64,000 nucleotides of DNA from Winogradskyella wandonensis. GTDB lineage: Bacteria; Bacteroidota; Bacteroidia; Flavobacteriales; Flavobacteriaceae. The stretch spans positions 124,001 to 188,000 of the forward strand of contig NZ_SMGI01000003.1 of the NCBI RefSeq assembly GCF_004346845.1, written 5' to 3'. The notes beneath the pieces are model-generated. The model saw only the letters and a list, made by a program, of their open reading frames with translations. It did no database searches and was not told the origin of the DNA. Shown piece by piece: positions 1-64,000 of the stretch (position 1 is its first letter; every line of letters starts with the position of its first letter). The position numbers and the translations under genes are program-made.

Positions 1-1
1 G

Positions 2-448
2 AATTATCAAAAAGCATTACATTACATTAGAAAAGCTGTAAATATAGACAACGATAATGTATTGTATTGGAAGCTTTACGCGCAAATTAATCTGCGTCTT
101 AATTTCTTAGAAGAGGCCGAACATGGTTTTAAACGTACACTAGATTTAGGGAATTATGAGTTAGAAACTTGGATTAACAGAACTGATATTCTTATTAAAC
201 TTGGCGAATACGAAGGTGCTGTTTATAATTTACTTCAAGCTATAGAATTTTACCCTGAATCAGAAGAAATTGAATATAGACTTGGTGGTTTGTATTTTAA
301 ATTAATGGAAAATGATAAAGGCCGTTATCACCTTAAAAATGCATTGCGTTTAAATAGTGATTACGATTTTATTTTAGAAGAATTATTTCCAAACATTATA
401 AATAGGCAATCCGTAAGAGAGGTTATTTCGAGTTCTAAAAAATCTTGA
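2..448 (+). CDS. TPR repeat protein, C-terminal part (5' truncated)
   Basis: The reading frame is open from base 2 and continues upstream of the window, so this is the C-terminal end of a longer protein. The visible ~148 residues hold about three tetratricopeptide-like helical pairs: alternating Ala, Leu and Tyr at TPR spacing, with motifs such as ALHYIRKAV, AEHGFKRTLDLG, AVYNLLQAIEFYP and GRYHLKNALRLN. TPR arrays mediate protein-protein contacts; the partner is unknown. A TTG at 62 would open a shorter frame, but TPR-like sequence precedes it, so it is not the start. The gene lies 43 bp ahead of the DUF368 pair on the same strand and may be co-transcribed with it. Confidence 0.8.
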   Translation, partial: NYQKALHYIRKAVNIDNDNVLYWKLYAQINLRLNFLEEAEHGFKRTLDLGNYELETWINRTDILIKLGEYEGAVYNLLQAIEFYPESEEIEYRLGGLYFKLMENDKGRYHLKNALRLNSDYDFILEELFPNIINRQSVREVISSSKKS

Positions 449-491
449 ACCTAAAAATCCATACCTTAGCGTTTCATTTTTAAAATAAATT

Positions 492-1472
492 ATGCAACGC
501 AGCTTTTTTAGCTATTTCATTATTACATTAAAAGGCCTTGCTATGGGCGCAGCAGATGTGGTACCTGGTGTCTCTGGTGGCACTATTGCTTTTATTTCTG
601 GTATTTACGAGGAGCTAATAGAAAGTATAGATAATCTTAATCTGGGCTTCTTTAAAATTTGGAAAAACTCAGGATTTAAAACTGCCTGGACGTCTATAAA
701 CGGCTCGTTTCTTTTAGCATTATTTTCTGGTGTTGCCATAAGTATTTTGTCACTTGCCAAAGCTATAAAATGGCTTTTAGTAAACGAACCCATTTTACTT
801 TGGTCTTTCTTTTTTGGATTAGTTTTAGCTAGCGTTTTATATGTTGCTAAACAAATAAAAAAATGGTCATTTTTGGTTGTTGTAGCAATTGTTATAACCT
901 CTATAATTTCTTACTTTATAACATTGGCAGAACCTTTCGCATCGCCAGATAGTCCTTACTATTTATTGTTTTGCGGATTCATCGCTATTATTGCCATGAT
1001 TTTGCCTGGTGTGTCTGGCGCATTTATCTTATTAATTCTTGGTGCATACCAAACAGCAATTGATACAATTAACAATTTAAGAGATGGTTTGTTTACTGGC
1101 AATATGGATTTATTTAAAGACGCCTTTTTAAACTTTGTTTTACTGGCAATCGGAGCCGTTGTCGGAATAAAAGTATTTAGCAAAGTTTTAAATTGGATGT
1201 TTAAACACAAAAAAAATATTACTCTTGCGGTACTTACAGGATTTATGATTGGTTCATTAAATAAGATATGGCCATGGAAAAAAACAATGACTACAAGACT
1301 AAATTCTGACGGTATAGAAGTACCACTTTTAGAACAAAGCATTCTACCTAACCATTTTGAAGGTGATAATAAATTATTGGTCGCAATAGTATTTATGGCC
1401 GTCGGCTTTTTCACCATTCTTATTCTAGAACGATTAGGAACAAAAAAGCAAATCCTAACCAAACCCGAATAA
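492..1472 (+). CDS. DUF368 membrane protein (PopT-type undecaprenyl phosphate translocase family), copy 1
   Basis: This 326-residue polytopic membrane protein carries the DUF368 signature GAADVVPGVSGG near residues 19-30 and a second PGVSGAF motif near residue 172, giving the internal pseudo-repeat of the family. Hydrophobic segments run through most of the length. DUF368 proteins (PopT) have been shown in other bacteria to help recycle the lipid carrier undecaprenyl phosphate across the inner membrane; that role here is family inference. A paralogue starts one base after its stop, so the two form one transcription unit. The ATG at 492 gives the expected short cytoplasmic N-terminus. Confidence 0.9.
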   Translation: MQRSFFSYFIITLKGLAMGAADVVPGVSGGTIAFISGIYEELIESIDNLNLGFFKIWKNSGFKTAWTSINGSFLLALFSGVAISILSLAKAIKWLLVNEPILLWSFFFGLVLASVLYVAKQIKKWSFLVVVAIVITSIISYFITLAEPFASPDSPYYLLFCGFIAIIAMILPGVSGAFILLILGAYQTAIDTINNLRDGLFTGNMDLFKDAFLNFVLLAIGAVVGIKVFSKVLNWMFKHKKNITLAVLTGFMIGSLNKIWPWKKTMTTRLNSDGIEVPLLEQSILPNHFEGDNKLLVAIVFMAVGFFTILILERLGTKKQILTKPE

Positions 1473-1473
1473 A

Positions 1474-2493
1474 ATGGAAAGTACTCGCTCATTTAAAGAC
1501 CGTGTATTTTTAGTAATTAAAGGCCTTGCCATGGGCGCGGCTAATAAAGTCCCAGGTGTATCAGGTGGTGTGGTTGCATTTGTTGCAGGTTTCTACGAAG
1601 AATTTATTCACTCCTTACAACGCGTTAATAAAACAGCTTTTAAGCTACTATTTAACGGGCGTTTCAAAAGTTTTTATAATTATGTAAACGGAAAGTTTTT
1701 GTTTCTTTTATTTCTAGGAATAGTTATCAGTTACTTTAGTGTATCTAAATTACTAGACTATCTGATTATTAATTACGAACTTTACGTATGGAGCACTTTT
1801 TTTGGTATGATTCTAGGCTCAATTTATTACATAAATAAAGATTTTAAAGACTGGAATTCTAAAACTATAGTCGCTTTAATTATCGGTGCCATTGTAGGAG
1901 TTAGTATTAGTTTTTTAGACCCAGCTACAGAAAACGACAACCTGTTTTTCGTGTTTTTCTGCGGCATAATTAGTGTCTCTGGCATGACACTTCCAGGGTT
2001 TTCAGGGTCTTTTATTCTAATTTTATTAGGAAATTATGTTTTGTTGTTAGTCGATTCTGTGAATGCGCTATATGATACAATAGCCGATATATTCTCAGGT
2101 AATTTTGAGTTTATTTACAATAAAGCCAGAATGCGAATGCTAAAAGTTTTAACGGTATTTACATTAGGTTCTGTCACTGGCTTAGTCACTTTTTCTCACA
2201 TTCTAAACTATATTTTAAAACACTATAAAAGCATAACACTTGCCACCATTATTGGTTTTATAATTGGGTCTTTAGGTGTTGTTTGGCCATGGAAAACCAC
2301 AGTTTTTAAAACAAGTCCAGACGGTCAGCAAATTCTCGACTCTACTGGAGCGCCAATAATAGAAAATTACAAACGATTTATCCCAGAATTAAATACAGAG
2401 ACCTACATTGCCATAGCTTATATTTTACTTGGCATTTTAATAGTTTTAGCACTCGAATGGTATGGACAACGCACCAAAAGAATCAAAGTATAA
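1474..2493 (+). CDS. DUF368 membrane protein, tandem paralogue (copy 2)
   Basis: This 339-residue paralogue of the preceding gene has the signature GAANKVPGVSGG near residues 20-31 and a degenerate second motif, LPGFSGSF, near residue 171 where copy 1 has PGVSG. In the first motif the Asp-Val of copy 1 (AADVV) is Asn-Lys (AANKV). It starts one base after the stop of copy 1 and its 3' end overlaps aroE by 32 bases, indicating translational coupling. The C-terminus is rich in Arg and Lys (GQRTKRIKV). It probably acts in the same carrier-lipid recycling, as a second isoform or as one half of a heteromer; that is inference. Confidence 0.88.
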   Translation: MESTRSFKDRVFLVIKGLAMGAANKVPGVSGGVVAFVAGFYEEFIHSLQRVNKTAFKLLFNGRFKSFYNYVNGKFLFLLFLGIVISYFSVSKLLDYLIINYELYVWSTFFGMILGSIYYINKDFKDWNSKTIVALIIGAIVGVSISFLDPATENDNLFFVFFCGIISVSGMTLPGFSGSFILILLGNYVLLLVDSVNALYDTIADIFSGNFEFIYNKARMRMLKVLTVFTLGSVTGLVTFSHILNYILKHYKSITLATIIGFIIGSLGVVWPWKTTVFKTSPDGQQILDSTGAPIIENYKRFIPELNTETYIAIAYILLGILIVLALEWYGQRTKRIKV

Positions 2494-3220
2494 ATTTGGA
2501 TTGATAGGAAAAGATATCGACTATTCCTTTTCACGTGGCTATTTTGCTAAGAAGTTCCATGCTGAAAACCTTCCTCACACCTATGTAAATTTTGATTTAC
2601 AGAACATTTCCCAATTCCCTTCTGTAATAACAAATTCGGATAATCTCAAGGGTCTTAATGTTACAATTCCGTATAAAGAAGCTGTAATTCCACATCTCGA
2701 TAAATTAAACAAACGTGCAAAAAAAATAGGCGCAGTTAACACCATTAAGATTTCTAAAAAAGGAAAACTCATTGGCTACAATACCGATTACCACGGTTTT
2801 AAAAACTCACTACAACCTCATTTAAAAAAGCACCATAAAAAAGCGCTGATATTCGGTACTGGAGGCGCTTCTAAAGCTATCGCTTACGTATTAAGTAAAC
2901 TTGGTATCGACTATTATTTTGTTTCCCGAAGTAAAAAAGAAGGTGTTACTTACACGTATTCAGACCTAACTGATACAATTATTCAAAAGCACCTTGTACT
3001 AATAAATTGTTCTCCTGTCGGGACTTTTCCTAATATAAACGAATGCCCAGATATTCCGTATGGCGGTATTACGCATAATCATATTCTGTATGATTTAATC
3101 TACAATCCAGAAGAAACAAAATTTTTAAACATTGGAGCCTATAAAAATGCTAAGACCATTAACGGGCTAAAAATGCTAGAATTACAAGCTGAAAAATCTT
3201 GGGCTATCTGGAATTCTTAA
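2462..3220 (+). CDS. aroE: shikimate dehydrogenase
   Basis: This 252-residue protein catalyses NADPH-dependent reduction of 3-dehydroshikimate to shikimate in the aromatic amino-acid pathway. Visible features are the N-terminal substrate site (GLIGKDIDYSFSR, with Ser-Phe-Ser in place of the more usual Ser-x-Ser), the catalytic Lys in NVTIPYKE near residue 71, Asn and Asp in GAVNTI and NTDYHGF (near 108), the nucleotide loop GTGGASKA near 131, and the late NGLKMLELQA helix containing the conserved Gln. The ATG at 2462 lies inside the upstream DUF368 gene (32-base overlap). Length and motifs fit the compact Bacteroidota form of AroE. Confidence 0.93.
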   Translation: MDNAPKESKYKFGLIGKDIDYSFSRGYFAKKFHAENLPHTYVNFDLQNISQFPSVITNSDNLKGLNVTIPYKEAVIPHLDKLNKRAKKIGAVNTIKISKKGKLIGYNTDYHGFKNSLQPHLKKHHKKALIFGTGGASKAIAYVLSKLGIDYYFVSRSKKEGVTYTYSDLTDTIIQKHLVLINCSPVGTFPNINECPDIPYGGITHNHILYDLIYNPEETKFLNIGAYKNAKTINGLKMLELQAEKSWAIWNS

Positions 3221-3256
3221 TGGCTTAACAACAAGCATTGTTTAAAGCTTAAATCC

Positions 3257-3286
3257 TTTGTATTTACTAGCCTTTTATTATCTTTA
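3257..3286 (+). promoter_or_regulatory. Bacteroidota-type promoter for the DUF349 gene
   Basis: TTTG at 3257-3260 is followed after 18 bp by TATCTTTA at 3279-3286, close to the Bacteroidota consensus TTTG/TAnnTTTG. It lies 27 bases ahead of the ATG at 3313. The last base of the -7 box deviates (A for G). Confidence 0.6.
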
Positions 3287-3312
3287 GCATCCACATTTAA
3301 AAACATTAAAAA

Positions 3313-5268
3313 ATGTCTGAGATAGATAACCTGCAAAATGCAGATGGAAAAAACGAGGTTGAAATTGTAAAAGCAGCGTCAACACCAAAACAAGAAACAA
3401 ATTTAGAGGTCGAAGAAAATCAAGAACCTGTAATAGAAGAACCTTCTAAACCTAATGAGGCACATGTCGAGGAAATAGACAGCTCTAATGCAGAAGATGC
3501 CGAAGACGAAACCAATGCAGAACGCCATAAACTAGAAGATAAAGATTACCATGCTATGAGCATGGACGACTTAGTTTCTGAGTTTGAAAAACTTCTTAAA
3601 AACAATAAAATACAAACCATTTCTTCTCACGTTAACGAGATAAAGTCTGAATTTAATGCCAAGTTCAGTCAACTTTTAGAAGAAAAGAAAGAGCAATTTA
3701 TAGAAGATGGCGGTAATCCAATAGATTTTTACTTTTCTAACGACACAAAAAAGAGATTCAATTCTGCGGTAAAAGAATACAAACAAAGCATCAACGCTTA
3801 TTATAAAAATCGCGAGGAAACGCTAAAGCAAAATCTTGATAATCGCTTAGCCATCATCGAGGATATTAAAAGCCTTGTGGGTATCGAGGAGAACATGAAC
3901 GAGACCTACAAACAGTTTAAAGAACTCCAAGAAAAATGGCGAAATGCTGGTCCTATTCCTAGAGATAAATATAACAACGCTTGGAATACCTATCACCATC
4001 ATGTAGAACGCTTTTACGACTTTTTACACCTTAATCGCGACTTACGCGATATGGATTTTAAGCACAATTACGACCAAAAATTAAAAATCATTGAGCGGGC
4101 TGAAGAATTAGCTGCCGAAGAGAATGTAAATCATTCTTTTAGAGAATTACAAGTGCTACACAAACTCTGGAAAGAAGAATTAGGCCCTGTTGCTAAAGAA
4201 CATCGTGAAGAGATTTGGGAGCGTTTTAGTAATGCTACAAAAATTATACATGATAAGCGTCAAGCCTATTATGCCGATTTAGACAAAGCCTACGAGAAAA
4301 ATTTAGTACGCAAAGAAGAAATTATTGATAAGATTAAGGCGCTTAATACAAAAGAAAACGTATCGCACGGCCTTTTACAAAAGCGTATTAAAGAAATGGA
4401 AACTTTACGCGAGGCCTTCTTCAATGCAGGAAAAGTACCATTAAAAAATAACGAAGCAACTTGGAAAAAATTTAAAGATGCTGTAAGAGAATTTAATCGT
4501 AGTAAAAACAAATTTTACAAAAACCTGAAGAAAGACCAATATGCTAACCTTCAGAAAAAATTAGAGTTAATAAAAATAGCAGAAGATAATAAAGATAGTG
4601 ACGATTTTAAGACTGTAACACCATTGATGAAGAAAATTCAGAACGAATGGAAAGCTATTGGTCATGTACCAAGAAAAGATTCTGATAAAATATGGAAACA
4701 GTTTAAAAATGCTTGCAATCACTATTTCGACCGTATGCATGCAGAACGTAAAGCCGAAAATCAGGAACTTTATGATGCTTTCGACAAAAAAGTAAAATTA
4801 CTTGATAAGATTAAGGACTTTAAATTTTCTGATGATGTAAAAGCCGATGTATCTAAGCTTCAGGATATTGTAAAAACCTATAAATCTGCTGGTCATGTGC
4901 CACAAAACAAACGCTTTATTGATGGTAAGTTCTATAAAGCTGTGGATAACGCCTTCGACAATATTAAAATGGAAAAATCCAAGTTAGACATGATTCGTTT
5001 CGAAGGTCGATTAGAGAATATCTCAGGTGGAGAAAGCACACGCCAACTCGACAATGAGCAAAATTTTATCCGTAAAAAAATTGATGATGTCAAAGCTCAA
5101 ATTAATCAATTAGAAAACAATCTTCAATTTTTCTCTAATGTAAACGATGATAATCCATTGGTACAAGAGGTTCATAAAAACATCGCTAAGCACAAAACAG
5201 AGTTGAGCACATGGAAAAGTAAGCTAAAACGTGTGCGTGCGATGTACTCTACAGACGAGGAAGAATAG
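3313..5268 (+). CDS. DUF349 repeat protein
   Basis: This 651-residue cytoplasmic protein has an acidic, low-complexity first ~90 residues followed by five DUF349-type helical units. Each unit is recognisable by a W/Y-K-x-x-G-x-V/I-P motif and a following aromatic helix: KWRNAGPIPRDK, LWKEELGPVAKE, AFFNAGKVPLKN, EWKAIGHVPRKD and TYKSAGHVPQNK. The rest is highly charged and probably coiled coil, with no signal peptide. DUF349 proteins are common in Bacteroidota; I know of no established function. It has its own promoter at 3257 and a strong hairpin terminator just after the stop, so it is monocistronic. Confidence 0.88.
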   Translation: MSEIDNLQNADGKNEVEIVKAASTPKQETNLEVEENQEPVIEEPSKPNEAHVEEIDSSNAEDAEDETNAERHKLEDKDYHAMSMDDLVSEFEKLLKNNKIQTISSHVNEIKSEFNAKFSQLLEEKKEQFIEDGGNPIDFYFSNDTKKRFNSAVKEYKQSINAYYKNREETLKQNLDNRLAIIEDIKSLVGIEENMNETYKQFKELQEKWRNAGPIPRDKYNNAWNTYHHHVERFYDFLHLNRDLRDMDFKHNYDQKLKIIERAEELAAEENVNHSFRELQVLHKLWKEELGPVAKEHREEIWERFSNATKIIHDKRQAYYADLDKAYEKNLVRKEEIIDKIKALNTKENVSHGLLQKRIKEMETLREAFFNAGKVPLKNNEATWKKFKDAVREFNRSKNKFYKNLKKDQYANLQKKLELIKIAEDNKDSDDFKTVTPLMKKIQNEWKAIGHVPRKDSDKIWKQFKNACNHYFDRMHAERKAENQELYDAFDKKVKLLDKIKDFKFSDDVKADVSKLQDIVKTYKSAGHVPQNKRFIDGKFYKAVDNAFDNIKMEKSKLDMIRFEGRLENISGGESTRQLDNEQNFIRKKIDDVKAQINQLENNLQFFSNVNDDNPLVQEVHKNIAKHKTELSTWKSKLKRVRAMYSTDEEE

Positions 5269-5281
5269 TATTATAACATTC

Positions 5282-5312
5282 AAAACCCATCCGCCATTGA
5301 CGGATGGGTTTT
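5282..5312 (+). terminator. hairpin terminator after the DUF349 gene
   Basis: A perfect 12-bp inverted repeat, AAAACCCATCCG at 5282-5293 and CGGATGGGTTTT at 5301-5312, encloses a 7-base loop 14 bases after the stop codon. The flanking A and T runs make it usable from both strands, including by mazG transcripts arriving from the right. Confidence 0.85.
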
Positions 5313-5467
5313 GCCCTAACTAAACTAAATTAACCTTAATTAAAACCGCTAAACAATAATTAAGATTCTACAAAAATGAAACCCTTATTACTAGGCTTCA
5401 ATATAGTTACGAGTTAAATTTTAATTTGGATTTTTAACGATAAAACTTTAACAATTTACATCATTTC

Positions 5468-5490
5468 GAACGAGAGTCGACGAGTCTCGT
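5468..5490. repeat. REP-like palindromic intergenic element
   Basis: AACGAGA (5468-5474) and TCTCGTT (5484-5490) form a 7-bp perfect stem around GTCGACGAG. It is followed by more TCGA-rich sequence reaching about 5530. It lies in the 283-bp space between the convergent DUF349 and mazG genes, where I see no coding sequence. It resembles the TCGA-rich elements near 6366 and 55339. Confidence 0.45.
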
Positions 5491-5551
5491 TAGTCATAGC
5501 TCTAACGTATTCTCAGCTACCGCTCGAACTTAAATTTTAGGCAAATAGAAA

Positions 5552-6325
5552 TTAAAGTTTCTTCGCTTCTTCCCAAAAGACATCCATTTCGGATAAGGTC
5601 ATATCCTTTAAAGACTTATTCAGTGCTTTAGACTTTGCTTCTAGGTACTGAAAGCGCTTAATAAACTTCTTATTAGTGCGCTCCAAAGCGTTTTCTGGAT
5701 TTACTTTTAAGAAACGTGCATAATTAACCATGGAGAAGAGCACATCTCCAAATTCACTCTCGATACGGTCTTTATTTCCTGAAGCAATTTCTGCCTTGAG
5801 TTCGGCTAGCTCTTCTTCTACTTTTTCAAAAACTTGTTCTGGTTTTTCCCAATCGAAACCAACACCAGCTACCTTATCTTGTATACGGTTGGCTTTTACC
5901 ATAGCTGGTAAACTTTTTGGGACACCTTCTAAAACACTTTTTTTACCTTCTTTTAATTTCAGTTGCTCCCAATTACGCTTAACCTCTTCCTCGTCTTTAA
6001 CCTGAACATCACCGTAGATATGAGGATGTCGGTCTACTAATTTGTCACAAATACTATGGCATACATCAGCGATATCAAAATCTTTGGTTTCACTAGCAAT
6101 TTTGGAGTAGAATGCTATATGCAAAAGCACATCACCCAATTCTTTTTTAACCTCGTCTAAATCGTTATCTAGAATAGCATCACCGAGCTCGTAAACCTCT
6201 TCTATGGTGAGATGACGTAACGATTCCATTGTTTGCTTCTTATCCCATGGACACTGCTCTCGCAACTCGTCCATAATGGTTAACAAACGGTTAAAGGCTT
6301 TTAATTGGTCGTCTCTGGTGGACAT
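5552..6325 (-). CDS. mazG: nucleoside triphosphate pyrophosphohydrolase MazG
   Basis: This 257-residue protein has the two-domain MazG architecture. The N-terminal domain shows CPWDKKQTMESLRHLTIEEVYEL and the metal-binding pattern ELGDVLLHIAFY near residue 65. The C-terminal domain shows EEELAELK and FGDVLFSMVNYARF near residue 195. MazG hydrolyses NTPs to NMP and pyrophosphate, cleansing the pool of aberrant nucleotides and lowering (p)ppGpp. It lies downstream of the def-DUF5606 pair on the same strand, but 109 bp of spacer with palindromes separates them, so co-transcription is uncertain. Confidence 0.95.
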   Translation of the reverse strand: MSTRDDQLKAFNRLLTIMDELREQCPWDKKQTMESLRHLTIEEVYELGDAILDNDLDEVKKELGDVLLHIAFYSKIASETKDFDIADVCHSICDKLVDRHPHIYGDVQVKDEEEVKRNWEQLKLKEGKKSVLEGVPKSLPAMVKANRIQDKVAGVGFDWEKPEQVFEKVEEELAELKAEIASGNKDRIESEFGDVLFSMVNYARFLKVNPENALERTNKKFIKRFQYLEAKSKALNKSLKDMTLSEMDVFWEEAKKL

Positions 6326-6365
6326 GATAAAAACTTAGTTTTTTATTCAAAAAATCTTTAATACA

Positions 6366-6420
6366 ACACTTCGACCAAGCTCAGTGTAAGCGATTCACTC
6401 AATCCCGACGCATCGCGATT
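6366..6420. repeat. paired palindromes between mazG and the DUF5606 gene
   Basis: ACACT at 6366-6370 pairs with AGTGT at 6383-6387 around a CTTCGAC...AAGCTCAG-type core of the kind common in dispersed intergenic repeats. At 6401-6420 a 20-base imperfect palindrome (AATC...GATT arms with a CGACGCATCG centre) follows. In the minus-strand direction of travel these lie just after the DUF5606 stop, so they could end that transcript. There is no clear T tract. Confidence 0.4.
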
Positions 6421-6434
6421 GGTACTCTGCATAC

Positions 6435-6860
6435 CTATTCTTCTTCGGAAACATCGGCTGTTTCTTCTTCTTCAAGACTTTCTAACAGCGCATTTTTTTG
6501 AAGAATATTATACCACTGAATCACTTTTTTTATATCCGAAGCATAAACACGGTCTTCATCGTAATTTGGTAAGATGTCAAAGAAAAACTCTTCAAGTTCG
6601 TCTTTACTTGCTTTATGGCTTATAGCTGTTTGTTCGCCGTTGTATTTAACCTTAATAGCTTTTAAGACCTCACGCAATGGCACTTCTTCTGTTAATGTGT
6701 AAATAGCAATTTCACTAAGGATACTAATATTACTGTGCGCACCAACAGTGATACGTTTTTTGTCTATTAACGATTCTACAACAGCACCCGTACGTGTTTG
6801 CGTAACGATTTGGTATAATCCTGGCTTACCAGAAATTGATAATATTTTATCTAAACTCAT
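6435..6860 (-). CDS. DUF5606 family protein
   Basis: This 141-residue protein starts MSLDKILSISGKPGLYQIV and matches the Bacteroidota DUF5606 family: a small beta-rich N-terminal domain (ISGKPGLYQIV...TGAVVESLIDKKRITVG), a helical part, and an acidic Glu-rich tail (LEEEETADVSEEE). No function is established. It begins 10 bp after the def stop on the same strand, so the two genes form an operon. No signal peptide or membrane segment is visible. Confidence 0.85.
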   Translation of the reverse strand: MSLDKILSISGKPGLYQIVTQTRTGAVVESLIDKKRITVGAHSNISILSEIAIYTLTEEVPLREVLKAIKVKYNGEQTAISHKASKDELEEFFFDILPNYDEDRVYASDIKKVIQWYNILQKNALLESLEEEETADVSEEE

Positions 6861-6870
6861 GTGTATATTT

Positions 6871-7461
6871 TTAACGTTTTCTGCTCATTGCAGGGAAACG
6901 CATTTTGTAATCTGCTCTAATTTTTCCTTTAGAAATGTTTTGTAACTTTCCTTTTAACAAACGTTTTTTAAACGATGATAGTTTGTCTGTGAATAAAATT
7001 CCTTCAATATGGTCATACTCATGCTGAATAACACGGGCTATTAATCCGTCATATTCTTCTGTGTACGTATTAAAATCTTCATCTTGGTATTGAATCTTAA
7101 TCTTAGGTTGCCTAAATACGTCTTCTCGTATATCCGGAATACTTAAACAGCCTTCGTTAAATGCCCACTCATCACCTTCCTCTTCGAGAATGACAGGATT
7201 GATAAACGTTTTTTTGAAATTTTTTAATTCTTCTTGTTCTTCTTTAGAAAAACTTTCATCTTCGGCAAAAGGCGATGTATCTACCAAAAACATACGAATA
7301 GCCAATCCAATTTGAGGCGCCGCCAAACCAACACCGTATGCGCCATACATCGTTTCGTACATATTGGCAATGAGTTCTTTAAGATTTGGATAGCTCGCAT
7401 CAATTTCCACTGCTTTTTTCTTTAAGACTGGGTCACCGTAAGCTACAATTGGTAAAATCAT
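6871..7461 (-). CDS. def: peptide deformylase
   Basis: This 196-residue metalloenzyme removes the formyl group from the N-terminal Met of new proteins. All three family motifs are present: GVGLAAPQIG near residue 43, EGCLSIP near residue 108 (metal-ligand Cys), and QHEYDHIEG near residue 141 (two His ligands and catalytic Glu). A Glu- and Lys-rich insertion after the first motif is usual in Bacteroidota. A TATTTTTG box lies 22 bases upstream. It is the first gene of a likely def-DUF5606 operon. Confidence 0.97.
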   Translation of the reverse strand: MILPIVAYGDPVLKKKAVEIDASYPNLKELIANMYETMYGAYGVGLAAPQIGLAIRMFLVDTSPFAEDESFSKEEQEELKNFKKTFINPVILEEEGDEWAFNEGCLSIPDIREDVFRQPKIKIQYQDEDFNTYTEEYDGLIARVIQHEYDHIEGILFTDKLSSFKKRLLKGKLQNISKGKIRADYKMRFPAMSRKR

Positions 7462-7482
7462 CTTTTTAATTTTTTACGGATG

Positions 7483-7490
7483 CAAAAATA
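7483..7490 (-). promoter_or_regulatory. -7 promoter box for def
   Basis: On the minus strand this reads TATTTTTG, an exact TAnnTTTG match, 22 bases upstream of the def start codon. No TTG was seen at the right upstream distance. Confidence 0.5.
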
Positions 7491-7538
7491 CAATTCTTAA
7501 TATATTATTGATACGTTTTAAGCAATAGTTAATAATCT

Positions 7539-7949
7539 TTATTGCGCAGCCATGTAACTTTGCAAAATAAGTGTGGCACTAATCTCATCCACCAAAGCCT
7601 TATTACGTCGCTGTTTTTTACTAAGCCCGCTATCTATCATCGTTTGAAAAGCCATCTTCGATGTAAAGCGTTCGTCCACACGTTCTACTGGAATTTCAGG
7701 AATTTCTTTCTCTAATTTTATCAAGAATTTTTGAATGTACACCTCGCTTTCTGAGGCCGCATTGTCCATTTGCTTGGGCAAACCAATAATTATTTTATCT
7801 ACAGTTTCTTTGGATATATAATCCTTTAAAAATGCTACCAAACTAGATGTATCGACAGTTGTTAAACCAGATGCGATAATCTGTAATTCGTCTGTAACAG
7901 CGATACCAGTGCGTTTAGTACCGTAATCTATTGCTAAAAGTCTTCCCAT
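7539..7949 (-). CDS. ruvX: RuvX/YqgF family Holliday junction resolvase-like protein
   Basis: This is a 136-residue RNase H-fold protein of the YqgF/RuvX family, implicated in 16S rRNA 5'-end processing and/or Holliday junction cleavage. Motifs are MGRLLAIDYGTKRTG (first Asp), IIIGLPK, VDERFTS (Glu) and KALVDEISATLILQSY (last Asp). I place the start at 7949 rather than an in-frame ATG at 7970. The family begins at Met-Gly-Arg, and a TATCTTTG box sits at 7958-7965, between the two candidates, so the longer start would not be transcribed from it. Confidence 0.93.
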   Translation of the reverse strand: MGRLLAIDYGTKRTGIAVTDELQIIASGLTTVDTSSLVAFLKDYISKETVDKIIIGLPKQMDNAASESEVYIQKFLIKLEKEIPEIPVERVDERFTSKMAFQTMIDSGLSKKQRRNKALVDEISATLILQSYMAAQ

Positions 7950-7957
7950 ATATGCCG

Positions 7958-7965
7958 CAAAGATA
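7958..7965 (-). promoter_or_regulatory. -7 promoter box for ruvX
   Basis: The minus strand reads TATCTTTG, an exact TAnnTTTG match, ending 8 bases before the ATG at 7949. Transcription would begin within a few bases of the start codon, so the mRNA should be nearly leaderless. Confidence 0.55.
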
Positions 7966-7993
7966 GTCATTGAAATTGGAAGCGCGAAGATAT

Positions 7994-8048
7994 AAGCTGG
8001 AAGTTAGAAGCATAAAGATGACTACTTCCTTCTTCCAACTTCAAGCTT
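7994..8048. repeat. inverted repeat in the divergent ruvX-dapD spacer
   Basis: AAGCTGGAAGTT (7994-8005) pairs with AACTTCAAGCTT (8037-8048) with one mismatch. GAAG (8007-8010) and CTTC within the enclosed sequence could extend the stem. It lies between divergent genes, so it is not a normal terminator. It may be a dispersed element or a regulatory site. Confidence 0.45.
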
Positions 8049-8126
8049 TTAGCGTTAACTATTTCACACATCAAACATTTACTCACAAATTTTTCAAAAT
8101 AGTTTTATAAAATTTTTTGATGCCCT

Positions 8127-8134
8127 TATCTTTG
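8127..8134 (+). promoter_or_regulatory. -7 promoter box for dapD
   Basis: TATCTTTG, an exact TAnnTTTG match, lies 18 bases ahead of the dapD ATG at 8153. No TTG was found 17-23 bp upstream; a T-rich stretch (TTTT near 8103) takes that position. Confidence 0.55.
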
Positions 8135-8152
8135 ACATCTAAAATTTAGATT

Positions 8153-8968
8153 ATGCAACAATTACAATCGGTTATAGAAAACGCATGGAATGACCGTTCA
8201 CTCTTAAAGAACCAGGTGACTATAGATGCTATAAGAAGTGTTATTAATCTTATAGATGAAGGCACACTTCGTGTTGCCGAGCCTGTTAAAGATGACTGGC
8301 AAGTTAACGAATGGGTAAAGAAAGCTGTAGTCCTTTATTTTCCTATTCAAAAAATGGAAACACTTGAGGCTGGTATTTTTGAATATCACGATAAAATGCC
8401 ATTAAAAAAAGACTACGCCAAAAAGGGTATAAGAGTTGTTCCTAATGCCGTGGCTCGCCACGGTGCTTATATTTCTAGCGGTGTAATTATGATGCCAAGC
8501 TACGTTAACATTGGTGCATACGTAGATGAAGGTACAATGGTAGATACGTGGGCGACAGTTGGCAGCTGTGCGCAGATTGGCAAAAATGTACATCTTTCTG
8601 GCGGTGTTGGTATTGGTGGTGTTTTAGAGCCTTTACAAGCTGCTCCTGTAATTATTGAAGATGGTGCTTTTATCGGAAGCCGTTGTATCGTTGTAGAAGG
8701 TGTTCGTGTTGAAAAAGAAGCCGTACTTGGTGCTAATGTGGTCTTAACCATGAGTACTAAAATTATAGATGTTACTGGTGATGAACCCGTTGAAATGAAA
8801 GGTCGCGTACCTGCACGTTCTGTTGTTATACCTGGAAGTTATACCAAAAAATTTCCTGCGGGTGAGTTCCAAGTACCTTGTGCATTAATTATAGGAAAAC
8901 GCAAAGAAAGTACAGATAAAAAGACATCGCTTAATGATGCTCTTAGAGAATATGATGTTGCGGTTTAG
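8153..8968 (+). CDS. dapD: 2,3,4,5-tetrahydropyridine-2,6-dicarboxylate N-succinyltransferase
   Basis: This 271-residue enzyme succinylates tetrahydrodipicolinate in the meso-diaminopimelate/lysine pathway, which also feeds peptidoglycan. It has a helical N-terminal domain, then a left-handed beta-helix of hexapeptide repeats from about residue 105 to 215 (GVIMMPSYVNIGAYVDEGTM and following, GAFIGSRCIVVEGV). Catalytic-region residues in DTWATVGSCAQIG are present. Length is standard. It is monocistronic, with a promoter at 8127 and a terminator at 8996. lysA, for the last step of the pathway, lies 30 kb away at 39231. Confidence 0.97.
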   Translation: MQQLQSVIENAWNDRSLLKNQVTIDAIRSVINLIDEGTLRVAEPVKDDWQVNEWVKKAVVLYFPIQKMETLEAGIFEYHDKMPLKKDYAKKGIRVVPNAVARHGAYISSGVIMMPSYVNIGAYVDEGTMVDTWATVGSCAQIGKNVHLSGGVGIGGVLEPLQAAPVIIEDGAFIGSRCIVVEGVRVEKEAVLGANVVLTMSTKIIDVTGDEPVEMKGRVPARSVVIPGSYTKKFPAGEFQVPCALIIGKRKESTDKKTSLNDALREYDVAV

Positions 8969-8995
8969 AATCTTCTCGCTTCAAAAGACAAAATA

Positions 8996-9048
8996 AAATC
9001 CCTTAATCCGAAGTTTTAAAGCATGGATTTTGGGATTTGTTTTTTTTA
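8996..9048 (+). terminator. intrinsic terminator after dapD
   Basis: AAATCCC-TT-AATCC (8996-9009) pairs with GGATT-TT-GGGATTT (9025-9038), interrupted only by a symmetric TT/TT. A GTTTTTTTT tract follows. It ends 17 bases before the next gene. Confidence 0.88.
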
Positions 9049-9064
9049 GTTGAAATTTGCCAAA

Positions 9065-10114
9065 ATGAAGATTTTGGTAATTCAACAGAAAATGATTGGA
9101 GACGTTTTAACGTCTAGTATTCTGATTGAAGCACTTAAACAAAAATATCCAGACGGCGAATTACACTACCTCATTAACTCACATACTTTTCCTGTAGTTC
9201 AGAATAATCCGTTTATAGACAAAATAGTATTTTTTGAGCCCAAGCACAAGGCCATAAGACATCTTATAAAACTAGGAAAGACAATTAAAAGCGAAAAGTA
9301 TGATATTGTTATTGATGTCTATGCAAAAATTAGTAGTCTACTACTAACCTACCTATCAAAATCTAAAATTAGAATTGGTTATCGTAAGTATTACACGCCA
9401 TTGGCTTATAATACTATTGTCGAAAGAAAAAAGACACCTGAATATAATTCTAGTTTAGCTTTAGAAAATAGAATGAAATTGCTAGAACCTTTAGGAATTT
9501 CGTTTTCTCCGATTTTACCAAAAATATATCTAACTGAAAAAGAAAAGCAAGAGGCTAAGCAGAGTTTGCAAGCACAAGGTTTAAACTTGCAATACCCAAC
9601 ATACATGATAAGCGTTCTAGGTAGTAGTCCAAAAAAAACTTACCCAGCAGAATACATGGCTAAATGTTTGGACTACCTTACTGAGGCAACTTTAAATCTT
9701 CAGCTATTATTCAATTATATCCCTAAACAAGAAGAGGAAGCCAAAGCTATTTTTAACTTTTGCAACAAGGCAACACAAAAACACATCTTTTTTGATATCT
9801 ACGGAAAAAGCCTTCGAGAGTTTTTAGCTATAACAGCGAATTGTGATGCATTAATTGGTAACGAAGGTGGCGCCGTAAATATGGCAAAAGCTTTGGATAT
9901 CCCAACCTTTACTATCTTTAACCCAGTTTTAAAGAAACAAAACTGGTTTGGAGCATCCGAGACTAAAAAGCATGTTGCTGTACATCTAGAAGACTATAAT
10001 GACCAAATTCATGAGGCTGCTAATAGCTCAAAAGATGTTGAAAATTTATATAAAAAATTTAAGCCCGAATACTTTAGAGAAAAGCTTTTAGCATTTCTAA
10101 AAACTATTCAATAA
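9065..10114 (+). CDS. glycosyltransferase family 9 (heptosyltransferase-like)
   Basis: This 349-residue GT-B protein resembles the ADP-heptose:LPS heptosyltransferase family. It begins MKILVIQQKMIGDVLTSSIL, the usual Rossmann start with Gly-Asp, and has the later family motif LIGNEGGAVNMAKALDIPTFTIF near residue 280, corresponding to the donor-site xGNDSGxxH region. GNEGG replaces the common GNDSG, and an Asn-Met replaces the usual His. I chose the ATG at 9065 over an in-frame TTG at 9050 because the strand starts at MKILV. It opens the surface-glycan locus, and the nucleotidyltransferase follows after 26 bp. Confidence 0.85.
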   Translation: MKILVIQQKMIGDVLTSSILIEALKQKYPDGELHYLINSHTFPVVQNNPFIDKIVFFEPKHKAIRHLIKLGKTIKSEKYDIVIDVYAKISSLLLTYLSKSKIRIGYRKYYTPLAYNTIVERKKTPEYNSSLALENRMKLLEPLGISFSPILPKIYLTEKEKQEAKQSLQAQGLNLQYPTYMISVLGSSPKKTYPAEYMAKCLDYLTEATLNLQLLFNYIPKQEEEAKAIFNFCNKATQKHIFFDIYGKSLREFLAITANCDALIGNEGGAVNMAKALDIPTFTIFNPVLKKQNWFGASETKKHVAVHLEDYNDQIHEAANSSKDVENLYKKFKPEYFREKLLAFLKTIQ

Positions 10115-10140
10115 ATCTCATTAAATAAAAACTATATCAA

Positions 10141-10821
10141 ATGAAAATTATAATACTTGCAGCCGGAATAGGATCTAGATTAGGTAACCCCTTTCCAAAA
10201 CCACTAACACCGCTAAAAAACGGAAAAAGTATTATGCAAATGCAAACTGAAAACATTGCATCGCGTTTTGATATAGACGATATAAATGTAGTTGTAGGAT
10301 TTAAAAAAGACTTAATCATGGAACGTTTCCCAGAGTTGACCTATGTTTACAATCCATTTTTTGATAGAACAAATACCTCTAAAAGTCTTTTAAAAGCTCT
10401 TAAAAAACAAAAAGACCAATCGGTTTTGTGGTTTAATGGCGATGTGGTTTTTGACGAAAAGCTATTGGATATCTTGATGCCTGCTATTGAAAAAAATCAA
10501 TCTTTTGTTGCTGTAAATACCAGCAAAGTAGCGGACGAGGAAGTAAAATACACCTTAGAAAACGGATACATAAACCAGCTATCTAAAACCGTTGAAAATG
10601 GTCTGGGCGAAGCTGTTGGTATTAATTTTATTTCTTCTAATGATATTCAGACTTTTATAACACGTCTAGAAGAGTGCGATGATAACGATTACTTTGAGCG
10701 TGGTTTAGAATTAGCCATAGAAAAAGACCAACTTCAAATCAAAGCTATTGACATCTCTAAATACAATTGTATGGAGATTGATTTTGTCGAAGATTTAGAG
10801 AATGTAAATAACATGCTTTAA
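10141..10821 (+). CDS. NTP transferase, LicC-like (phosphocholine cytidylyltransferase family)
   Basis: This 226-residue nucleotidyltransferase has the GT-A-like signature MKIIILAAGIGSRLG with the downstream Lys in NPFPKPLTPL. The VLWFNGDVVF motif near residue 100 supplies a metal-binding Asp, and MEIDFVEDLENV near the C-terminus gives a second. This pattern fits small cytidylyltransferases such as LicC that make CDP-activated small alcohols. It abuts the next gene with no spacer (stop at 10821, ATG at 10822). That gene is a CDP-alcohol phosphotransferase-like protein, so this enzyme probably supplies its donor. The exact substrate cannot be read from sequence. Confidence 0.75.
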   Translation: MKIIILAAGIGSRLGNPFPKPLTPLKNGKSIMQMQTENIASRFDIDDINVVVGFKKDLIMERFPELTYVYNPFFDRTNTSKSLLKALKKQKDQSVLWFNGDVVFDEKLLDILMPAIEKNQSFVAVNTSKVADEEVKYTLENGYINQLSKTVENGLGEAVGINFISSNDIQTFITRLEECDDNDYFERGLELAIEKDQLQIKAIDISKYNCMEIDFVEDLENVNNML

Positions 10822-11865
10822 ATGAAAACCATTCTTTTTTGTCAAAATAATTACGCCTTCGGGATACTGAACCCGATAAAAAAGGTTTTGGTCCATAAGG
10901 ATTATCAGTTTATCTGGTTTGTAGCTGATAAAATAAGAAACGATTTTCCCTACTCTGAAGATGCATATACTTCGGAAATTAAAGACTTAGAGGCTTTTAA
11001 AGCAGATGCTATTTTTGTACCTGGTAATGAAATTCCTCATTATTTAAGAGGTCTTAAAGTGCAAATATTTCATGGATTGGCCGGAGAAAAAAAAGGTCAC
11101 TTTAGAATTAGACATTATTTCGATTTATATCTTACTCAAGGCCCATATTTTACGGATAGGTTTAAGGAACTAAGTCAAATACATAAAGATTTTGATGTCA
11201 TTGAAACGGGTTGGCCTAAACTTGATATTTACGGAAAAGACAAAAACAAATACAATGATGATAAATTGTTATTATTAAGAGAATACGAGGCTGAAAAAAT
11301 TCTTTTATATGCGCCAACATTTTCGCCAAAGCTAACTTCTGCTCCATTTCTATTAGACGAATTAAAGCAATTAGCAGATAACAAGGATTATTTGATATTA
11401 TTAAAATTTCATCCTTTGATGGCACAAGAATGGATAGACGCCTATAAGTCGCTTGCAAAGGAAGTTTCAAATATTCTATTTCAAGAAGAAAAAAATATTA
11501 TCAAGTTTCTTTTGATTTCTGACCTCTTAATTAGCGATACCTCATCTGTTATCTACGAGTTTATCCTCTTGGATAAACCTGTAATTACTTTTAATAATAT
11601 TTCCGAAACGATTAATTGGGAAAATACAGACGACTATTCGCAACTCGAACACCTTGTAAAATCTAACCTTCAAGAAGACGTTTTTGCAGAGAAGCGTAGG
11701 TTAATAAAACAGCAGTTTCATCCTTACGAAGATGGTCTTTCCGCGCAGCGCATGGTTGAAGCGACAGAAACTTACATTAAAAAGCATGGCGTACCTAAAA
11801 AGCGAAAACTCTCTTTCTTAAGACGCTTAAAAATGAACTCTAAATTTGGTAAGGCATCAAAATAA
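10822..11865 (+). CDS. CDP-glycerol glycerophosphotransferase family protein
   Basis: This 347-residue protein resembles the catalytic domain of TagB/TagF-type CDP-glycerol:poly(glycerophosphate) transferases. Visible family features are QIFHGLAGEKKGH near residue 82 (the His-Gly region), LYLTQGPYFTDRF, LLYAPTFSPK near 160, LLKFHPLMAQEW with a conserved His near 197, and SDLLISDTSSVIYEFILLDKPVI near 235-257 (the SDYSS-type motif). The C-terminus is basic. In Gram-positives these build teichoic acids; here in a Gram-negative it more likely adds phospho-glycerol or another phospho-alcohol to LPS or a surface glycan. Its stop directly abuts the stop of the convergent GT2 gene. Confidence 0.8.
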   Translation: MKTILFCQNNYAFGILNPIKKVLVHKDYQFIWFVADKIRNDFPYSEDAYTSEIKDLEAFKADAIFVPGNEIPHYLRGLKVQIFHGLAGEKKGHFRIRHYFDLYLTQGPYFTDRFKELSQIHKDFDVIETGWPKLDIYGKDKNKYNDDKLLLLREYEAEKILLYAPTFSPKLTSAPFLLDELKQLADNKDYLILLKFHPLMAQEWIDAYKSLAKEVSNILFQEEKNIIKFLLISDLLISDTSSVIYEFILLDKPVITFNNISETINWENTDDYSQLEHLVKSNLQEDVFAEKRRLIKQQFHPYEDGLSAQRMVEATETYIKKHGVPKKRKLSFLRRLKMNSKFGKASK

Positions 11866-12690
11866 CTAGTGCTTTTTTATTCCGAAATTTGTGTAAGTAG
11901 ACTTTGTGCTTCTCGTTATCTTTCTTATCTCTTTATTAAACTTTTCTGCTTCCTCATTTTTATAAGGCCGCTCATGAAATAAATGTAAACAAATAGCACT
12001 GTAACGTATCTGTAAAAATCTTATACCGTTATTCATCATACGCTCTCCTACTTCTCTATCCTCACCACCATATTGCATGCGTTCGTCAAAACCATTAACG
12101 GCTAAAATATCTTTTTTATAACACGACACATTCATCCCATCAAAGGTTGCTTTGGTAGGTGTAATCCAATTTAAAAAAGCCGCCTTTTTTTTAGAAGTCG
12201 TTAACTTATTTAATTTGAATGATTTTGGTTGACCTTCTGCTAAAAGCCAATTCGTATCAAAACATTTTTGCTGCTTAATACTATCCTTTGTGATTTTATC
12301 CGAAATCGCTTTAGTGAGTTTAAAATATCCACCAGATAAAGCCGAGTTTGTTCTTTTTAATTTAAGATGTGTTTCAACAAAATCATTACGTGCAATGCAA
12401 TCGCCATCAGTAAATATCAAATAGTCGGAACTAGCAGCAACTATAGCCTTATTAAGGATTTTTGTTTTCTGAAAACCATTATCTTCTTGCCATAGATGTG
12501 TAACACTTATTTGTGTTTTCTCGGAGAAAGTATCTATAACAGCTTTTGTTTTATTATCAGAACCATCATCGGCTATAATAATTTCAAACTCTTTTATGGT
12601 TTGTAGATGGTAACTATACAATACCAACTCTAACCAATTTGGCTGATTATATGTGCTGATAATTACAGAAGCTTTTAATTGCTGAGACAT
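11866..12690 (-). CDS. glycosyltransferase family 2
   Basis: This 274-residue GT-A enzyme begins ASVIISTYNQPNWLELVL, with IIADDGSDNKTK near residue 40, the acidic donor motif TDGDCIARNDF near residue 95, and GGEDREVGERMMNNG near residue 220, typical of the GT2 subgroup with a galactosyltransferase-like C-terminal domain. It is clearly paralogous to the GT2 at 14261. It probably adds a sugar to the LPS core or O-chain at the cytoplasmic membrane face. A TATTTTTG box lies 4 bases before its ATG. Confidence 0.88.
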   Translation of the reverse strand: MSQQLKASVIISTYNQPNWLELVLYSYHLQTIKEFEIIIADDGSDNKTKAVIDTFSEKTQISVTHLWQEDNGFQKTKILNKAIVAASSDYLIFTDGDCIARNDFVETHLKLKRTNSALSGGYFKLTKAISDKITKDSIKQQKCFDTNWLLAEGQPKSFKLNKLTTSKKKAAFLNWITPTKATFDGMNVSCYKKDILAVNGFDERMQYGGEDREVGERMMNNGIRFLQIRYSAICLHLFHERPYKNEEAEKFNKEIRKITRSTKSTYTNFGIKKH

Positions 12691-12694
12691 GGGA

Positions 12695-12702
12695 CAAAAA
12701 TA
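12695..12702 (-). promoter_or_regulatory. -7 promoter box for the GT2 gene at 11866-12690
   Basis: The minus strand reads TATTTTTG, then four bases, then the ATG at 12690. This predicts a leaderless or nearly leaderless mRNA. No matching TTG was found 17-23 bp upstream. Confidence 0.45.
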
Positions 12703-12728
12703 CTACTTTTACAGTATAGAATTTTTTG

Positions 12729-13490
12729 ATGATAAAACTATCTGGAGTCATAATTACGTATAATGAGCAACGCAATATTAGGCAATGTCTTGAGTCATTA
12801 ACCAGTATTGTAGACGAAATAGTTGTGCTCGATTCCTTTTCTACAGATAATACAAAAGCAATCTGTACTGAATTTGGTGTTAAGTTTTATGAACAAAAAT
12901 TTCTAGGCTATGTAGAGCAAAAAAATGCAGCTTTAAAACTTGCCTCTTACGATTACATTATCTCGTTAGATGGTGATGAAAGTTTATCTCCGGAACTTCA
13001 AAAATCTATAAAAGAGCTTAAAAGTAATTGGGTACACGATGGTTACTATTGTAATCGTTTTAATAATTTTTGTGGGCAATGGATAAAATATTCAGATTGG
13101 TATCCTAACAAAAAACTGCGCGTTTTTGATAGACGAAAAGCCAAATGGATTGGTATAAATCCTCACGATAAAATTAGCCTAATTGATAATACGAAAGCTG
13201 GGAAATTAAAGGGTGATATTCTACATAAAACATATCAATCGTATTCAGAATTTAATCTAAAAACCGAACAATTTTCTACTCTAGCAGCCCAAGCCTATTT
13301 TGAAGAAGGTAAAACTGCTAATATTTTTAAAATAGTTTTTAATCCGACCTGGGCCTTCTTTAAAGCGTATGTACTTAGACTTGGTTTTTTAGACGGACTT
13401 AATGGTTTTATAATCTGTGTACAAACGGCAAATATTACATTTTTAAAATACACGAAGTTGTACGAATTACAGAAAAAGAGTAAAGTCTAG
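12729..13490 (+). CDS. glycosyltransferase family 2, WaaE/KdtX-like
   Basis: This 253-residue GT2 protein shows SGVIITYNEQRNIRQCLESL, DEIVVLDSFSTDNTKAI near residue 35 and the acidic motif ISLDGDESLSP near residue 80. It then has the diagnostic WYPNKKLRVFDRRKAKWIG stretch near residue 125 and HDKI, all typical of the WaaE/KdtX family that adds a sugar to the inner LPS core. I use the ATG at 12729; the TTG one codon earlier is less likely. It is transcribed divergently from the GT2 at 11866-12690 and convergently with the kinase-like gene at 13493. Confidence 0.85.
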   Translation: MIKLSGVIITYNEQRNIRQCLESLTSIVDEIVVLDSFSTDNTKAICTEFGVKFYEQKFLGYVEQKNAALKLASYDYIISLDGDESLSPELQKSIKELKSNWVHDGYYCNRFNNFCGQWIKYSDWYPNKKLRVFDRRKAKWIGINPHDKISLIDNTKAGKLKGDILHKTYQSYSEFNLKTEQFSTLAAQAYFEEGKTANIFKIVFNPTWAFFKAYVLRLGFLDGLNGFIICVQTANITFLKYTKLYELQKKSKV

Positions 13491-13492
13491 AT

Positions 13493-14251
13493 TTATTTTT
13501 TCCAAAATTTGAGCTTCTTTTTAAGACGCTTTTTTCGGTGATAGCGGTATTGAAAATCTTGGGTCTCTTGCCACATAGTTTTAAACACTTTGTCTTCATC
13601 TTCACCAGAAACAAGAGCATATTCACTGCTCATAATTTCAATCATAGATTTATGGATTGTTAGTTTAGACAGATTTTTCATTCGCGTATTAAAATCCATG
13701 TGTCCAAATTTCATCCTGTTTAAATCTACTAAATAAAAATGATACTGATTTTCGTCTTTTTTAATAAGCGTATTTCCAGGAGAATGGTCTAGAAAGTTAA
13801 TACCCTTTTCATGTAAGCTATAGGAAAATCGCGTAAAAGCACGCAGTATATCCTCGTAATTAGGATAATTAAAGTTTGTGGTTAAATCTCTATATGTCAA
13901 GTCTGCTTGAAGATGCTCGCTAGCGTAATAACTATCCTTAAATGTTAATAAGCCTTTGTTTTCAAAATAGCCTAAAGGTTTTGGCGTACCAACATTACAG
14001 CTTTGCAGATACTGCGCAAACTCAAAAGAGCGCTGAGCCTTAGATTTTCTAAAAAATCGATAGACAATTTTATTTATGAGGTTGGGTACTCTAAATGACT
14101 TAACATTAACTAAAGTCGACTCTATTTGTTTGGTCTTTATAACGTTCCTTTCACCATTGTTGAATAGCTGCCCTTCAGAATTAAAATTTGAAATAAATTC
14201 TGAAAGTTGATTATTAAATTTAGAATCGTCTGAAGCAAAGACTTTTTTCAT
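13493..14251 (-). CDS. lipopolysaccharide kinase InaA/Kdo-kinase-like protein
   Basis: This 252-residue protein has a protein-kinase-like fold of the InaA/KdkA type. A catalytic loop HEKGINFLDHSPGNTLI near residues 150-166 supplies Asp and Asn. The metal-binding strand FYLVDLNRMKFG near residues 177-188 has DLN where protein kinases have DFG. The basic N-terminal half (RVPNLINKIVYRFFRKSKAQRSFEF) fits a membrane-surface lipid substrate. Such enzymes phosphorylate Kdo or heptose of the LPS inner core, consistent with the flanking glycosyltransferases. It starts 9 bp after the GT2 at 14261 and is third in the FkbM-GT2-kinase operon. Confidence 0.82.
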   Translation of the reverse strand: MKKVFASDDSKFNNQLSEFISNFNSEGQLFNNGERNVIKTKQIESTLVNVKSFRVPNLINKIVYRFFRKSKAQRSFEFAQYLQSCNVGTPKPLGYFENKGLLTFKDSYYASEHLQADLTYRDLTTNFNYPNYEDILRAFTRFSYSLHEKGINFLDHSPGNTLIKKDENQYHFYLVDLNRMKFGHMDFNTRMKNLSKLTIHKSMIEIMSSEYALVSGEDEDKVFKTMWQETQDFQYRYHRKKRLKKKLKFWKK

Positions 14252-14260
14252 GCTACGAAA

Positions 14261-15046
14261 TTACAAATACTGATTGACTCCTTTTGGACTCAAAATTCGT
14301 TTACTTTTAATTGTTTCTTGTTCTATAACATCATTTTTTTCAAGATTATCCTTTGATTTTTCTTGATGATAGATATGATAAACAATCCCTTTATATCTTA
14401 AACGTCTTGCTAGTAATCCTTTATTATGGAATCGCAAGGCAAGTTCGGAGTCTTCTCTTCCCCATCCAACGAAATTTTCGTCATAACCATTAACTTCGAT
14501 AAAATCTGATTTAAAAAACGATGTATTACAACCTCTATATTTAGAAGAAAACTTCTCTTGCGCTTTGTAGAAACGCGCCAAAAAAGGAAAATGTAGACTT
14601 CTCGTTCGTTTCTTTATACCTCTAGAAAATATATTGAAAAAGGTTTGTTGTTTACTAAATAACACATCTAAATAAGGCTTTTGAATGTTAACTCTGCTTC
14701 CAAATAGATATACGCCTTTCTTCGCAAAACTTAAATGGTCTTTTACAAAAGCTGGATGCATAATACAGTCACCATCTACCTGAATTATGTATTCGCCTGT
14801 TGCAGATGCAATGGCTTTATTTAATATTTCTGCCTTTCTAAACCCCTTATCTTCATGCCAAATATGTTTAATTGGGATATTTAGTTTTGATTTAAATATA
14901 TCGATAAGACTCTTGGTTTCCTCAGAAGAGCCATCGTCCGCAATTATAACTTCAGTTGGTTTTGTTTTTTGATTCACCACGCTTTTAAGTACAAGCTCTA
15001 ATGCTTCTGGCCAATTGTATGTCGCTATAATTAATGAAGACTTCAT
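14261..15046 (-). CDS. glycosyltransferase family 2
   Basis: This 261-residue GT-A enzyme has SLIIATYNWPEALELVL at the N-terminus, VIIADDGSSEETKSL near residue 35, QVDGDCIMHPAF near residue 92 and the C-terminal GWGREDSELALRFHNKG near residue 200 with the ED pair. It is a paralogue of the GT2 at 11866-12690 across its length. It is the second gene of a minus-strand operon, 20 bp after the FkbM methyltransferase and 9 bp before the Kdo-kinase-like gene. It is likely an LPS core or O-antigen sugar transferase; donor and linkage cannot be read. Confidence 0.88.
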   Translation of the reverse strand: MKSSLIIATYNWPEALELVLKSVVNQKTKPTEVIIADDGSSEETKSLIDIFKSKLNIPIKHIWHEDKGFRKAEILNKAIASATGEYIIQVDGDCIMHPAFVKDHLSFAKKGVYLFGSRVNIQKPYLDVLFSKQQTFFNIFSRGIKKRTRSLHFPFLARFYKAQEKFSSKYRGCNTSFFKSDFIEVNGYDENFVGWGREDSELALRFHNKGLLARRLRYKGIVYHIYHQEKSKDNLEKNDVIEQETIKSKRILSPKGVNQYL

Positions 15047-15066
15047 CTCTATTATTCTCTCATCAC

Positions 15067-15993
15067 CTAGTTGAAAATGCTGTAGGCCTGAATCTCTAAT
15101 TTTTCTTTTGGAACTAAAAATACATTGTCAATCTTCTTACATGACTCAAAGGATGAAATTTTATTCCATTTCGAATCTTCTAATTTATACATAGAATAAT
15201 CTTTCGGAATTAAATCTGTAAAAATTGTTTCTATATTAACGCCCCGCGATGTATAAAACGGCTTATTAACCTCCATTAGCATGGTTGGTCTGTGAGCATT
15301 AATGCATTTCTGAGCACCTCGAAGAAAAAAATCCTCGTGACCTTCGATATCAATTTTAATTAAGTCGATGTTAAAATCATTTTTAAAATTAGGCCAAATA
15401 TCATCTAATACTTTTAGTTTAATTTCAGACACTTCAAATCCTTCGTCGAGTTTACCACCAGTAGGTATTGCAGCATTACCAGTCTTAGAGCCCTTTTTAA
15501 AATCTTCTCTCAGAGTAATTTTACTTGTTTTGTCCTCATCTGAAAGTCCATAGTTTTCTAGCTGGCAAATTGATTCTAGTTGGTTCAGTTCAATGTTCTT
15601 CTTGTGACGTCTATAATTACCTTCAAATGGCTCGAAAGATATTAGCTTTGTATTAAGATTATTATCTCTGATATATTTTCCATTGGCTACAGAATAAAAA
15701 CCAATATTTCCACCGACATCTAGTATAATAGACTCATCTTTTACGAGCCCTAAGAACGAAGAAAGTAAATCTTCGTCATAAAGACCCGTATAAAAGGCAT
15801 CTCTTTCGGTCCTAGTTGTTAGATTAACTATGATATTAGTTCCATCTTGCATTTTTGCCGTAACCAAAGGATTTGTACCGATTTTCAAAAAAAACCAATT
15901 TATTCTTTTGTAAATTTTCCTTAAAAATCTGTTGTTGGGAAGACGTCTGCTTAGTGACGAGAACGTATGAAGCAATTTTTCTCTGGATTGCAT
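15067..15993 (-). CDS. FkbM family methyltransferase
   Basis: This 308-residue SAM-dependent methyltransferase shows the class I SAM motif SIILDVGGNIGFYSVANGKY near residues 87-106, LISFEPFEGNYRRHKKNI near 125, and the FkbM hallmark IDLIKIDIEGHEDFFLRGA near 215, followed by PTMLMEVNKPF. FkbM enzymes O-methylate sugars and polyketides; in a glycan locus the substrate is probably a surface sugar, since terminal methylation often caps O-chains. It is the first gene of the operon running leftward into GT2 and the Kdo-kinase-like gene. A TATTTTTA box lies upstream at 16015-16022. Confidence 0.88.
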   Translation of the reverse strand: MQSREKLLHTFSSLSRRLPNNRFLRKIYKRINWFFLKIGTNPLVTAKMQDGTNIIVNLTTRTERDAFYTGLYDEDLLSSFLGLVKDESIILDVGGNIGFYSVANGKYIRDNNLNTKLISFEPFEGNYRRHKKNIELNQLESICQLENYGLSDEDKTSKITLREDFKKGSKTGNAAIPTGGKLDEGFEVSEIKLKVLDDIWPNFKNDFNIDLIKIDIEGHEDFFLRGAQKCINAHRPTMLMEVNKPFYTSRGVNIETIFTDLIPKDYSMYKLEDSKWNKISSFESCKKIDNVFLVPKEKLEIQAYSIFN

Positions 15994-16123
15994 TAAATTA
16001 GGAATTATTAGGGGTAAAAATACTAATTCTTGTTTTATAAGACCTTAAAGACATTATGTTATTTTTTTGCTCTGCTTCATGCTTCTTCTTTCATTAAAAT
16101 TAGGGTCTTCATTTTTGAAATTG

Positions 16124-16131
16124 TAAATTTG
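16124..16131 (+). promoter_or_regulatory. -7 promoter box for the CCA-adding enzyme gene
   Basis: TAAATTTG matches TAnnTTTG, 35 bases ahead of the ATG at 16167. No TTG is visible at the right distance upstream. Confidence 0.5.
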
Positions 16132-16166
16132 CATTCTAAAATTAAAGTGCTCTTTAATTTATCGAA

Positions 16167-17582
16167 ATGACTTACAAAAACGCATTACAACATCCCATTT
16201 TTAAAATTATTTCGCAATCTGCTGATGCCTTAGGTGTTAAAGCTTATGTTATTGGTGGTTTTGTTAGAGATTATTTTCTAGAACGTGGCGATGCAAAAGA
16301 TATAGATGTTGTTGCTATTGGTAGTGGTATAGAACTTGCGCAACATGTTGCTAGCAACTTACCAAACGCAACAAAAGTTCAAATCTTTAAAACTTACGGT
16401 ACCGCTATGCTTAAGCATGACGATATTGAAATTGAATTTGTAGGTGCACGCAAGGAAAGTTATACCGAAGATAGTAGAAATCCCGTTGTAGAAAACGGCA
16501 CTTTAGAAGATGACCAAAATCGTAGAGATTTTACGATTAATGCTTTGGCGCTTGGTTTAAATGACTCAAATTTTGGAGAACTTTTAGACCCATTTAATGG
16601 TGTTGAAGATTTAGAAAAAGGAATTATCAGAACTCCTCTAAATCCAGATATCACCTATTCTGACGACCCACTGCGTATGATGCGCGCCATTAGATTTTCT
16701 ACACAGCTGAACTTTAAGATTGAGGAAGCGTCTTTAAAAGCTATATCAAAAAACAAAGACCGCATAAAAATCATTACTAAAGAGCGTATAGTTACAGAAC
16801 TTAATAAGATTCTGGAAAGTGATAAACCGTCGCTTGGCTTTATTCATCTTGAAAAAACAGGCTTGCTCGATTATATTTTACCAGAACTTACCGCTCTAAA
16901 AGGTATTGATGAAAAAGAAGGGCAACGTCATAAAGACAACTTTTATCACACTCTAGAAGTCGTAGATAATATATGTGAAACTACTGACAATCTATGGTTG
17001 CGGTGGGCTGCACTTCTCCACGATATCGGCAAAGCACCAACAAAACGTTTCAGCAAAAAAGTGGGTTGGACGTTTCATGGGCATGAATTTGTAGGCTCAA
17101 AAATGGTCTATAAGCTTTTTAAAAGATTAAAAATGCCGTTGAATGACAAGATGAAGTTTGTTCAAAAAATGGTATTGATGAGCTCACGTCCTATTGTTTT
17201 AGCATCTGATGTAACAGATTCAGCTGTACGTCGATTGGTCTTTGATGCTGGGGACTATGTTGATGATTTAATGACGCTCTGCGAAGCAGATATTACTACA
17301 AAAAATCCAAAGAAATTCAAAAAATACCATAATAACTTTAAGATTGTTAGAGATAAAATAGTTGAAGTTGAAGAGCGCGACCATGTGCGTAATTTTCAGC
17401 CACCGGTGAGTGGTGAAGAAATAATGAAAGCCTTTAATTTAAAGCCTTCAAAAGAAATTGGAATTATTAAAGAGGCTATAAAAGAAGCTATTTTAGAAGG
17501 CGATATACCTAATGAACACGAAGCTGCTTTCAACTTAATGTTAGAAAAAGGGAAAGCGTTAGGATTGACGATTGACGATTGA
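16167..17582 (+). CDS. CCA tRNA nucleotidyltransferase with HD domain
   Basis: This 471-residue class II nucleotidyltransferase shows VIGGFVRDYFLE near residue 28, the catalytic KDIDVVAIG near 45, RRDFTINALALGL near 125 and DDPLRMMRAIRFSTQ near 170. An HD phosphohydrolase domain (LHDIGKAP, FHGHEFVGSKM) spans about residues 290-320. It adds or repairs the 3' CCA of tRNAs; the HD domain may remove 2',3'-cyclic phosphates. The last residues, LGLTIDD, and the TGA stop are encoded inside a GATTGAC/GATTGAT tandem repeat, so the extreme C-terminus depends on repeat register. Confidence 0.93.
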   Translation: MTYKNALQHPIFKIISQSADALGVKAYVIGGFVRDYFLERGDAKDIDVVAIGSGIELAQHVASNLPNATKVQIFKTYGTAMLKHDDIEIEFVGARKESYTEDSRNPVVENGTLEDDQNRRDFTINALALGLNDSNFGELLDPFNGVEDLEKGIIRTPLNPDITYSDDPLRMMRAIRFSTQLNFKIEEASLKAISKNKDRIKIITKERIVTELNKILESDKPSLGFIHLEKTGLLDYILPELTALKGIDEKEGQRHKDNFYHTLEVVDNICETTDNLWLRWAALLHDIGKAPTKRFSKKVGWTFHGHEFVGSKMVYKLFKRLKMPLNDKMKFVQKMVLMSSRPIVLASDVTDSAVRRLVFDAGDYVDDLMTLCEADITTKNPKKFKKYHNNFKIVRDKIVEVEERDHVRNFQPPVSGEEIMKAFNLKPSKEIGIIKEAIKEAILEGDIPNEHEAAFNLMLEKGKALGLTIDD

Positions 17583-17622
17583 CGATTGATGATTGATGAT
17601 TGATGATTGATGATTGATGATT
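17563..17622 (+). repeat. heptanucleotide tandem repeat across the CCA-adding enzyme stop codon
   Basis: Three copies of GATTGAC (17563-17583) are followed by five copies of GATTGAT (17584-17618) and a partial GATT. The stop codon at 17580-17582 lies in the third copy. A 7-bp unit is not a multiple of three, but TGA recurs in every unit, so copy-number change would only alter the last few residues and the 51-bp spacer to the next gene. Confidence 0.95.
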
Positions 17623-17633
17623 ATTAAAATAAA

Positions 17634-18083
17634 ATGAATTTAATTCGTACCACATCAAAGAATCCAGATTTTATTGAACTGGTCAAACAGCTTGATGCCT
17701 ATCTGAAAATTACAGATGGTGATGAGCATGAGTTTTACAATCAGTTTAATTCTATTGAAGCACTTAATAATGTAGTTGTGGCTTACGACAATATTACACC
17801 TATAGGCTGTGGTGCATTTAAGCCTTTTAATGATAATTCTGTTGAGATAAAACGAATGTATGTATTGCCAGAGGCTAGAACTGCGGGTGTAGGAAAACAA
17901 ATTCTTAAAGATTTAGAAGATTGGGCGGCGATTCTCGGTTATACGTCTTGTATTTTAGAAACAGGCAAGCGCCAAGCTGAGGCTGTAAAATTTTACAGAA
18001 AATGTAATTATACCGAAACTGAAAAGTATGGACAATACAAAGACATGGAAAACAGTCTCTGCTTTAAAAAAGATTTAGGTTAA
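17634..18083 (+). CDS. GNAT family N-acetyltransferase
   Basis: This 149-residue GCN5-related acetyltransferase has the acetyl-CoA loop motif VLPEARTAGVGKQILKDLEDWA near residues 80-100 (R-x-x-G-x-G/A form), preceded by the strand SVEIKRMYV and followed by LETGKRQAEAVKFYRKCNYTE, the usual C-terminal aromatic motif. The substrate is unknown. It starts 51 bp after the CCA-adding enzyme gene, and the heme A synthase family gene follows after one base, so it is probably co-transcribed with the latter. Confidence 0.9.
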   Translation: MNLIRTTSKNPDFIELVKQLDAYLKITDGDEHEFYNQFNSIEALNNVVVAYDNITPIGCGAFKPFNDNSVEIKRMYVLPEARTAGVGKQILKDLEDWAAILGYTSCILETGKRQAEAVKFYRKCNYTETEKYGQYKDMENSLCFKKDLG

Positions 18084-18084
18084 A

Positions 18085-19125
18085 ATGAAAAAAAGATTCA
18101 GAAAAACGGCAAAAGTAGCTTTGGTACTTATTTATTTGGTAATTATTGCCGGAGCCGTTGTGCGTATGACAGGTTCTGGAATGGGTTGCCCAGATTGGCC
18201 AAAATGCTTTGGGTACTACATCCCGCCAACAGATATTTCGGAATTACAATTTAAACCTTATCACGAGTACAAAAAAGGCATTGTTATTATTGTTGATGAG
18301 GAATTACAAGTCGCAAAAAAAGCATTTACCTCTGAAAACGAAAGAAATTTAGAAAATTGGGAGCCTTATACAGCACATGATTATGCGATATTTAATCCGC
18401 TTCATACATGGGTAGAATACATTAATCGATTAATTGGTGCGCTTTCAGGACTACCTATTCTAATCTTTACAATCATGTCTATTTGGTTATGGAAAGATAA
18501 AAAGCGGTTTCTACTACTGTCTATTTTTACTGTGTTTGCTATGGCATTTCAGGCATGGCTCGGTAAAACCGTAGTAGATTCAAATCTGGCGCCATATAAG
18601 ATTACGATTCATATGGTGATGGCTTTGGTTATTGTAGCCGTCATTTTGTATCTGATTTATGCCTCAAAAACCAGTTTCAAAGATCAAAAGTTCGATTCTA
18701 AATTTAGAAACGTACTTATTGCAGCTACTATACTAACGTTAGTTCAGATTGTTTTGGGTACGCAGGTGCGTCAATTTGTTGATGTGCAAAATAAGCTGGC
18801 AGGATACTTCAATTGGGATATTGCAGAACTAGCCCCTTTAGAATTTTACATTCACCGCTCACTATCTATTTTAGTTTTAGTCTTAAATGTTTGGTTATTC
18901 TTGCGAAATCGAAAGTTGAGATTAGGCTACAATAAATTCAAACTTGTTATAGTTTGTATTGGGCTAGAGATTGTTACAGGTATTGCAATGTACTATTTTA
19001 ATTTCCCATTCTCTTCGCAACCCTTACACTTAGTTATTGCAGCTGTACTCATTGGAATTCAGTTTTATATCATTTTAGAAAGTCATAATAGTAAGCATTT
19101 AAAAAGCACTATTTCTTCTACATAA
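18085..19125 (+). CDS. ctaA: COX15/CtaA family heme A synthase
   Basis: This 346-residue membrane protein has about eight hydrophobic segments. The first carries AGAVVRMTGSGMGCPDWPKCFG near residues 22-43, the CtaA/Cox15 signature with its Cys pair. The conserved His positions lie in FNPLHTWVEYINRL, ITIHMVMAL, FYIHRSLSILV and QPLHLVIAA. It oxidises heme O to heme A for cytochrome aa3-type oxidases. The loop between the first two helices is long (about 60 residues, charged). It starts one base after the GNAT stop, and no heme O synthase is adjacent. Confidence 0.9.
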   Translation: MKKRFRKTAKVALVLIYLVIIAGAVVRMTGSGMGCPDWPKCFGYYIPPTDISELQFKPYHEYKKGIVIIVDEELQVAKKAFTSENERNLENWEPYTAHDYAIFNPLHTWVEYINRLIGALSGLPILIFTIMSIWLWKDKKRFLLLSIFTVFAMAFQAWLGKTVVDSNLAPYKITIHMVMALVIVAVILYLIYASKTSFKDQKFDSKFRNVLIAATILTLVQIVLGTQVRQFVDVQNKLAGYFNWDIAELAPLEFYIHRSLSILVLVLNVWLFLRNRKLRLGYNKFKLVIVCIGLEIVTGIAMYYFNFPFSSQPLHLVIAAVLIGIQFYIILESHNSKHLKSTISST

Positions 19126-19156
19126 ATTGTATCTTTACGCCACTAAAAATTTTAGT

Positions 19157-19672
19157 ATGATTTACAGGTTTAGAGTTATCCTAGATAACGATACAGAAGA
19201 AGATATTTTCAGGGATTTAGAGATCCGTGAGTCGGATACCATGGAAGATTTACATAACATCATTACACAATCTTTTGGTTTTGATGGTATGGAAATGGCA
19301 TCATTTTATGTAAGTGATGAAGAATGGAATCAAGGCGAAGAAATAGCGATGTTCGATGTTAGCGAAGGCGCGAATAAAGTAAAGGTTATGAGCACAACAA
19401 AAATCAACGATTTAGTGCATGAAGCCTCTACCCGGTTGATTTATGTATACGATTTCCTAAACATGTGGACGTTTTTTGTAGAACTTGCCGAAATTGTTGA
19501 AGAAGCAGAAAGTACAGATTATCCAAACTTAATGTTTGTACAAGGCCAAGTCCCTGACGAAGCTCCAATAAAGAATTTTGAGTCTGAAGATTTAGAAGAT
19601 TATAATGAATTTGAGGACGGACTCGATGTAGATGACTACAGCGATTTAGATTTTGACGAAAACTGGAATTAA
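19157..19672 (+). CDS. pRiA4b ORF-3-like family protein
   Basis: This 171-residue acidic protein starts MIYRFRVILDNDTEEDIFRDLEI and has the family's central MEDLHNIITQSFGFDGMEMASFYV and later RLIYVYDFLNMWTFFVEL segments, followed by an Asp- and Glu-rich tail. The family is named after a plasmid gene, but the role is unknown and nothing here marks a mobile element. I take the ATG at 19157, because the TTG at 19127 would sit upstream of a TATCTTTA promoter-like box at 19130-19137. A strong terminator follows at 19703. Confidence 0.82.
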   Translation: MIYRFRVILDNDTEEDIFRDLEIRESDTMEDLHNIITQSFGFDGMEMASFYVSDEEWNQGEEIAMFDVSEGANKVKVMSTTKINDLVHEASTRLIYVYDFLNMWTFFVELAEIVEEAESTDYPNLMFVQGQVPDEAPIKNFESEDLEDYNEFEDGLDVDDYSDLDFDENWN

Positions 19673-19702
19673 ACCAGTAACTATAATAGAAACTATTAAA
19701 AG

Positions 19703-19728
19703 CAGCTCTAAAAAGAGCTGTTTTTTTT
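19703..19728 (+). terminator. intrinsic terminator
   Basis: CAGCTCT (19703-19709) and AGAGCTG (19714-19720) form a 7-bp stem with an AAAA loop followed by eight T residues. It ends the transcript that includes the pRiA4b ORF-3-like gene. Confidence 0.92.
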
Positions 19729-19818
19729 ACCTAGCTGTAACAAAAGAATAAGTTGCTCGTCTTACTCACATAAACCAATTTATACTGAAGTTATTTCAGT
19801 ATCTAAACCAATCAAATT

Positions 19819-20718
19819 TTGGAGAATATCCTTACCATTAATAACCTCACTAAAAAGTTTGGTTATCTCACCGCAGTTAAAGATTTAAGTTTTACCATTC
19901 AAAAAGGTAATGTTTACGGCATTTTAGGACCAAACGGAAGTGGTAAATCTACAACCCTTGGCATTGTGCTTAATGTAGTTAACAAAACCAATGGCGATTT
20001 TCATTGGTTTGATGGGAACATCAATACCCATGAGGCTCTAAAAAAAGTAGGTGCTATAATTGAGCGACCAAACTTTTACCCATACATGACGGCAGAACAA
20101 AACTTAAAATTGGTCTGCAAAATTAAAGGTGTAAGTACAGATAAAATTGACGAGAAACTCGAAGTCGTTGGCCTTTTAGATAGAAAGAACAGTAAGTTTA
20201 GAACCTACTCTTTGGGTATGAAACAACGTTTAGCTATTGCCTCTGCATTACTTAACGACCCAGAGATTTTAATTCTAGACGAGCCAACAAATGGTTTGGA
20301 CCCACAAGGAATTCATCAGATACGCCAGATTATTAAAGATATTGCTGCCAGTGGCACTACCATTTTGTTAGCCTCTCACCTATTAGACGAAGTTGAAAAG
20401 GTATGCTCTCATGTGGTTGTACTCAGAAAAGGCGAAAAATTATACTCTGGCCGTGTGGACGAAATGATTAGTAGTCACGGTTTTTTTGAATTAAAAACCG
20501 ATAAACAAGATGAATTAATTGAATTATTAGAAGCACACCATCTCTTTGGAAAACTAAAAACCGAAGGTGATTTAGTAACTGCCTTTTTAAACGAACCGAT
20601 GTCGGCTTCAGACTTTAACAAGCTCATGTTCGATAAGGGAATAGTGCTTTCGCATCTTGTAAAACGAAAAGAAAGTTTAGAGGAACAATTCCTTCAACTT
20701 ACTGATAACTTAAACTAA
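19819..20718 (+). CDS. ABC transporter ATP-binding protein
   Basis: This 299-residue ABC ATPase of the BcrA/CcmA-like exporter type has Walker A GPNGSGKST near residue 36, signature YSLGMKQRLAIASAL near residue 135, Walker B EILILDEPTNGLDPQG near 155 and the switch His in LLASHLLDEV. The start is TTG at 19819 (ENILTINNLTKKFGY follows); an in-frame TAA at 19804 excludes an upstream ATG. The permease gene follows 61 bp later. Substrate unknown. The pair sits directly ahead of the T9SS protein cluster; a functional link is only inferred from position. Confidence 0.92.
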   Translation: MENILTINNLTKKFGYLTAVKDLSFTIQKGNVYGILGPNGSGKSTTLGIVLNVVNKTNGDFHWFDGNINTHEALKKVGAIIERPNFYPYMTAEQNLKLVCKIKGVSTDKIDEKLEVVGLLDRKNSKFRTYSLGMKQRLAIASALLNDPEILILDEPTNGLDPQGIHQIRQIIKDIAASGTTILLASHLLDEVEKVCSHVVVLRKGEKLYSGRVDEMISSHGFFELKTDKQDELIELLEAHHLFGKLKTEGDLVTAFLNEPMSASDFNKLMFDKGIVLSHLVKRKESLEEQFLQLTDNLN

Positions 20719-20779
20719 ATTTCAATTTTCGACTTTGACCTCGACGTCGATTTCGAATTCATACACAATCAATCAAAAC

Positions 20780-21607
20780 ATGATACGACTCATACAACTC
20801 GAATTACAAAAACTTTGGCTTAACAGAACAAGCAAAATATTGATATTCATTAGCTTTATTCTGCCTTTTACAGTTTTAGTTTTATCCTCTATAAAAATTA
20901 ATTTTTTCGGCTTTTTTACTTTAGAACTTGGAGAACTTGGCATCTTTAATTTTCCTATTATTTGGCATATTACTACATTTTTTGCATCTTATTTTAAGTT
21001 TTTCTTTGCTATAGTCGTGGTAAGTATGATTGGCAATGAATACAGTAATAAAACCTTGAAACAAAACTTAATAGATGGGCTAAGTAAAAAAGAGTTTATA
21101 CTCTCTAAATTTTACACCATAGTCTTCTTTTCCCTCGCGGCTACATTATTAATTGGCATTGCTACTTTTTGTATTGGCATGTACTATTCTAGCTATACAG
21201 AAGCCTCTATTGTATTTAGAGAAGTAGAATTTTTATTGGCGTATTTTGTAAAACTCGTTGGCTTTTTTAGTCTATGTTTATTCTTTGGAATGCTGCTAAA
21301 ACGTTCTGCTTTTGCCTTAGCATTTTTATTTGTTTTATACATTGTTGAATGGTTAGTCTTTTGGGGAGCTTACGAAATTTTTGATAGTGCAGACAAAGCA
21401 TTTCAGGTAAAAAACTACATGCCGTTAGAGTCTATGTATAAATTAATTGACCAACCCATACAACGTATAGTTATGACCAAATTCCCTGACAAGGCTGAAT
21501 TAGGTTATGATTATGCTGTACACTTTAGCGAGATTGCCATTGTGTTAGGTTGGACAGGACTTTTTATCTTTTTATCTTACAGATTATTAAAAAAGAGGGA
21601 TTTGTAA
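20780..21607 (+). CDS. ABC-2 type transporter permease
   Basis: This 275-residue membrane protein has about six transmembrane segments in the order of ABC-2 permeases: an N-terminal MIRLIQLELQKLWLNRTSKILIF, a cytoplasmic MIGNEYSNKTLKQNLIDGLSKKEFILSKF loop typical of bacitracin-type exporter permeases, then hydrophobic helices to a LLKKRDL end. I choose the ATG at 20780; the longer frame from 20735 adds a polar segment not seen in the family. It partners with the ATPase just upstream. The stop is two bases before a hairpin that reaches into the next start codon. Confidence 0.87.
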   Translation: MIRLIQLELQKLWLNRTSKILIFISFILPFTVLVLSSIKINFFGFFTLELGELGIFNFPIIWHITTFFASYFKFFFAIVVVSMIGNEYSNKTLKQNLIDGLSKKEFILSKFYTIVFFSLAATLLIGIATFCIGMYYSSYTEASIVFREVEFLLAYFVKLVGFFSLCLFFGMLLKRSAFALAFLFVLYIVEWLVFWGAYEIFDSADKAFQVKNYMPLESMYKLIDQPIQRIVMTKFPDKAELGYDYAVHFSEIAIVLGWTGLFIFLSYRLLKKRDL

Positions 21608-21608
21608 T

Positions 21609-21637
21609 ATATTTGGTAGCTAGCGCTACTCAAATAT
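21609..21637 (+). promoter_or_regulatory. hairpin spanning a -7 box and the start codon of the 1113-aa T9SS protein
   Basis: ATATTTGGTAGC (21609-21620) pairs with GCTACTCAAATAT (21625-21637): a 12-bp stem with one bulged T and a TAGC loop. The left arm overlaps TATATTTG (21608-21615), a TAnnTTTG match, and the right arm ends on the A and T of the ATG at 21636. It could act as a promoter plus operator, a translational block, or a weak terminator for the ABC genes. Confidence 0.6.
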
Positions 21638-24600
21638 GAAAAAGATTCTTTTTTTAATTGCTTTTGCAATTGTAAGTGTTTCAATATCGGCTCAAAACGA
21701 GGCTTCAAACTGGTATTTTGGTGATAACGCCGGAATTAGTTTTAATCCAGATGGAAGCATAACTCCAGTTACAGGACAGCTAAGTACGGACGAGGGTTGT
21801 ACGAGTATTTCTGATGGAAGTGGAAACTTACTTTTTTATACAGATGGTATCACTGTTTTTGATAGAAATGGAGCCATTATGCTTAATGGAACAGGATTGC
21901 ATGGTAGCCCATCGAGTACTCAGTCAGGTATTATTATTCCTAAGCCTCTAGATAACGACATTTATTACATTTTTACTGTAGATACAAACTCATTTGACCA
22001 GACGGACCTTGGTTTTAAATATTCAGAAGTTGATATTACAAGAAACGGTGGCTTGGGTGAGGTTACTCAAAAAAACGTCACACTTTTACAAGATAGCTCA
22101 GAAAAAATAGCCGCAGTGCTAAAAGACTGCCAAACCCAAGCCATTTGGGTAGTGACTTTAGCAAATCAGTTTGGAACACTTACAAACCCATTTTCTTTTA
22201 ATACGTTTCATGCGTTCGAGGTTACAGCAGCTGGTGTAAATACAACTGCGGTTACGTCACCTGCAAATATATCGGCAACAGACCAAAGAGGCTATCTTAA
22301 ATTTTCTCCTGACGGTACAAAATTAGCCTGTGCAAATGCGCAAAGTGGTTTATTTATTTACGATTTCGATTTAGCGACTGGAACTGTCACAGGAACACCG
22401 CAACAACTTACCATAAATTCAAGTAACGGCGCTAATATCCCTTACGGTGTAGAATTTTCGCCTAATAATCAGTTTTTATATGTTGCGTCTTCTAATGATT
22501 TTTTTAATCAAAATAATCCAGCGCAGAACGAGATTCCTTCTAATCATTTCTCGTCTTTAGTTCAATTTGATTTAACAGCGGCAAATATTCAAGCTAGTCT
22601 TTTTCCAATTAATCAAAGAAATGGCTATCGTTCGGCATTACAACTAGGCCCAGACGGAAAAATATATCGAAGCACCAGCGCCACTTACAATCAAGGACTG
22701 CCATTTTTATCTGTTATAAACAACCCTAACGAGTTGGGTGTAGCATGTAATTACGTAGAAAATCAAGTTCAACTAATAAATAATTCTAGACAAGGCCTTC
22801 CGCCGTTTATAGCCTCATTTTTCTCCGAAACCATTGATATAATAAACGACCCGGAAATAACAACAACCTTTTTACCGCTCTGCGAAGGCGAGTCTTATAC
22901 ACTTACGGCAGATAATATCCCTGGAGCAACTTACACTTGGAGTTTTGATGGTACAGTGCAACCCACACCTCCTATCCCTTATGAATTCGAAGTTTTTCAA
23001 AATGGTTTATACGAAGTTTTGATTGAATTAAATACTGGTGATTGTGAAATATTTGAGGGTGTTGCGCAAGTAGAATATTCGCCTTTTCCTGAAGCCTACA
23101 CACCTCAAAAAATTGACGAGTGTGATAATGATTTAAACGATGGTGTTTTTCGTTTCGATTTATCCCAACAAGATGCTGATATTCTTGGAGGTCAAGACCC
23201 AAATCAATATACAGTACATTACTATGCCAGTGAACAAGATGCTATTGATGATGTAAACGAACTCCCAACGTTTTATGAAAACATTATAAATCCTCAAGAG
23301 ATTTTTGTTCGAGTAGAAAACGTAAACAACGAAAATTGTTTTAGTACGACTGATGAGAATACTGGCTTAACCGTTAGCTTTCTTATTGAGGTTTACGACC
23401 AGCCTAGAGTAAATATTGTAACCAATATTGATGAATGTGATTTAGAAGGCGATACAACAGATGGGGTCATTACATTAACATTTTCAGATTATACATTAAC
23501 CGTATTAGGCACGCAAAACCCAACGGATTTTACTGTTACTTACCATGATACAGATGCAGAAGCGCAAACAGGCGCTAATCCTTTACCAAATAGCTACCAA
23601 AACGTACCGTTTAATGACGAAGTTTTTATACGAATAGAAAACAATAACAATACAGACTGTTTTGATATAGGTAGTTTTTTAATAACAGTAAACCTAACCC
23701 CAGAAGTTAATGACATCGGACTTTTTCAGTGTGACGAAGATGGTACGCCTGATGGAAGAACCTTATTTAATATCCTTGAAAAAGAAGAAGATATTACTGG
23801 AGGAAACCCAGATTTTAGTGTTGAATACTTTTTAAATCAAACCGATGCAGACGCTGGAGGACCAACCATAGATGCAAGTAATTTTAATAACACTAGTAAT
23901 CCACAAATAGTTATTGCTAAGGTTACAGACATTACATCTGGATGCTTTAGTTATAGCGAAATTACACTAGAAGTTAGCGCTACTTCTGCAAACAACGCGT
24001 ACTTAGGTGTCTGTGATACAGATGACGTAGAAGATGGTTTTGTAGAGTTCGATTTGTCTGAAGCCGATGCTCAAGTCTTAGATGGTTTACCAACAGGCTT
24101 AGACTTGGTGTATTACGAAACATTAGACGATGCTTTATTAGAAGTTAATCCACTGTCAAATAACTTTACAAATACTATACAAGGTGGACAAACAATTTTT
24201 GTTCGCGTAGAAAACAATAATAATTGTTATGGTATTAATGAGGTAGAATTAGAAGTATTAACGCTGCCTAATATAGAAATAATGGAAGAAGTCTTATACT
24301 GCTTAAATAATTTTCCAGAGCCAATTGTAATTAATGGTGGTGTTATAAACGATATACCAAATAATTATTATTACGATTGGTCAACCGACGAGACTACAAT
24401 AGAAATTGAAGTTAATGAACCAGGCACATATACTGTAACTGTATCTAATGTTGCGGGTTGCTCCAAAGAACGCACTGTTATTGTTAGAGGTTCTGACGTT
24501 GCGACTATCAATGATATTGAAGTCACCGATGCTTCAGAAAATAATACAATAACCGTTTTAGTTAATAATCCTGAGGAGTTTGAGTTTTCTTTAGATGACC

Positions 24601-24977
24601 CTAACGGCCTATACCAAGACAGCAATGTTTTTGAAAACGTAAGACCAGGTATTTACACCGTTTATGTAAGAGATAAAGATGGTTGTGGTATTACAGAAGA
24701 TATGGTTTCTGTAGTAGGTTTCCCTAAATTCTTTACACCAAATGGCGATAACCAAAACGACTTCTGGCAAGTTAAAGGGATTTCTTCACAATTTCAACCA
24801 GATACAATCATCTATATTTTTGATAAATACGGAAAACTGATTTCAAAAATTAATCCAACAGGCTCTGGATGGGATGGCACATACAATGGCGCTCCGATGC
24901 CTAGCAGCGATTATTGGTTTTCTGTTACTCTGCAAGATGGTAGACGCTTTTCGAGTCACTTTGCTTTAAAACGCTAA
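21636..24977 (+). CDS. T9SS type B sorting domain protein with beta-propeller and Cys/DxDxDG repeats (1113 aa)
   Basis: A Sec signal peptide (KKILFLIAFAIVSVSISAQ, about 20 residues) leads into a ~380-residue propeller-like region with FSPDGTKLA and FSPNNQFLYVAS blades. A short Ig/PKD-like segment follows, then four ~85-residue repeats at about residues 490-875, each opening with Cys-Asp and an acidic stretch and closing with a second Cys. After a YYYDWSTDETT...GTYTVTVSN domain comes the ~90-residue gliding-motility-type C-terminal domain: FFTPNGDNQNDFWQV, YGKLI, GWDGTYNG, DYWF, ending HFALKR. The type B C-terminus marks it for T9SS export. It is a probable surface protein; ligand unknown. Confidence 0.92.
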   Translation: MKKILFLIAFAIVSVSISAQNEASNWYFGDNAGISFNPDGSITPVTGQLSTDEGCTSISDGSGNLLFYTDGITVFDRNGAIMLNGTGLHGSPSSTQSGIIIPKPLDNDIYYIFTVDTNSFDQTDLGFKYSEVDITRNGGLGEVTQKNVTLLQDSSEKIAAVLKDCQTQAIWVVTLANQFGTLTNPFSFNTFHAFEVTAAGVNTTAVTSPANISATDQRGYLKFSPDGTKLACANAQSGLFIYDFDLATGTVTGTPQQLTINSSNGANIPYGVEFSPNNQFLYVASSNDFFNQNNPAQNEIPSNHFSSLVQFDLTAANIQASLFPINQRNGYRSALQLGPDGKIYRSTSATYNQGLPFLSVINNPNELGVACNYVENQVQLINNSRQGLPPFIASFFSETIDIINDPEITTTFLPLCEGESYTLTADNIPGATYTWSFDGTVQPTPPIPYEFEVFQNGLYEVLIELNTGDCEIFEGVAQVEYSPFPEAYTPQKIDECDNDLNDGVFRFDLSQQDADILGGQDPNQYTVHYYASEQDAIDDVNELPTFYENIINPQEIFVRVENVNNENCFSTTDENTGLTVSFLIEVYDQPRVNIVTNIDECDLEGDTTDGVITLTFSDYTLTVLGTQNPTDFTVTYHDTDAEAQTGANPLPNSYQNVPFNDEVFIRIENNNNTDCFDIGSFLITVNLTPEVNDIGLFQCDEDGTPDGRTLFNILEKEEDITGGNPDFSVEYFLNQTDADAGGPTIDASNFNNTSNPQIVIAKVTDITSGCFSYSEITLEVSATSANNAYLGVCDTDDVEDGFVEFDLSEADAQVLDGLPTGLDLVYYETLDDALLEVNPLSNNFTNTIQGGQTIFVRVENNNNCYGINEVELEVLTLPNIEIMEEVLYCLNNFPEPIVINGGVINDIPNNYYYDWSTDETTIEIEVNEPGTYTVTVSNVAGCSKERTVIVRGSDVATINDIEVTDASENNTITVLVNNPEEFEFSLDDPNGLYQDSNVFENVRPGIYTVYVRDKDGCGITEDMVSVVGFPKFFTPNGDNQNDFWQVKGISSQFQPDTIIYIFDKYGKLISKINPTGSGWDGTYNGAPMPSSDYWFSVTLQDGRRFSSHFALKR

Positions 24978-25012
24978 ATAAAACGTATTTTTAGTTAGTA
25001 AAAGTTTGTCTT

Positions 25013-26791
25013 TTGAAACTAAAACTCTTTGGCTTATTCTTATTTATTTTTAGCTGTTACAATGGCTATGCGCAAGATATTGCACTATATCGACAGTTTA
25101 ATGGTCGCTATGACTATACTGCAATAGGTAATACATTAAACACCTCTGAAAATGGAAGTTTGGCTGTGTGTGACATACTCACAAGTTCTTCTGCCAATTT
25201 AGACTTAGACACAAATCAAACTATAATTGCTGCCTATTTGTATTGGGCTGGCTCAGGTAATGGAGATTTTGAGGTTTCTCTCAATAACAATGTAGTAACA
25301 GCAGAACGAACATTTAGTGATAGCTTAGATGATACGCGTGTATTTTTCGCCGCTTTTGCAGACGTGACTGGTATTGTTGCGGCAGAAGGAAATACATTAT
25401 ACACACTTTCAGAATTTGATATTACAGACGTTATTGCACCTTACTGCCCTACAGGTACAAATTTCGGTGGTTGGGCACTAACCGTTATTTATGAAGACGA
25501 TGCTTTACCACTAAATCAACTCAATGTCTATGACGGTTTACAGAGTGTTCCAGAATCGCTTACAATCACTCTAGACAATCTTAATGTTTTAGATAACGAT
25601 AATGCTAAAATTGGCTTTATTGCATGGGAAGGCGACCGCGCTTTAGCAGTGAATGAACAATTGACTATAAATGGAAACCTTATTGGTAATCCGCCTCTAA
25701 ACCCGAGCAATAACGCTTTTAATGGCACAATCAGCTTTACTGGCGCTACAGATTTATTCAACATGGATATTGATGTTTACAACATACAAGACAATATTGC
25801 TATTGGAGATACGTCTGCGACCATAAGTCTTACATCGGGTCAAGATTTTGTAATGATTAATAATATAATTACGGTACTAAATAGCCAATTACCAGATGCT
25901 ACTGTAGTTATTGATAGCATTAATTTAGAATGTGATAGTAGAACGATAGAGGTAGAATACACAGTAAACAACACCAACAGCACTGGTGTTTTAGAAAACA
26001 ACACACCTATAGCCTTTTATGCCAACACAACTCTAATAGGGCAATCGCAAACCAATAGCGATATTCCTATTGGCGGTTCGGAAGTTTCAGTAATAACACT
26101 GGAGATTCCTGAGACAATTCCAGATGAATTTGTATTAAATATAATTGTTGATGACGATGGTAGCGGAAATGGAATTATAACTGAAACTAACGAAAACAAC
26201 AACTTAGATTTTGAAGATGTAGCACTTCTTATCATTCCTGAAATAGTAATTCTCCCTAATCTAATTGAATGTAATTTAGGATTTGAAAAAGCCTTTTTTA
26301 ACCTATTTGAAGCTACCGAGAATAATATTCAATTTGAAAACAATAGTTTTGAATTCTACACAAGTTTAGAAGATTTAAAAGAAGGTATAAACAATATTCC
26401 TTTTCCAGAAGATTTTGAAAATGAAACAAATCCACAAACTATTTATATTCGTTTAGAAAAAGATATATGCTACGAGATTTTTCAGTTTAATATAGAAATC
26501 GAAAACTGTCCTCCTGTTATTCCTGAGGGGTTTTCACCTAACAATGACACCATAAACGACTGGTTTAACATTCAAGGCTTGTACAATATTTTTGAGCAAC
26601 ACAAATTAAAAATCTACAACCGTCTTGGCACACTTATCTTTGAAGGCAGCAATAAAAAGCCTTGGGACGGCATTTCTAATAGAGGTATTAACCATGGAAA
26701 ATTGATACCTGTAGGGACATATTATTACGTTTTAAATCTTAACGATTTAGATTTTGAGCCAATCGTTGGCTGGGTTTATGTGAACTATTAA
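25013..26791 (+). CDS. T9SS type B sorting domain protein (592 aa)
   Basis: It starts at TTG (25013). An in-frame stop at 24992 excludes an earlier start, and the next residues KLKLFGLFLFIFSCYNGYAQ form a signal peptide. The middle is a jelly-roll-like secreted domain (IIAAYLYWAGSGNGDFEVSLN near residue 70, FGGWALTVIYED near 158), then a CARDB-like domain (residues ~300-410). One degenerate Cys repeat follows at ~420-500 (IECNLGFEKAFFNL...NPQTIYIRLEKDICYEIFQF). The C-terminal domain reads PEGFSPNNDTINDWFNIQG, KIYNRLG, PWDG, GTYYYVL, ending WVYVNY. It is less like the other three in this cluster. It lies 35 bp after the previous gene. Confidence 0.9.
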   Translation: MKLKLFGLFLFIFSCYNGYAQDIALYRQFNGRYDYTAIGNTLNTSENGSLAVCDILTSSSANLDLDTNQTIIAAYLYWAGSGNGDFEVSLNNNVVTAERTFSDSLDDTRVFFAAFADVTGIVAAEGNTLYTLSEFDITDVIAPYCPTGTNFGGWALTVIYEDDALPLNQLNVYDGLQSVPESLTITLDNLNVLDNDNAKIGFIAWEGDRALAVNEQLTINGNLIGNPPLNPSNNAFNGTISFTGATDLFNMDIDVYNIQDNIAIGDTSATISLTSGQDFVMINNIITVLNSQLPDATVVIDSINLECDSRTIEVEYTVNNTNSTGVLENNTPIAFYANTTLIGQSQTNSDIPIGGSEVSVITLEIPETIPDEFVLNIIVDDDGSGNGIITETNENNNLDFEDVALLIIPEIVILPNLIECNLGFEKAFFNLFEATENNIQFENNSFEFYTSLEDLKEGINNIPFPEDFENETNPQTIYIRLEKDICYEIFQFNIEIENCPPVIPEGFSPNNDTINDWFNIQGLYNIFEQHKLKIYNRLGTLIFEGSNKKPWDGISNRGINHGKLIPVGTYYYVLNLNDLDFEPIVGWVYVNY

Positions 26792-26812
26792 ATTACATTA
26801 TAACGATTTTTT

Positions 26813-26842
26813 TTGCATTTCATCTAATTTTAATTACTTTTG
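26813..26842 (+). promoter_or_regulatory. promoter of the 1612-aa T9SS protein gene
   Basis: TTG at 26813-26815 and TACTTTTG at 26835-26842 are 19 bp apart, an exact fit to the flavobacterial TTG, 17-23 bp, TAnnTTTG consensus. The start codon is 47 bases downstream. Confidence 0.7.
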
Positions 26843-26846
26843 AGCG

Positions 26847-26871
26847 TATAACAGACTTCGAATGTGTTATA
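26847..26871 (+). promoter_or_regulatory. inverted repeat in the leader of the 1612-aa gene
   Basis: TATAACA (26847-26853) and TGTTATA (26865-26871) form a perfect 7-bp inverted repeat around 11 bases, starting about where transcription from the 26813-26842 promoter should begin. It could be an operator or a 5' mRNA stem-loop. Confidence 0.5.
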
Positions 26872-26889
26872 TAATAAACAGTTAGCTAA

Positions 26890-29800
26890 ATGCCCAAAGG
26901 TTTCAAATCAATATTCCATTTTGTATGGCTATGGCTTATTAACTTCGCATTTGCTCAGCAAATAACGGTAGATAACGCTGTACCTATAGAAAACCTTATT
27001 CAGAATACACTTGCTTCGCAATGCATTCAAATCTCTAATGTATCTTCAACTATTAATGGTAGCGTTGTTGGTCTAGGGAGCTTTGGCTCTTTTGATAGAG
27101 CTTCTTCAAATTTTCCTTTCGAGAGTGGAATACTATTAACCTCTGGAGACGCGTCCTCTGCTGGTAATACATTTAATAACGATATTTTAAGCGATGGAAA
27201 TAATTCTTGGGGTACAGATGTAGATTTAGAAAACGCCTTAGGAATTACAAACACCCAAAATGCGACGTCAATTGAGTTCGATTTTATATCGGTTTCAGAC
27301 GTATTACAATTTAATTACATTTTTGCTTCGGAAGAATACTTTGCTAACTTTCCGTGCCAATATACAGATGCATTTGCCTTTTTAATTCGCGAAGCTGGTA
27401 CTTCTAACCCCTATATAAATATTGCTACTATACCAGGTACTTCAACACCAGTCAATTCAATGACGATTCATGATGAAATTGAAGGGTTTTGTGCAGAAGA
27501 AAATCCTCAGTTTTTTGAAGGTTATAACATTGGCGACACGAACTATAATGGTCGTACTACCGTACTTTCTGCAACTGCTAACATTATTCCTAATGTAACC
27601 TATCATGTTAAATTAGTCATTGCAGACCAAAGTTTCGAAACCTACGACTCCGCAATATTTATAGAGGCCAATAGTTTTGACCCTTTGGTAGAACTTGGTG
27701 AAGATTTTTCAACTTGTGCCAGTAGCGTATATCTTGATGCAAATATTAACAATAGTAACGCCACTTACGAATGGTTTTTAAATAATAATCCTATTTCAGA
27801 AGCGAATCTACCTGAATATGAAGTGACATCAAGCGGAACTTATTCCGTAGAAATTAATATTCCTTTAGGTAGTGGTTTTTGTACTATTACCGATGAAATT
27901 ACAATTGATATTAGTAATACTCAAAGTACTTCTCCGATGACTAATTATCAATTATGCGATGACCCAAGCAACGATGGTGTTGAAGTTTTTGATTTGAACA
28001 CAAAAGATGCTGAGGCCATAAATTCTGTAGTTCCAGGAAATTATGTCGTAAGCTATCATACGTCTATTTCAAACGCTCAGAATAATATAAACCCAATCAA
28101 TGGTAATTATACTAACGTTGTTAGTCCTCAGCTAATTTTTGTAAGGATTGAAGATATTGATACAGGCTGTTTGGCTATCAATCAATTTCAATTAGTCGTT
28201 GGACCAAGACCAGTTATTTCAGTACCACCTTTAATGGAGGTATGTGATGATCAAGTCATCGACGGATTTACAACTATTGATTTAAGTGAAAATGATGATT
28301 TAATTACCAATGGTCAGAATAACCTGGTCGTTAGCTATCATTATACCCAAGCCGAGGCAGATTCTGGCTCTAATCCTATACCTATACCTTATGTGAATGA
28401 CTCACAGCTTGATATGGTATTTGTGAATGTAACAGACCCAACATCTGGGTGTAATACAACCACAACTTTAGATATTTCTGTGCTTAACCCACCTGCAATT
28501 TCTAATGCTCAAGATTATTTTATTGATGCCTGTGACCAAGACTACGATGGCTTTGCAAATTTTGATTTAACTGAAGTAGAAGCAGATATTGTAAATGGTT
28601 TGTCTAATGTTACAATTACCTACCATTTATCCCAAGAAGATGCACTATCTGGAGCTAACCCTATACCAGACCCAACTAATTTTGCTAATACAGTACAAAC
28701 AGAACAAATTATATACATAAGAGTCGTCGATAATACTACTGGTTGCCCTTCAATAGCGTCATTCGAGATTCATCCAAATCTACTTTTATCAGGACCTAAT
28801 TTTTCTGTAAATGAAATTTGTGATGAAGATAATGATGGTATCGAATCCTTTAATCTTAATGGTGTAGAAAGCTTTATTTTAGGTGATATACAAGATGTAG
28901 ATATCGTTTTTTATGAGACCGAGGATGACCGTGATAATGGTGTTAATCCAATAGATACAAGTGTGGACTACGTTCCAGCTAGTTTACCACAAACATTATA
29001 CATTACGTTAACAAGCCCAACATGTACCGAGGCAGAAGATATTATTCTTAATATTCTGGCTATAACAGAGTTTCCAGATTTACCTCAACAATTGGTTTGC
29101 GACGAGGACCAAGACGGAATAACAACAATCGACTTATCTATTTACAACAGTATCATTACTCAAGGTCAAGAAAATGATTATACAGTGACGTATTTTGAAT
29201 CCTTATCTGATGCAGAAACGCAGAATAATCAACTTTCTACGATATACACAAACACCCAAAATCCATTTAATGTTTATGCTAGGATTATGTCTAACGTAAC
29301 CTTCTGTGTAGATATTTCAACCTTTGAGGTTTTGGTTAATCCAGCACCTCTAACATCGCCTCCAAACTCTATTGTAGTTTGTGACGATAACGATGATGGT
29401 ATTTCTACAATTAACTTAGAAAATACAATACCGGAGATTACCACATCCACTTCTGGGCTATTGTTTACATTCTATAATAGTGTTGAAGATGCTGAAAATG
29501 GTAGTAATGCCATTCCAAACCCAACAAATTATAATGCTTCTACAAGTAGTCTTAGCGTAAGAATTGAAAACGAAAATACGGGATGCTTCTCTATAGAACC
29601 TTTAGAAATTATTGTAAATACATTACCAATATTCCCTGTAATATCTAATTACGAGTTTTGTGAAGATTCTACCGATAATATCGGAGAATTTTTGTTAAGT
29701 TCTAAGGACGATGAAATCCTAAACGGACAAACAGGCAAAGAAGTTCTCTACTTTTTATCAGAGTCTGATGCTAATACTGGTAATAACCCGATTGACAAGA

Positions 29801-31728
29801 ATAGTAATTTTCAGAATACTGAAAATCCTCAGGTAATTTATGTGCGAGTTCAGAATATCACAGATACAGATTGTTATGGTATAGATTCTTTCTCGCTTTC
29901 GGTCGGTACTAACCCTACTTTTAATGAGCCTACAGATATTTTTGACTGTGATGACGGCTCTAACGATACGTTTACAACAATAAACTTGGATGAAAAAACG
30001 GCTCAAATAACTCAGACTATTTCTGAAACTTTAGACATCATATATTATCCTACCATAGAAGATATACAAGCAGGGACAAATGGTATTACTGGAGGAACTT
30101 TTACAAACACAACAAACCCGCAAGAAGTTTATGTAGAAATAAGTAACGGCAGTAATTGTACATCTATCACGTCATTTATAATTAATGTTATTCCAGTTCC
30201 AAATGTTTTAGAAATCGAGCCTTTTACGGATTGTGATGTAGATTATGATGGAAGCATTTCTTGGGACTTGACAGAAGCAGAAATTAATATTTTAGATATA
30301 AGAGATGACAACGTTGTTGTATCTTATTTCCCAACAGAAGATGATGCGAATGATGATGCAAACGTAATTCAGAATCCAGAGAATTTTACTAACACCTCAA
30401 ACCCACAAACAGTTTTCGTAAAGGTTACAAACACGGATTTTAATTGTCCATTAGTCTTACCTATTGAATTAAATGTCAACTTACCACCAGATTTTAATGC
30501 ATTTGACTCGGTAACCATTTGCGATAATCAAGATAATTCTTTCGATTTAGAAGAAGTAAGCGAAATTATTATAAATGATACTAACACTACAAATCTGTCA
30601 TATCATGTAACTGAATCAGATGCCTTAGGTAACCTCAACCCTCTTCTATTAAATTATCAATATCAATCGAATAACGATATTATTTACGCTAGACTTGAAG
30701 ATACGATTACAGGCTGTTTTTTTGTCTATCCTTTTACCCTTATCGTAAACGACTTACCAATTGCAAATACACCGAGCGACTTGATTTCTTGTGATGACGA
30801 CTTCGACGGAAGATTAGAATTTGATTTAGAAACGCAGACATCTTCAATTTTAGGATCTCAAGACACTACTTTTTTAAATGTGACTTATCATCTTTCAGAG
30901 GTTGATGCTAATGCAAACGCCAACGCTTTAGAAAGCCCGTACACTACTTTTGACGGACAAACGCTATTTGCTAGAGTTACAAACGTAAATTCACAATGTT
31001 ATAGCATTACTCAATTCAATGTAGTAATTTATCCTTTACCACTAGTCGACATAGAAAATCAAGCTATATGTCCAGAAAATTTCCCATTGCGAGTTAATGC
31101 AGATACTGGTTTTGAGGGTGATGCATATTTATGGTCTACAGGCGAAACAACATCAGAAATAGAGATAACGGAAATAGGCCCTTACAGTGTTAGGGTAACC
31201 ACTGCCAACGGTTGTGAGTGGACTAGTGAATTTAATGTTATTGAGTCTGAACCAGCAAATATCGAAACTGTCGAGACTGTAGATTTTTCCGACCCAAATA
31301 ACATAACCATTACAGTATCTGGTATAGGAGATTATTTATATCAGCTAGATGATGGTGAACCACAAGATTCTGGTTTCTTCGAAAATGTGAATCTTGGTTA
31401 TCATACGCTAACGATAATTGACCAAAATGGTTGCGCATCTGTCACTAGAGAAGTACTTGTTATAGATGCACCAAAGTTTATGACGCCAAATAACGATGGT
31501 GCTTTCGATAGATGGCATATTATAGGAGTAGAAACACTTCCTGGAACTGTAGTTTATATTTTTGATAGGTACGGAAAACTCTTAAAGCAACTAAATCATA
31601 ATTCTTTGGGTTGGGACGGAACCTACAATGGGAAACTTATGCCAGCATCGGATTACTGGTGGTCTGCAGAGGTTAGAGGTGGTGATATAGAATTTACAGC
31701 AACAGGACATTTTGCACTTAGACGCTAG
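26890..31728 (+). CDS. T9SS type B sorting domain protein with choice-of-anchor L domain and 11 Cys/DxDxDG repeats (1612 aa)
   Basis: A signal peptide (FHFVWLWLINFAFAQ) is followed by a choice-of-anchor L domain at about residues 30-265 (FPFESGILLTSG, FNYIFASEEYFANFPC, AFAFLIRE). An Ig-like segment follows, then eleven ~90-residue repeats at about 350-1385. Most open Cys-Asp-x-Asp-x-Asp-Gly (CDEDNDG, CDEDQDG, CDDNDDG, CDVDYDG, CDDDFDG) and carry a second Cys about 65-80 residues later. A YLWSTGETTSEIEI domain and a gliding-motility-type C-terminal domain (FMTPNNDGAFDRWHI, YGKLL, GWDGTYNG, DYWW, ending HFALRR) complete it. It is exported by T9SS and likely filamentous or rod-like on the surface. 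It is the largest protein in the window. Confidence 0.93.
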   Translation: MPKGFKSIFHFVWLWLINFAFAQQITVDNAVPIENLIQNTLASQCIQISNVSSTINGSVVGLGSFGSFDRASSNFPFESGILLTSGDASSAGNTFNNDILSDGNNSWGTDVDLENALGITNTQNATSIEFDFISVSDVLQFNYIFASEEYFANFPCQYTDAFAFLIREAGTSNPYINIATIPGTSTPVNSMTIHDEIEGFCAEENPQFFEGYNIGDTNYNGRTTVLSATANIIPNVTYHVKLVIADQSFETYDSAIFIEANSFDPLVELGEDFSTCASSVYLDANINNSNATYEWFLNNNPISEANLPEYEVTSSGTYSVEINIPLGSGFCTITDEITIDISNTQSTSPMTNYQLCDDPSNDGVEVFDLNTKDAEAINSVVPGNYVVSYHTSISNAQNNINPINGNYTNVVSPQLIFVRIEDIDTGCLAINQFQLVVGPRPVISVPPLMEVCDDQVIDGFTTIDLSENDDLITNGQNNLVVSYHYTQAEADSGSNPIPIPYVNDSQLDMVFVNVTDPTSGCNTTTTLDISVLNPPAISNAQDYFIDACDQDYDGFANFDLTEVEADIVNGLSNVTITYHLSQEDALSGANPIPDPTNFANTVQTEQIIYIRVVDNTTGCPSIASFEIHPNLLLSGPNFSVNEICDEDNDGIESFNLNGVESFILGDIQDVDIVFYETEDDRDNGVNPIDTSVDYVPASLPQTLYITLTSPTCTEAEDIILNILAITEFPDLPQQLVCDEDQDGITTIDLSIYNSIITQGQENDYTVTYFESLSDAETQNNQLSTIYTNTQNPFNVYARIMSNVTFCVDISTFEVLVNPAPLTSPPNSIVVCDDNDDGISTINLENTIPEITTSTSGLLFTFYNSVEDAENGSNAIPNPTNYNASTSSLSVRIENENTGCFSIEPLEIIVNTLPIFPVISNYEFCEDSTDNIGEFLLSSKDDEILNGQTGKEVLYFLSESDANTGNNPIDKNSNFQNTENPQVIYVRVQNITDTDCYGIDSFSLSVGTNPTFNEPTDIFDCDDGSNDTFTTINLDEKTAQITQTISETLDIIYYPTIEDIQAGTNGITGGTFTNTTNPQEVYVEISNGSNCTSITSFIINVIPVPNVLEIEPFTDCDVDYDGSISWDLTEAEINILDIRDDNVVVSYFPTEDDANDDANVIQNPENFTNTSNPQTVFVKVTNTDFNCPLVLPIELNVNLPPDFNAFDSVTICDNQDNSFDLEEVSEIIINDTNTTNLSYHVTESDALGNLNPLLLNYQYQSNNDIIYARLEDTITGCFFVYPFTLIVNDLPIANTPSDLISCDDDFDGRLEFDLETQTSSILGSQDTTFLNVTYHLSEVDANANANALESPYTTFDGQTLFARVTNVNSQCYSITQFNVVIYPLPLVDIENQAICPENFPLRVNADTGFEGDAYLWSTGETTSEIEITEIGPYSVRVTTANGCEWTSEFNVIESEPANIETVETVDFSDPNNITITVSGIGDYLYQLDDGEPQDSGFFENVNLGYHTLTIIDQNGCASVTREVLVIDAPKFMTPNNDGAFDRWHIIGVETLPGTVVYIFDRYGKLLKQLNHNSLGWDGTYNGKLMPASDYWWSAEVRGGDIEFTATGHFALRR

Positions 31729-31775
31729 CTATAAAATTTAACAGTCTTCAAAAATTTCAAACTATAGCCTATCCG

Positions 31776-31783
31776 TATATTTG
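31776..31783 (+). promoter_or_regulatory. -7 promoter box for the 782-aa T9SS protein gene
   Basis: TATATTTG matches TAnnTTTG exactly, 22 bases ahead of the ATG at 31806. The position of the -33 box has only TTTC. Confidence 0.5.
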
Positions 31784-31805
31784 CAAAGAATTTTCAATGT
31801 AAAAA

Positions 31806-34154
31806 ATGCGGTATTACTTTCTTGCTATTAGCTTTTTCTTCTTTTTACTTAGTAATTCTCAAAACATTACAGTTGATAGTCAATTATACAATCCACAAGA
31901 ACTTATAGAAGATATCTTGATAGACAGTGATTGCATCGACAATGTGGTTGTAACTAATGCGCAAAGTGGAGACTTTGGAGGCGTTGAATTCAGTTATGGT
32001 TTTTTTGATGGTACTGGAACTACTTTCCCTTTTGAAAGTGGTATAGTGATGAGTACCGGACGATTAAGTAATGTTCCTGGACCAAACAACTCGTTAAGCG
32101 ATGATGACGCTCCAAATTGGAATGGCGATGATGATTTAGAGGAGATTTTGGATGAAAATAACACATTTAATGCAACCATTTTAGAATTTAATTTTACAGC
32201 AATTACCAATCAAATAAGCTTTAGATATCTTTTCGCATCAGAAGAATATCAAGAAAATAATTCTAATACGTGTATCTTTTCAGATTTATTTGGCTTTCTA
32301 ATTAAACCGTCTGATAATTCCCAGCCTTTTCAAAACATCGCAGTGATACCTGGTACTAACACACCTGTAAAAGTTACAACAGTGACGCCTGGCATATCAG
32401 GAAGTTGCCCATCACAGAATGAAACTTTTTTTGGTGGATTTAATGGTGCTATGTCACCGATAAATTTCAATGGACAAACTGCAGTTTTAACAGCAACTGC
32501 AGATATAATTTCAGGTCAAGAATACACTATAAAATTGGTGATTGCCGACGAACAAAATTTTAGATTTGACTCAGCTGTATTTCTTGAAGCAGGTAGTTTT
32601 CAGGCCTCTAGAGATTTAGGACAAAATAGATTATTGGCAACTAATAATCCTTTGTGCGAAGGAGAAACACTTTTGTTAGATGGTACCATATCAGGAAATA
32701 ACGGTTACGATTGGTATAGGGACGGTGTACTTGTACAATCTGACCCAGTAGGTTGTACTAATTGTGGCACCTACGAAGTGACTCAACCCGGCATTTATAC
32801 CTTAGAAGTTAACTTAGATGGTACGTGCGTGGCCAATGGAGAAATAACTATAGAATATAGCCCAAATCCCGAAGGCTCAGACGTAATTCAGGTGGAATGC
32901 GATGCCAACCAAGACGGACTTACCTTTTATAATTTGTTAGAGTTGGCGGCAGACATTCGTAATAACGATCCTGATTTAACCGTAAGCAATTTCTTTTTAT
33001 CGGAAATGGAAGCTATCGATAATATTAACCCTATTGAGACACCTACAAGCTTTGAAAATACCATACCGAATCAAATTGTCTACGCCAGAGTAGAAAATCC
33101 ATTTGGATGTTTTGATGTTGCAGAATTAGAGCTTCAAATTTCGAATAATACACTTAATATTCCTACCATTGAAGCTTGTGATTTTGGAGAGCTTGACGGA
33201 TTAACAACATTTGACCTTAACGAAGTCATTACTGCTATTGATAGTCAAATACCAACAGGTGCTACAATTAATTTTTTCGAAACGGAAAACGATGCGTTTA
33301 CAGGAAACAATTCATTAACTATAAACTTTGATAATAGTGTTCCAGATTTTCAAACCATATTTGTAAAAGTTGAAAATAATGATGTGTGTTATGCAATTTC
33401 GGAAGTGGACTTACAAGTAAAATTTACACCAGCAGTTTCAGAAGATATAACTGTAATTTATTGTACAAACACCTTTCCTGAAACCATAAGACTTTTTGGT
33501 GGAGTCCTTAACGATTTACCTAACAACTATTATTACGAGTGGCAATTAAACGGAACACCTTTAACCACGACCACTTCTTTTATAGATGTTAATGAAATAG
33601 GTACTTACACTGTGATTATTACAGACCCTAACGGCTGTAGTAACACTAGAGATATTATAGTAGTACCATCAGAAATTGCTCAGATAGATGCTGTTGATGT
33701 AATTGGCTCAGATACTATAAATACTATTACAATTGTCGCTTCTGGCCTTGGTGATTATGAATATGCACTTGACAATGAAAATGGTCCTTATCAAGATGAA
33801 AATGTATTCAACAACATACTACCGGGATTTCACACAGTTTTTGTTCGTGATAAGAATGGTTGTGGAATAGATTCGGAAATTTTTTCAGTACTTGGTTTTC
33901 CTAAATTCTTCACCCCAAATGGCGATGGACAAAACGACTTTTGGCAGTTAGATGGTATTAATTTTCAGCTATATCCAGATCTAGAAGTAACAATTTATGA
34001 CCGTTTTGGAAAACTCATGACGAGGCAAGACTCTAGAAGCTCTGGTTGGGATGGTAATTACAATGGTACTTTAATGCCAAATTCTGACTATTGGTTTACT
34101 GCAAACTTTGGAGATGGTAGAACTTTTACAGGGCATTTTGCCTTAAAACGCTAA
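31806..34154 (+). CDS. T9SS type B sorting domain protein with choice-of-anchor L domain (782 aa)
   Basis: A signal peptide (RYYFLAISFFFFLLSNSQ) precedes a choice-of-anchor L domain at about residues 30-265 (FPFESGIVMSTG, FRYLFASEEYQENNSNTC, LFGFLIKPS). An Ig-like segment with a CTNC motif follows near residue 317, then two Cys/DxDxDG repeats at ~360-540. The last ~240 residues (YYYEWQLNGT..., FFTPNGDGQNDFWQL, GWDGNYNG, ending HFALKR) are closely similar to the end of the 1113-residue protein. The layout is that of the 1612-residue protein with nine fewer repeats, which points to duplication. It has its own promoter box at 31776. Confidence 0.92.
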   Translation: MRYYFLAISFFFFLLSNSQNITVDSQLYNPQELIEDILIDSDCIDNVVVTNAQSGDFGGVEFSYGFFDGTGTTFPFESGIVMSTGRLSNVPGPNNSLSDDDAPNWNGDDDLEEILDENNTFNATILEFNFTAITNQISFRYLFASEEYQENNSNTCIFSDLFGFLIKPSDNSQPFQNIAVIPGTNTPVKVTTVTPGISGSCPSQNETFFGGFNGAMSPINFNGQTAVLTATADIISGQEYTIKLVIADEQNFRFDSAVFLEAGSFQASRDLGQNRLLATNNPLCEGETLLLDGTISGNNGYDWYRDGVLVQSDPVGCTNCGTYEVTQPGIYTLEVNLDGTCVANGEITIEYSPNPEGSDVIQVECDANQDGLTFYNLLELAADIRNNDPDLTVSNFFLSEMEAIDNINPIETPTSFENTIPNQIVYARVENPFGCFDVAELELQISNNTLNIPTIEACDFGELDGLTTFDLNEVITAIDSQIPTGATINFFETENDAFTGNNSLTINFDNSVPDFQTIFVKVENNDVCYAISEVDLQVKFTPAVSEDITVIYCTNTFPETIRLFGGVLNDLPNNYYYEWQLNGTPLTTTTSFIDVNEIGTYTVIITDPNGCSNTRDIIVVPSEIAQIDAVDVIGSDTINTITIVASGLGDYEYALDNENGPYQDENVFNNILPGFHTVFVRDKNGCGIDSEIFSVLGFPKFFTPNGDGQNDFWQLDGINFQLYPDLEVTIYDRFGKLMTRQDSRSSGWDGNYNGTLMPNSDYWFTANFGDGRTFTGHFALKR

Positions 34155-34185
34155 TTGATTCCTGCTCATCTTTATCGTAACTTTG
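34155..34185 (+). promoter_or_regulatory. promoter of uvrB
   Basis: TTG at 34155-34157 and TAACTTTG at 34178-34185 are separated by 20 bp, fitting the flavobacterial consensus. Only four bases lie between the box and the uvrB ATG at 34190, so the message should be leaderless or nearly so. Confidence 0.6.
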
Positions 34186-34189
34186 CGCT

Positions 34190-36196
34190 ATGCGTTTTAA
34201 GATAAAATCCGAATTTAAGCCAACTGGTGACCAACCACAAGCCATCAAACAATTAGCAGATGGCATAACCAATAACGAGAGATACCAAACACTTCTTGGC
34301 GTAACAGGTTCTGGTAAGACCTTTACGGTTGCTAATGTTATTGAAAAAGTGCAAAGACCAACTTTGGTTCTGGCGCACAACAAGACCTTGGCAGCACAAT
34401 TATACTCGGAGTTTAAGCAGTTCTTTCCAGACAATGCGGTAGAATACTTTGTGTCTTATTACGATTATTACCAACCTGAGGCTTACATTCCCGTTTCTGG
34501 GGTTTATATCGAAAAAGATTTATCTATAAATGAAGAAATTGAAAAAATGCGTCTCAGCACCACATCTTCCCTACTTTCCGGTCGTCGAGATGTTTTGGTA
34601 GTGGCTTCCGTTTCTTGTTTGTATGGTATTGGGAATCCTGTTGAATTTCAGAAAAACGTTATCACTTTAGAACGCGACCAAGTGATTTCTAGGACTAAGC
34701 TATTGCACATGCTCGTTCAAAGTTTGTATTCGCGTACCGAAGCTGATTTTAAAAACGGAAACTTTAGAATTAAAGGTGATACGGTAGATGTCTTTCCAGG
34801 ATACTCAGACAATGCCTTCAGAATTCATTTTTTTGGAGACGAGATTGAAGAAATCGAAGCTTTTAATCCTTATGACAATCAAATAATTGAGCGTTATGAT
34901 AGATTGAATATTTATCCTGCAAACATGTTTGTAACGTCTCCAGATGTACTTCAAAATGCTATAAGAGAAATCCAGGATGATTTAGTAAAGCAACACGACT
35001 ACTTTAAAGATATTGGCAAACATCTTGAAGCCAAACGTCTAAAAGAGCGTACGGAGTTTGATTTAGAAATGATACGAGAATTAGGCTATTGCTCTGGTAT
35101 CGAAAATTACTCACGTTATTTAGACGGCAGAGCTCCAGGCACACGTCCATTCTGCTTATTAGATTATTTTCCCGAGGACTATTTAATGGTCGTTGACGAA
35201 AGCCACGTGACCATATCCCAAGTACACGCTATGTATGGCGGAGATAGAAGCCGAAAAGAAAATCTAGTTGAGTATGGTTTTCGTTTGCCAGCAGCAATGG
35301 ATAACAGACCGCTAAAGTTTGAAGAATTTGAAGCATTACAAAATCAAGTTATTTACGTTTCTGCAACTCCAGCAGATTACGAAATGCAAAAAACTGATGG
35401 GGTTTATGTGGAGCAAGTGATAAGACCAACTGGGCTATTGGACCCAATAATAGAAGTACGTCCAAGCTTGAACCAGATTGATGATTTAATCGAAGAAATA
35501 CAAACTCGGGTAGAAAAAGATGAACGCACATTGGTTACAACGTTGACCAAGCGTATGGCGGAAGAATTGGTAAAGTATTTAACCCGAATCTCAATTCGTT
35601 GTCGTTACATTCATAGTGACGTTGATACGTTAGAGCGTGTAGAAATTATGCAAGATTTACGTAAAGGGATTTTCGATGTTTTAGTTGGTGTCAACCTTCT
35701 TAGGGAAGGCTTAGATTTACCTGAAGTATCTCTTGTAGCCATTTTAGACGCTGATAAAGAAGGTTTTCTTCGAAGTAATCGCTCGCTTACTCAAACAGTT
35801 GGTAGAGCAGCTCGAAACCTTAACGGGAAGGCCATTATGTATGCCGACGTTATTACGCAGAGTATGCAAAAAACAATAGATGAAACCAATTACCGTCGAG
35901 AAAAACAAATCGCCTACAATACTGAAAATAATATCACTCCCAAAGCATTAAATAAGAGTTTGGATAGTGCCTTAGCAAAAAACTCGGTAAGTACTTATAA
36001 AACTGAATTAGATGCTAAACTAGCAGCAGAGCCAGAATCTAAATACTTAACAAAAAGTGAATTAGAAAAGAAAATAAGAAACACGCGTAAACAAATGGAG
36101 AAGGCCGCGAAAGCTCTAGATTTTATGGAGGCTGCTCGTTTTAGAGATGAAATAACAGCCTATCAGGAGCGACTAGAAAAACTAAAAGTAAAATAA
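34190..36196 (+). CDS. uvrB: excinuclease ABC subunit B
   Basis: This 668-residue DNA-repair helicase of the UvrABC complex shows Walker A GVTGSGKTFT near residue 38 and the beta-hairpin region YYDYYQPEAYIP near residue 93. The DEAD-like box is MVVDESH near residue 334. Later helicase motifs are VGVNLLREGLDLPEVSLVAILDADKEGFLRS near 500 and QTVGRAARN near 530, and the C-terminal UVR motif includes EAARFRDE near residue 650. Length and order are canonical. It verifies damage and loads UvrC. Only a 4-base gap separates the promoter box from its ATG. It converges on the TerB-like gene with a 5-bp gap. Confidence 0.97.
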   Translation: MRFKIKSEFKPTGDQPQAIKQLADGITNNERYQTLLGVTGSGKTFTVANVIEKVQRPTLVLAHNKTLAAQLYSEFKQFFPDNAVEYFVSYYDYYQPEAYIPVSGVYIEKDLSINEEIEKMRLSTTSSLLSGRRDVLVVASVSCLYGIGNPVEFQKNVITLERDQVISRTKLLHMLVQSLYSRTEADFKNGNFRIKGDTVDVFPGYSDNAFRIHFFGDEIEEIEAFNPYDNQIIERYDRLNIYPANMFVTSPDVLQNAIREIQDDLVKQHDYFKDIGKHLEAKRLKERTEFDLEMIRELGYCSGIENYSRYLDGRAPGTRPFCLLDYFPEDYLMVVDESHVTISQVHAMYGGDRSRKENLVEYGFRLPAAMDNRPLKFEEFEALQNQVIYVSATPADYEMQKTDGVYVEQVIRPTGLLDPIIEVRPSLNQIDDLIEEIQTRVEKDERTLVTTLTKRMAEELVKYLTRISIRCRYIHSDVDTLERVEIMQDLRKGIFDVLVGVNLLREGLDLPEVSLVAILDADKEGFLRSNRSLTQTVGRAARNLNGKAIMYADVITQSMQKTIDETNYRREKQIAYNTENNITPKALNKSLDSALAKNSVSTYKTELDAKLAAEPESKYLTKSELEKKIRNTRKQMEKAAKALDFMEAARFRDEITAYQERLEKLKVK

Positions 36197-36201
36197 TGTC
36201 T

Positions 36202-36603
36202 TTAGTTGTATTGTACTTTAAAAATATCAATTAAGAAATCTGGAGGTACAATTTTATTAGGGAAGCTATCCATTAAATCCAGAACACGATTTATTGCTTC
36301 TTGGCTTAAACCCATTCTAAGTCCGAAATTATGAATTTTAATCAACTGCTTATTTGAAGCATTTTGATCTAAATTCATTAATAAAATTAACCTATGGAAT
36401 TGTACAATACGCTCACTATGCGATTTTAAGTTGACATAGGTTACAGGATGCTTGAAAAGATAATAAAAATCGTCATCAGAAATCTCTAACTGTCTAGCAA
36501 TACTTCTTAAAAATTTATGCTCTATAGAGTTTATATTTTCTCCGTTCTGAGCAAAAGCTATCATTTCTGATAACAAACTTAATTTTTCAACGCGATTAAT
36601 CAT
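36202..36603 (-). CDS. TerB-like small helical protein
   Basis: This 133-residue all-helical protein starts INRVEKLSLLSEMIAFAQNGENINSIEHKFLRSIA, which resembles the TerB/TIM44-associated helical domain (an initial LSLLSEMI helix, then an E-H-x-F-L helix of the EXXH-like type). There is no signal peptide or membrane segment. Homologues are often labelled tellurite resistance TerB family, but no other ter genes are nearby and the actual role is unknown. It converges with uvrB, 5 bp apart. The match is by pattern only, so I hold the family name loosely. Confidence 0.6.
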   Translation of the reverse strand: MINRVEKLSLLSEMIAFAQNGENINSIEHKFLRSIARQLEISDDDFYYLFKHPVTYVNLKSHSERIVQFHRLILLMNLDQNASNKQLIKIHNFGLRMGLSQEAINRVLDLMDSFPNKIVPPDFLIDIFKVQYN

Positions 36604-36750
36604 ATATGGGTATGCCGAGGGTTTTTGAATTATACAAATTTAAATAGATGTAAGATTTTATTGTCAGTCATAAATTGTATCTTGTCGAAAAGTTTCATGT
36701 ATTTAATCGGTATTTTTAAACCTTTATCATTTGTAACTTTCTAAATATCT

Positions 36751-37554
36751 ATGAGATACGCCGTTTTATTCTTCTTATTTCTTCTGCTTAAAACATTCCA
36801 AGCGTTTCCTCAGAATACAGCATCAGAACAAGTTAAATCTTTTGATATTGAAGCGCCTCAATTAGATGCTAGCAAGACAATATGGGTTTATATTCCTAAA
36901 AATTATAATAGCTCTAAAATTTCTTATCCTGTAATTTACATGCACGATGCACAGAATATTTTCGACGATGCAACGTCTTATACCGGAGAATGGAAAGTTG
37001 ATGAATTTTTGGATAAACTAAGAACTAAAAATAGTATTGTTGTTGGTATAGAGCATGGTAACGAAAAACGCATTGATGAACTTACTCCTTACACTAACGA
37101 AAAGTACGGTGGTGGATTGGGAGATAATTATCTTAATTTTATAAAAAACACCTTAAAACCTCATATCGATTCTACCTACAGAACTATTAAATCAGCTGAG
37201 CATACAACACTGTTTGGGGCTTCTTTAGGCGGTTTAATTTCATTTTATGGTGTGATAAAATATCCTGATACTTTTGGAAAAGCTGGTGTATTTTCTCCTT
37301 CGTTTTGGATAAATGAACAGATTTATGATTTTGTAAAAACTACGGACATATCTGCATTAAAGAAATTTTACTTCCTTGTTGGCGCAGAAGAGGGCCAAAA
37401 TATGGTATCTAATGTAGAACGCATGGTAACAATCCTAAAAGAAAAAGGAATTAAAGAGAATCAAATAAAAAATACTATCGTAAAAGGTGGTAGACACAAT
37501 GAAGCCTTTTGGGGTGAATATTTTGGAGATGCCTATCTCTGGTTAAACCGTTAA
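36751..37554 (+). CDS. secreted alpha/beta hydrolase, putative esterase (Esterase D/Fes-like)
   Basis: A Sec signal peptide (RYAVLFFLFLLLKTFQAFPQ) precedes an alpha/beta-hydrolase domain of the putative esterase family. It has the oxyanion-side motif PVIYMHDAQNIFDDA near residue 62, the nucleophile elbow LFGASLGGLISFYG near residue 152 (Ser in GASLGG), a likely acid in the FLVGAEEGQ region, and the final His in KGGRHNEAFWGEYF near residue 248. The family cleaves esters such as ferric enterobactin, carbohydrate esters or S-formylglutathione; the substrate here is unknown. It is probably periplasmic. The DUF1456 gene follows after 5 bp. Confidence 0.88.
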   Translation: MRYAVLFFLFLLLKTFQAFPQNTASEQVKSFDIEAPQLDASKTIWVYIPKNYNSSKISYPVIYMHDAQNIFDDATSYTGEWKVDEFLDKLRTKNSIVVGIEHGNEKRIDELTPYTNEKYGGGLGDNYLNFIKNTLKPHIDSTYRTIKSAEHTTLFGASLGGLISFYGVIKYPDTFGKAGVFSPSFWINEQIYDFVKTTDISALKKFYFLVGAEEGQNMVSNVERMVTILKEKGIKENQIKNTIVKGGRHNEAFWGEYFGDAYLWLNR

Positions 37555-37559
37555 ATAAG

Positions 37560-37817
37560 ATGACCAATAACGACATATTTAAAAAACTTAGAGTAGCACA
37601 CAAATTAAGAGATGATGATATTGTAAAAATCATGGCGCTTGTAGATTTTAGAATTACCAAGAGTGAGCTAGGTGCCTTTTTTAGACGTGAAGACCACCCA
37701 AAATATATGGAATGTGGCGACCAGATTTTGCGTAACTTTTTAAACGGACTTATTATTCATCTTCGAGGTCCAATGCCTAAAAAAGGTGAAAATAAACCAC
37801 AAAAAAAGAGCGACTAA
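37560..37817 (+). CDS. DUF1456 family protein (YehS-like), single-repeat form
   Basis: This 85-residue protein begins NNDIFKKLRVAHKLRDDDIVKIMAL and continues RITKSELGAFFRREDHPKYMECGDQILRNFLNGLI, the DUF1456 module. Family members such as E. coli YehS (about 156 residues) carry two copies of the module; this one has only one, then a basic Lys-rich tail. Function unknown. It starts 5 bp after the esterase gene, so the two are co-transcribed. Its stop codon lies next to the loop of the terminator hairpin. Confidence 0.85.
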   Translation: MTNNDIFKKLRVAHKLRDDDIVKIMALVDFRITKSELGAFFRREDHPKYMECGDQILRNFLNGLIIHLRGPMPKKGENKPQKKSD

Positions 37818-37831
37818 ATAGTTGCTCTTTT
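37804..37831. terminator. bidirectional terminator overlapping the DUF1456 stop codon
   Basis: AAAGAGCGACT (37804-37814) and AGTTGCTCTTT (37819-37829) form an 11-bp stem with one G-T pair and an AAAT loop. The TAA stop at 37815-37817 is in the loop. T runs on the right and A runs on the left allow use by both the DUF1456 transcript and the convergent sucC transcript. Confidence 0.85.
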
Positions 37832-37853
37832 TAATTATATCTAAAATTAGAGA

Positions 37854-39044
37854 TTAAGCCAATACAGCTTGAACCTTATCTGCTGCTTCTTGAAATTCTG
37901 TTGCACTTAAGACATCCAACCCAGAATTGTCGATTAACTCTTTGGCAATGTCTGCATTTGTACCTTGTAAACGTACAATAATTGGTACATTAATATTACC
38001 CATATTTTTGTAAGCATCAATAACACCTTGCGCTACACGGTCGCAACGTACAATTCCACCAAAAATATTAATTAAAATTGCTTTTACAGCTGGGTCTTTA
38101 AGGATAATTTTGAAAGCCGCTTCTACTCTAGCTGCGTCGGCGGTACCACCAACATCAAGGAAGTTCGCAGGTTCACCACCAGCTTGTTTAATCAAGTCCA
38201 TGGTAGCCATAGCTAAACCAGCACCGTTAACCATACAACCAACGTTACCGTCTAAATCTACGTAATTAAGACCTAGTTCACCAGCTTCAACCTCAATAGG
38301 GTTTTCTTCACGTTTGTCGCGCAAAGCTGCTAAATCTTTATGTCTAAATAAGGCATTGCCATCTAAAGTTACTTTAGAATCTACTGCCATGATTTTATCA
38401 TCACTTGTCTTTAATACAGGGTTAATTTCAAATAAAGAAGCATCAGACTTCACATAAGCCGTATACAAAGCAGAAACAAACTTTGTCATTTCTTTAAATG
38501 CTGTACCAGATAAGCCTAAGTTAAATGCCACACGACGCGCTTGAAAGCCTAAAAGACCTAAAGCTGGGTCAATCTCTTCTGTAAAGATTAAATGTGGTGT
38601 TTCTTCTGCAACGGTTTCGATATCCATTCCACCTTCAGTAGAATACATAATCATATTTTTTCCTGTTGCTCTATTTAAAAGTACTGACATGTAATATTCT
38701 TCTGGCTCATTATCTCCAGGATAGTAAACATCTTCAGCAACTAAAACTTGGTGTACACGTTTACCTTCAGCAGACGTTTGAGGTGTTACCAAATCCATAC
38801 CAATAATTTGTCCAGATAATTCTTCTACTTCTTGTAGATTTTTAGCAAGCTTAACGCCTCCACCTTTTCCACGTCCACCAGCGTGAACTTGTGCTTTTAT
38901 AACATGCCAACCTGTACCAGTTTCTTCAGTTAATTTTTTAGCTGCTTCAACAGCTTCAGAAGCACTTTGTGCTACAATACCACGTTGGATACGTACACCA
39001 AAACTGCTTAATAATTCTTTACCTTGATATTCGTGTAGATTCAT
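37854..39044 (-). CDS. sucC: ADP-forming succinate-CoA ligase subunit beta
   Basis: This 396-residue TCA-cycle enzyme subunit converts succinyl-CoA to succinate with ATP formation. The N-terminal ATP-grasp start MNLHEYQGKELLSSFGV, the AQVHAGGRGKGGGVKLA nucleotide segment near residue 51, SLFEINPVL near residue 205, NGAGLAMATMDLIKQAGGEPANFLDVGG near residue 270 and the C-terminal NIFGGIVRCDRVAQGV near residue 325 are all standard. Length is canonical. The alpha subunit gene is not adjacent, a common arrangement in Bacteroidota. Confidence 0.97.
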   Translation of the reverse strand: MNLHEYQGKELLSSFGVRIQRGIVAQSASEAVEAAKKLTEETGTGWHVIKAQVHAGGRGKGGGVKLAKNLQEVEELSGQIIGMDLVTPQTSAEGKRVHQVLVAEDVYYPGDNEPEEYYMSVLLNRATGKNMIMYSTEGGMDIETVAEETPHLIFTEEIDPALGLLGFQARRVAFNLGLSGTAFKEMTKFVSALYTAYVKSDASLFEINPVLKTSDDKIMAVDSKVTLDGNALFRHKDLAALRDKREENPIEVEAGELGLNYVDLDGNVGCMVNGAGLAMATMDLIKQAGGEPANFLDVGGTADAARVEAAFKIILKDPAVKAILINIFGGIVRCDRVAQGVIDAYKNMGNINVPIIVRLQGTNADIAKELIDNSGLDVLSATEFQEAADKVQAVLA

Positions 39045-39070
39045 TTGTAATCAGAAATTTATTCGTTGCG

Positions 39071-39078
39071 CAAAAATA
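39071..39078 (-). promoter_or_regulatory. -7 promoter box for sucC
   Basis: The minus strand reads TATTTTTG, matching TAnnTTTG, 26 bases upstream of the sucC start codon at 39044. Confidence 0.5.
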
Positions 39079-39230
39079 ATTAATAGCTATTACTTACGCT
39101 AATATTTACAAAGTAAAAAAGAGAGCGTAATTCAAATGTTATATAATTAACATTTTGTTTTAAATATGATTTTTATCTCTGAAAAAAGCTTTCAATATTC
39201 CTAAAACAAATACATTTGAATAAAAAATTA

Positions 39231-40433
39231 ATGAATACGCAGCTCTTGAAAATAGCAGAAAAATTTGGTAGTCCTATCTACGTATACGATTCAGAAAAAA
39301 TAATTACACAATATGACAGACTTAAAAATGCATTTAAAGGTGTTAAGAGTTTAAAACTAAATTATGCCGCAAAAGCACTATCTAATATTTCAATTTTAAA
39401 ATTATTTAATTCTTTAGGCTCTGGATTAGATACGGTATCCATACAAGAGGTAAAATTAGGTTTAAAAGCAGGTTTTGCCGCAGAATCCATCATATTTACT
39501 CCAAACGGCGTGTCATTGCAAGAAATTGAAGAAGTGGCAGAAATGGGTGTTCAGATAAATATTGATAATCTTTCTATTTTAGAACAATTTGGTACGAAAC
39601 ACCCAAAAGTCCCTGTTTGTATTCGTATTAATCCGCATGTTATGGCTGGAGGAAATACAAATATTTCTGTTGGACATATTGATAGTAAGTTTGGGATTTC
39701 AATCCATCAAATTCCTTTGTTGTTGCGTATTGTTGAAAATACAGGAATGAATATCAACGGTATACATATGCATACTGGTAGTGATATTTTAGACATTGAT
39801 GTATTTCTCTACGCCAGTGAAATTTTGTTTGAAACGGCAAAAAACTTCAAAAATCTTGACTTTATAGACTTTGGTTCAGGATTTAAAGTACCATACAAAA
39901 CCGGAGATATAGAAACCAATATTGAAGAATTGGGGGAAAAACTCTCCAAAAGATTTAATGAATTTTGCTCTAGCTATGGAAAAGAGTTGACCTTGGCCTT
40001 TGAGCCAGGTAAATTTCTAGTGAGTGAAGCTGGAGTCTTTTTGGCAAAAGTGAATGTGGTTAAACAAACAACCTCTACTGTTTTTGCACAAATCGACTCT
40101 GGTTTCAATCATCTTATACGACCAATGCTTTACGGTTCTCAGCATGAAATTGTAAATATCTCTAACCCTGAAGGTCGCGAGCGTTTCTATTCTGTTGTTG
40201 GTTATATCTGCGAAACGGATACGTTTGCTAATAACCGTAGAATTTCAGAAATAAATGAAGGTGATATTTTATGCTTTAAAAATGCAGGTGCTTATTGCTT
40301 TACAATGGCAAGCAACTACAACTCACGTTACAGACCTGCTGAAGTTTTAATCCATAATGGCGAAGCGCATCTTATTAGAGAAAGAGAAACATTTGAGGAT
40401 ATTTTGAATAAGCAAATAGAGATAACAATTTAA
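39231..40433 (+). CDS. lysA: diaminopimelate decarboxylase
   Basis: This 400-residue PLP enzyme decarboxylates meso-diaminopimelate to lysine. Visible are GSPIYVYDSEKI at the N-terminus, the PLP-binding Lys in LNYAAKALSN near residue 47, GLDTVSIQEV near residue 70, HMHTGSDI with its His near residue 185, the EPGKFLVSEAG phosphate loop near residue 263, and the substrate-site VGYICETDTFANNR near residue 325. I use the ATG at 39231; a TTG at 39216 is in frame but adds only five residues. It completes the pathway served by dapD at 8153. Confidence 0.94.
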   Translation: MNTQLLKIAEKFGSPIYVYDSEKIITQYDRLKNAFKGVKSLKLNYAAKALSNISILKLFNSLGSGLDTVSIQEVKLGLKAGFAAESIIFTPNGVSLQEIEEVAEMGVQINIDNLSILEQFGTKHPKVPVCIRINPHVMAGGNTNISVGHIDSKFGISIHQIPLLLRIVENTGMNINGIHMHTGSDILDIDVFLYASEILFETAKNFKNLDFIDFGSGFKVPYKTGDIETNIEELGEKLSKRFNEFCSSYGKELTLAFEPGKFLVSEAGVFLAKVNVVKQTTSTVFAQIDSGFNHLIRPMLYGSQHEIVNISNPEGRERFYSVVGYICETDTFANNRRISEINEGDILCFKNAGAYCFTMASNYNSRYRPAEVLIHNGEAHLIRERETFEDILNKQIEITI

Positions 40434-40450
40434 TTTATACATCAACAAAT

Positions 40451-41992
40451 TTAGTCCTTCGTTGTTTTAAGAGGTGAATTGAGCCAGAAATCCTCAACTA
40501 TGATACTTTTATTTACTCTAGTGCGATAAATAGGTTTATCTTTTTGTATATATATCAAATTTTCATCTAGAGCTTTTTCAATATTAACTTGTTGCACAAA
40601 CAATTCTCTAAATTGATACCCTTCAATTTTAGTGAGTTTATTAATCTTAAAACCAGCTTTATCTTTAATGTTTTTTAATTTATAACTAAAATCAGACTCA
40701 TTAATTTTACTATCATCTGTGATGCTAGAATTCCAATTAGCGAGTTCAACTTTTATGACTTTATCGCTGTGTAAAGCGACATTACTAATTAACATTTTCT
40801 GACGCTTATAGTATAGTTTTATATTGCTCTTTCGTTTTATAGATGCTTCATCTATTTTCTTATTGAAAGTAAGATAAAACGACTTATCACCAGAATCGAA
40901 GTCAGCCTTGATAATTCTAAAAGCATCTTTTTGTTTTATAATAAAGTTGTTATTGAATGTAATATAGTTAAGATACATTTTTTCGTTCCTTTTTTTATAC
41001 TCTATAACAACTTCAAAAACTGGAGTATTCTCATCTTTTTTAAAAAGCGAATAGTTGAACTTATGTATAGCAAAATCCTGTTTAGAAATATAGATAGTTC
41101 CTTTAGAATCATATGTTTTTCCTGAAGCAATATCATTAGCAACAAACCTTATTTCATATAATGGTTCATCATCTAAATAAGTTATTCTTCTTCTTGTTAA
41201 ATCATGGTTCTCAATAAAATTCTCTTTAAATACATTTACAAAAGAGAAACTATCATTGTTATAATTTCTTATAGCATCATGTATATTTAAAATACTTAAC
41301 TCATTATCAAGAGTGCTCCGCATATTTGCATCCTTTATTTCTTTAGTATCATTATAAATTGAATTTGCTAACAATGAGTCTACGGGGAAGTCCTTATTAA
41401 CTTTATAACTATATAAAGCATCTTTATTCTTATAATACTTTACTTTATCTGTCTGAAAGCCTTGATCAAAAGATTCTATAATACCCTCAGTCATATTATA
41501 ATAAACATTATCAATAAGCTGATAATCTCTATAATAACTGATGTAAGAGAAAGGTTCTATAGGATAATTGCTTGAAATCCTTTCTATAGCTTTTTGAACT
41601 ATTGCATTTGCACCTGGGCCAAAATCGGTATCCTTTTTCTTGGTTGTTATAATAATTTCGTCTAATTCTTCGGTCTTAGATTCCATGAGAATCAAATTAA
41701 TCTTATTATCCTTTACAGATTCCAAGTCAACTATCTTGGTCTTATACCCAATAGACGTGATAATAAGGCTGTCATTAATAACTTTATACTTATAAGGAAC
41801 TCTAAAATCGCCTTCTTCATCAGCAATAATCCCATTAGGGCTTACTCTAAATTGTATAGTAGCATAAGCAATTGGAAAATTATCTTCCTTATCAACAACT
41901 TTGAAGAGTAGTTCTTTACTTTCATTTTGAGAGTGGGCTACAAAACAGAATAGTATAAGAATTGATTTTATAAATTTACTATTTAAACTCAT
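40451..41992 (-). CDS. CarboxypepD_reg-like domain protein, secreted or outer-membrane associated
   Basis: This 513-residue protein has a signal peptide (FIKSILILFCFVAHSQ) and an N-terminal carboxypeptidase regulatory-like beta-sandwich (FKVVDKEDNFPIAYATIQF...GIIADEEGDFRVPY...SIGYKTKIVDL) at about residues 25-110. It is followed by a long region with SYISYYRDYQLIDNVYYNMTEGIIE, seen in many Bacteroidota proteins of unknown function. There is no TonB-dependent barrel. Lys and Asn content is high. Function is unknown. The DinB-like gene ends 19 bp upstream, so they may be co-transcribed. The N-terminal fold matches that of the protein at 62681. Confidence 0.78.
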   Translation of the reverse strand: MSLNSKFIKSILILFCFVAHSQNESKELLFKVVDKEDNFPIAYATIQFRVSPNGIIADEEGDFRVPYKYKVINDSLIITSIGYKTKIVDLESVKDNKINLILMESKTEELDEIIITTKKKDTDFGPGANAIVQKAIERISSNYPIEPFSYISYYRDYQLIDNVYYNMTEGIIESFDQGFQTDKVKYYKNKDALYSYKVNKDFPVDSLLANSIYNDTKEIKDANMRSTLDNELSILNIHDAIRNYNNDSFSFVNVFKENFIENHDLTRRRITYLDDEPLYEIRFVANDIASGKTYDSKGTIYISKQDFAIHKFNYSLFKKDENTPVFEVVIEYKKRNEKMYLNYITFNNNFIIKQKDAFRIIKADFDSGDKSFYLTFNKKIDEASIKRKSNIKLYYKRQKMLISNVALHSDKVIKVELANWNSSITDDSKINESDFSYKLKNIKDKAGFKINKLTKIEGYQFRELFVQQVNIEKALDENLIYIQKDKPIYRTRVNKSIIVEDFWLNSPLKTTKD

Positions 41993-42011
41993 GTAAATTA
42001 TTTTTTAATAG

Positions 42012-42599
42012 TTACTGCATTACTTTCCCAGTAAAGTGATTAACCTTCGGATTTATAGGATTGCCAGTAACACGTCTGTAAACGGCTAGCTGTCCACAAT
42101 GCCAAATGGCATCGGCTATTGGTCCATTAACTTGATTCCAAAATGGGATTTCTTGTTCTCCAAAAATGATTTTATATTCAGAAATGTCATTGCTTTCGCG
42201 AAGAATATCCGCCGCAATTTTTAAATTCTTTAAGGTTGCTGCACGTTTTTTTTCATAAGTCATTTCTTCTTTCTCTCCTCTAGAATTAGCCTTTTTTAAA
42301 GTGGAATTGACAATGATTTTAGACAAATCGTAAATATGGTCAAATGTTTCAGCTGTTGAACGGCCATCAGAATTAAGCTTGTAAGCTAAATCTTTTTCGG
42401 TTAAATCTTTAGACGCCCAATAAAACCGAAAGCCCAAAGCATCAACCATCCGAGCCGCCATAGTTCCTGCTGTAAATTCTTTTGAATATTCTGGTACTTC
42501 GTAGTATGGTAATTCTTTTTTGCTTTGCGCTGATAAAACTGAATTTCCGACCATTGAAACCAATACAACACAGATTATTTTATATTTCTTTAAGACCAT
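42012..42599 (-). CDS. exported DinB-like helical protein
   Basis: This 195-residue protein has a signal peptide (KKYKIICVVLVSMVGNSVLSAQ). Its helical domain recalls the DinB/YfiT four-helix bundle: a GFRFYWASKDLTEKDLAYKL first helix, TAETFDHIYDLSKIIV with a His in the usual first metal position, and the terminal IADAIWHCGQLAVYRRVTGNPI, which fits the DinB H-x-x-Q-L-x-x-Y-R pattern. Most DinB proteins are cytoplasmic, so the exported form is unusual. Activity unknown; DinB relatives include thiol-dependent metalloenzymes. Confidence 0.7.
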   Translation of the reverse strand: MVLKKYKIICVVLVSMVGNSVLSAQSKKELPYYEVPEYSKEFTAGTMAARMVDALGFRFYWASKDLTEKDLAYKLNSDGRSTAETFDHIYDLSKIIVNSTLKKANSRGEKEEMTYEKKRAATLKNLKIAADILRESNDISEYKIIFGEQEIPFWNQVNGPIADAIWHCGQLAVYRRVTGNPINPKVNHFTGKVMQ

Positions 42600-42653
42600 T
42601 TATACTTTCTTTAACGGAGATTAAGCCTTCAATATATTATATTAAAGGAAAAA

Positions 42654-42803
42654 ATGAAAAAAGATAAAAACGAAAATTACATGACTCACAGAACTCCAGC
42701 CGACATGCATGGCGATGGTGTATATTTTAATGAAGACCTTTTGGCTAAAAAACGCCAAAAAGAACTTCAAAAACAAAAAATTGCTCAAAAAAAGTCTAAT
42801 TAA
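42654..42803 (+). CDS. small basic conserved-looking protein (49 aa)
   Basis: A 49-codon frame starts at ATG 42654 and ends TAA 42801-42803. It encodes a polar protein with THRTPADMHGDGVYFNEDLL in the middle and a Lys- and Gln-rich C-terminal helix (KKRQKELQKQKIAQKKSN). An ordered, composition-balanced central segment and good codon choice suggest a real gene. I recognise no family. It diverges from the DinB-like gene (54 bp) and overlaps the convergent M28 peptidase stop by 4 bases. An AGGA precedes the ATG by about 5 bases. Confidence 0.55.
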   Translation: MKKDKNENYMTHRTPADMHGDGVYFNEDLLAKKRQKELQKQKIAQKKSN

Positions 42804-44212
42804 TCTTTTATCTGAGGTACATTTTTAATTTGATTCACACCATATTTATCAAACAAATATACAAGTGAGGTCATTGTGGCTGCACCCAATTCTAATTCAC
42901 GTTTATTAACTGCATCGAATGTATCATTAGAGGCATGATGATAATCGAAATAACGTTGAGAATCGGGTCTTAAACCCGCTAAAACAATATTATCGTTTTT
43001 GAGCGGACCAATATCTGCACCACTGTATCCTTTTTCGAAAAAATGAATAAGATAAGGCTTAAATAAACTACGCCATTGCTCTATTTGAGCCAAGTTAGCA
43101 TCACTACAATCAAAACTAAAACCTCTAGGTGTAAATCCGCCTGAATCACTTTCTAAAGCAAAAATATGGTTTTCACCCTTTTCTTTGGCAATCTCAGCGT
43201 ATTTACGACCACCACGAAGACCATTTTCTTCATTCATAAATAATACAACACGGATGCTTCGCTTTGGTTTTATTCCACTTTCTTTTAGTAGTCGCAAAAC
43301 TTCCATAGATTGTACAACACCTGCACCATCATCATGCGAGCCGTCGCCCAAATCCCAAGAATCTAAATGTCCACCAACGACCATAAATTCGTTAGGGAAT
43401 TCACTTCCTGTGATTTCACCAATAACATTGTACGATAAAACATCATCGTATTGTTGACAGCTTTGTTTGAAATAAAATTCTGGGTTTGCTCCGCTTGCAA
43501 TTATTTCCGAAAGCGTATTGGCATCATTAGTACTTATTGCTGCAGAGGGAATGCGCTTATCTTCTGGTAAGTCTAAATAGCCCATACTTCCTGTGTGCGG
43601 AAAATCGTCTTGACGTAAATTTAATGACCTAACAATAACACCAACAGCACCTAATTTTGATGCTTCATAAGCACCAGCATAACGTTGCTTTGAGCAACCG
43701 CCGTAAGCCTCGAACGTGTTGATTAAATCTGCTTGCATTGCGCCATTGAAGAATACAATTTTGCCTTTGACTTTTTCTTCACCAAGCTCAGCGAGCTCTT
43801 CAAAGCTTTTGACCTCAACAACTTTGGCTTGTAAACCTTTATCAGAAGTCGCTGTTGAACCACCAAGAGCACAAATATTAACAGATTCTTTAATTTTCAA
43901 ATCATTATTACCAACTATAATATATGCTTCTTCTTTTTCGCCACGAACCCATTTTGGGACCATAACTTCTTGTAACCAAACTTTATCAAGTCCTAATTTT
44001 TCTAGTTCAGCTTTTGTATATTCTACTGCTTTTTGAGCATTCTCAGAGCCCGACAAACGACCTCCGATTTCGTTAGATAAATAATCTAACCAATCGTAGC
44101 TTTGCCCATTGGTTAAGGATTGTTTGTAGATGTTTTTTAATGTTGCGGCATCGTCTTGAGCAAAAAGTGAAATGCTTAAAAACGTAAAAATAAAGGCTGC
44201 TATTCTATTCAT
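42800..44212 (-). CDS. M28 family metallopeptidase (carboxypeptidase Q-like) with PA domain
   Basis: This 470-residue exported peptidase has a signal peptide (RIAAFIFTFLSISLFAQ) and a PA insert at about residues 120-250. The co-catalytic zinc centre of M28 follows: GGHLDSWDLGDGSHDDGAGV near residue 282 (His and bridging Asp), MNEENGLRGG near 328 (Glu pair), ALESDSGGF near 353 (Asp) and YFDYHHASNDT near 434 (His). It probably removes N- or C-terminal residues from peptides outside the cytoplasmic membrane. Its start overlaps the 3' end of the PPK2 gene by 8 bases, so they are one operon. Confidence 0.92.
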   Translation of the reverse strand: MNRIAAFIFTFLSISLFAQDDAATLKNIYKQSLTNGQSYDWLDYLSNEIGGRLSGSENAQKAVEYTKAELEKLGLDKVWLQEVMVPKWVRGEKEEAYIIVGNNDLKIKESVNICALGGSTATSDKGLQAKVVEVKSFEELAELGEEKVKGKIVFFNGAMQADLINTFEAYGGCSKQRYAGAYEASKLGAVGVIVRSLNLRQDDFPHTGSMGYLDLPEDKRIPSAAISTNDANTLSEIIASGANPEFYFKQSCQQYDDVLSYNVIGEITGSEFPNEFMVVGGHLDSWDLGDGSHDDGAGVVQSMEVLRLLKESGIKPKRSIRVVLFMNEENGLRGGRKYAEIAKEKGENHIFALESDSGGFTPRGFSFDCSDANLAQIEQWRSLFKPYLIHFFEKGYSGADIGPLKNDNIVLAGLRPDSQRYFDYHHASNDTFDAVNKRELELGAATMTSLVYLFDKYGVNQIKNVPQIKD

Positions 44213-45083
44213 TTTCTAATTGGGATTTATATAATTCTATATTTTCTTTTTCGTCATTTGGCATTACTGGCTCAACGATATCTTTGTATTCTCTTAGTGT
44301 ATCGTACAAGATTTTTGCAACAATATATCGCGCGGTTGGCTTGTCATCTGCTGGGATATTAAACCATGGTGCGTGGTCTTTGGACGTGTTGTTTAACGCA
44401 TCTTCGTAACAGTCTTGATATTTGTCCCAAAGTTTGCGCTCTTTTAAATCTCCAGCTTCAAATTTCCAGTTTTTATCTGGCTTGTTTAAGCGACGTAACA
44501 GTCTGTTTTTTTGCTCATCTTTTGATAAGTTTAAAAAGAACTTAAAAATAATAGTTCCGTTATCTGCAATGTGTTTTTCAAAATTATTTATTTCTTGAAA
44601 ACGACGTTGCCAAAAATCATAAGTAACATCTTCTACTGACTGGATATCTGGCATATTCTCGTACAACAAGTAATTGGGATGCACGCGCGTTACAAGAACA
44701 TTTTCGTAATGTGTTCGATTAAAAATTCCAAATTTTCCACGTGCTGGTAGAGCCAAATAATGACGCCATAAGTAATCGTGTTTTAACTCTAAATCGGTTG
44801 GTTTTTTAAAGCTGTGTGCTTCAATTCCCCTAACATTAAATTCTTTAAAAACTTCTCTTATTAAACTATCCTTCCCAGCGGTATCCATACCTTGAATACA
44901 CATTAAAACCGAATATTTACCATGCGCATACATAGTATTTTGAATATCAGCAAGCTTTTTACTGAGCTTATTCATTTTCTTTTCAATGACTTTCTCTTCC
45001 TCTTCTAAATTATACTTAGTAGTAAGCTCATTGATTTTAATTGGTGCTGAAATTCTAAATTCGTCCGTACTAATGCTTTTCAT
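44205..45083 (-). CDS. polyphosphate kinase 2 family protein
   Basis: This 292-residue PPK2 protein shows the Walker A GMDTAGKDSLIREVFKEFN near residue 66, the Walker B-like ARGKFGIFNRTHYENVLVTRVHP near residue 115 (PPK2 proteins have a GxxxxFDRSWY-type motif there; here FNRTHYE), and the lid region LNLSKDEQKNRLLRRLNKPDKNWKF near residue 190. PPK2 enzymes transfer phosphate between polyphosphate and nucleotides. The FNRTHYENV form matches the class that phosphorylates nucleoside mono- or diphosphates; exact specificity is inference. Co-transcribed with the M28 peptidase downstream. Confidence 0.9.
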   Translation of the reverse strand: MKSISTDEFRISAPIKINELTTKYNLEEEEKVIEKKMNKLSKKLADIQNTMYAHGKYSVLMCIQGMDTAGKDSLIREVFKEFNVRGIEAHSFKKPTDLELKHDYLWRHYLALPARGKFGIFNRTHYENVLVTRVHPNYLLYENMPDIQSVEDVTYDFWQRRFQEINNFEKHIADNGTIIFKFFLNLSKDEQKNRLLRRLNKPDKNWKFEAGDLKERKLWDKYQDCYEDALNNTSKDHAPWFNIPADDKPTARYIVAKILYDTLREYKDIVEPVMPNDEKENIELYKSQLENE

Positions 45084-45279
45084 AAAAACGGTTTATTATT
45101 TACTAATGTTTTGAAACTAAACCTTAAATATAATGTAATTATAAAAAATTGTAAGGTGACGCTACATCGGAAAACAAATATTAGGTCTAGAAACTACCGT
45201 ATATCGATTATTTCTCTTAAAAGTTGTCTAGCTATTTAGATTTAGTATTTTCGTTTTTACCCAAACCAAACCCCAAATT

Positions 45280-46011
45280 ATGAAGAAGTATTACCTACTT
45301 ATCCTACCGCTATTTTTATGTTTTTATGCAACGGCTCAAGATGTACATGTTATTTTAGGAAAATGCAGTCGAAACGCAGTTTCTGGACATAAATCCTATA
45401 ATCTAGGGAATTTAAAGTACTATGCAAATCGCTCTAAAAATGCTATTGACCAACTTGTTGCTAATACCGATTTTATAACTTGTGATGCTGCGTACGATTT
45501 ATCCAAGAGTATTACAATACATTTAGAATCTGCCTTATTGACTGAAGATTTTGCGACAGCAAAGGCACACCTAATTAAGGTTGAAGAGACTAGTGTAGAA
45601 ATTTTTAATGCCTATAACCTATGTAGCCTAAACAATGGTAGCGAAGTTTCAGAAGATTCTAATACAAATGACTTATCTAAATTAGAAGAACAGCAGGACG
45701 CTTTAAAACAACAACAAGAAGTTCTTGAGAAAAAAGAACAAGAACTAAAACAACAACTTATTAAACAAAATAAAAAGAAAGCCCAACTCGAAAAACTAGA
45801 GTTTGTTAAGCGCAACAAGGCAACAGTTCTAGCTAGTATTAGTAGTTACAATTCTTTGTTAAAATCTTGCAATTGCTCTGGAAAAATCAATGAGCCAAAT
45901 GAAATGATTGATATTGCAGAAAAAAACATAGATGCGTTGAAAATTCTATATCTAAATAAATCAATCCGTTTAGCTAGAAATTATATTAAGCTACTTGAAG
46001 AATGTCAATAA
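45280..46011 (+). CDS. exported coiled-coil protein of unknown function
   Basis: This 243-residue protein begins with a signal peptide (KKYYLLILPLFLCFYATAQ). A helical domain with paired Cys follows (LGKCSRNAVSGHKSYNLGNLKYYANRSKNAIDQL, FITCDAAYDL). A Gln-, Glu- and Lys-rich coiled coil spans about residues 133-175 (SKLEEQQDALKQQQEVLEKK and onward), and a final helical segment has SCNCSG and a terminal EECQ. I recognise no named family. It stands alone between divergent PPK2 and the convergent response regulator (1-bp gap). Probably periplasmic. Confidence 0.75.
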   Translation: MKKYYLLILPLFLCFYATAQDVHVILGKCSRNAVSGHKSYNLGNLKYYANRSKNAIDQLVANTDFITCDAAYDLSKSITIHLESALLTEDFATAKAHLIKVEETSVEIFNAYNLCSLNNGSEVSEDSNTNDLSKLEEQQDALKQQQEVLEKKEQELKQQLIKQNKKKAQLEKLEFVKRNKATVLASISSYNSLLKSCNCSGKINEPNEMIDIAEKNIDALKILYLNKSIRLARNYIKLLEECQ

Positions 46012-46012
46012 A

Positions 46013-47176
46013 TTATTTAGACGCAAAAGATTTAACATCGGCTTCGCTAACTTCTTTTTCACCAAGAATAATTAAACGTTCTACAACGTTACGCAACTCT
46101 CGTATATTACCAGTCCAATCGTAATTTTGAAGCAGTTTTATGGCTTTATCAGAAAATGACTTTGGTGCTGAGCCTTGTTCTTCAGAAATCTTTTTTGCAA
46201 AATGATTTATTAATAACGGAATATCTTCTCGTCTGTCGTTTAGGGCTGGAACTTCTATAAGTATTACAGCTAGACGATGGTATAAATCCTCACGAAACTT
46301 ACCGTCTTCTATTTCCTTTTTTAAATCTTTGTTTGTAGCTGCTACAACTCTGACATCTACTTTTATATCTTTATCGCTACCTACACGTTGAATACGACTT
46401 TCTTGAAGTGCACGTAATACTTTTGCTTGGGCAGAAAGGCTCATATCTCCAATTTCATCAAGAAAAATGGTACCGCCATTGGCAGCTTCAAATTTACCTG
46501 CACGGTCTTTTGCCGCAGAGGTAAAGGCACCTTTTACATGACCAAATAATTCGCTTTCAATTAACTCGCTAGGAATTGCCGCGCAATTAACCTCAATCAT
46601 TGGGCCTTTACTACGCTCACTTTTCTGGTGTAACCAATGCGCAACAAGTTCTTTACCCGTTCCGTTAGGTCCAGTGACTAAAACTCGAGCATCAGTTGGC
46701 GCTACCTTATCTATCATCTCCTTAATACGACCAATGGCAGGACTATCTCCAATCATCTCGTATTTTTTAGATACCTTCTTCTTTAGTCTTTTGTTCTCTA
46801 CAACTAATTCTTTCCTATCTAATGCAATACGTACGGTATTTAAAAGACGATTTAAATCTGGTGGTTTAGAGATATAATCAAAAGCACCGAGACGCATTGT
46901 GTTTACAGCTGTATCCAAATCGCCATGACCAGAAATCATAACCACTGGCGTTTCTGGTTTTATCTTTTTCACAGCCTCTAATACCTCAACACCATCCATT
47001 TTAGGCATTTTTATATCGCAGAGTACTAAGTCGTAATCTTTCTTTTTAATCATTTCTACACCTGCCAATCCATCTTCGGCCTCTTCAACAGCGTAGGTAT
47101 CACTTTCTTCAGATAAAATTTTTACTAGTACACGACGAATAGCCGCTTCATCTTCTATAATTAATATATGTTGCAT
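46013..47176 (-). CDS. sigma-54-type response regulator (REC-AAA+) lacking a DNA-binding domain
   Basis: This 387-residue NtrC-family protein has a receiver domain (residues ~1-120) with phospho-acceptor Asp in DLVLCDIKMPKMDG near residue 54 and Lys in YISKPPD. A sigma-54 AAA+ domain (~140-375) shows Walker A TGPNGTGKE, the loop GAFTSA (GAFTGA in most), Walker B GGTIFLDEIGD, VVAATNKDL and NIRELRNVVERL. The protein stops right after the AAA+ domain, without the Fis-type helix-turn-helix, so it must act from solution or through a partner. It is the last gene of the ABC-MscS-DUF6268 operon. No histidine kinase is adjacent. Confidence 0.92.
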   Translation of the reverse strand: MQHILIIEDEAAIRRVLVKILSEESDTYAVEEAEDGLAGVEMIKKKDYDLVLCDIKMPKMDGVEVLEAVKKIKPETPVVMISGHGDLDTAVNTMRLGAFDYISKPPDLNRLLNTVRIALDRKELVVENKRLKKKVSKKYEMIGDSPAIGRIKEMIDKVAPTDARVLVTGPNGTGKELVAHWLHQKSERSKGPMIEVNCAAIPSELIESELFGHVKGAFTSAAKDRAGKFEAANGGTIFLDEIGDMSLSAQAKVLRALQESRIQRVGSDKDIKVDVRVVAATNKDLKKEIEDGKFREDLYHRLAVILIEVPALNDRREDIPLLINHFAKKISEEQGSAPKSFSDKAIKLLQNYDWTGNIRELRNVVERLIILGEKEVSEADVKSFASK

Positions 47177-47177
47177 A

Positions 47178-48071
47178 TTATATTTTAAATTTTATTCCCG
47201 TTCTAAGATAGAAAGCATTTCTTTGATTTAATTGAAAAATATTATCTCTATCACTATTTCTAAGAATGTTGTTTAATCTAAAGGTAAAACCCGAGTACAT
47301 GTAGGCTACCAAATTATCTGTAAAGCAATATTCGTACCCAAGTCCTCCTACTGCTACAGACAAGGATATATTTGTTGCCTCTTTGCCATCAACTACAATT
47401 GGACTTTGCAGGTTTGCAAAGTAACCATCTAAGGTTGTAAACAGCTGTAAGATACTACTACTATTAAAATAATACTTAAGATTAGATTTGGGGATTCCTG
47501 CACTAAACGACCAATTTTTGTTGATTTGCCTAAAGTAATTTACAAATGGTAAAGGAAAAGGTATCCCTGCTGTGGTATTATAAGTTAATCCTAATACCAA
47601 TCTATATGGCTTTTTTAAATCATCTGCTTTAGTTCTGTCTTTAATGTAAAATACGCCTCCATTAAGAAACACATCATCCATAGTCACCGTACCATTTAGT
47701 GTAGAGGCAATACGTGGATTGATTTTAAAACCTAGTCTTGTATTTTCTCCTGTTTTAAAAGTGTAACCTAGATTTAAATCAATAATATTTAGCGCACTTA
47801 ATTCCTGTGTGTTAAACGGATAATCTTCTTCAAGGTTTAGTAATATCCTATTATATTCTGCCCCTACAACAAGATAATTTTCGTCTCCAACCTTTATAGG
47901 ATAATTTAATAAAGCTCTAAGACGCGTGTACTGGTCTTCGGATTTACTGCTGGGAATAAATGAGTACTCTAGGCGAGCTAAATCCGTCAATTGGGCATTT
48001 ATTCTTTGGCATATTAAAAAGCAGGCTAACCCTAAAAAAAGCTTGATAATTATGACTTGTGCTAACTTCAT
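47178..48071 (-). CDS. DUF6268 family outer-membrane beta-barrel protein
   Basis: This 297-residue protein has a signal peptide (IIIKLFLGLACFLICQRINAQ) and alternating amphipathic strands throughout: RLEYSFIPSSKSEDQYTRLRA, YLVVGAEYNRILL, LGFKINPRIAS, LVLGLTYNTTAGIPFPLPFVNYF, YMYSGFTFRLNNIL. It ends FYLRTGIKFKI with the aromatic or hydrophobic C-terminus usual for outer-membrane barrels. The features fit DUF6268, of unknown function. It overlaps the MscS start by 1 base and is 1 bp ahead of the response regulator. Confidence 0.82.
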   Translation of the reverse strand: MKLAQVIIIKLFLGLACFLICQRINAQLTDLARLEYSFIPSSKSEDQYTRLRALLNYPIKVGDENYLVVGAEYNRILLNLEEDYPFNTQELSALNIIDLNLGYTFKTGENTRLGFKINPRIASTLNGTVTMDDVFLNGGVFYIKDRTKADDLKKPYRLVLGLTYNTTAGIPFPLPFVNYFRQINKNWSFSAGIPKSNLKYYFNSSSILQLFTTLDGYFANLQSPIVVDGKEATNISLSVAVGGLGYEYCFTDNLVAYMYSGFTFRLNNILRNSDRDNIFQLNQRNAFYLRTGIKFKI

Positions 48072-48952
48072 TAATTGCCTTGTTTGATATGTATATCTCT
48101 TTGAGGAAAGGGTATGGTAATATTATTCTCGGTAAACAATCGGTTTATTGTAAATCGTATCTCACTTTTCGGAATAGCTCCTATAAAACTATCGTCTAAA
48201 GTAAAAATTAATCTAAAATTTAACGAACTATCGCCAAAGTTAGTAAACAGAACTAAAGGCTCTGGATACCCTAAAACAGACTCATGACTCCTAGCGGCCT
48301 CAATTAATAACTTTTTAACCAATTCTACGTCACTGCCGTAAGCGACACCTACGTCTACACTCTCGCGGGTCAATGTTCCGTTTTGAGTCCAATTGTACAG
48401 CGTATTTGTTAAATACAAATGATTTGGAATTACCAAAACCTTGTTGTCTATGGTCACTGCTCTTGTTGTCCGTAGTTTAATTTCTTCAACGCGCCCCACT
48501 TTTCCGTCAAGTTCTATGATATCGCCAACATGAACTGATTGGTCAATTAGTATAAAAACTCCAGAAATAATGTCCTGAAAAAATGTTTGAAGCGCCAAAC
48601 CAACACCAATAAGCAATGCTGCTGAAGCTGCGAATACAGCATTAAGGTTAATGCCAATAGAATCTAAAGTGACAAGAAGGATGATTACATAAATTAACCA
48701 CCTAAAATAGCCAAATACCACCTGAAATTTTCCTGTATCGTTCTCTGGTATTTTACGAGTTAGAATGCGATATATTATCCTTAACACTATGGTAGTAATA
48801 AAAATTACCGTAGTTAATACAAGTAAATCTAAAACAGATATCGAAATCTCTTTAGTTAAGTCAACATGTAAGTTTAAAAAGGATTGCACTTTCTCCCAAA
48901 CAGAACTTTCTGTAATGGCTTCCTCTATTTTTCCTAAATCTTGAAATATCAT
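48071..48952 (-). CDS. small-conductance mechanosensitive channel (MscS family)
   Basis: This 293-residue protein has about three N-terminal transmembrane helices. The third, pore-lining helix (LNAVFAASAALLIGVGLALQTFFQDIISG) has the Ala/Gly-rich packing of MscS. A beta domain follows with VGDIIELDGKVGRVEEIKLRTTRAV and VLVIPNHLYLTNTLYNWT near residues 145-190, then the C-terminal alpha/beta domain. It opens on membrane tension to release solutes on hypo-osmotic shock. Third gene of the five-gene operon, 4 bp after the ABC permease. Confidence 0.93.
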   Translation of the reverse strand: MIFQDLGKIEEAITESSVWEKVQSFLNLHVDLTKEISISVLDLLVLTTVIFITTIVLRIIYRILTRKIPENDTGKFQVVFGYFRWLIYVIILLVTLDSIGINLNAVFAASAALLIGVGLALQTFFQDIISGVFILIDQSVHVGDIIELDGKVGRVEEIKLRTTRAVTIDNKVLVIPNHLYLTNTLYNWTQNGTLTRESVDVGVAYGSDVELVKKLLIEAARSHESVLGYPEPLVLFTNFGDSSLNFRLIFTLDDSFIGAIPKSEIRFTINRLFTENNITIPFPQRDIHIKQGN

Positions 48953-48956
48953 GACC

Positions 48957-50267
48957 CTAATATTTTAACCATTTAAAAATCTCTTTATACGTTGGTTTTT
49001 TACCATACATTAAAATTCCCACGCGATATATTTTTGCTGCAAACCAAACTGTAACTACAAATGTCCCTACCAGTAACAATAGACTAATTAATTGCTGCCA
49101 TAATGGTACGCCGAATGGTATACGCATTAACATAACAACAGGTGATGTAAATGGAATAAACGAAAAAACAGTAGAAACCGTACCGTGAGGGTCGTCTATT
49201 ACCGTAAACACACCAACATAAACCGCTAGAATAAGTGGCATTAAAATAGGTAACATAAACTGCTGTGTATCGGTTTCGTTATCTACAGCCGCACCAACAG
49301 CTGCATAGAGTGAACTATAAAGCAGATAACCACCAATAAAGAACAATAAAAACGCTATAATTAAGTTGGCTAAAGGCAAATTCTGAAATGATTGAACAGC
49401 TAAATTAATCTCATTTTCTATTCTTGGACTTTCCATCGCAGTTTGTATGAATTCTTGCTGTTGTCCTTGAGCCGCCATGAGGTCTATGCCAAATACAAGG
49501 CTTACTATAGTTGTTAAAATTCCTAAAAGAATAATCCAAATAGCAAATTGGGTAACTCCAGCCAGAGAAGTCCCTACAATCTTACCCATCATTAACTGAA
49601 TGGGTTTTACGGATGAAATAATTACCTCGATAATACGGCTTGTCTTCTCTTCGATAACACTACGCATTATCATATTTCCATAGATAATAATAAACATAAA
49701 CAGCAAATAACCTGCGATACCACCAAAAGCTAACTTAAAGATATTATCAATCTTCGAGCTTTTCTGACCATCAAAACTTTCTTGATTAATGCTAATATTA
49801 GCTCTAGAATCCTCAATTTTTTGTTGGTCTAAGCCGTTAGAAATAAGTTTTAATTCTCTAAGCTTTTGCTCAATTTTTCCTTCTAAACCAGAAATAATAG
49901 TTAGAGAGGGCGAATCCTCAGAATAAAAACTTACCGAAGCAGCAACCTCGTCCAAATCGCCACGACCTACATACAACAAACCATAGTGCTCTTCTTCCTT
50001 TACAAAAGTCTTAGCTTTTTCTAAAGATATACCATTAAGATAGTTGTATGTTGTATTGTCTGTATTGGTAAAAACTTCTGTCAATAATCCAGACTCATCA
50101 AGTATAGAAATGGTACGTTTTTTATCATTATTTAATTGCGCCAAATATGCCACTACACTTATTAGTGCTACCATAATTAGTGGGCTAACGAACGTCATTA
50201 CAATAAAGGATTTATTTCTAACCTTATTGAGGTACTCTCGTTTTATAATTAGAGGTAAATGATTCAT
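48957..50267 (-). CDS. ABC transporter permease, NatB/YhaP-like
   Basis: This 436-residue ABC-2 permease has one N-terminal transmembrane helix (SFIVMTFVSPLIMVALISVVAYLAQL), a ~150-residue extracytoplasmic domain, then five or six more helices. RSVIEEKTSRIIEVIISSVKPIQLMMGKIVG near residue 205 is the characteristic NatB/LinB motif before the second helix. NatB-type permeases with NatA ATPases export sodium or other cations or antibiotics in some bacteria; the cargo here is unknown. It starts 2 bp after the ATPase gene, and MscS follows after 4 bp. Confidence 0.9.
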   Translation of the reverse strand: MNHLPLIIKREYLNKVRNKSFIVMTFVSPLIMVALISVVAYLAQLNNDKKRTISILDESGLLTEVFTNTDNTTYNYLNGISLEKAKTFVKEEEHYGLLYVGRGDLDEVAASVSFYSEDSPSLTIISGLEGKIEQKLRELKLISNGLDQQKIEDSRANISINQESFDGQKSSKIDNIFKLAFGGIAGYLLFMFIIIYGNMIMRSVIEEKTSRIIEVIISSVKPIQLMMGKIVGTSLAGVTQFAIWIILLGILTTIVSLVFGIDLMAAQGQQQEFIQTAMESPRIENEINLAVQSFQNLPLANLIIAFLLFFIGGYLLYSSLYAAVGAAVDNETDTQQFMLPILMPLILAVYVGVFTVIDDPHGTVSTVFSFIPFTSPVVMLMRIPFGVPLWQQLISLLLLVGTFVVTVWFAAKIYRVGILMYGKKPTYKEIFKWLKY

Positions 50268-50269
50268 TC

Positions 50270-51196
50270 TTAGTTATTTTTTACAGTTTGAATGAAAATG
50301 TCATTTGCAGAAGGAATAACTTCAACAAAATGATGCACTTCGGCTTTCGCGGTTAAAAATGATAACAATTCGTTTGGAGACGTTTCTGGTGTTATTCTCA
50401 CGTTCAGCTTTATATCATCATACACATTTTTAAAAGATGCGGGCAACACATCGAACTTTTCCTTTATTTCTGCGATAACTGTCTCGCTATTTTGTGATTG
50501 TAATCCAACTTCAAACGTATTCGACTTAAATTGGCGCTTAATGTCAATTAAGTTACCGTCTAATATCTTATTTGATTTGTGAATTAAAGCAATATGGTCG
50601 CACAGCTCCTCGACAGATTCCATACGATGCGTAGAAAAAATTACGGTCGCACCGTCGGCTCTAAGCTTTAAAATTTCGTCCTTTATAATATTTGCATTAA
50701 TAGGGTCAAAGCCTGAAAATGGCTCATCAAAAATTAGCAGCTTCGGGCGGTGCAATACAGTTACAATAAATTGAATTTTTTGCGCTTGTCCTTTACTTAA
50801 TTCTTGAATTTTCTTATTCCACCACGACCCGATTTCAAACTTATCAAACCAATATTTTAACTGGGTTTTAGCTTCTGATTTGGACATACCTTTAAGTTGG
50901 GCCAGATACAAGGCTTGCTCACCAACTTTCATGGATTTATATAAACCACGTTCTTCTGGTAAATAACCGATGTCTTTTATGTGCTCTGGCTTTAAAGCTT
51001 GTCCATCTAAAATAACACGACCTTCGTCTGGAAGCGTAATCTGGTTTATAATTCTAATCAACGTTGTTTTACCCGCACCATTAGGCCCGAGTAATCCAAA
51101 AATACTGCCTTGCGGAACAGCAATAGAAACGTTGTTAAGAGCTCTGAATTTTCCAAAATTTTTTGAAACAGATTCAGCTACCAACAATTTGTTCAT
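50270..51196 (-). CDS. ABC transporter ATP-binding protein, NatA-like
   Basis: This 308-residue ABC ATPase shows Walker A GPNGAGKTT near residue 36, Q-loop IGYLPEERGLYKSM near residue 80, signature LSKGQAQKIQFIVTVL near residue 132 (LSKGQ variant), Walker B LLIFDEPFSGFDPIN near 155 and the H-switch FSTHRMESV. It ends with a ~90-residue C-terminal extension. The EERGLY motif and the neighbouring permease place it in the NatA/YhaQ exporter group. It heads the five-gene operon. A TATATTTA box on the minus strand at 51226-51233 is a candidate promoter. Confidence 0.92.
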   Translation of the reverse strand: MNKLLVAESVSKNFGKFRALNNVSIAVPQGSIFGLLGPNGAGKTTLIRIINQITLPDEGRVILDGQALKPEHIKDIGYLPEERGLYKSMKVGEQALYLAQLKGMSKSEAKTQLKYWFDKFEIGSWWNKKIQELSKGQAQKIQFIVTVLHRPKLLIFDEPFSGFDPINANIIKDEILKLRADGATVIFSTHRMESVEELCDHIALIHKSNKILDGNLIDIKRQFKSNTFEVGLQSQNSETVIAEIKEKFDVLPASFKNVYDDIKLNVRITPETSPNELLSFLTAKAEVHHFVEVIPSANDIFIQTVKNN

Positions 51197-51514
51197 ATAT
51201 GATTTTTGTGTTTTCCTAAGAACTGTAAATATATTAAATGTAACACGGAATACTAAGGATATTGCCGAATATCTAGTAAAACTAAAAAGTTAAACAAAAT
51301 GAAAAAATATCTTGTAAAAAGAGATAATGGTCTAGAGATAACTAAAAATAAAAATCTTAAAATAAAGCTTGAACTAAGCTTATATCAGAAAAACAAAACC
51401 CACCCTTATCGCAAAATAAGGATGGGAAAAAATTGCTATGAAAAAGAAAAATTACCGCTAATTAGCATTAGCGATAATTCAAATATACTCTTTTTTATGA
51501 TATTGGAGTAAATT
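51197..51514. other. intergenic region between dnaJ and the NatA-like gene
   Basis: This 318-bp spacer holds a candidate -7 box for the NatA-like gene (minus strand TATATTTA, 51226-51233) and the terminator of the dnaJ transcript (51389-51426). A 70-codon plus-strand frame (51299-51511) runs straight through that terminator and has Lys-rich composition without recognisable domains. I do not accept it as a gene. Confidence 0.6.
51389..51426 (-). terminator. intrinsic terminator of grpE-dnaJ
   Basis: On the minus strand CCCATCCTTAT (51426-51416) pairs with ATAAGGGTGGG (51409-51399), an 11-bp stem with one G-T pair and a 6-base loop. TTTTGTTTTT follows. It lies about 90 bases after the dnaJ stop. 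On the plus strand the stem has a C-A mismatch, so the minus direction is the functional one. Confidence 0.87.
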
Positions 51515-52624
51515 TTAAGAAAACATATCTTTTACTTTCTCAAAAAACGATTTATCACCACTTTCTGGCTTTGGCTGAAAATGCTCATCCTCTCGCATAC
51601 TTTCGAAAAATTCTTTCTGTTTTTTGTTTAACGTTTTAGGTGTCCAAACGTTAACATGCACCAATAAATCGCCTTTACCATAACCATTTACGCTTGGAAT
51701 TCCTTTTCCTCTTAAACGTAAAATTTTACCAGATTGCACACCTGGCTCAATTTTAATACGAACCTTTCCTGTAACTGTATCAATCTCTGTTGACGTTCCT
51801 AGTACAGCGTCTGGTAAACTTACATATAAATCGTAATGGAGATTATCGCCCTCACGTTTCAAAGTTGGGTGCTCCTCTTCTTGAATAGCAACTAATAAAT
51901 CACCTGCTATACCATTTCCAGGAGCGGCATTACCTTTGCCCGTAACTTTAAGTTGCATACCATCTACAACTCCAGCAGGAATCTTTACACTTACTGTTTC
52001 TTCTTTAACAACCAAACCTTGTGCGTCTGCATCTGATGGCTTCTTGTCGATACTTTGACCGGCTCCGCCACAGGTTGGACAAGTCGTTGCAGTTTGCATA
52101 CGTCCTAAGATTGTATTGGTTACTCGTGTCACTTGACCTTGCCCATTACAGGTACTGCAGGTTCTGTAAGACACGCCGTCTGCTTGTACTTTACGCTTGA
52201 CTTTTATCTTCTTTTCTACACCATTTGCGATATCTTCAAGAGATAATTTTACACGAATACGAAGATTACTTCCTTTGACTACACGACGTCCGCCGCCACC
52301 AAAACCACTAAAGCCTCCACCGCCAAAGGCTCCACCGAAAATATCACCAAATTGACTGAATATGTCGTCCATATTCATACCGCCACCGCCAAAGCCTCCA
52401 CCTTCAAAAGCCTGGTGACCAAACTGGTCGTATTTGGCACGTTTATCCTCGTTACCTAAAACTTCGTAAGCTTCTGCTGCTTTTTTGAATTTCTCTTCAG
52501 CTTCTTTATCATCCGGATTTTTATCTGGATGGTATTTTAAAGCCATTTTTCTGTAGGCCTTCTTTATCTCCGCTGCAGATGCACTTTTGCTTACACCTAA
52601 TATGTCGTAAAAATCTTCTTTCAT
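51515..52624 (-). CDS. dnaJ: chaperone DnaJ with reduced zinc-binding domain
   Basis: This 369-residue Hsp40 co-chaperone activates DnaK. The J domain ([37 protein letters not shown], with HPD near residue 33) is followed by a Gly/Phe region, the zinc domain and the C-terminal substrate domains. Only two CxxCxGxG motifs are present, CSTCNGQG and CPTCGGAG, where canonical DnaJ has four. The missing ones correspond to motifs 1 and 4 (zinc centre I), leaving centre II. I start at ATG 52624; a GTG one codon earlier is possible. grpE ends 7 bp upstream, so they are co-transcribed. Confidence 0.95.
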
Positions 52625-52631
52625 CACTTAA

Positions 52632-53183
52632 TTATTGTCCGATAACCACTTTTGGAAAGCGAATGACTTTATCTCCTAACTTATAACCGCGTTCTACAAC
52701 ATCGATAATTTTCCCTTTTAAATCTTCACTAGGTGCCGGAATTTGTGTAACAGCTTCGTGGTCATCTGCATTAAAATCATCGCCTTTATTGACTTCAATT
52801 TTGGCTAAACCTTTTTGCTCTAATGTATTTATTAATTTGTTGTAAATAAGCAATACACCTTTACGTAATTCTTCGGCTTCTTTGTCTTCTTCAATATGCA
52901 TTAATGCGCGCTCGAAATCATCTAGCACAGGCAGCATAGCTATCATTACATCTTGACTAGCTGTTTTAAATAGCTCAATACGTTCTTTTGTTGTACGCTT
53001 TTTATAATTTTCGAACTCTGCAAACAAACGCATAAACTTATCTTTCTCTGCCGCGAGTTCGTCTTGTAATTTTTCCTCTTCAGATTTAGACGCTTCTACT
53101 TGTGCTTCACCTTCAAGCGTTTCTGTATCTTTAACTTCTAATTCTGGTGTTTCTATCTCTTGGTTTTTATCTTTTTTGCCCAT
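52632..53183 (-). CDS. grpE: nucleotide exchange factor GrpE
   Basis: This 183-residue DnaK nucleotide-exchange factor has an acidic disordered N-terminus, a long coiled-coil helix (EEKLQDELAAEKDKFMRLFAEFENYKKRTTKER at about residues 36-70) with the FENYKKR motif, LPVLDDFERAL near residue 88, and the C-terminal beta domain (HEAVTQIPAP, GYKLGDKVIRFPKVVIGQ). All are family hallmarks. First gene of the grpE-dnaJ pair, with a promoter at 53223-53254. Confidence 0.96.
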   Translation of the reverse strand: MGKKDKNQEIETPELEVKDTETLEGEAQVEASKSEEEKLQDELAAEKDKFMRLFAEFENYKKRTTKERIELFKTASQDVMIAMLPVLDDFERALMHIEEDKEAEELRKGVLLIYNKLINTLEQKGLAKIEVNKGDDFNADDHEAVTQIPAPSEDLKGKIIDVVERGYKLGDKVIRFPKVVIGQ

Positions 53184-53222
53184 TGTTTTAGACTAATTTT
53201 TAAATCTTCGATTTACGAAAGG

Positions 53223-53254
53223 CAAAAGTACTGCCAATATTCAAAAAATGTCAA
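53223..53254 (-). promoter_or_regulatory. promoter of grpE-dnaJ
   Basis: On the minus strand TTG (53254-53252), a 21-bp gap, and TACTTTTG (53230-53223) fit the flavobacterial consensus. The grpE ATG is 39 bases downstream. No CIRCE-type inverted repeat is visible. Confidence 0.6.
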
Positions 53255-53290
53255 AATGTCACAGGTTTTTTTCACTTCGGTTTATTTCAT

Positions 53291-53320
53291 AAAAAAACAC
53301 CTACTTTTCAGCAGGTGTTT
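53291..53320 (-). terminator. intrinsic terminator of the fasciclin gene
   Basis: On the minus strand AAACACCTGCT and AGTAGGTGTTT form an 11-bp stem with one G-T pair and a GAAA tetraloop, then a run of T residues. It lies 31 bases after the fasciclin stop and ahead of the grpE promoter. Confidence 0.88.
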
Positions 53321-53351
53321 CTCTTCTTCATAGCAGTTTTTCCTAATCTAA

Positions 53352-53864
53352 CTATTTAGGCATTACTACTGTGTCAATTACGTGAATTATACCATTACTT
53401 GCCTTTACATCTGTTGCCACTATTTCACTATAATTACCGTTTTGGTCTTTTAACCAGATTTTTCCGTCTTTAGACATCACGGTTAATACTTGTCCGTTAA
53501 GTCCTTTGACCTCAACTTTTCCGTTATTCTTTTTTAAGGCAGCTACCACATCACTTGCCATTAATTTAGATGGTACAACGTGGTATGTTAAGATATTTGC
53601 TAGAGCTTTTTTGTTTTCTGGTTTAAGTAAGTTACCTAAGGTAGCTTGGTCTATTTTACCAAATGCTGCATTTGTCGGCGCAAATACTGTAAATGGGCCA
53701 TCTCCTTGGAGTGCTGATACTAAATCTGCCGCTTTTAATGCAGTGACTAGTGTAGAGAAATCTTCGTTACCGACGGCAACATCGACAATTGTTTTTTGTG
53801 CTGTAGCTGCTGTACTTAATGTTAATGCAGTTACCATACTAAAAATAAAAACTAACTTTTTCAT
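53352..53864 (-). CDS. secreted fasciclin domain protein
   Basis: This 170-residue protein is a signal peptide (KKLVFIFSMVTALTLSTAATAQ) plus one FAS1 domain: FSTLVTALKAADLVSAL, the H1 motif GPFTVFAPTNAAFGKI near residue 57, LLKPENKKALANILTYHVVPSK near 85-105 with the conserved YH, and the H2-like ASNGIIHVIDTVVMP at the end. FAS1 domains mediate cell-surface or matrix adhesion. It is divergent from an ECF sigma/anti-sigma operon 107 bp away, an arrangement that parallels mycobacterial SigK-controlled MPT70/MPT83. Confidence 0.93.
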   Translation of the reverse strand: MKKLVFIFSMVTALTLSTAATAQKTIVDVAVGNEDFSTLVTALKAADLVSALQGDGPFTVFAPTNAAFGKIDQATLGNLLKPENKKALANILTYHVVPSKLMASDVVAALKKNNGKVEVKGLNGQVLTVMSKDGKIWLKDQNGNYSEIVATDVKASNGIIHVIDTVVMPK

Positions 53865-53971
53865 AATTTTTTTGTTTTAAGGATTATTGGTTAAATGTTT
53901 TAAACACATTTTTTTCGTTTTGATGTGCTTTCATTTATATTTACACAACACTATTTGCCTTGGATGAGCAG

Positions 53972-54547
53972 ATGGATACATTTGGCAAATCTTTAACATT
54001 AATGCAAGACAACGCACTTCTTATTAAACAACTACAAGCTAAAGACGAGCGTGCGTTATCTAAACTCTACGATAATTATTCTGGTGCACTTTACAGCGTG
54101 ATTCTTAAAATGATTAAAGATGAAGGCATTGCTCAAGACCTTTTACAGGAAACCTTTATAACCATTTGGGATAAATCCCATCAGTACAGTGCAGAAAAAG
54201 GACGGTTTTACACCTGGGCTTACCGTATTGCGAAGAACAAAGTGTTAAATTTTATTAGAAAACGTGATATTCTCATCCAAAAAGAAGATTTAAGTGTATA
54301 TAAAATCGAAGAAGAACCTGTAACATTTGATGATGAATTTTTGAAGCTAAAAGGCGCTATCAATAAATTAGAAACGCACCACCAAAAAGCAATAGAATTA
54401 GTATATTTTAAAGGATTAACGCATCGTGAAGCACATAAAGATATGGATGTTCCTTTGGGGACATTTAAATCATACATACAGCAAGCATTGCGACAATTAA
54501 AAAGTATTTACGGAGAACTTTTATCGGTATTATTTTTGATTATGTAA
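53972..54547 (+). CDS. ECF RNA polymerase sigma factor (SigK-like context)
   Basis: This ~191-residue group 4 sigma factor has region 2 (LIKQLQAKDERALSKLYDNYSGALYSVILKMI, DLLQETFITIWDKS, RFYTWAYRIAKNKVLNFIRKR, residues ~20-105) and region 4 (LETHHQKAIELVYFKGLTHREAHKDMDVPLGTFKSYIQQALRQLK, ~130-175). The start is uncertain: ATG 53972 is used, but ATG 54002 is also in frame and a TATATTTA box lies just upstream at 53937. The anti-sigma gene follows after 2 bp. Confidence 0.9.
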   Translation: MDTFGKSLTLMQDNALLIKQLQAKDERALSKLYDNYSGALYSVILKMIKDEGIAQDLLQETFITIWDKSHQYSAEKGRFYTWAYRIAKNKVLNFIRKRDILIQKEDLSVYKIEEEPVTFDDEFLKLKGAINKLETHHQKAIELVYFKGLTHREAHKDMDVPLGTFKSYIQQALRQLKSIYGELLSVLFLIM

Positions 54548-54549
54548 CA

Positions 54550-55332
54550 ATGAAGATGAAGACGACAAAAGACAACATATTACAAGAAGGCTTACTAGAA
54601 CAGTATGTTTTGGGGGAACTCGATGCTACACAAGAAAAAAGTATTGAGCAACTCCGTATGTCTGATAAAGACATTGCCAACAAACTTGATAGTATCGAAA
54701 GAAATTTCGAAAAAATAGGCTTAGAAAATGCTATTGCTCCACCTGCTGGGGTTAAAGTGAATCTTCTTACTAAGGTTAGCAACTTTAGTGAATCAGTTGA
54801 AGAAAAGCCGAACTCTTATAAACTTTGGTTAGGTATAGCCGCAAGTTTTGCTACATTTCTTTTATTAGGGTCTTTATGGTTATATTCAGAATTAAACACA
54901 GTAAAAGAAGAATTAGACATTGTTGGTAATCAAAATGAAGCTTTGCAAAAAGATTTAGAAGGACTTACTAAAAGCTACAACGAAACAAACAAATGGTATA
55001 CAGCAATTTCTAATCCAGACACAGAGCAATATATCTTAAGAGGAAATATACAATTACCCGACGCCAAAATTGTAAGCTATGTTAATCATACCAATAAAAC
55101 TGTAATAATTAACACGCAAAAGCTTCCTGAATTAGACAAAGACCATGACTACCAAATGTGGGCAGATGTCGATGGTGAAATGATTGATATGGGTGTTATC
55201 GCTAAAGACAAGTCGTTAATGGCAATGACCTATATAGATAATGCCGAGTCTCTTAATATTACCATTGAACCTGCTGGTGGAAACGACCATCCAACAGTTG
55301 AGCGTTTAATATCTAATGTGTATTTAGATTAA
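54550..55332 (+). CDS. RskA-like membrane anti-sigma factor
   Basis: This 260-residue protein has a cytoplasmic N-terminal anti-sigma-like segment (LLEQYVLGELDATQEKSIEQLRMSDKDIANKLDSIE, residues ~10-45) and a single transmembrane helix (LWLGIAASFATFLLLGSLWLYSEL, ~92-115). A short coiled coil follows, then an extracytoplasmic RskA-type domain with DYQMWADVDGEMIDMGVIA and MTYIDNAESLNITIEPAGGNDHPT near the C-terminus. It should hold the upstream ECF sigma at the membrane until signalled. Cotranscribed with the sigma gene. The second ATG at 54556 is an alternative start. Confidence 0.88.
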   Translation: MKMKTTKDNILQEGLLEQYVLGELDATQEKSIEQLRMSDKDIANKLDSIERNFEKIGLENAIAPPAGVKVNLLTKVSNFSESVEEKPNSYKLWLGIAASFATFLLLGSLWLYSELNTVKEELDIVGNQNEALQKDLEGLTKSYNETNKWYTAISNPDTEQYILRGNIQLPDAKIVSYVNHTNKTVIINTQKLPELDKDHDYQMWADVDGEMIDMGVIAKDKSLMAMTYIDNAESLNITIEPAGGNDHPTVERLISNVYLD

Positions 55333-55338
55333 GTAAGG

Positions 55339-55380
55339 TTCTCGATACGATTTTCTAAAAGGAAATCACTCGAACAGTCG
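55339..55380. repeat. REP-like palindromic intergenic element
   Basis: The sequence has a TCTCGATACGA opening, a stem formed by GATTTTC (55349-55355) and GGAAATC (55361-55367) with one G-T pair, and an ACTCGAAC end. It resembles TCGA-rich dispersed elements seen in flavobacterial intergenic DNA. It lies directly after the anti-sigma stop and could also serve as a weak terminator. Confidence 0.45.
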
Positions 55381-55398
55381 ACGACATTTATTTTATTC

Positions 55399-55406
55399 TA
55401 CCTTTG
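55399..55406 (+). promoter_or_regulatory. -7 promoter box for the DEAD-box helicase gene
   Basis: TACCTTTG matches TAnnTTTG exactly, 16 bases ahead of the ATG at 55423. No TTG was seen at the correct upstream distance. Confidence 0.5.
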
Positions 55407-55422
55407 TGGCAAACACGAATAG

Positions 55423-56658
55423 ATGTCATTCAAAGACTTACCATTAAATAAACCATTATTACGTGCTGTTGTAGAATCGGGTTATACCGAACCCACATTA
55501 ATTCAGCAACGATGCATTCCGCATATCATTGAGAAGAAAGACGTGGTAGCTTCTGCACAAACAGGAACCGGTAAAACGGCAGCTTTTGCCTTACCCATTT
55601 TACAATTGTTGTTTGATAAGCAAGACGCACCAAAGCGTGGCAAAAAAATCCGTGCACTAGTAGTAAGTCCAACTAGGGAATTAGCTGTACAGATAAATGA
55701 AAACTTTAAAACCTACTCAAAACATACAAATTTAAGGTCAACAGTTATATTTGGTGGCACTTCAATAGAACCACAAATTGACGTTTTGAAGAAAGGTATT
55801 GACATCTTAATTGCAACACCCGGACGTTTATTGGACTTACACAAACAAGATTATATAAATCTCGATTATATTGAAACTTTAGTTCTCGATGAAGCCGATT
55901 TAATGCTAGATATGGGCTTTATTGACGATGTAAAAAAGATTGAACGTTTGTGCCCTGAAGACAGACAAACATTATTATTCTCAGCTACGATTCCGTATAA
56001 GGTAGAACAATTGGCAAATTCTATATTAAAAGAGCCAATCCGTGTAGATGTGACGCCATCTAAATCGGTAGCAACTGCCATTAATCAGATGTTGTATTAT
56101 GTGCCAAAACGCAATAAAATGGAATTGTGTTTACATCTATTACGAAACACAGTAAAAGGCAATATCCTCATATTTCGACGCACTAAATTTGGTGTAGATA
56201 AGCTTGAAAAAACTCTACAAAAAAACGGTTATAAAGTCGACAGTATTCATGGTGATAAAAACCAAAGCGATAGACAAACCGCACTAAATAAATTCAAAAA
56301 TGGCTATGTAAAAATACTGATAGCTACTGACGTTGCCGCTCGTGGGATTGACATAAATGAACTCGATTCTGTTATTAATTTTGACATGCCAAATGTACCC
56401 GACACTTACGTGCACAGAATTGGACGTACAGGTCGTGCTGGAAATGTCGGTACTGCATATTCATTGTGTTCTGCAGATGAAAAGAGTTATGTAAAGAAAA
56501 TACAAGAGTCAATAAATATTCAAATTCCTGTTGAGGAAAATCATCCTTATCCCTTAGACCCAAAGGCGAAACCAATTGTTCACAAAAAGAAAGGTAGTAA
56601 GTACAAAAAAGGACGTAAAGGCGAAGGGTCTAAAAAAAAGAAGAAGCGATGGTATTAA
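55423..56658 (+). CDS. DEAD-box RNA helicase, RhlE-like
   Basis: This 411-residue ATP-dependent RNA helicase shows all core motifs in order: the Q motif (YTEPTLIQQRCIP), Walker A SAQTGTGKTAA near residue 45, PTRELA, GG, TPGRLLDL, VLDEADLMLDMGF near residue 155, SAT, then the second domain with FRRTKFGVDKL, ATDVAARGIDI near residue 308 and HRIGRTGRAG. The C-terminus is a short basic tail (KKGRKGEGSKKKKKRWY) typical of RhlE. Likely acts in ribosome assembly or mRNA turnover. Confidence 0.94.
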   Translation: MSFKDLPLNKPLLRAVVESGYTEPTLIQQRCIPHIIEKKDVVASAQTGTGKTAAFALPILQLLFDKQDAPKRGKKIRALVVSPTRELAVQINENFKTYSKHTNLRSTVIFGGTSIEPQIDVLKKGIDILIATPGRLLDLHKQDYINLDYIETLVLDEADLMLDMGFIDDVKKIERLCPEDRQTLLFSATIPYKVEQLANSILKEPIRVDVTPSKSVATAINQMLYYVPKRNKMELCLHLLRNTVKGNILIFRRTKFGVDKLEKTLQKNGYKVDSIHGDKNQSDRQTALNKFKNGYVKILIATDVAARGIDINELDSVINFDMPNVPDTYVHRIGRTGRAGNVGTAYSLCSADEKSYVKKIQESINIQIPVEENHPYPLDPKAKPIVHKKKGSKYKKGRKGEGSKKKKKRWY

Positions 56659-56729
56659 TTTTTAGACCGCTAGCGCTGTTAGAAGTTAGACTGCTTCGCT
56701 TTTAAAACGCTTTGCTGTTAGATTTTAAC

Positions 56730-56778
56730 ATGAGAGATTACATTCAGACTATTGATTTTCTGATGTCTAATCTCTCAT
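56730..56778. terminator. bidirectional terminator hairpin between convergent genes
   Basis: ATGAGAGATTA (56730-56740) and TAATCTCTCAT (56768-56778) form an 11-bp perfect stem; the inner bases TCAGA/TCTGA add more pairing. It lies between the helicase and the convergent secreted-protein operon. Confidence 0.75.
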
Positions 56779-56804
56779 TTCTATTCTCTATCTTCAATTT
56801 TTAT

Positions 56805-57449
56805 CTACTCAAACGTCATTTCGAATAACAAATAATGTTTTATCCCAAATTTACTTCCCCAATTCTCTAAGTCTTTACCTGCTGTACCAACCTCGCACCA
56901 TGATTTTGACCCATCTTCGCGTTCATATGGTAAAATGTAAGCCAGTAAATAAAACGGCTTGTTATACTGAATGTCTAGATTACTTTCATCCGCAATGTTG
57001 CGTAAGCTGTAATCTTTAGATTTTGTGGCTTTAAATTCTTTGTTTGTGCTAAAACGAGGGAATTTAAATTTCATCTGCAGTTTGTTATCAACGTGCTTTG
57101 CCAAAATTCTCATCTTAAGCTCTCCCTTTTTTAAAGTTGCAAATTGCGGAACGCCTAAGTTTTTACTGTCAACAACTACAGATTCTGATTTTACTTTACC
57201 ATTCCAGATCTCCTTAACGGTAATTTTATAAGCTTTTCCTTTTAACTCTTCACCTTCAAAATTTATTTTCATATAGTCGATTCCTTCAAAATCGAGAATA
57301 TCACTTAACTCATAATTATCGGATGAATAATCTGTGGTCATTTTTAAGCCTGAAGGCGCTTTAATCTCTACTAACTCTTCTTGACTTTGTTGTGCTGTTA
57401 AACTGCTGAAGCAAATTAATGCAACAGCCAATACTTGTAGTTTTCTCAT
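56805..57449 (-). CDS. exported protein of unknown function
   Basis: This 214-residue protein starts with a signal peptide (RKLQVLAVALICFSSLTAQ). The rest is predicted beta-rich with charged loops: IKAPSGLKMTTDYSSDNYEL, YMKINFEGEELKGKAYKITVKEIWNGKV, LKMRILAKHVDNKLQMKFKFPRF and a final GIKHYLLFEMTFE. There is one Cys and no anchor. I recognise no family. It is the last gene of the ECF operon starting at 59684, 3 bp after the gene at 57453, so it may be part of an envelope-stress or signal-responsive output. Confidence 0.72.
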   Translation of the reverse strand: MRKLQVLAVALICFSSLTAQQSQEELVEIKAPSGLKMTTDYSSDNYELSDILDFEGIDYMKINFEGEELKGKAYKITVKEIWNGKVKSESVVVDSKNLGVPQFATLKKGELKMRILAKHVDNKLQMKFKFPRFSTNKEFKATKSKDYSLRNIADESNLDIQYNKPFYLLAYILPYEREDGSKSWCEVGTAGKDLENWGSKFGIKHYLLFEMTFE

Positions 57450-57452
57450 GAT

Positions 57453-58646
57453 TTATTTATTAATTTTTTTGATTGAATCCTCGTGTGTGTAGATGATGCC
57501 ATGTACAATATCGAAGTAGATATCTCCAGACAATGCTTCGCCTGGATGTGGGTCTTTGGTCATCATGGTATATTTTTCTCCTGTTTTTGTAGGCTGAAGG
57601 TTTGCTACAAAATTCTGACCAATTATATTCTTAGTGTTATTTCCAATGACTTTCATACTATGATTTGTCTTTGGATAGAATAAATGGATTTTGGAATACT
57701 CAGAAAACAAACCGAAATGGTCAAAATCTTTAGACCAATTGTAAAACCAATATTCGCTATTAAAATCCGTGATTTTTGTTTGTTTGCCAATTTCACCGAT
57801 TTCAATTTTTGAAAATTCGGATTTGATTTCTGTTTGCGAAATAGACGCTATATTAGAATTGTAGACACTTTTCAGATTATACGTACCTCCTAAAATGCGT
57901 TCTGCATCAAAAGATAGCACGTTGTTTAGCTTTATGTTATTGTATAAATTCCTTAACTCTTCTACATTCAATTTTCCTTTGGTTTGGCTAATTGATAATT
58001 CGTTTTGTATTTCTCCCCCGAAGTATATGTTTGAATTTTCAGCATTAATATTCAATTTAATAAATGGTGGTATTTTAATAATAAACTTACTCTTCATGAT
58101 ATCAACTCGTTTACTACTTACTTCATTAAACATATTATTTCTATCATTTCCTTTAAAGAAGGTAAACTGTTGTAAAAACTGCTCCGGATTTGGTGTTCTA
58201 TTTCTTTGGATAACTTTTAATAAAGAATCTTTAGAAATTCTAACAACACTATCATTATCCGTTTTGGTTTTAATAGATGTGTTACTTGGTTTAAAAAGCA
58301 GTTTATCCTCATTGTCCACTGAATAATTAATGAGTTGTATTGCTTTGTTACTATTAACCTCAAGAGTTATATGATTATTGGATTGCGCCGTTTTAATACT
58401 AATCTTTTCCAAAGTCTCTGCTATCTGCTTTCTTGAATACCCTTTAAACTCCAAGGCATAATTTAAATGTAGTTTACCATCATTAGACTCCTCTATTCTT
58501 ACAGTAGTATTTTTAAAATTGAAAACCACGCTCATATCTTTTGTTGCAGGAATGGATTTCTTAAGAATATTCCTGTAGTCAAAGTCTTGACTATATAAGC
58601 TTACCGACGTGATGAATATCAGTAAGATTGTAAATAGATTTCTCAT
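57453..58646 (-). CDS. exported protein of unknown function, possibly DUF4097-like beta-helix
   Basis: This 397-residue protein has a signal peptide (RNLFTILLIFITSVSLYSQ). It then has repeated short strands such as VVFNFKNTTVRIEESNDGKLHLNYAL, FIIKIPPFIKLNINAENSNIYFGGEI, KGKLNVEELRNLYNNIKLNN and SKIEIGEIGKQTKITDFNSEYWFYN, the look of a short adhesin-like beta-helix of the DUF4097 kind. That is pattern inference only. It sits downstream of an ECF sigma and a membrane protein, with a 4-base overlap of start and stop, a common Bacteroidota layout. Confidence 0.7.
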   Translation of the reverse strand: MRNLFTILLIFITSVSLYSQDFDYRNILKKSIPATKDMSVVFNFKNTTVRIEESNDGKLHLNYALEFKGYSRKQIAETLEKISIKTAQSNNHITLEVNSNKAIQLINYSVDNEDKLLFKPSNTSIKTKTDNDSVVRISKDSLLKVIQRNRTPNPEQFLQQFTFFKGNDRNNMFNEVSSKRVDIMKSKFIIKIPPFIKLNINAENSNIYFGGEIQNELSISQTKGKLNVEELRNLYNNIKLNNVLSFDAERILGGTYNLKSVYNSNIASISQTEIKSEFSKIEIGEIGKQTKITDFNSEYWFYNWSKDFDHFGLFSEYSKIHLFYPKTNHSMKVIGNNTKNIIGQNFVANLQPTKTGEKYTMMTKDPHPGEALSGDIYFDIVHGIIYTHEDSIKKINK

Positions 58647-59152
58647 AATGTTCGTGGTTTTTGATTTAATATCTTGATGTGCTCTTGGATGTCTTTAAGC
58701 AATTGTAAACGTGTTTGTAGATTTTGTATTAGCATTTCTACAACAGCTATATTGTTAGTATCATTTTTAAATGCTATTGAAATCTCTTTGTAATCTTCAT
58801 CCAAATCCAATAGACGTTTTTCGTAGCGTTTTACCAAAACCGAATCTGTAGCAATAGCTTTAAAATTTTGCCATTCAGTTTCAATATTTGCTAGATATTC
58901 TTTTTCTACTTGGGCAACTTGCGCTACGAGCGGATTCTCTTCTGCTTCTGGTTTTTGCAAAGTAAAAAAGCCTACGGTTAGCGCAATTACAACCACTGCT
59001 GCTATTCGCAGAAATAGATAATTAGATTTGTTAGACTCATTAGATTTTTCAGAATTTAACTTGGCTAAAAATTCTTCGCGATGGTTTCTTGGTAACTCGT
59101 GTTTGGTGTCTTCAACCTCATTTTTAAATAATTCTCTAATATCTCGCTTCAT
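58643..59152 (-). CDS. single-pass membrane protein, putative anti-sigma factor
   Basis: This 169-residue protein has a charged cytoplasmic N-terminus (residues 1-44, with HREEFLAKLNSEK), one transmembrane helix (YLFLRIAAVVVIALTVGFFTL, ~45-65) and a helical extracytoplasmic domain with EKEYLANIETEWQNFKAIA and VEMLIQNLQTRLQLLKDIQEHI. It overlaps the ECF sigma gene by 17 bases and the next gene by 4. Position and topology suggest it controls the sigma factor, but there is no zinc-binding anti-sigma motif. Confidence 0.78.
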   Translation of the reverse strand: MKRDIRELFKNEVEDTKHELPRNHREEFLAKLNSEKSNESNKSNYLFLRIAAVVVIALTVGFFTLQKPEAEENPLVAQVAQVEKEYLANIETEWQNFKAIATDSVLVKRYEKRLLDLDEDYKEISIAFKNDTNNIAVVEMLIQNLQTRLQLLKDIQEHIKILNQKPRTL

Positions 59153-59684
59153 TATATCTTGTTTTAAGTAGTTCTTGTAATTGTTGTTTGGCGCGTCGTA
59201 GCTGTGTTCTAGATGTTTTTATGTTGATATCCAAAATCTCTGAAATTTCTTCGTGGTCGTAACCATCAATCAAGTAAAGTCTAATGACTAATCGGTATTT
59301 TTCTGGCAATTGAGTAATAGCTTCAACAATTTGCGTTTTAGTTATTGAGGTTTCAAACTGCCAATTGCTATCATCTACAATTTGAAGATTATCGGTTTCT
59401 AAAGATTCCGTTTCAAATTTATTTTTTCTAATGGTATCAATACATTGGTTAATGATTATTCGTTTTAACCAAACACCAAATGTTGATGTCTCCGTATAAT
59501 TTTCAATATTAAAAAACGCCTTCAAAAAGCCTTCTTGCATGGCGTCTTTAGCATCTTCCTTATTATTTAAATATCTACACGCTACATTATACATAGCCTC
59601 ACAATAACTATCATACACTTGCATCTGTGCTTTTTGGTTGCCGCGTTTGCAAGCATTGATAAGTTGATTGGTTTTGTTTTGCAT
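59136..59684 (-). CDS. ECF RNA polymerase sigma factor
   Basis: This 182-residue sigma-70 family ECF factor has region 2 with KRGNQKAQMQVYDSYCEAMYNVACRYL, DAKDAMQEGFLKAFFN and TFGVWLKRIIINQCIDTIRK (residues ~12-90). Region 4 has ITQLPEKYRLVIRLYLIDGYDHEEISEILDINIKTSRTQLRRAKQQLQELL (~118-170). Starting ATG at 59684 gives a normal N-terminus. An ECF-type promoter (TGAAAC, 16 bp, CGTT) lies 28-54 bases upstream, suggesting autoregulation of the four-gene operon. Confidence 0.93.
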   Translation of the reverse strand: MQNKTNQLINACKRGNQKAQMQVYDSYCEAMYNVACRYLNNKEDAKDAMQEGFLKAFFNIENYTETSTFGVWLKRIIINQCIDTIRKNKFETESLETDNLQIVDDSNWQFETSITKTQIVEAITQLPEKYRLVIRLYLIDGYDHEEISEILDINIKTSRTQLRRAKQQLQELLKTRYNEARY

Positions 59685-59712
59685 TTGTTTAGTTAGGTTC
59701 TCTACTTCTAAA

Positions 59713-59738
59713 AACGAGAAAAAATCATAAGAGTTTCA
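59713..59738 (-). promoter_or_regulatory. ECF-type promoter upstream of the sigma gene at 59684
   Basis: On the minus strand TGAAAC (59738-59733), a 16-bp gap and CGTT (59716-59713, within TCGTTTT) resemble the TGAAAC, 16 bp, CGTA/T class known for ECF sigmas such as SigW. It would let the sigma factor drive its own operon. Confidence 0.45.
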
Positions 59739-59806
59739 AAATGAATTAAAAAAATAGACATTTAATCTTAATATGATTAATTTTAATCGCTAATAAACCA
59801 CAACCC

Positions 59807-61132
59807 ATGAGCAAAGACTACAATAATCCTGCTTTTAAGAAACTTTTAGAAAAATTACAAGAAGAAAGTTGGCAGTTAGAACTTCTAATATCTGGTTTTG
59901 CAATTTTTGGGCTATTTACAGCTTATGAGCCTATAAATATTTACCTAAAAGAATCCATAGCTACGGGCCAAGACTACAAAAGGGCAGTTTTTACTGTCAC
60001 TAAAATTTCTTGCATAATATTAACGTTTAGCTTATTGGTCCATGTATTATTAAGAGGTTTATGGATTGGCGCTCTGGGCTTACGTTACGTTTCTGGCGAT
60101 ATAGATTACGAAGAACTAAATTACGGGCAAAAGTTTACAAAGTATCTTAAGAAAAGAGTTGGCTCTTTTGATAAATACATTGCCACATTAGAGAATTATT
60201 GCAGTATTATTTTTGCTGCTTCTTTTCTTTTAATTTTCTATGTCTTGGCTATGACTTTTATAATAATAACCATTGGTTTTACTGGTAATAGTATTATAAG
60301 TAGCGATTGGCTACCCGAGTGGCTTGCCCTAGGTTTTGGAATTCCGTTTATGATATTTATTGTCATAGGCATGTTTTTAACGTTTATTGATTTTGTAACA
60401 CAAGGTTTTTTGAAGAAAAAGAAGTGGTTGGCAAAAATCTACTTTCCGTTTTATTGGGTGTTTAGTTTTATTACGCTATCCTTTTTATATCGTCCTATTG
60501 TTTACAACTTTTTAGACAACAAATTTGGAAGACGTTTTAGCCTACTGCTATTTCCGCTATTTATTGGTATTGCTATTTCCTTTTCACTTCACTATAATTT
60601 TTCAAATTACTTTAGTCCGGAAAACAACTCCAACGAATACATCTCGAATAGAGAAAATTATGAAGATTTATTAGATGAAAAATTAGGATTTATAGACCAC
60701 ATCACTATTCAATCCAAAGTTGTAAAAGAGAATTACATTAAAGTTTTTGTACCTTATTCTGAAACTATTGAAAATCGAATTTTTTATTTCAACGAAGGCT
60801 TAAAGCCTGAAAAAGATATCCGTGGACTAGACACAGACGTTATTAATATTAATGTTAGTGATAGAAAAATAAACAGAGACAGCCTTAGACGTGAATATTT
60901 AACCACGTTTAACAAAATATATTACACCAAAATAGATTCCGTTGTTGTAAAATCTGATTTTATAGTTAGTCATACCAAAAAAGGTACTCTTGGTTTTGAA
61001 ACATTTTTATCCACAAAAAATTTATCAGACGGCAAGCATACTCTAGAGTTTAAGAGAAAAGGACTAAATAAAGAAAAGGACACCTTATATTACAGTATTG
61101 CCAAAATCCCGTTTTGGTATTATCCAGACTAA
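59807..61132 (+). CDS. polytopic membrane protein of unknown function
   Basis: This 441-residue protein has a cytoplasmic N-terminus (KLLEKLQEESWQLELLISGFAIFGLF) followed by about five or six transmembrane helices in the first 260 residues. Between helices is a conserved-looking RGLWIGALGLRYVSGDIDYEELNYGQKFTKYLKKRVGSFDKYI stretch. The last ~180 residues are a soluble domain with NYFSPENNSN and an FWYYPD end. No family is recognised. It is divergent from the ECF operon at 59684 (122 bp) and overlaps the convergent gene at 61129 by 4 bases. Confidence 0.8.
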   Translation: MSKDYNNPAFKKLLEKLQEESWQLELLISGFAIFGLFTAYEPINIYLKESIATGQDYKRAVFTVTKISCIILTFSLLVHVLLRGLWIGALGLRYVSGDIDYEELNYGQKFTKYLKKRVGSFDKYIATLENYCSIIFAASFLLIFYVLAMTFIIITIGFTGNSIISSDWLPEWLALGFGIPFMIFIVIGMFLTFIDFVTQGFLKKKKWLAKIYFPFYWVFSFITLSFLYRPIVYNFLDNKFGRRFSLLLFPLFIGIAISFSLHYNFSNYFSPENNSNEYISNRENYEDLLDEKLGFIDHITIQSKVVKENYIKVFVPYSETIENRIFYFNEGLKPEKDIRGLDTDVININVSDRKINRDSLRREYLTTFNKIYYTKIDSVVVKSDFIVSHTKKGTLGFETFLSTKNLSDGKHTLEFKRKGLNKEKDTLYYSIAKIPFWYYPD

Positions 61133-61527
61133 AACTGTAATCGTTTATCGACATATGTTTTTAATATTGGAATTTGTAGCCCAATCATTAAAGTAAAAGC
61201 GATTGCCGCATAAATTAATGTCTGCGAGACATTAAAGTCAAAATCTTTTAATGGATTGAAACTTATTTGTGATAAGTTGAGAAGTTCTGATAATCTTGAG
61301 GTTGATTCACTTTTATCTAAAAATGCGTAAATCACAAGGGAAACAAGAGCAAATCCAATAATATACCAAACCCATTTAGAAATTAACGGTTTGTAAACGG
61401 TAGCTTCAGATTTTACATTTAGTTGCTCTAAAACTTGGTTTGTAAAGTCTGATGATGGCTTTTCTAATGCATCATTTGCCATTAATTGGTCTACAAAAAA
61501 TTCTAGTTCTTTATCATTAGGCTCCAT
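61129..61527 (-). CDS. two-pass membrane protein, putative anti-sigma factor
   Basis: This 132-residue protein has an acidic N-terminal segment (NDKELEFFVDQLMANDALEKPSSDFTNQVLEQL, residues ~4-36), a first transmembrane helix (WVWYIIGFALVSLVIYAFL, ~51-69) and a second (TLIYAAIAFTLMIGLQIPIL, ~102-121), then a basic end. Its start overlaps the upstream ECF sigma gene by 11 bases, so the two are translationally coupled. The short N-terminal helix before a membrane anchor is compatible with sigma binding. It lacks the usual zinc or RskA anti-sigma motifs. Confidence 0.75.
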   Translation of the reverse strand: MEPNDKELEFFVDQLMANDALEKPSSDFTNQVLEQLNVKSEATVYKPLISKWVWYIIGFALVSLVIYAFLDKSESTSRLSELLNLSQISFNPLKDFDFNVSQTLIYAAIAFTLMIGLQIPILKTYVDKRLQF

Positions 61528-62095
61528 AACTTCTTGTATTTTCTAGTTTTAAATGCTTTTCTAAAATTACTGCTAATTTTTTTCTAGCTCTAAATAGTTT
61601 CACTTTTATTGTATTGGCTGACACCTCTATAACCTCTGATATTTCATCTAAAGATAACTCTTCAAAATAAAATAGTGTTAATAGATAACTGTCTTCACTA
61701 GGCAACATATTTACACATTGCTTAATCAAGTTAGTTTTTTCAGTCTTAATCATACCTTCTAAAGCATTGTCAATCGTTTCAATTTTATTTATTGTAAACT
61801 CATCTATAGACACATCTTTTAAGTGTTTTTTATTCTTTTTTATAGTATCTAAACAGGTATTATACGTCACCCTATAAATCCATGTAGAGAACTTAGAATC
61901 TCCCTTAAACTTATCTAAAGATTTATATACTTTAACAAAGGCATCTTGCGCCACTTCCTCTGCTTCTTCTCTATTCTTCAACATACGCAACGCTAAAGTA
62001 AAGACCAAGTCTTTATAACGGTCTACCAATTGCCCATAAGCATTATGGTCTCCATCTATGATTAGCGCTATAAGTTGATTGTCGTTAGTGGTCAT
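61517..62095 (-). CDS. ECF RNA polymerase sigma factor
   Basis: This 192-residue sigma factor has region 2 with IIDGDHNAYGQLVDRYKDLVFTLALRML, EEVAQDAFVKVYKSLDKFKGDSKFSTWIYRVTYNTCLDTIKKN (residues ~12-85), and region 4 with NMLPSEDSYLLTLFYFEELSLDEISEVIEVSANTIKVKLFRARKKL (~130-178). It begins with ATG 62095, only 10 bases after a GTCGTC -10 element, so its mRNA should be nearly leaderless. The putative anti-sigma overlaps its end. It shares a bidirectional ECF promoter region with the DUF6249 gene. Confidence 0.94.
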   Translation of the reverse strand: MTTNDNQLIALIIDGDHNAYGQLVDRYKDLVFTLALRMLKNREEAEEVAQDAFVKVYKSLDKFKGDSKFSTWIYRVTYNTCLDTIKKNKKHLKDVSIDEFTINKIETIDNALEGMIKTEKTNLIKQCVNMLPSEDSYLLTLFYFEELSLDEISEVIEVSANTIKVKLFRARKKLAVILEKHLKLENTRSYGA

Positions 62096-62105
62096 TTTTA
62101 TTTAA

Positions 62106-62132
62106 GACGACTATAATCTGAATTAGGTTACA
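62106..62132 (-). promoter_or_regulatory. ECF-type promoter of the sigma gene at 62095 (left arm of mirror pair)
   Basis: On the minus strand TGTAAC (62132-62127), 17 bp, CGTC (62109-62106) are present within TGTAACCT, 13 bp, GTCGTC. This matches the TGTAAC, 17 bp, CGAC/CGTC class known for ECF sigmas such as SigX of Bacillus. The identical element occurs on the opposite strand at 62155-62181. Confidence 0.7.
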
Positions 62133-62154
62133 GAATTAAAAAAAATAAAATTCT

Positions 62155-62181
62155 TGTAACCTCTTTTTAAAACTTGTCGTC
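62155..62181 (+). promoter_or_regulatory. ECF-type promoter of the DUF6249 gene (right arm of mirror pair)
   Basis: TGTAACCT (62155-62162), a 13-bp gap and GTCGTC (62176-62181) repeat exactly the bases and spacing of the element at 62106-62132. It points at the DUF6249 gene, whose ATG is 47 bases further on. Confidence 0.7.
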
Positions 62182-62227
62182 ATAAGCTATGAACAGATTA
62201 AAATTAATCAATTAAAAAACAAACATT

Positions 62228-62599
62228 ATGATAACCAGTTTACTTATCAACAGCTCAGACGATGCGGCAGAATTATTAATCCCTATTAGTTTTTTTCTAG
62301 TCGTCTTTGGAATTATTTACTTGTACTTTTCAACCAGAAACAAAGAACGTTTAGCACTTATAGAAAAAGGTGCAGATGCTAGTATTTTTAATATTGGTAA
62401 ACGCGGCTCATCATGGAAAGTCGTAGTTATTAATTTAGCATTTTTATTAATGGGTATAGGTTTAGGTACTTTTTTAGCTGCACTAATTGATACTTATACC
62501 GATCTTGAAGAAGGCGCCATGGCAGCAGTAATTTTCTTTATGGCTGGTGTAGGACTTTATGTTGGATACTTACAGACCAAAAAAGATTTAGACAATTAA
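62228..62599 (+). CDS. DUF6249 family membrane protein
   Basis: This 123-residue protein has three transmembrane helices (LLIPISFFLVVFGIIYLYF, VVINLAFLLMGIGLGTFLAALI, MAAVIFFMAGVGLYVGYLQ). The loop after the first helix carries RNKERLALIEKGADASIFN, the family hallmark (an E-R-x-A-L-I-E-K-G motif). DUF6249 function is unknown; such proteins often sit next to ECF sigma genes in Bacteroidota. Its promoter matches the ECF-type element of the divergent sigma gene. A strong terminator follows. Confidence 0.88.
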   Translation: MITSLLINSSDDAAELLIPISFFLVVFGIIYLYFSTRNKERLALIEKGADASIFNIGKRGSSWKVVVINLAFLLMGIGLGTFLAALIDTYTDLEEGAMAAVIFFMAGVGLYVGYLQTKKDLDN

Positions 62600-62618
62600 C
62601 AATCAATCAGCCCAATTA

Positions 62619-62653
62619 AAAAGCCGTTATCAAGTACTTTGGTAACGGCTTTT
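62619..62653 (+). terminator. intrinsic terminator after the DUF6249 gene
   Basis: AAAAGCCGTTA (62619-62629) and TAACGGCTTTT (62643-62653) form an 11-bp perfect stem with a 13-base loop, 20 bases after the stop codon. Confidence 0.9.
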
Positions 62654-62680
62654 CTATTTGAAATAATGTATATTAGAACT

Positions 62681-63673
62681 ATGATTAAACATCTCTGCTT
62701 TTTTTCGACAGTCTTTTTAAGCATTCTCCAAAGTCACACGCAAATTTCAATTTTAGATGGAGACTCTAAACTACCAGTTTCTTACGCTTCAATATCTTTT
62801 GGAAATGGTAACGGCATCGTTGCCGATGATGAAGGAATTTTTGTTTTTACAAAAAAACTCTATCCAGATATTGATTCTTTATATATCTCTGCCTTAGGCT
62901 ATAAAGATTTATCGATAAGTACAAAACAATTACAACCTCAGCTTTTTTTATATCCGCAAGCCGATGAGCTAGATGAAGTTGTTATTGGTGTAAAAATTGA
63001 TAAAACTGAAGGTAAAAAATACAAAACCGAAAGTCTTAAACCTTACCTCGATGACGACTACTATAAATGTTGGCTACCAACGATAGAATCTGAGATTGCC
63101 GTGTATTTCCCAAATGAGGATGACAGACTCAAACGTATAGCTAAAGTTAAATTTCCTATTGCTTTAGAATCTAAAGAATGGAAAAACAGAAAGAAAGCTA
63201 ATAAAGAAAAGAAGAAATTCTCTACACTTTTCAAAGTAAATATTTATGAAAATCTTTACGGTAAACCTGGCCGAAATCTAAATACCGAAACTATAGTGTT
63301 TAGAGCTACAGAACAAGATGGCGATTATCACGAGTTAGACATAGAGGAACAAAACATTTTAATACCAGAAGAAGGTGTTTTTATCTCTCTGCAAGTCATT
63401 GGATATACAAACAAAAACGGCAAATTGCTCCCAAATAAGAAATACAAGGAAATAAAAGGGCCACAAGGAACAGTGAAAATACCTACCAATTTTAGACCAT
63501 TACTTCCGTTTACTAATCAAATATCAGAAAATAGAACCTTTGTAAAGCGTGTTTTTATAAACGGAAATAATTGGCAGATGTTTAAAAAAGGAAACGGTTT
63601 TCAGTCTTCTCTTCTTAAAAGTGGACTTAACAATTATGGGATTGGCATAGATTTACACGTGTTTAAAGATTGA
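62681..63673 (+). CDS. CarboxypepD_reg-like domain protein, exported
   Basis: This 330-residue protein has a signal peptide (IKHLCFFSTVFLSILQSHTQ) and an N-terminal carboxypeptidase regulatory-like domain (ISILDGDSKLPVSYASISFGNGNGIVADDEGIF, ISALGYKDLSI) over about residues 21-90. A charged segment with DEVVIGVKIDKTEGKKYKTESLKPYLDDD follows, then a beta-rich C-terminal region. It resembles the N-terminus of the 40451 protein. I use ATG 62681, since it starts the signal peptide; ATG 62666 is in frame too. Function unknown. Confidence 0.78.
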   Translation: MIKHLCFFSTVFLSILQSHTQISILDGDSKLPVSYASISFGNGNGIVADDEGIFVFTKKLYPDIDSLYISALGYKDLSISTKQLQPQLFLYPQADELDEVVIGVKIDKTEGKKYKTESLKPYLDDDYYKCWLPTIESEIAVYFPNEDDRLKRIAKVKFPIALESKEWKNRKKANKEKKKFSTLFKVNIYENLYGKPGRNLNTETIVFRATEQDGDYHELDIEEQNILIPEEGVFISLQVIGYTNKNGKLLPNKKYKEIKGPQGTVKIPTNFRPLLPFTNQISENRTFVKRVFINGNNWQMFKKGNGFQSSLLKSGLNNYGIGIDLHVFKD

Positions 63674-63696
63674 TTTCTATTTAAATATTGTTCTTG

Positions 63697-64000
63697 TTGA
63701 AAACTCCAAAATACATTCTTCCTGTAATTATTTTTTCTCAGTTCTGCTGTACGTCACTTTGGTTTGCTGGTAACGCCATAATCGACGACTTATCATTGAA
63801 CTTTAATTTATACGCATCCGCATTAGGAGAATTGACCTCAGCTGTACAGTTTGGTTTTATTTTAGGCACATTTTTATTCGCAATTTTAACTATTACCGAT
63901 AGGTTTTCGGCTTCAAAAGTATTTTTCTTTTCAGCAGTAATAGCTGGATTTATCAATCTATCATGTCTTCTTCCGAATAATTCTTTAGCTTCTCTTCTTT
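63697..64000 (+). CDS. MFS transporter, N-terminal part (3' truncated by window end)
   Basis: An open frame runs from a TTG at 63697 past the window edge with no stop. The translation starts KTPKYILPVIIFSQFCCTSLWFAGNAI and continues ASALGELTSAVQFGFILGTFLFAIL, then TDRFSASKVFFFSAVIAGFINLSCLLP. This is the first three membrane helices of a major facilitator with the loop-2 region D-R-F-S. Upstream stop at 63682-63684 limits the start to TTG codons at 63688, 63694 or 63697. Substrate not readable from this part. Confidence 0.78.
   Translation, partial: MKTPKYILPVIIFSQFCCTSLWFAGNAIIDDLSLNFNLYASALGELTSAVQFGFILGTFLFAILTITDRFSASKVFFFSAVIAGFINLSCLLPNNSLASLL

What the first reader, a model, noticed from the sequence alone, without database searches (positions are those of the whole stretch)
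62106..62181. Mirror-image ECF promoters between an ECF sigma operon and a DUF6249 gene
TGTAACCT, 13 bp, GTCGTC occurs on the minus strand (62132-62106) and, with identical bases and spacing, on the plus strand (62155-62181). Each copy points at one of two divergent genes. Read as TGTAAC, 17 bp, CGTC, both match the known promoter class of some ECF sigmas. The sigma at 61517-62095 probably drives its own operon and the DUF6249 membrane protein together, making a two-sided regulon visible from sequence alone. Sequence shows the motif; autoregulation is inference.
Basis: partly seen in the sequence, partly recalled or inferred. Interest (0 to 1): 0.72.

Follow-up and report, generated by a model that had tools for sequence, protein, structure and literature searches.

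The report
Mirror promoters of a private sigma switch
Two back-to-back copies of one promoter most likely let a bacterial sigma factor switch on its own genes and one unstudied membrane protein, and this small circuit recurs across much of the phylum Bacteroidota, which gives that unstudied protein a first functional context.

Summary
In 80 of 80 Flavobacteriaceae homologue loci examined (best 80 of 336) a [TC]GTAAC-N17-xxTC element lies 9-13 nt before the sigma ATG. The same element stands before DUF6249 in all 80 genomes, including two where DUF6249 lies away from the sigma. The gap between the two copies varies from 22 to 454 nt while box spacing stays fixed, which fits two promoters and not one inverted-repeat operator. 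In 61 Flavobacterium genomes sigma and DUF6249 occur in the same 15; the strict motif occurs in 14 of those and in none of the other 46, and all 26 matches lie in the module. Across Bacteroidota 83 of 84 DUF6249 loci have an ECF sigma beside them, 72 divergent. Promoter boxes differ between lineages but mostly match within a locus. Best reading: an autoregulated, apparently closed module of ECF sigma, putative anti-sigma and DUF6249; the sigma mRNA is predicted leaderless. Recognition by this sigma, start sites and the role of DUF6249 are inferred. Autoregulated ECF operons are a known kind; I found no description of this module in the library searched.

The parts
62106..62132 (-). Sigma-operon promoter: -35 TGTAACC, 14 nt, GTCGTC (-10 core GTC), followed by TTA
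   Evidence: element in 80 of 80 homologue loci, 9-13 nt before the ATG
62155..62181 (+). DUF6249 promoter: the same boxes and spacing facing the other way, followed by ATAAGCT
   Evidence: 78 neighbouring and 2 relocated copies in 80 genomes
62133..62154 (.). A+T-rich stretch between the two -35 boxes (22 nt, 91% A+T)
   Evidence: in relatives 22-454 nt
62096..62096 (-). Predicted start of the sigma mRNA, 1 nt before the ATG (prediction only)
   Evidence: 10th nt after CGTC, a purine in 96% of 80 loci; +1 spacing recalled from E. coli sigma-E
62191..62191 (+). Predicted start of the DUF6249 mRNA, leader of 37 nt (prediction only)
   Evidence: 10th nt after CGTC, a purine in 95% of 80
61517..62095 (-). 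ECF sigma factor, 192 aa
61129..61527 (-). Putative anti-sigma factor, 132 aa, overlaps the sigma gene by 11 nt; no family match
   Evidence: homologue directly after the sigma in 80 of 80 loci; model with two long helices, low confidence
62228..62599 (+). DUF6249 membrane protein, 123 aa
   Evidence: all-helical model, pLDDT 76.7, pTM 0.48
62612..62662 (+). Hairpin after DUF6249, likely terminator
   Evidence: -20.7 kcal/mol, z -7.4; the simple terminator scan did not list it

Best explanation
Both copies are promoters read by the ECF sigma factor encoded beside them. At rest a membrane-bound anti-sigma holds the sigma. An unknown signal frees it; RNA polymerase with this sigma then transcribes the sigma/anti-sigma operon (positive feedback plus its own brake) and, in the other direction, DUF6249. 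The module looks closed: no further target with a recognisable copy of the motif was found. The sigma mRNA begins within a few nt of its AUG (predicted leaderless), while the DUF6249 mRNA has a leader of about 37 nt. DUF6249 is somewhat more likely a dedicated partner of the switch (feedback or sensing in the membrane) than a general effector, because it is rarely found without an adjacent ECF sigma. Shown here: positions, conservation, co-occurrence, matched change of the two promoters. Inferred: recognition by this sigma, start sites, anti-sigma activity, positive feedback, role of DUF6249.
For: Element in 80 of 80 sigma sides and 80 of 80 DUF6249 sides. Spacing TGTAACC to CGTC of 17 in 153 counts, 14 in 13 (overlapping CGTCGTC, my reading), no other from 12 to 22. 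Copies kept when the genes are up to 454 nt apart or in different places. Sigma and DUF6249 in the same 15 of 61 Flavobacterium genomes, strict motif in 14 of them and 0 of 46 others. Strict matches in relatives: 20 of 20 at the module. Phylum: ECF sigma beside DUF6249 in 83 of 84 loci; in 52 distant divergent loci a promoter on both sides in 38, with shuffles giving a mean of 0.4 per side; -35 and pre-GTC letters agree within loci more than between them. No sigma-A -33/-7 promoter upstream of the sigma in 79 of 80.
Against: No measured start site, binding or expression. The relaxed motif is not enriched in the genome. 8 of 52 distant divergent loci show no matched pair, and only 3 of 11 co-directional loci show the pattern before DUF6249. 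The matching test ignores relatedness. The anti-sigma has no recognised domain. 16 of 80 sigma genes have an in-frame start codon further upstream, and 14 of 80 have a lone sigma-A -7 box within 250 bp.
Confidence: 0.82

Rival explanations
1. The pair is one inverted-repeat operator bound by a dimeric or tetrameric regulator, not two promoters.
For: The two copies are inverted and in most loci 29-34 nt apart.
Against: The distance runs from 22 to 454 nt and in two genomes the copies lie in different places; each copy keeps its place and direction before its gene.
Confidence: 0.03
2. The promoters belong to another ECF sigma of the cell; the adjacent sigma is only a target (a cascade).
For: Genomes hold several ECF sigmas, one of them 2 kb away in this window; PMC9723704 (section read) points out that ECF regulons may overlap.
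Against: The motif is present where sigma and DUF6249 are and absent where they are not (14 of 15 against 0 of 46), and the two promoters change with the lineage of the adjacent sigma. Cross-talk by a second sigma is not excluded.
Confidence: 0.08
3. The sigma also drives a wider regulon through weaker sites that a pattern search misses.
For: My genome searches used strict patterns or mismatch counts, not a weight matrix; in F. psychrophilum a CGT-box motif (SM6) heads T9SS, band-7 and other genes and one sigma/anti-sigma pair (PMC9723704, section read). Whether that sigma is this one could not be tested.
Against: 26 of 26 strict matches in 61 Flavobacterium genomes and 20 of 20 in relatives are at the module; of 29 other near-matches fetched in this genome 28 lie in ORFs of at least 100 aa and one has no ORF after it (8 two-mismatch places not fetched).
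Confidence: 0.25
4. DUF6249 is an ordinary effector of the response (envelope protection), not a part of the switch.
For: ECF regulons usually hold effectors; CirY of Phocaeicola vulgatus most strongly induces itself, a Spy chaperone and two neighbours (PMC13114119, passages).
Against: An ECF sigma stands beside it in 83 of 84 loci; an effector would be expected more often under other control. This is only suggestive.
Confidence: 0.42

Closest known systems
Autoregulated ECF sigma/anti-sigma operons (B. subtilis SigW/RsiW, E. coli RpoE/RseA; recalled)
   Same: ECF sigma with an own-type promoter before its operon and a membrane protein gene after it; SigW is the best solved-structure match (5wuq, E 2.3e-29)
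   Different: Their regulons are broad (recalled); here two promoters only. The putative anti-sigma matches no known family.
CirY/CirZ of Phocaeicola vulgatus (PMC13114119, passages)
   Same: Bacteroidota ECF pair whose strongest targets are itself and neighbouring genes
   Different: Targets are spy and two envelope genes downstream; no DUF6249 or mirror promoter is mentioned in the passages seen
M. tuberculosis sigE (PMC10027907 and PMC4921905, passages)
   Same: An ECF sigma gene with a leaderless mRNA; PMC10027907 says the leaderless P2 is read by SigE itself
   Different: Other phylum, several promoters; the two papers differ on which promoter gives the leaderless mRNA
F. psychrophilum SM6 promoters (PMC9723704, two results sections read)
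   Same: CGT -10 box, one sigma/anti-sigma operon among the targets, same family
   Different: More targets (T9SS, band-7); identity with this sigma not testable
P. gingivalis SigP (PMC4800418, passages)
   Same: Bacteroidota ECF sigma
   Different: Controlled by PorXY, reported motif unlike this one

Membership tests
ECF (group 4) sigma factor | Sigma-70 regions 2 and 4 only, about 190 aa | tested here: met
   PF04542 72.1 bits, PF08281 52.5 bits, both over cut-off; TIGR02937 116.5 against 42.9
ECF (group 4) sigma factor | Member of a named equivalog (SigW, RpoE, GFO_1088 and others) | tested here: not met
   of the best 25 of 102 families shown, only the general sigma70-ECF model passes its cut-off
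Autoregulated ECF operon | Promoter of the sigma's own type before the operon, conserved with it | tested here: met
   80 of 80 loci; co-occurrence 14 of 15 against 0 of 46
Autoregulated ECF operon | Transcription of that promoter depends on the sigma | not testable with these tools
   needs deletion or reporter
Sigma/anti-sigma pair | Membrane protein gene directly after the sigma | tested here: met
   homologue in 80 of 80; hydrophobic ORF within 200 nt in 63 of 63 distant loci
Sigma/anti-sigma pair | Recognised anti-sigma domain | tested here: not met
   no Pfam or NCBIfam match; model too poor for a fold search (pTM 0.26)
Leaderless mRNA | 5' end within a few nt of the start codon | not testable with these tools
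   predicted from box-to-ATG distance of 9-13 nt in 80 of 80
DUF6249 (PF19762) | Score over the curated cut-off | tested here: met
   50.4 against 33 bits

The most novel reading that the evidence does not exclude
DUF6249 is a dedicated third component of an ancient, closed sigma switch: the sigma's only job is to make itself, its brake and DUF6249, and DUF6249 in the membrane sets the switch as sensor or feedback. The sigma and its two promoters have changed together across Bacteroidota, so the module is a natural series of separate sigma/promoter pairs, many with a leaderless sigma mRNA.
Probability: 0.4. Interest if true: 0.72.

Novelty: new member of a known kind. Interest (0 to 1): 0.55.

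Why it matters
It gives an unstudied protein family a first functional context: an ECF sigma stands beside DUF6249 in 83 of 84 Bacteroidota loci examined. It supplies a set of sigma/promoter pairs with lineage-specific -35 and -10 boxes, useful for reading how ECF specificity changes. It also predicts a conserved leaderless sigma mRNA in a phylum where leaderless mRNAs are reported as uncommon (5.5% in F. psychrophilum, PMC9723704, section read; about 3.7% of 5' UTRs under 10 nt in B. thetaiotaomicron, PMC7366714, passages).

Tried and rejected
Inverted-repeat operator: rejected, because the gap between the copies varies 22-454 nt and the copies are separated in two genomes. Wider regulon by pattern: 0 and 2 mismatches in this genome give no excess over the backwards control (5 against 5; 38 against 61), and 28 of 29 near-matches fetched lie in ORFs of at least 100 aa. 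That cover is mechanical: at L087 the covering ORF may begin too early, with an ATG 1 nt after the site. Short ORF in the DUF6249 leader (ATG 7 nt after GTCGTC, seen by eye): dropped, because the ATG is lost in some relatives such as L016. RNA family in the region: none at E <= 0.1. Sigma-70 consensus sites: 12 against a shuffle mean of 9.7, nothing. Fold search with the DUF6249 model: 48 matches, none at E <= 0.001. Anti-sigma model: pTM 0.26, not used. Sigma residue 165: V in 80 of 80 Flavobacteriaceae and in 32 of 34 distant TGTAACC loci, T, A or N in 12 of 13 TGAAACC loci; but the tree shows essentially one large switch, so only a lead. ECF reclassification paper and EcfO paper not held: no ECF group assigned.

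Rows dropped: one search kept the best 80 of 336 relatives. One search gave 89 rows in 85 genomes; 84 loci were examined (left out: one fragment with a stop, two second halves of genes already taken, two loci seen before as L173 and L175). L261 had no ECF sigma in its stretch. The 'distant' set of 63 includes two loci (L220, L221) of the window's own family.

Full report
OBSERVATION. With TGTAAC-N17-CGTC they are the only two matches in 64 kb (shuffle mean 0.09, none of 100 with two). Genome-wide this pattern has 5 matches and its backwards control 5; the 3 others lie in ORFs of at least 100 aa. So the outward pair, not the pattern by itself, is the signal. The genes are as described: ECF sigma 61517-62095 and DUF6249 62228-62599. 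The second gene of the sigma operon (61129-61527, 132 aa) has no family match and overlaps the sigma gene by 11 nt. DUF6249 is followed by a strong hairpin, which the simple terminator scan did not list.

RELATIVES IN THE FAMILY. The window is close to Winogradskyella (sigma 95% identical to that of W. jejuensis). One search found 336 relatives of the sigma and kept the best 80; I used all 80. In 80 of 80 exactly one [TC]GTAAC-N17-xxTC element lies 5-20 nt before the sigma ATG, in fact at 9 nt in 10 loci, 10 in 40, 11 in 28, 12 in 1 and 13 in 1. A DUF6249 ORF lies beside the sigma in 78 of 80. All 78 have an outward copy before DUF6249: one search saw 66 within 220 bp of the sigma ATG, and the wider and looser search found the other 12 (one of them, L018, with CGTAAC). 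The two loci without DUF6249 (L045, L084) have it elsewhere in the genome, and there it still has TGTAACCT-N13-GTCGTC. An A stands three nt after the GTC in all 160. Between TGTAACC and CGTC the spacing is 17 (counted from TGTAAC) in 153 cases and 14 in 13, none other from 12 to 22; the 14s fit overlapping CGTCGTC (my reading). The distance between the two -35 boxes runs from 22 to 454 nt (78 loci). Fixed box spacing, free distance and survival after separation mark two promoters.

PRESENCE AND ABSENCE. In 61 genomes of genus g17 (taken as Flavobacterium, see Tried and rejected) DUF6249 is in 15 and the sigma at E <= 1e-40 in 15, the same 15. The strict motif TGTAACC-N15-TCGTCHTA is in 14 of them and in 0 of the other 46; the backwards control has 3 matches. 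By coordinates all 26 matches lie beside the two genes. The fifteenth genome (G466) has variants ending CCGTC and CAGTC. In 40 relatives of the window (25 of its genus, itself included, 15 of other families) 14 have the strict motif, all of its genus; 20 matches, all 20 beside sigma and DUF6249; 1 control match. The mirror-pair pattern in 395 genomes of the order matches 7 genomes, no control match shown, all 7 at this module. In this genome 38 places match TGTAACC-N14-GTCGTC with up to 2 mismatches against 61 for the control. Of 29 other places fetched, 28 lie in ORFs of at least 100 aa and one has no ORF after it; 8 were not fetched. The recognisable regulon is therefore the module itself; weaker sites cannot be excluded.

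PHYLUM. The DUF6249 profile matches 85 of 395 Bacteroidota genomes. In 84 loci examined 83 have an ECF sigma in the same short stretch (all E < 1e-20), 72 divergent and 11 co-directional. All 11 co-directional loci have DUF6249 first and none has the pattern before the sigma, as one promoter for both would predict, but only 3 of the 11 show the pattern before DUF6249. Of 52 divergent loci in the distant set the pattern [TCG][GC][TAC]AAC[CT]-N16-18-GTC is on the sigma side in 41, on the DUF6249 side in 41, on both in 38; 40 rounds of shuffles give a mean of 0.4 per side and at most 3, the sequences read backwards give 1 and 0. By inspection afterwards L219, L224, L235 and L252 have a changed -10 on both sides (GCATC or TCATC; GCATAT), and L245 and L280 have TGAAACA on both sides; 8 of the 52 remain without a matched pair. 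Within the 38 pairs the -35 7-mers agree at 259 of 266 positions (permutation mean 242, maximum 252 of 5000) and the 3 nt before GTC at 70 of 114 (mean 34, maximum 52). These permutations ignore relatedness: on the sigma tree the label of the third -35 base needs only 7 changes over four states, with one large TGAAACC-type branch. DUF6249 also occurs outside the phylum: in the control genomes it rings in Caulobacter, Bacteroides ihuae and Haloferax, over the cut-off in 2; not followed.

START SITES AND LEADERS. If +1 is the 10th nt after the C of CGTC (spacing recalled for E. coli sigma-E, from no call), the sigma mRNA starts 0-4 nt before its ATG in all 80, in the window at 62096, one nt before. 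The 10th nt is a purine in 96% (sigma side) and 95% (DUF6249 side); on the sigma side the A-rich approach to the ATG weakens this. The next in-frame start codon is 12-31 codons inside the gene; but 16 of 80 have an in-frame start codon further upstream, which a longer transcript could use. In the 38 distant pairs the GTC-to-ATG distance is at most 17 nt in 30 and 23-70 nt in 8, so the leaderless form is not universal. A sigma-A -33/-7 promoter within 250 bp upstream of the sigma is found in 1 of 80 loci and a lone -7 box in 14; none in the window. M. tuberculosis sigE is a possible precedent for a self-read leaderless sigma mRNA, but the two papers seen in passages differ on which promoter is leaderless.

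MECHANISM. I take it as an autoregulated ECF switch with a membrane anti-sigma (homologous gene after the sigma in 80 of 80; hydrophobic ORF in 63 of 63 distant loci), with DUF6249 as the one other output. That DUF6249 is rarely found without an adjacent ECF sigma argues for a role inside the switch; an effector role is nearly as likely. Rivals are weighed in their own section.

KNOWN OR NOT. Full-text search for DUF6249 gave one paper, on plant kinases (listing only). Searches joining terms such as ECF sigma factor, Bacteroidetes, promoter motif, anti-sigma, TGTAAC, leaderless, divergently transcribed and EcfO (listings) showed no title or abstract on this module; I read sections or passages of seven of those papers. 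The library lacks many subscription papers, and the ECF reclassification paper was not held; it may list DUF6249 as a neighbour of some group. Autoregulated ECF operons are textbook knowledge, and a regulon centred on itself and its neighbours was reported for CirY in Bacteroidota (PMC13114119, passages). I therefore file it as a new member of a known kind.

Noticed in passing
window 57453-59684 (-): A second ECF sigma (59136-59684) heads a three-gene minus-strand run about 1.8 kb from the first sigma operon; its own promoter was not studied.
   Followed up: no
window 62182-62227 and the same stretch in relatives: The DUF6249 leader is strongly conserved (ATAAGCTATGAACAC...TTAATCAATTAAAAAC), and the DUF6249-side spacer has a conserved A run (positions 15-18, 85-91% A) that the sigma side lacks. 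No Rfam family matches.
   Followed up: partly
L134 / L199 (genome G011): About 200-300 bp more than usual separate the DUF6249 promoter from the DUF6249 gene, with an ATG directly after the leader: possibly an extra small gene in this transcript.
   Followed up: no
L246 and L267 (G735); L226 and L282 (G644): Two genomes carry two sigma/DUF6249 modules each, with different promoter forms.
   Followed up: no
L224, L235, L219, L252: In these lineages the GTC of the -10 box is replaced on both promoters of the module (GCATAT, or GCATC/TCATC).
   Followed up: partly
window 62639-63673 (+): The gene after DUF6249 (weak CarbopepD_reg_2 match, below the cut-off) is on the same strand beyond the hairpin; a homologous gene follows DUF6249 in 18 of 42 loci with an ORF there.
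   Followed up: no
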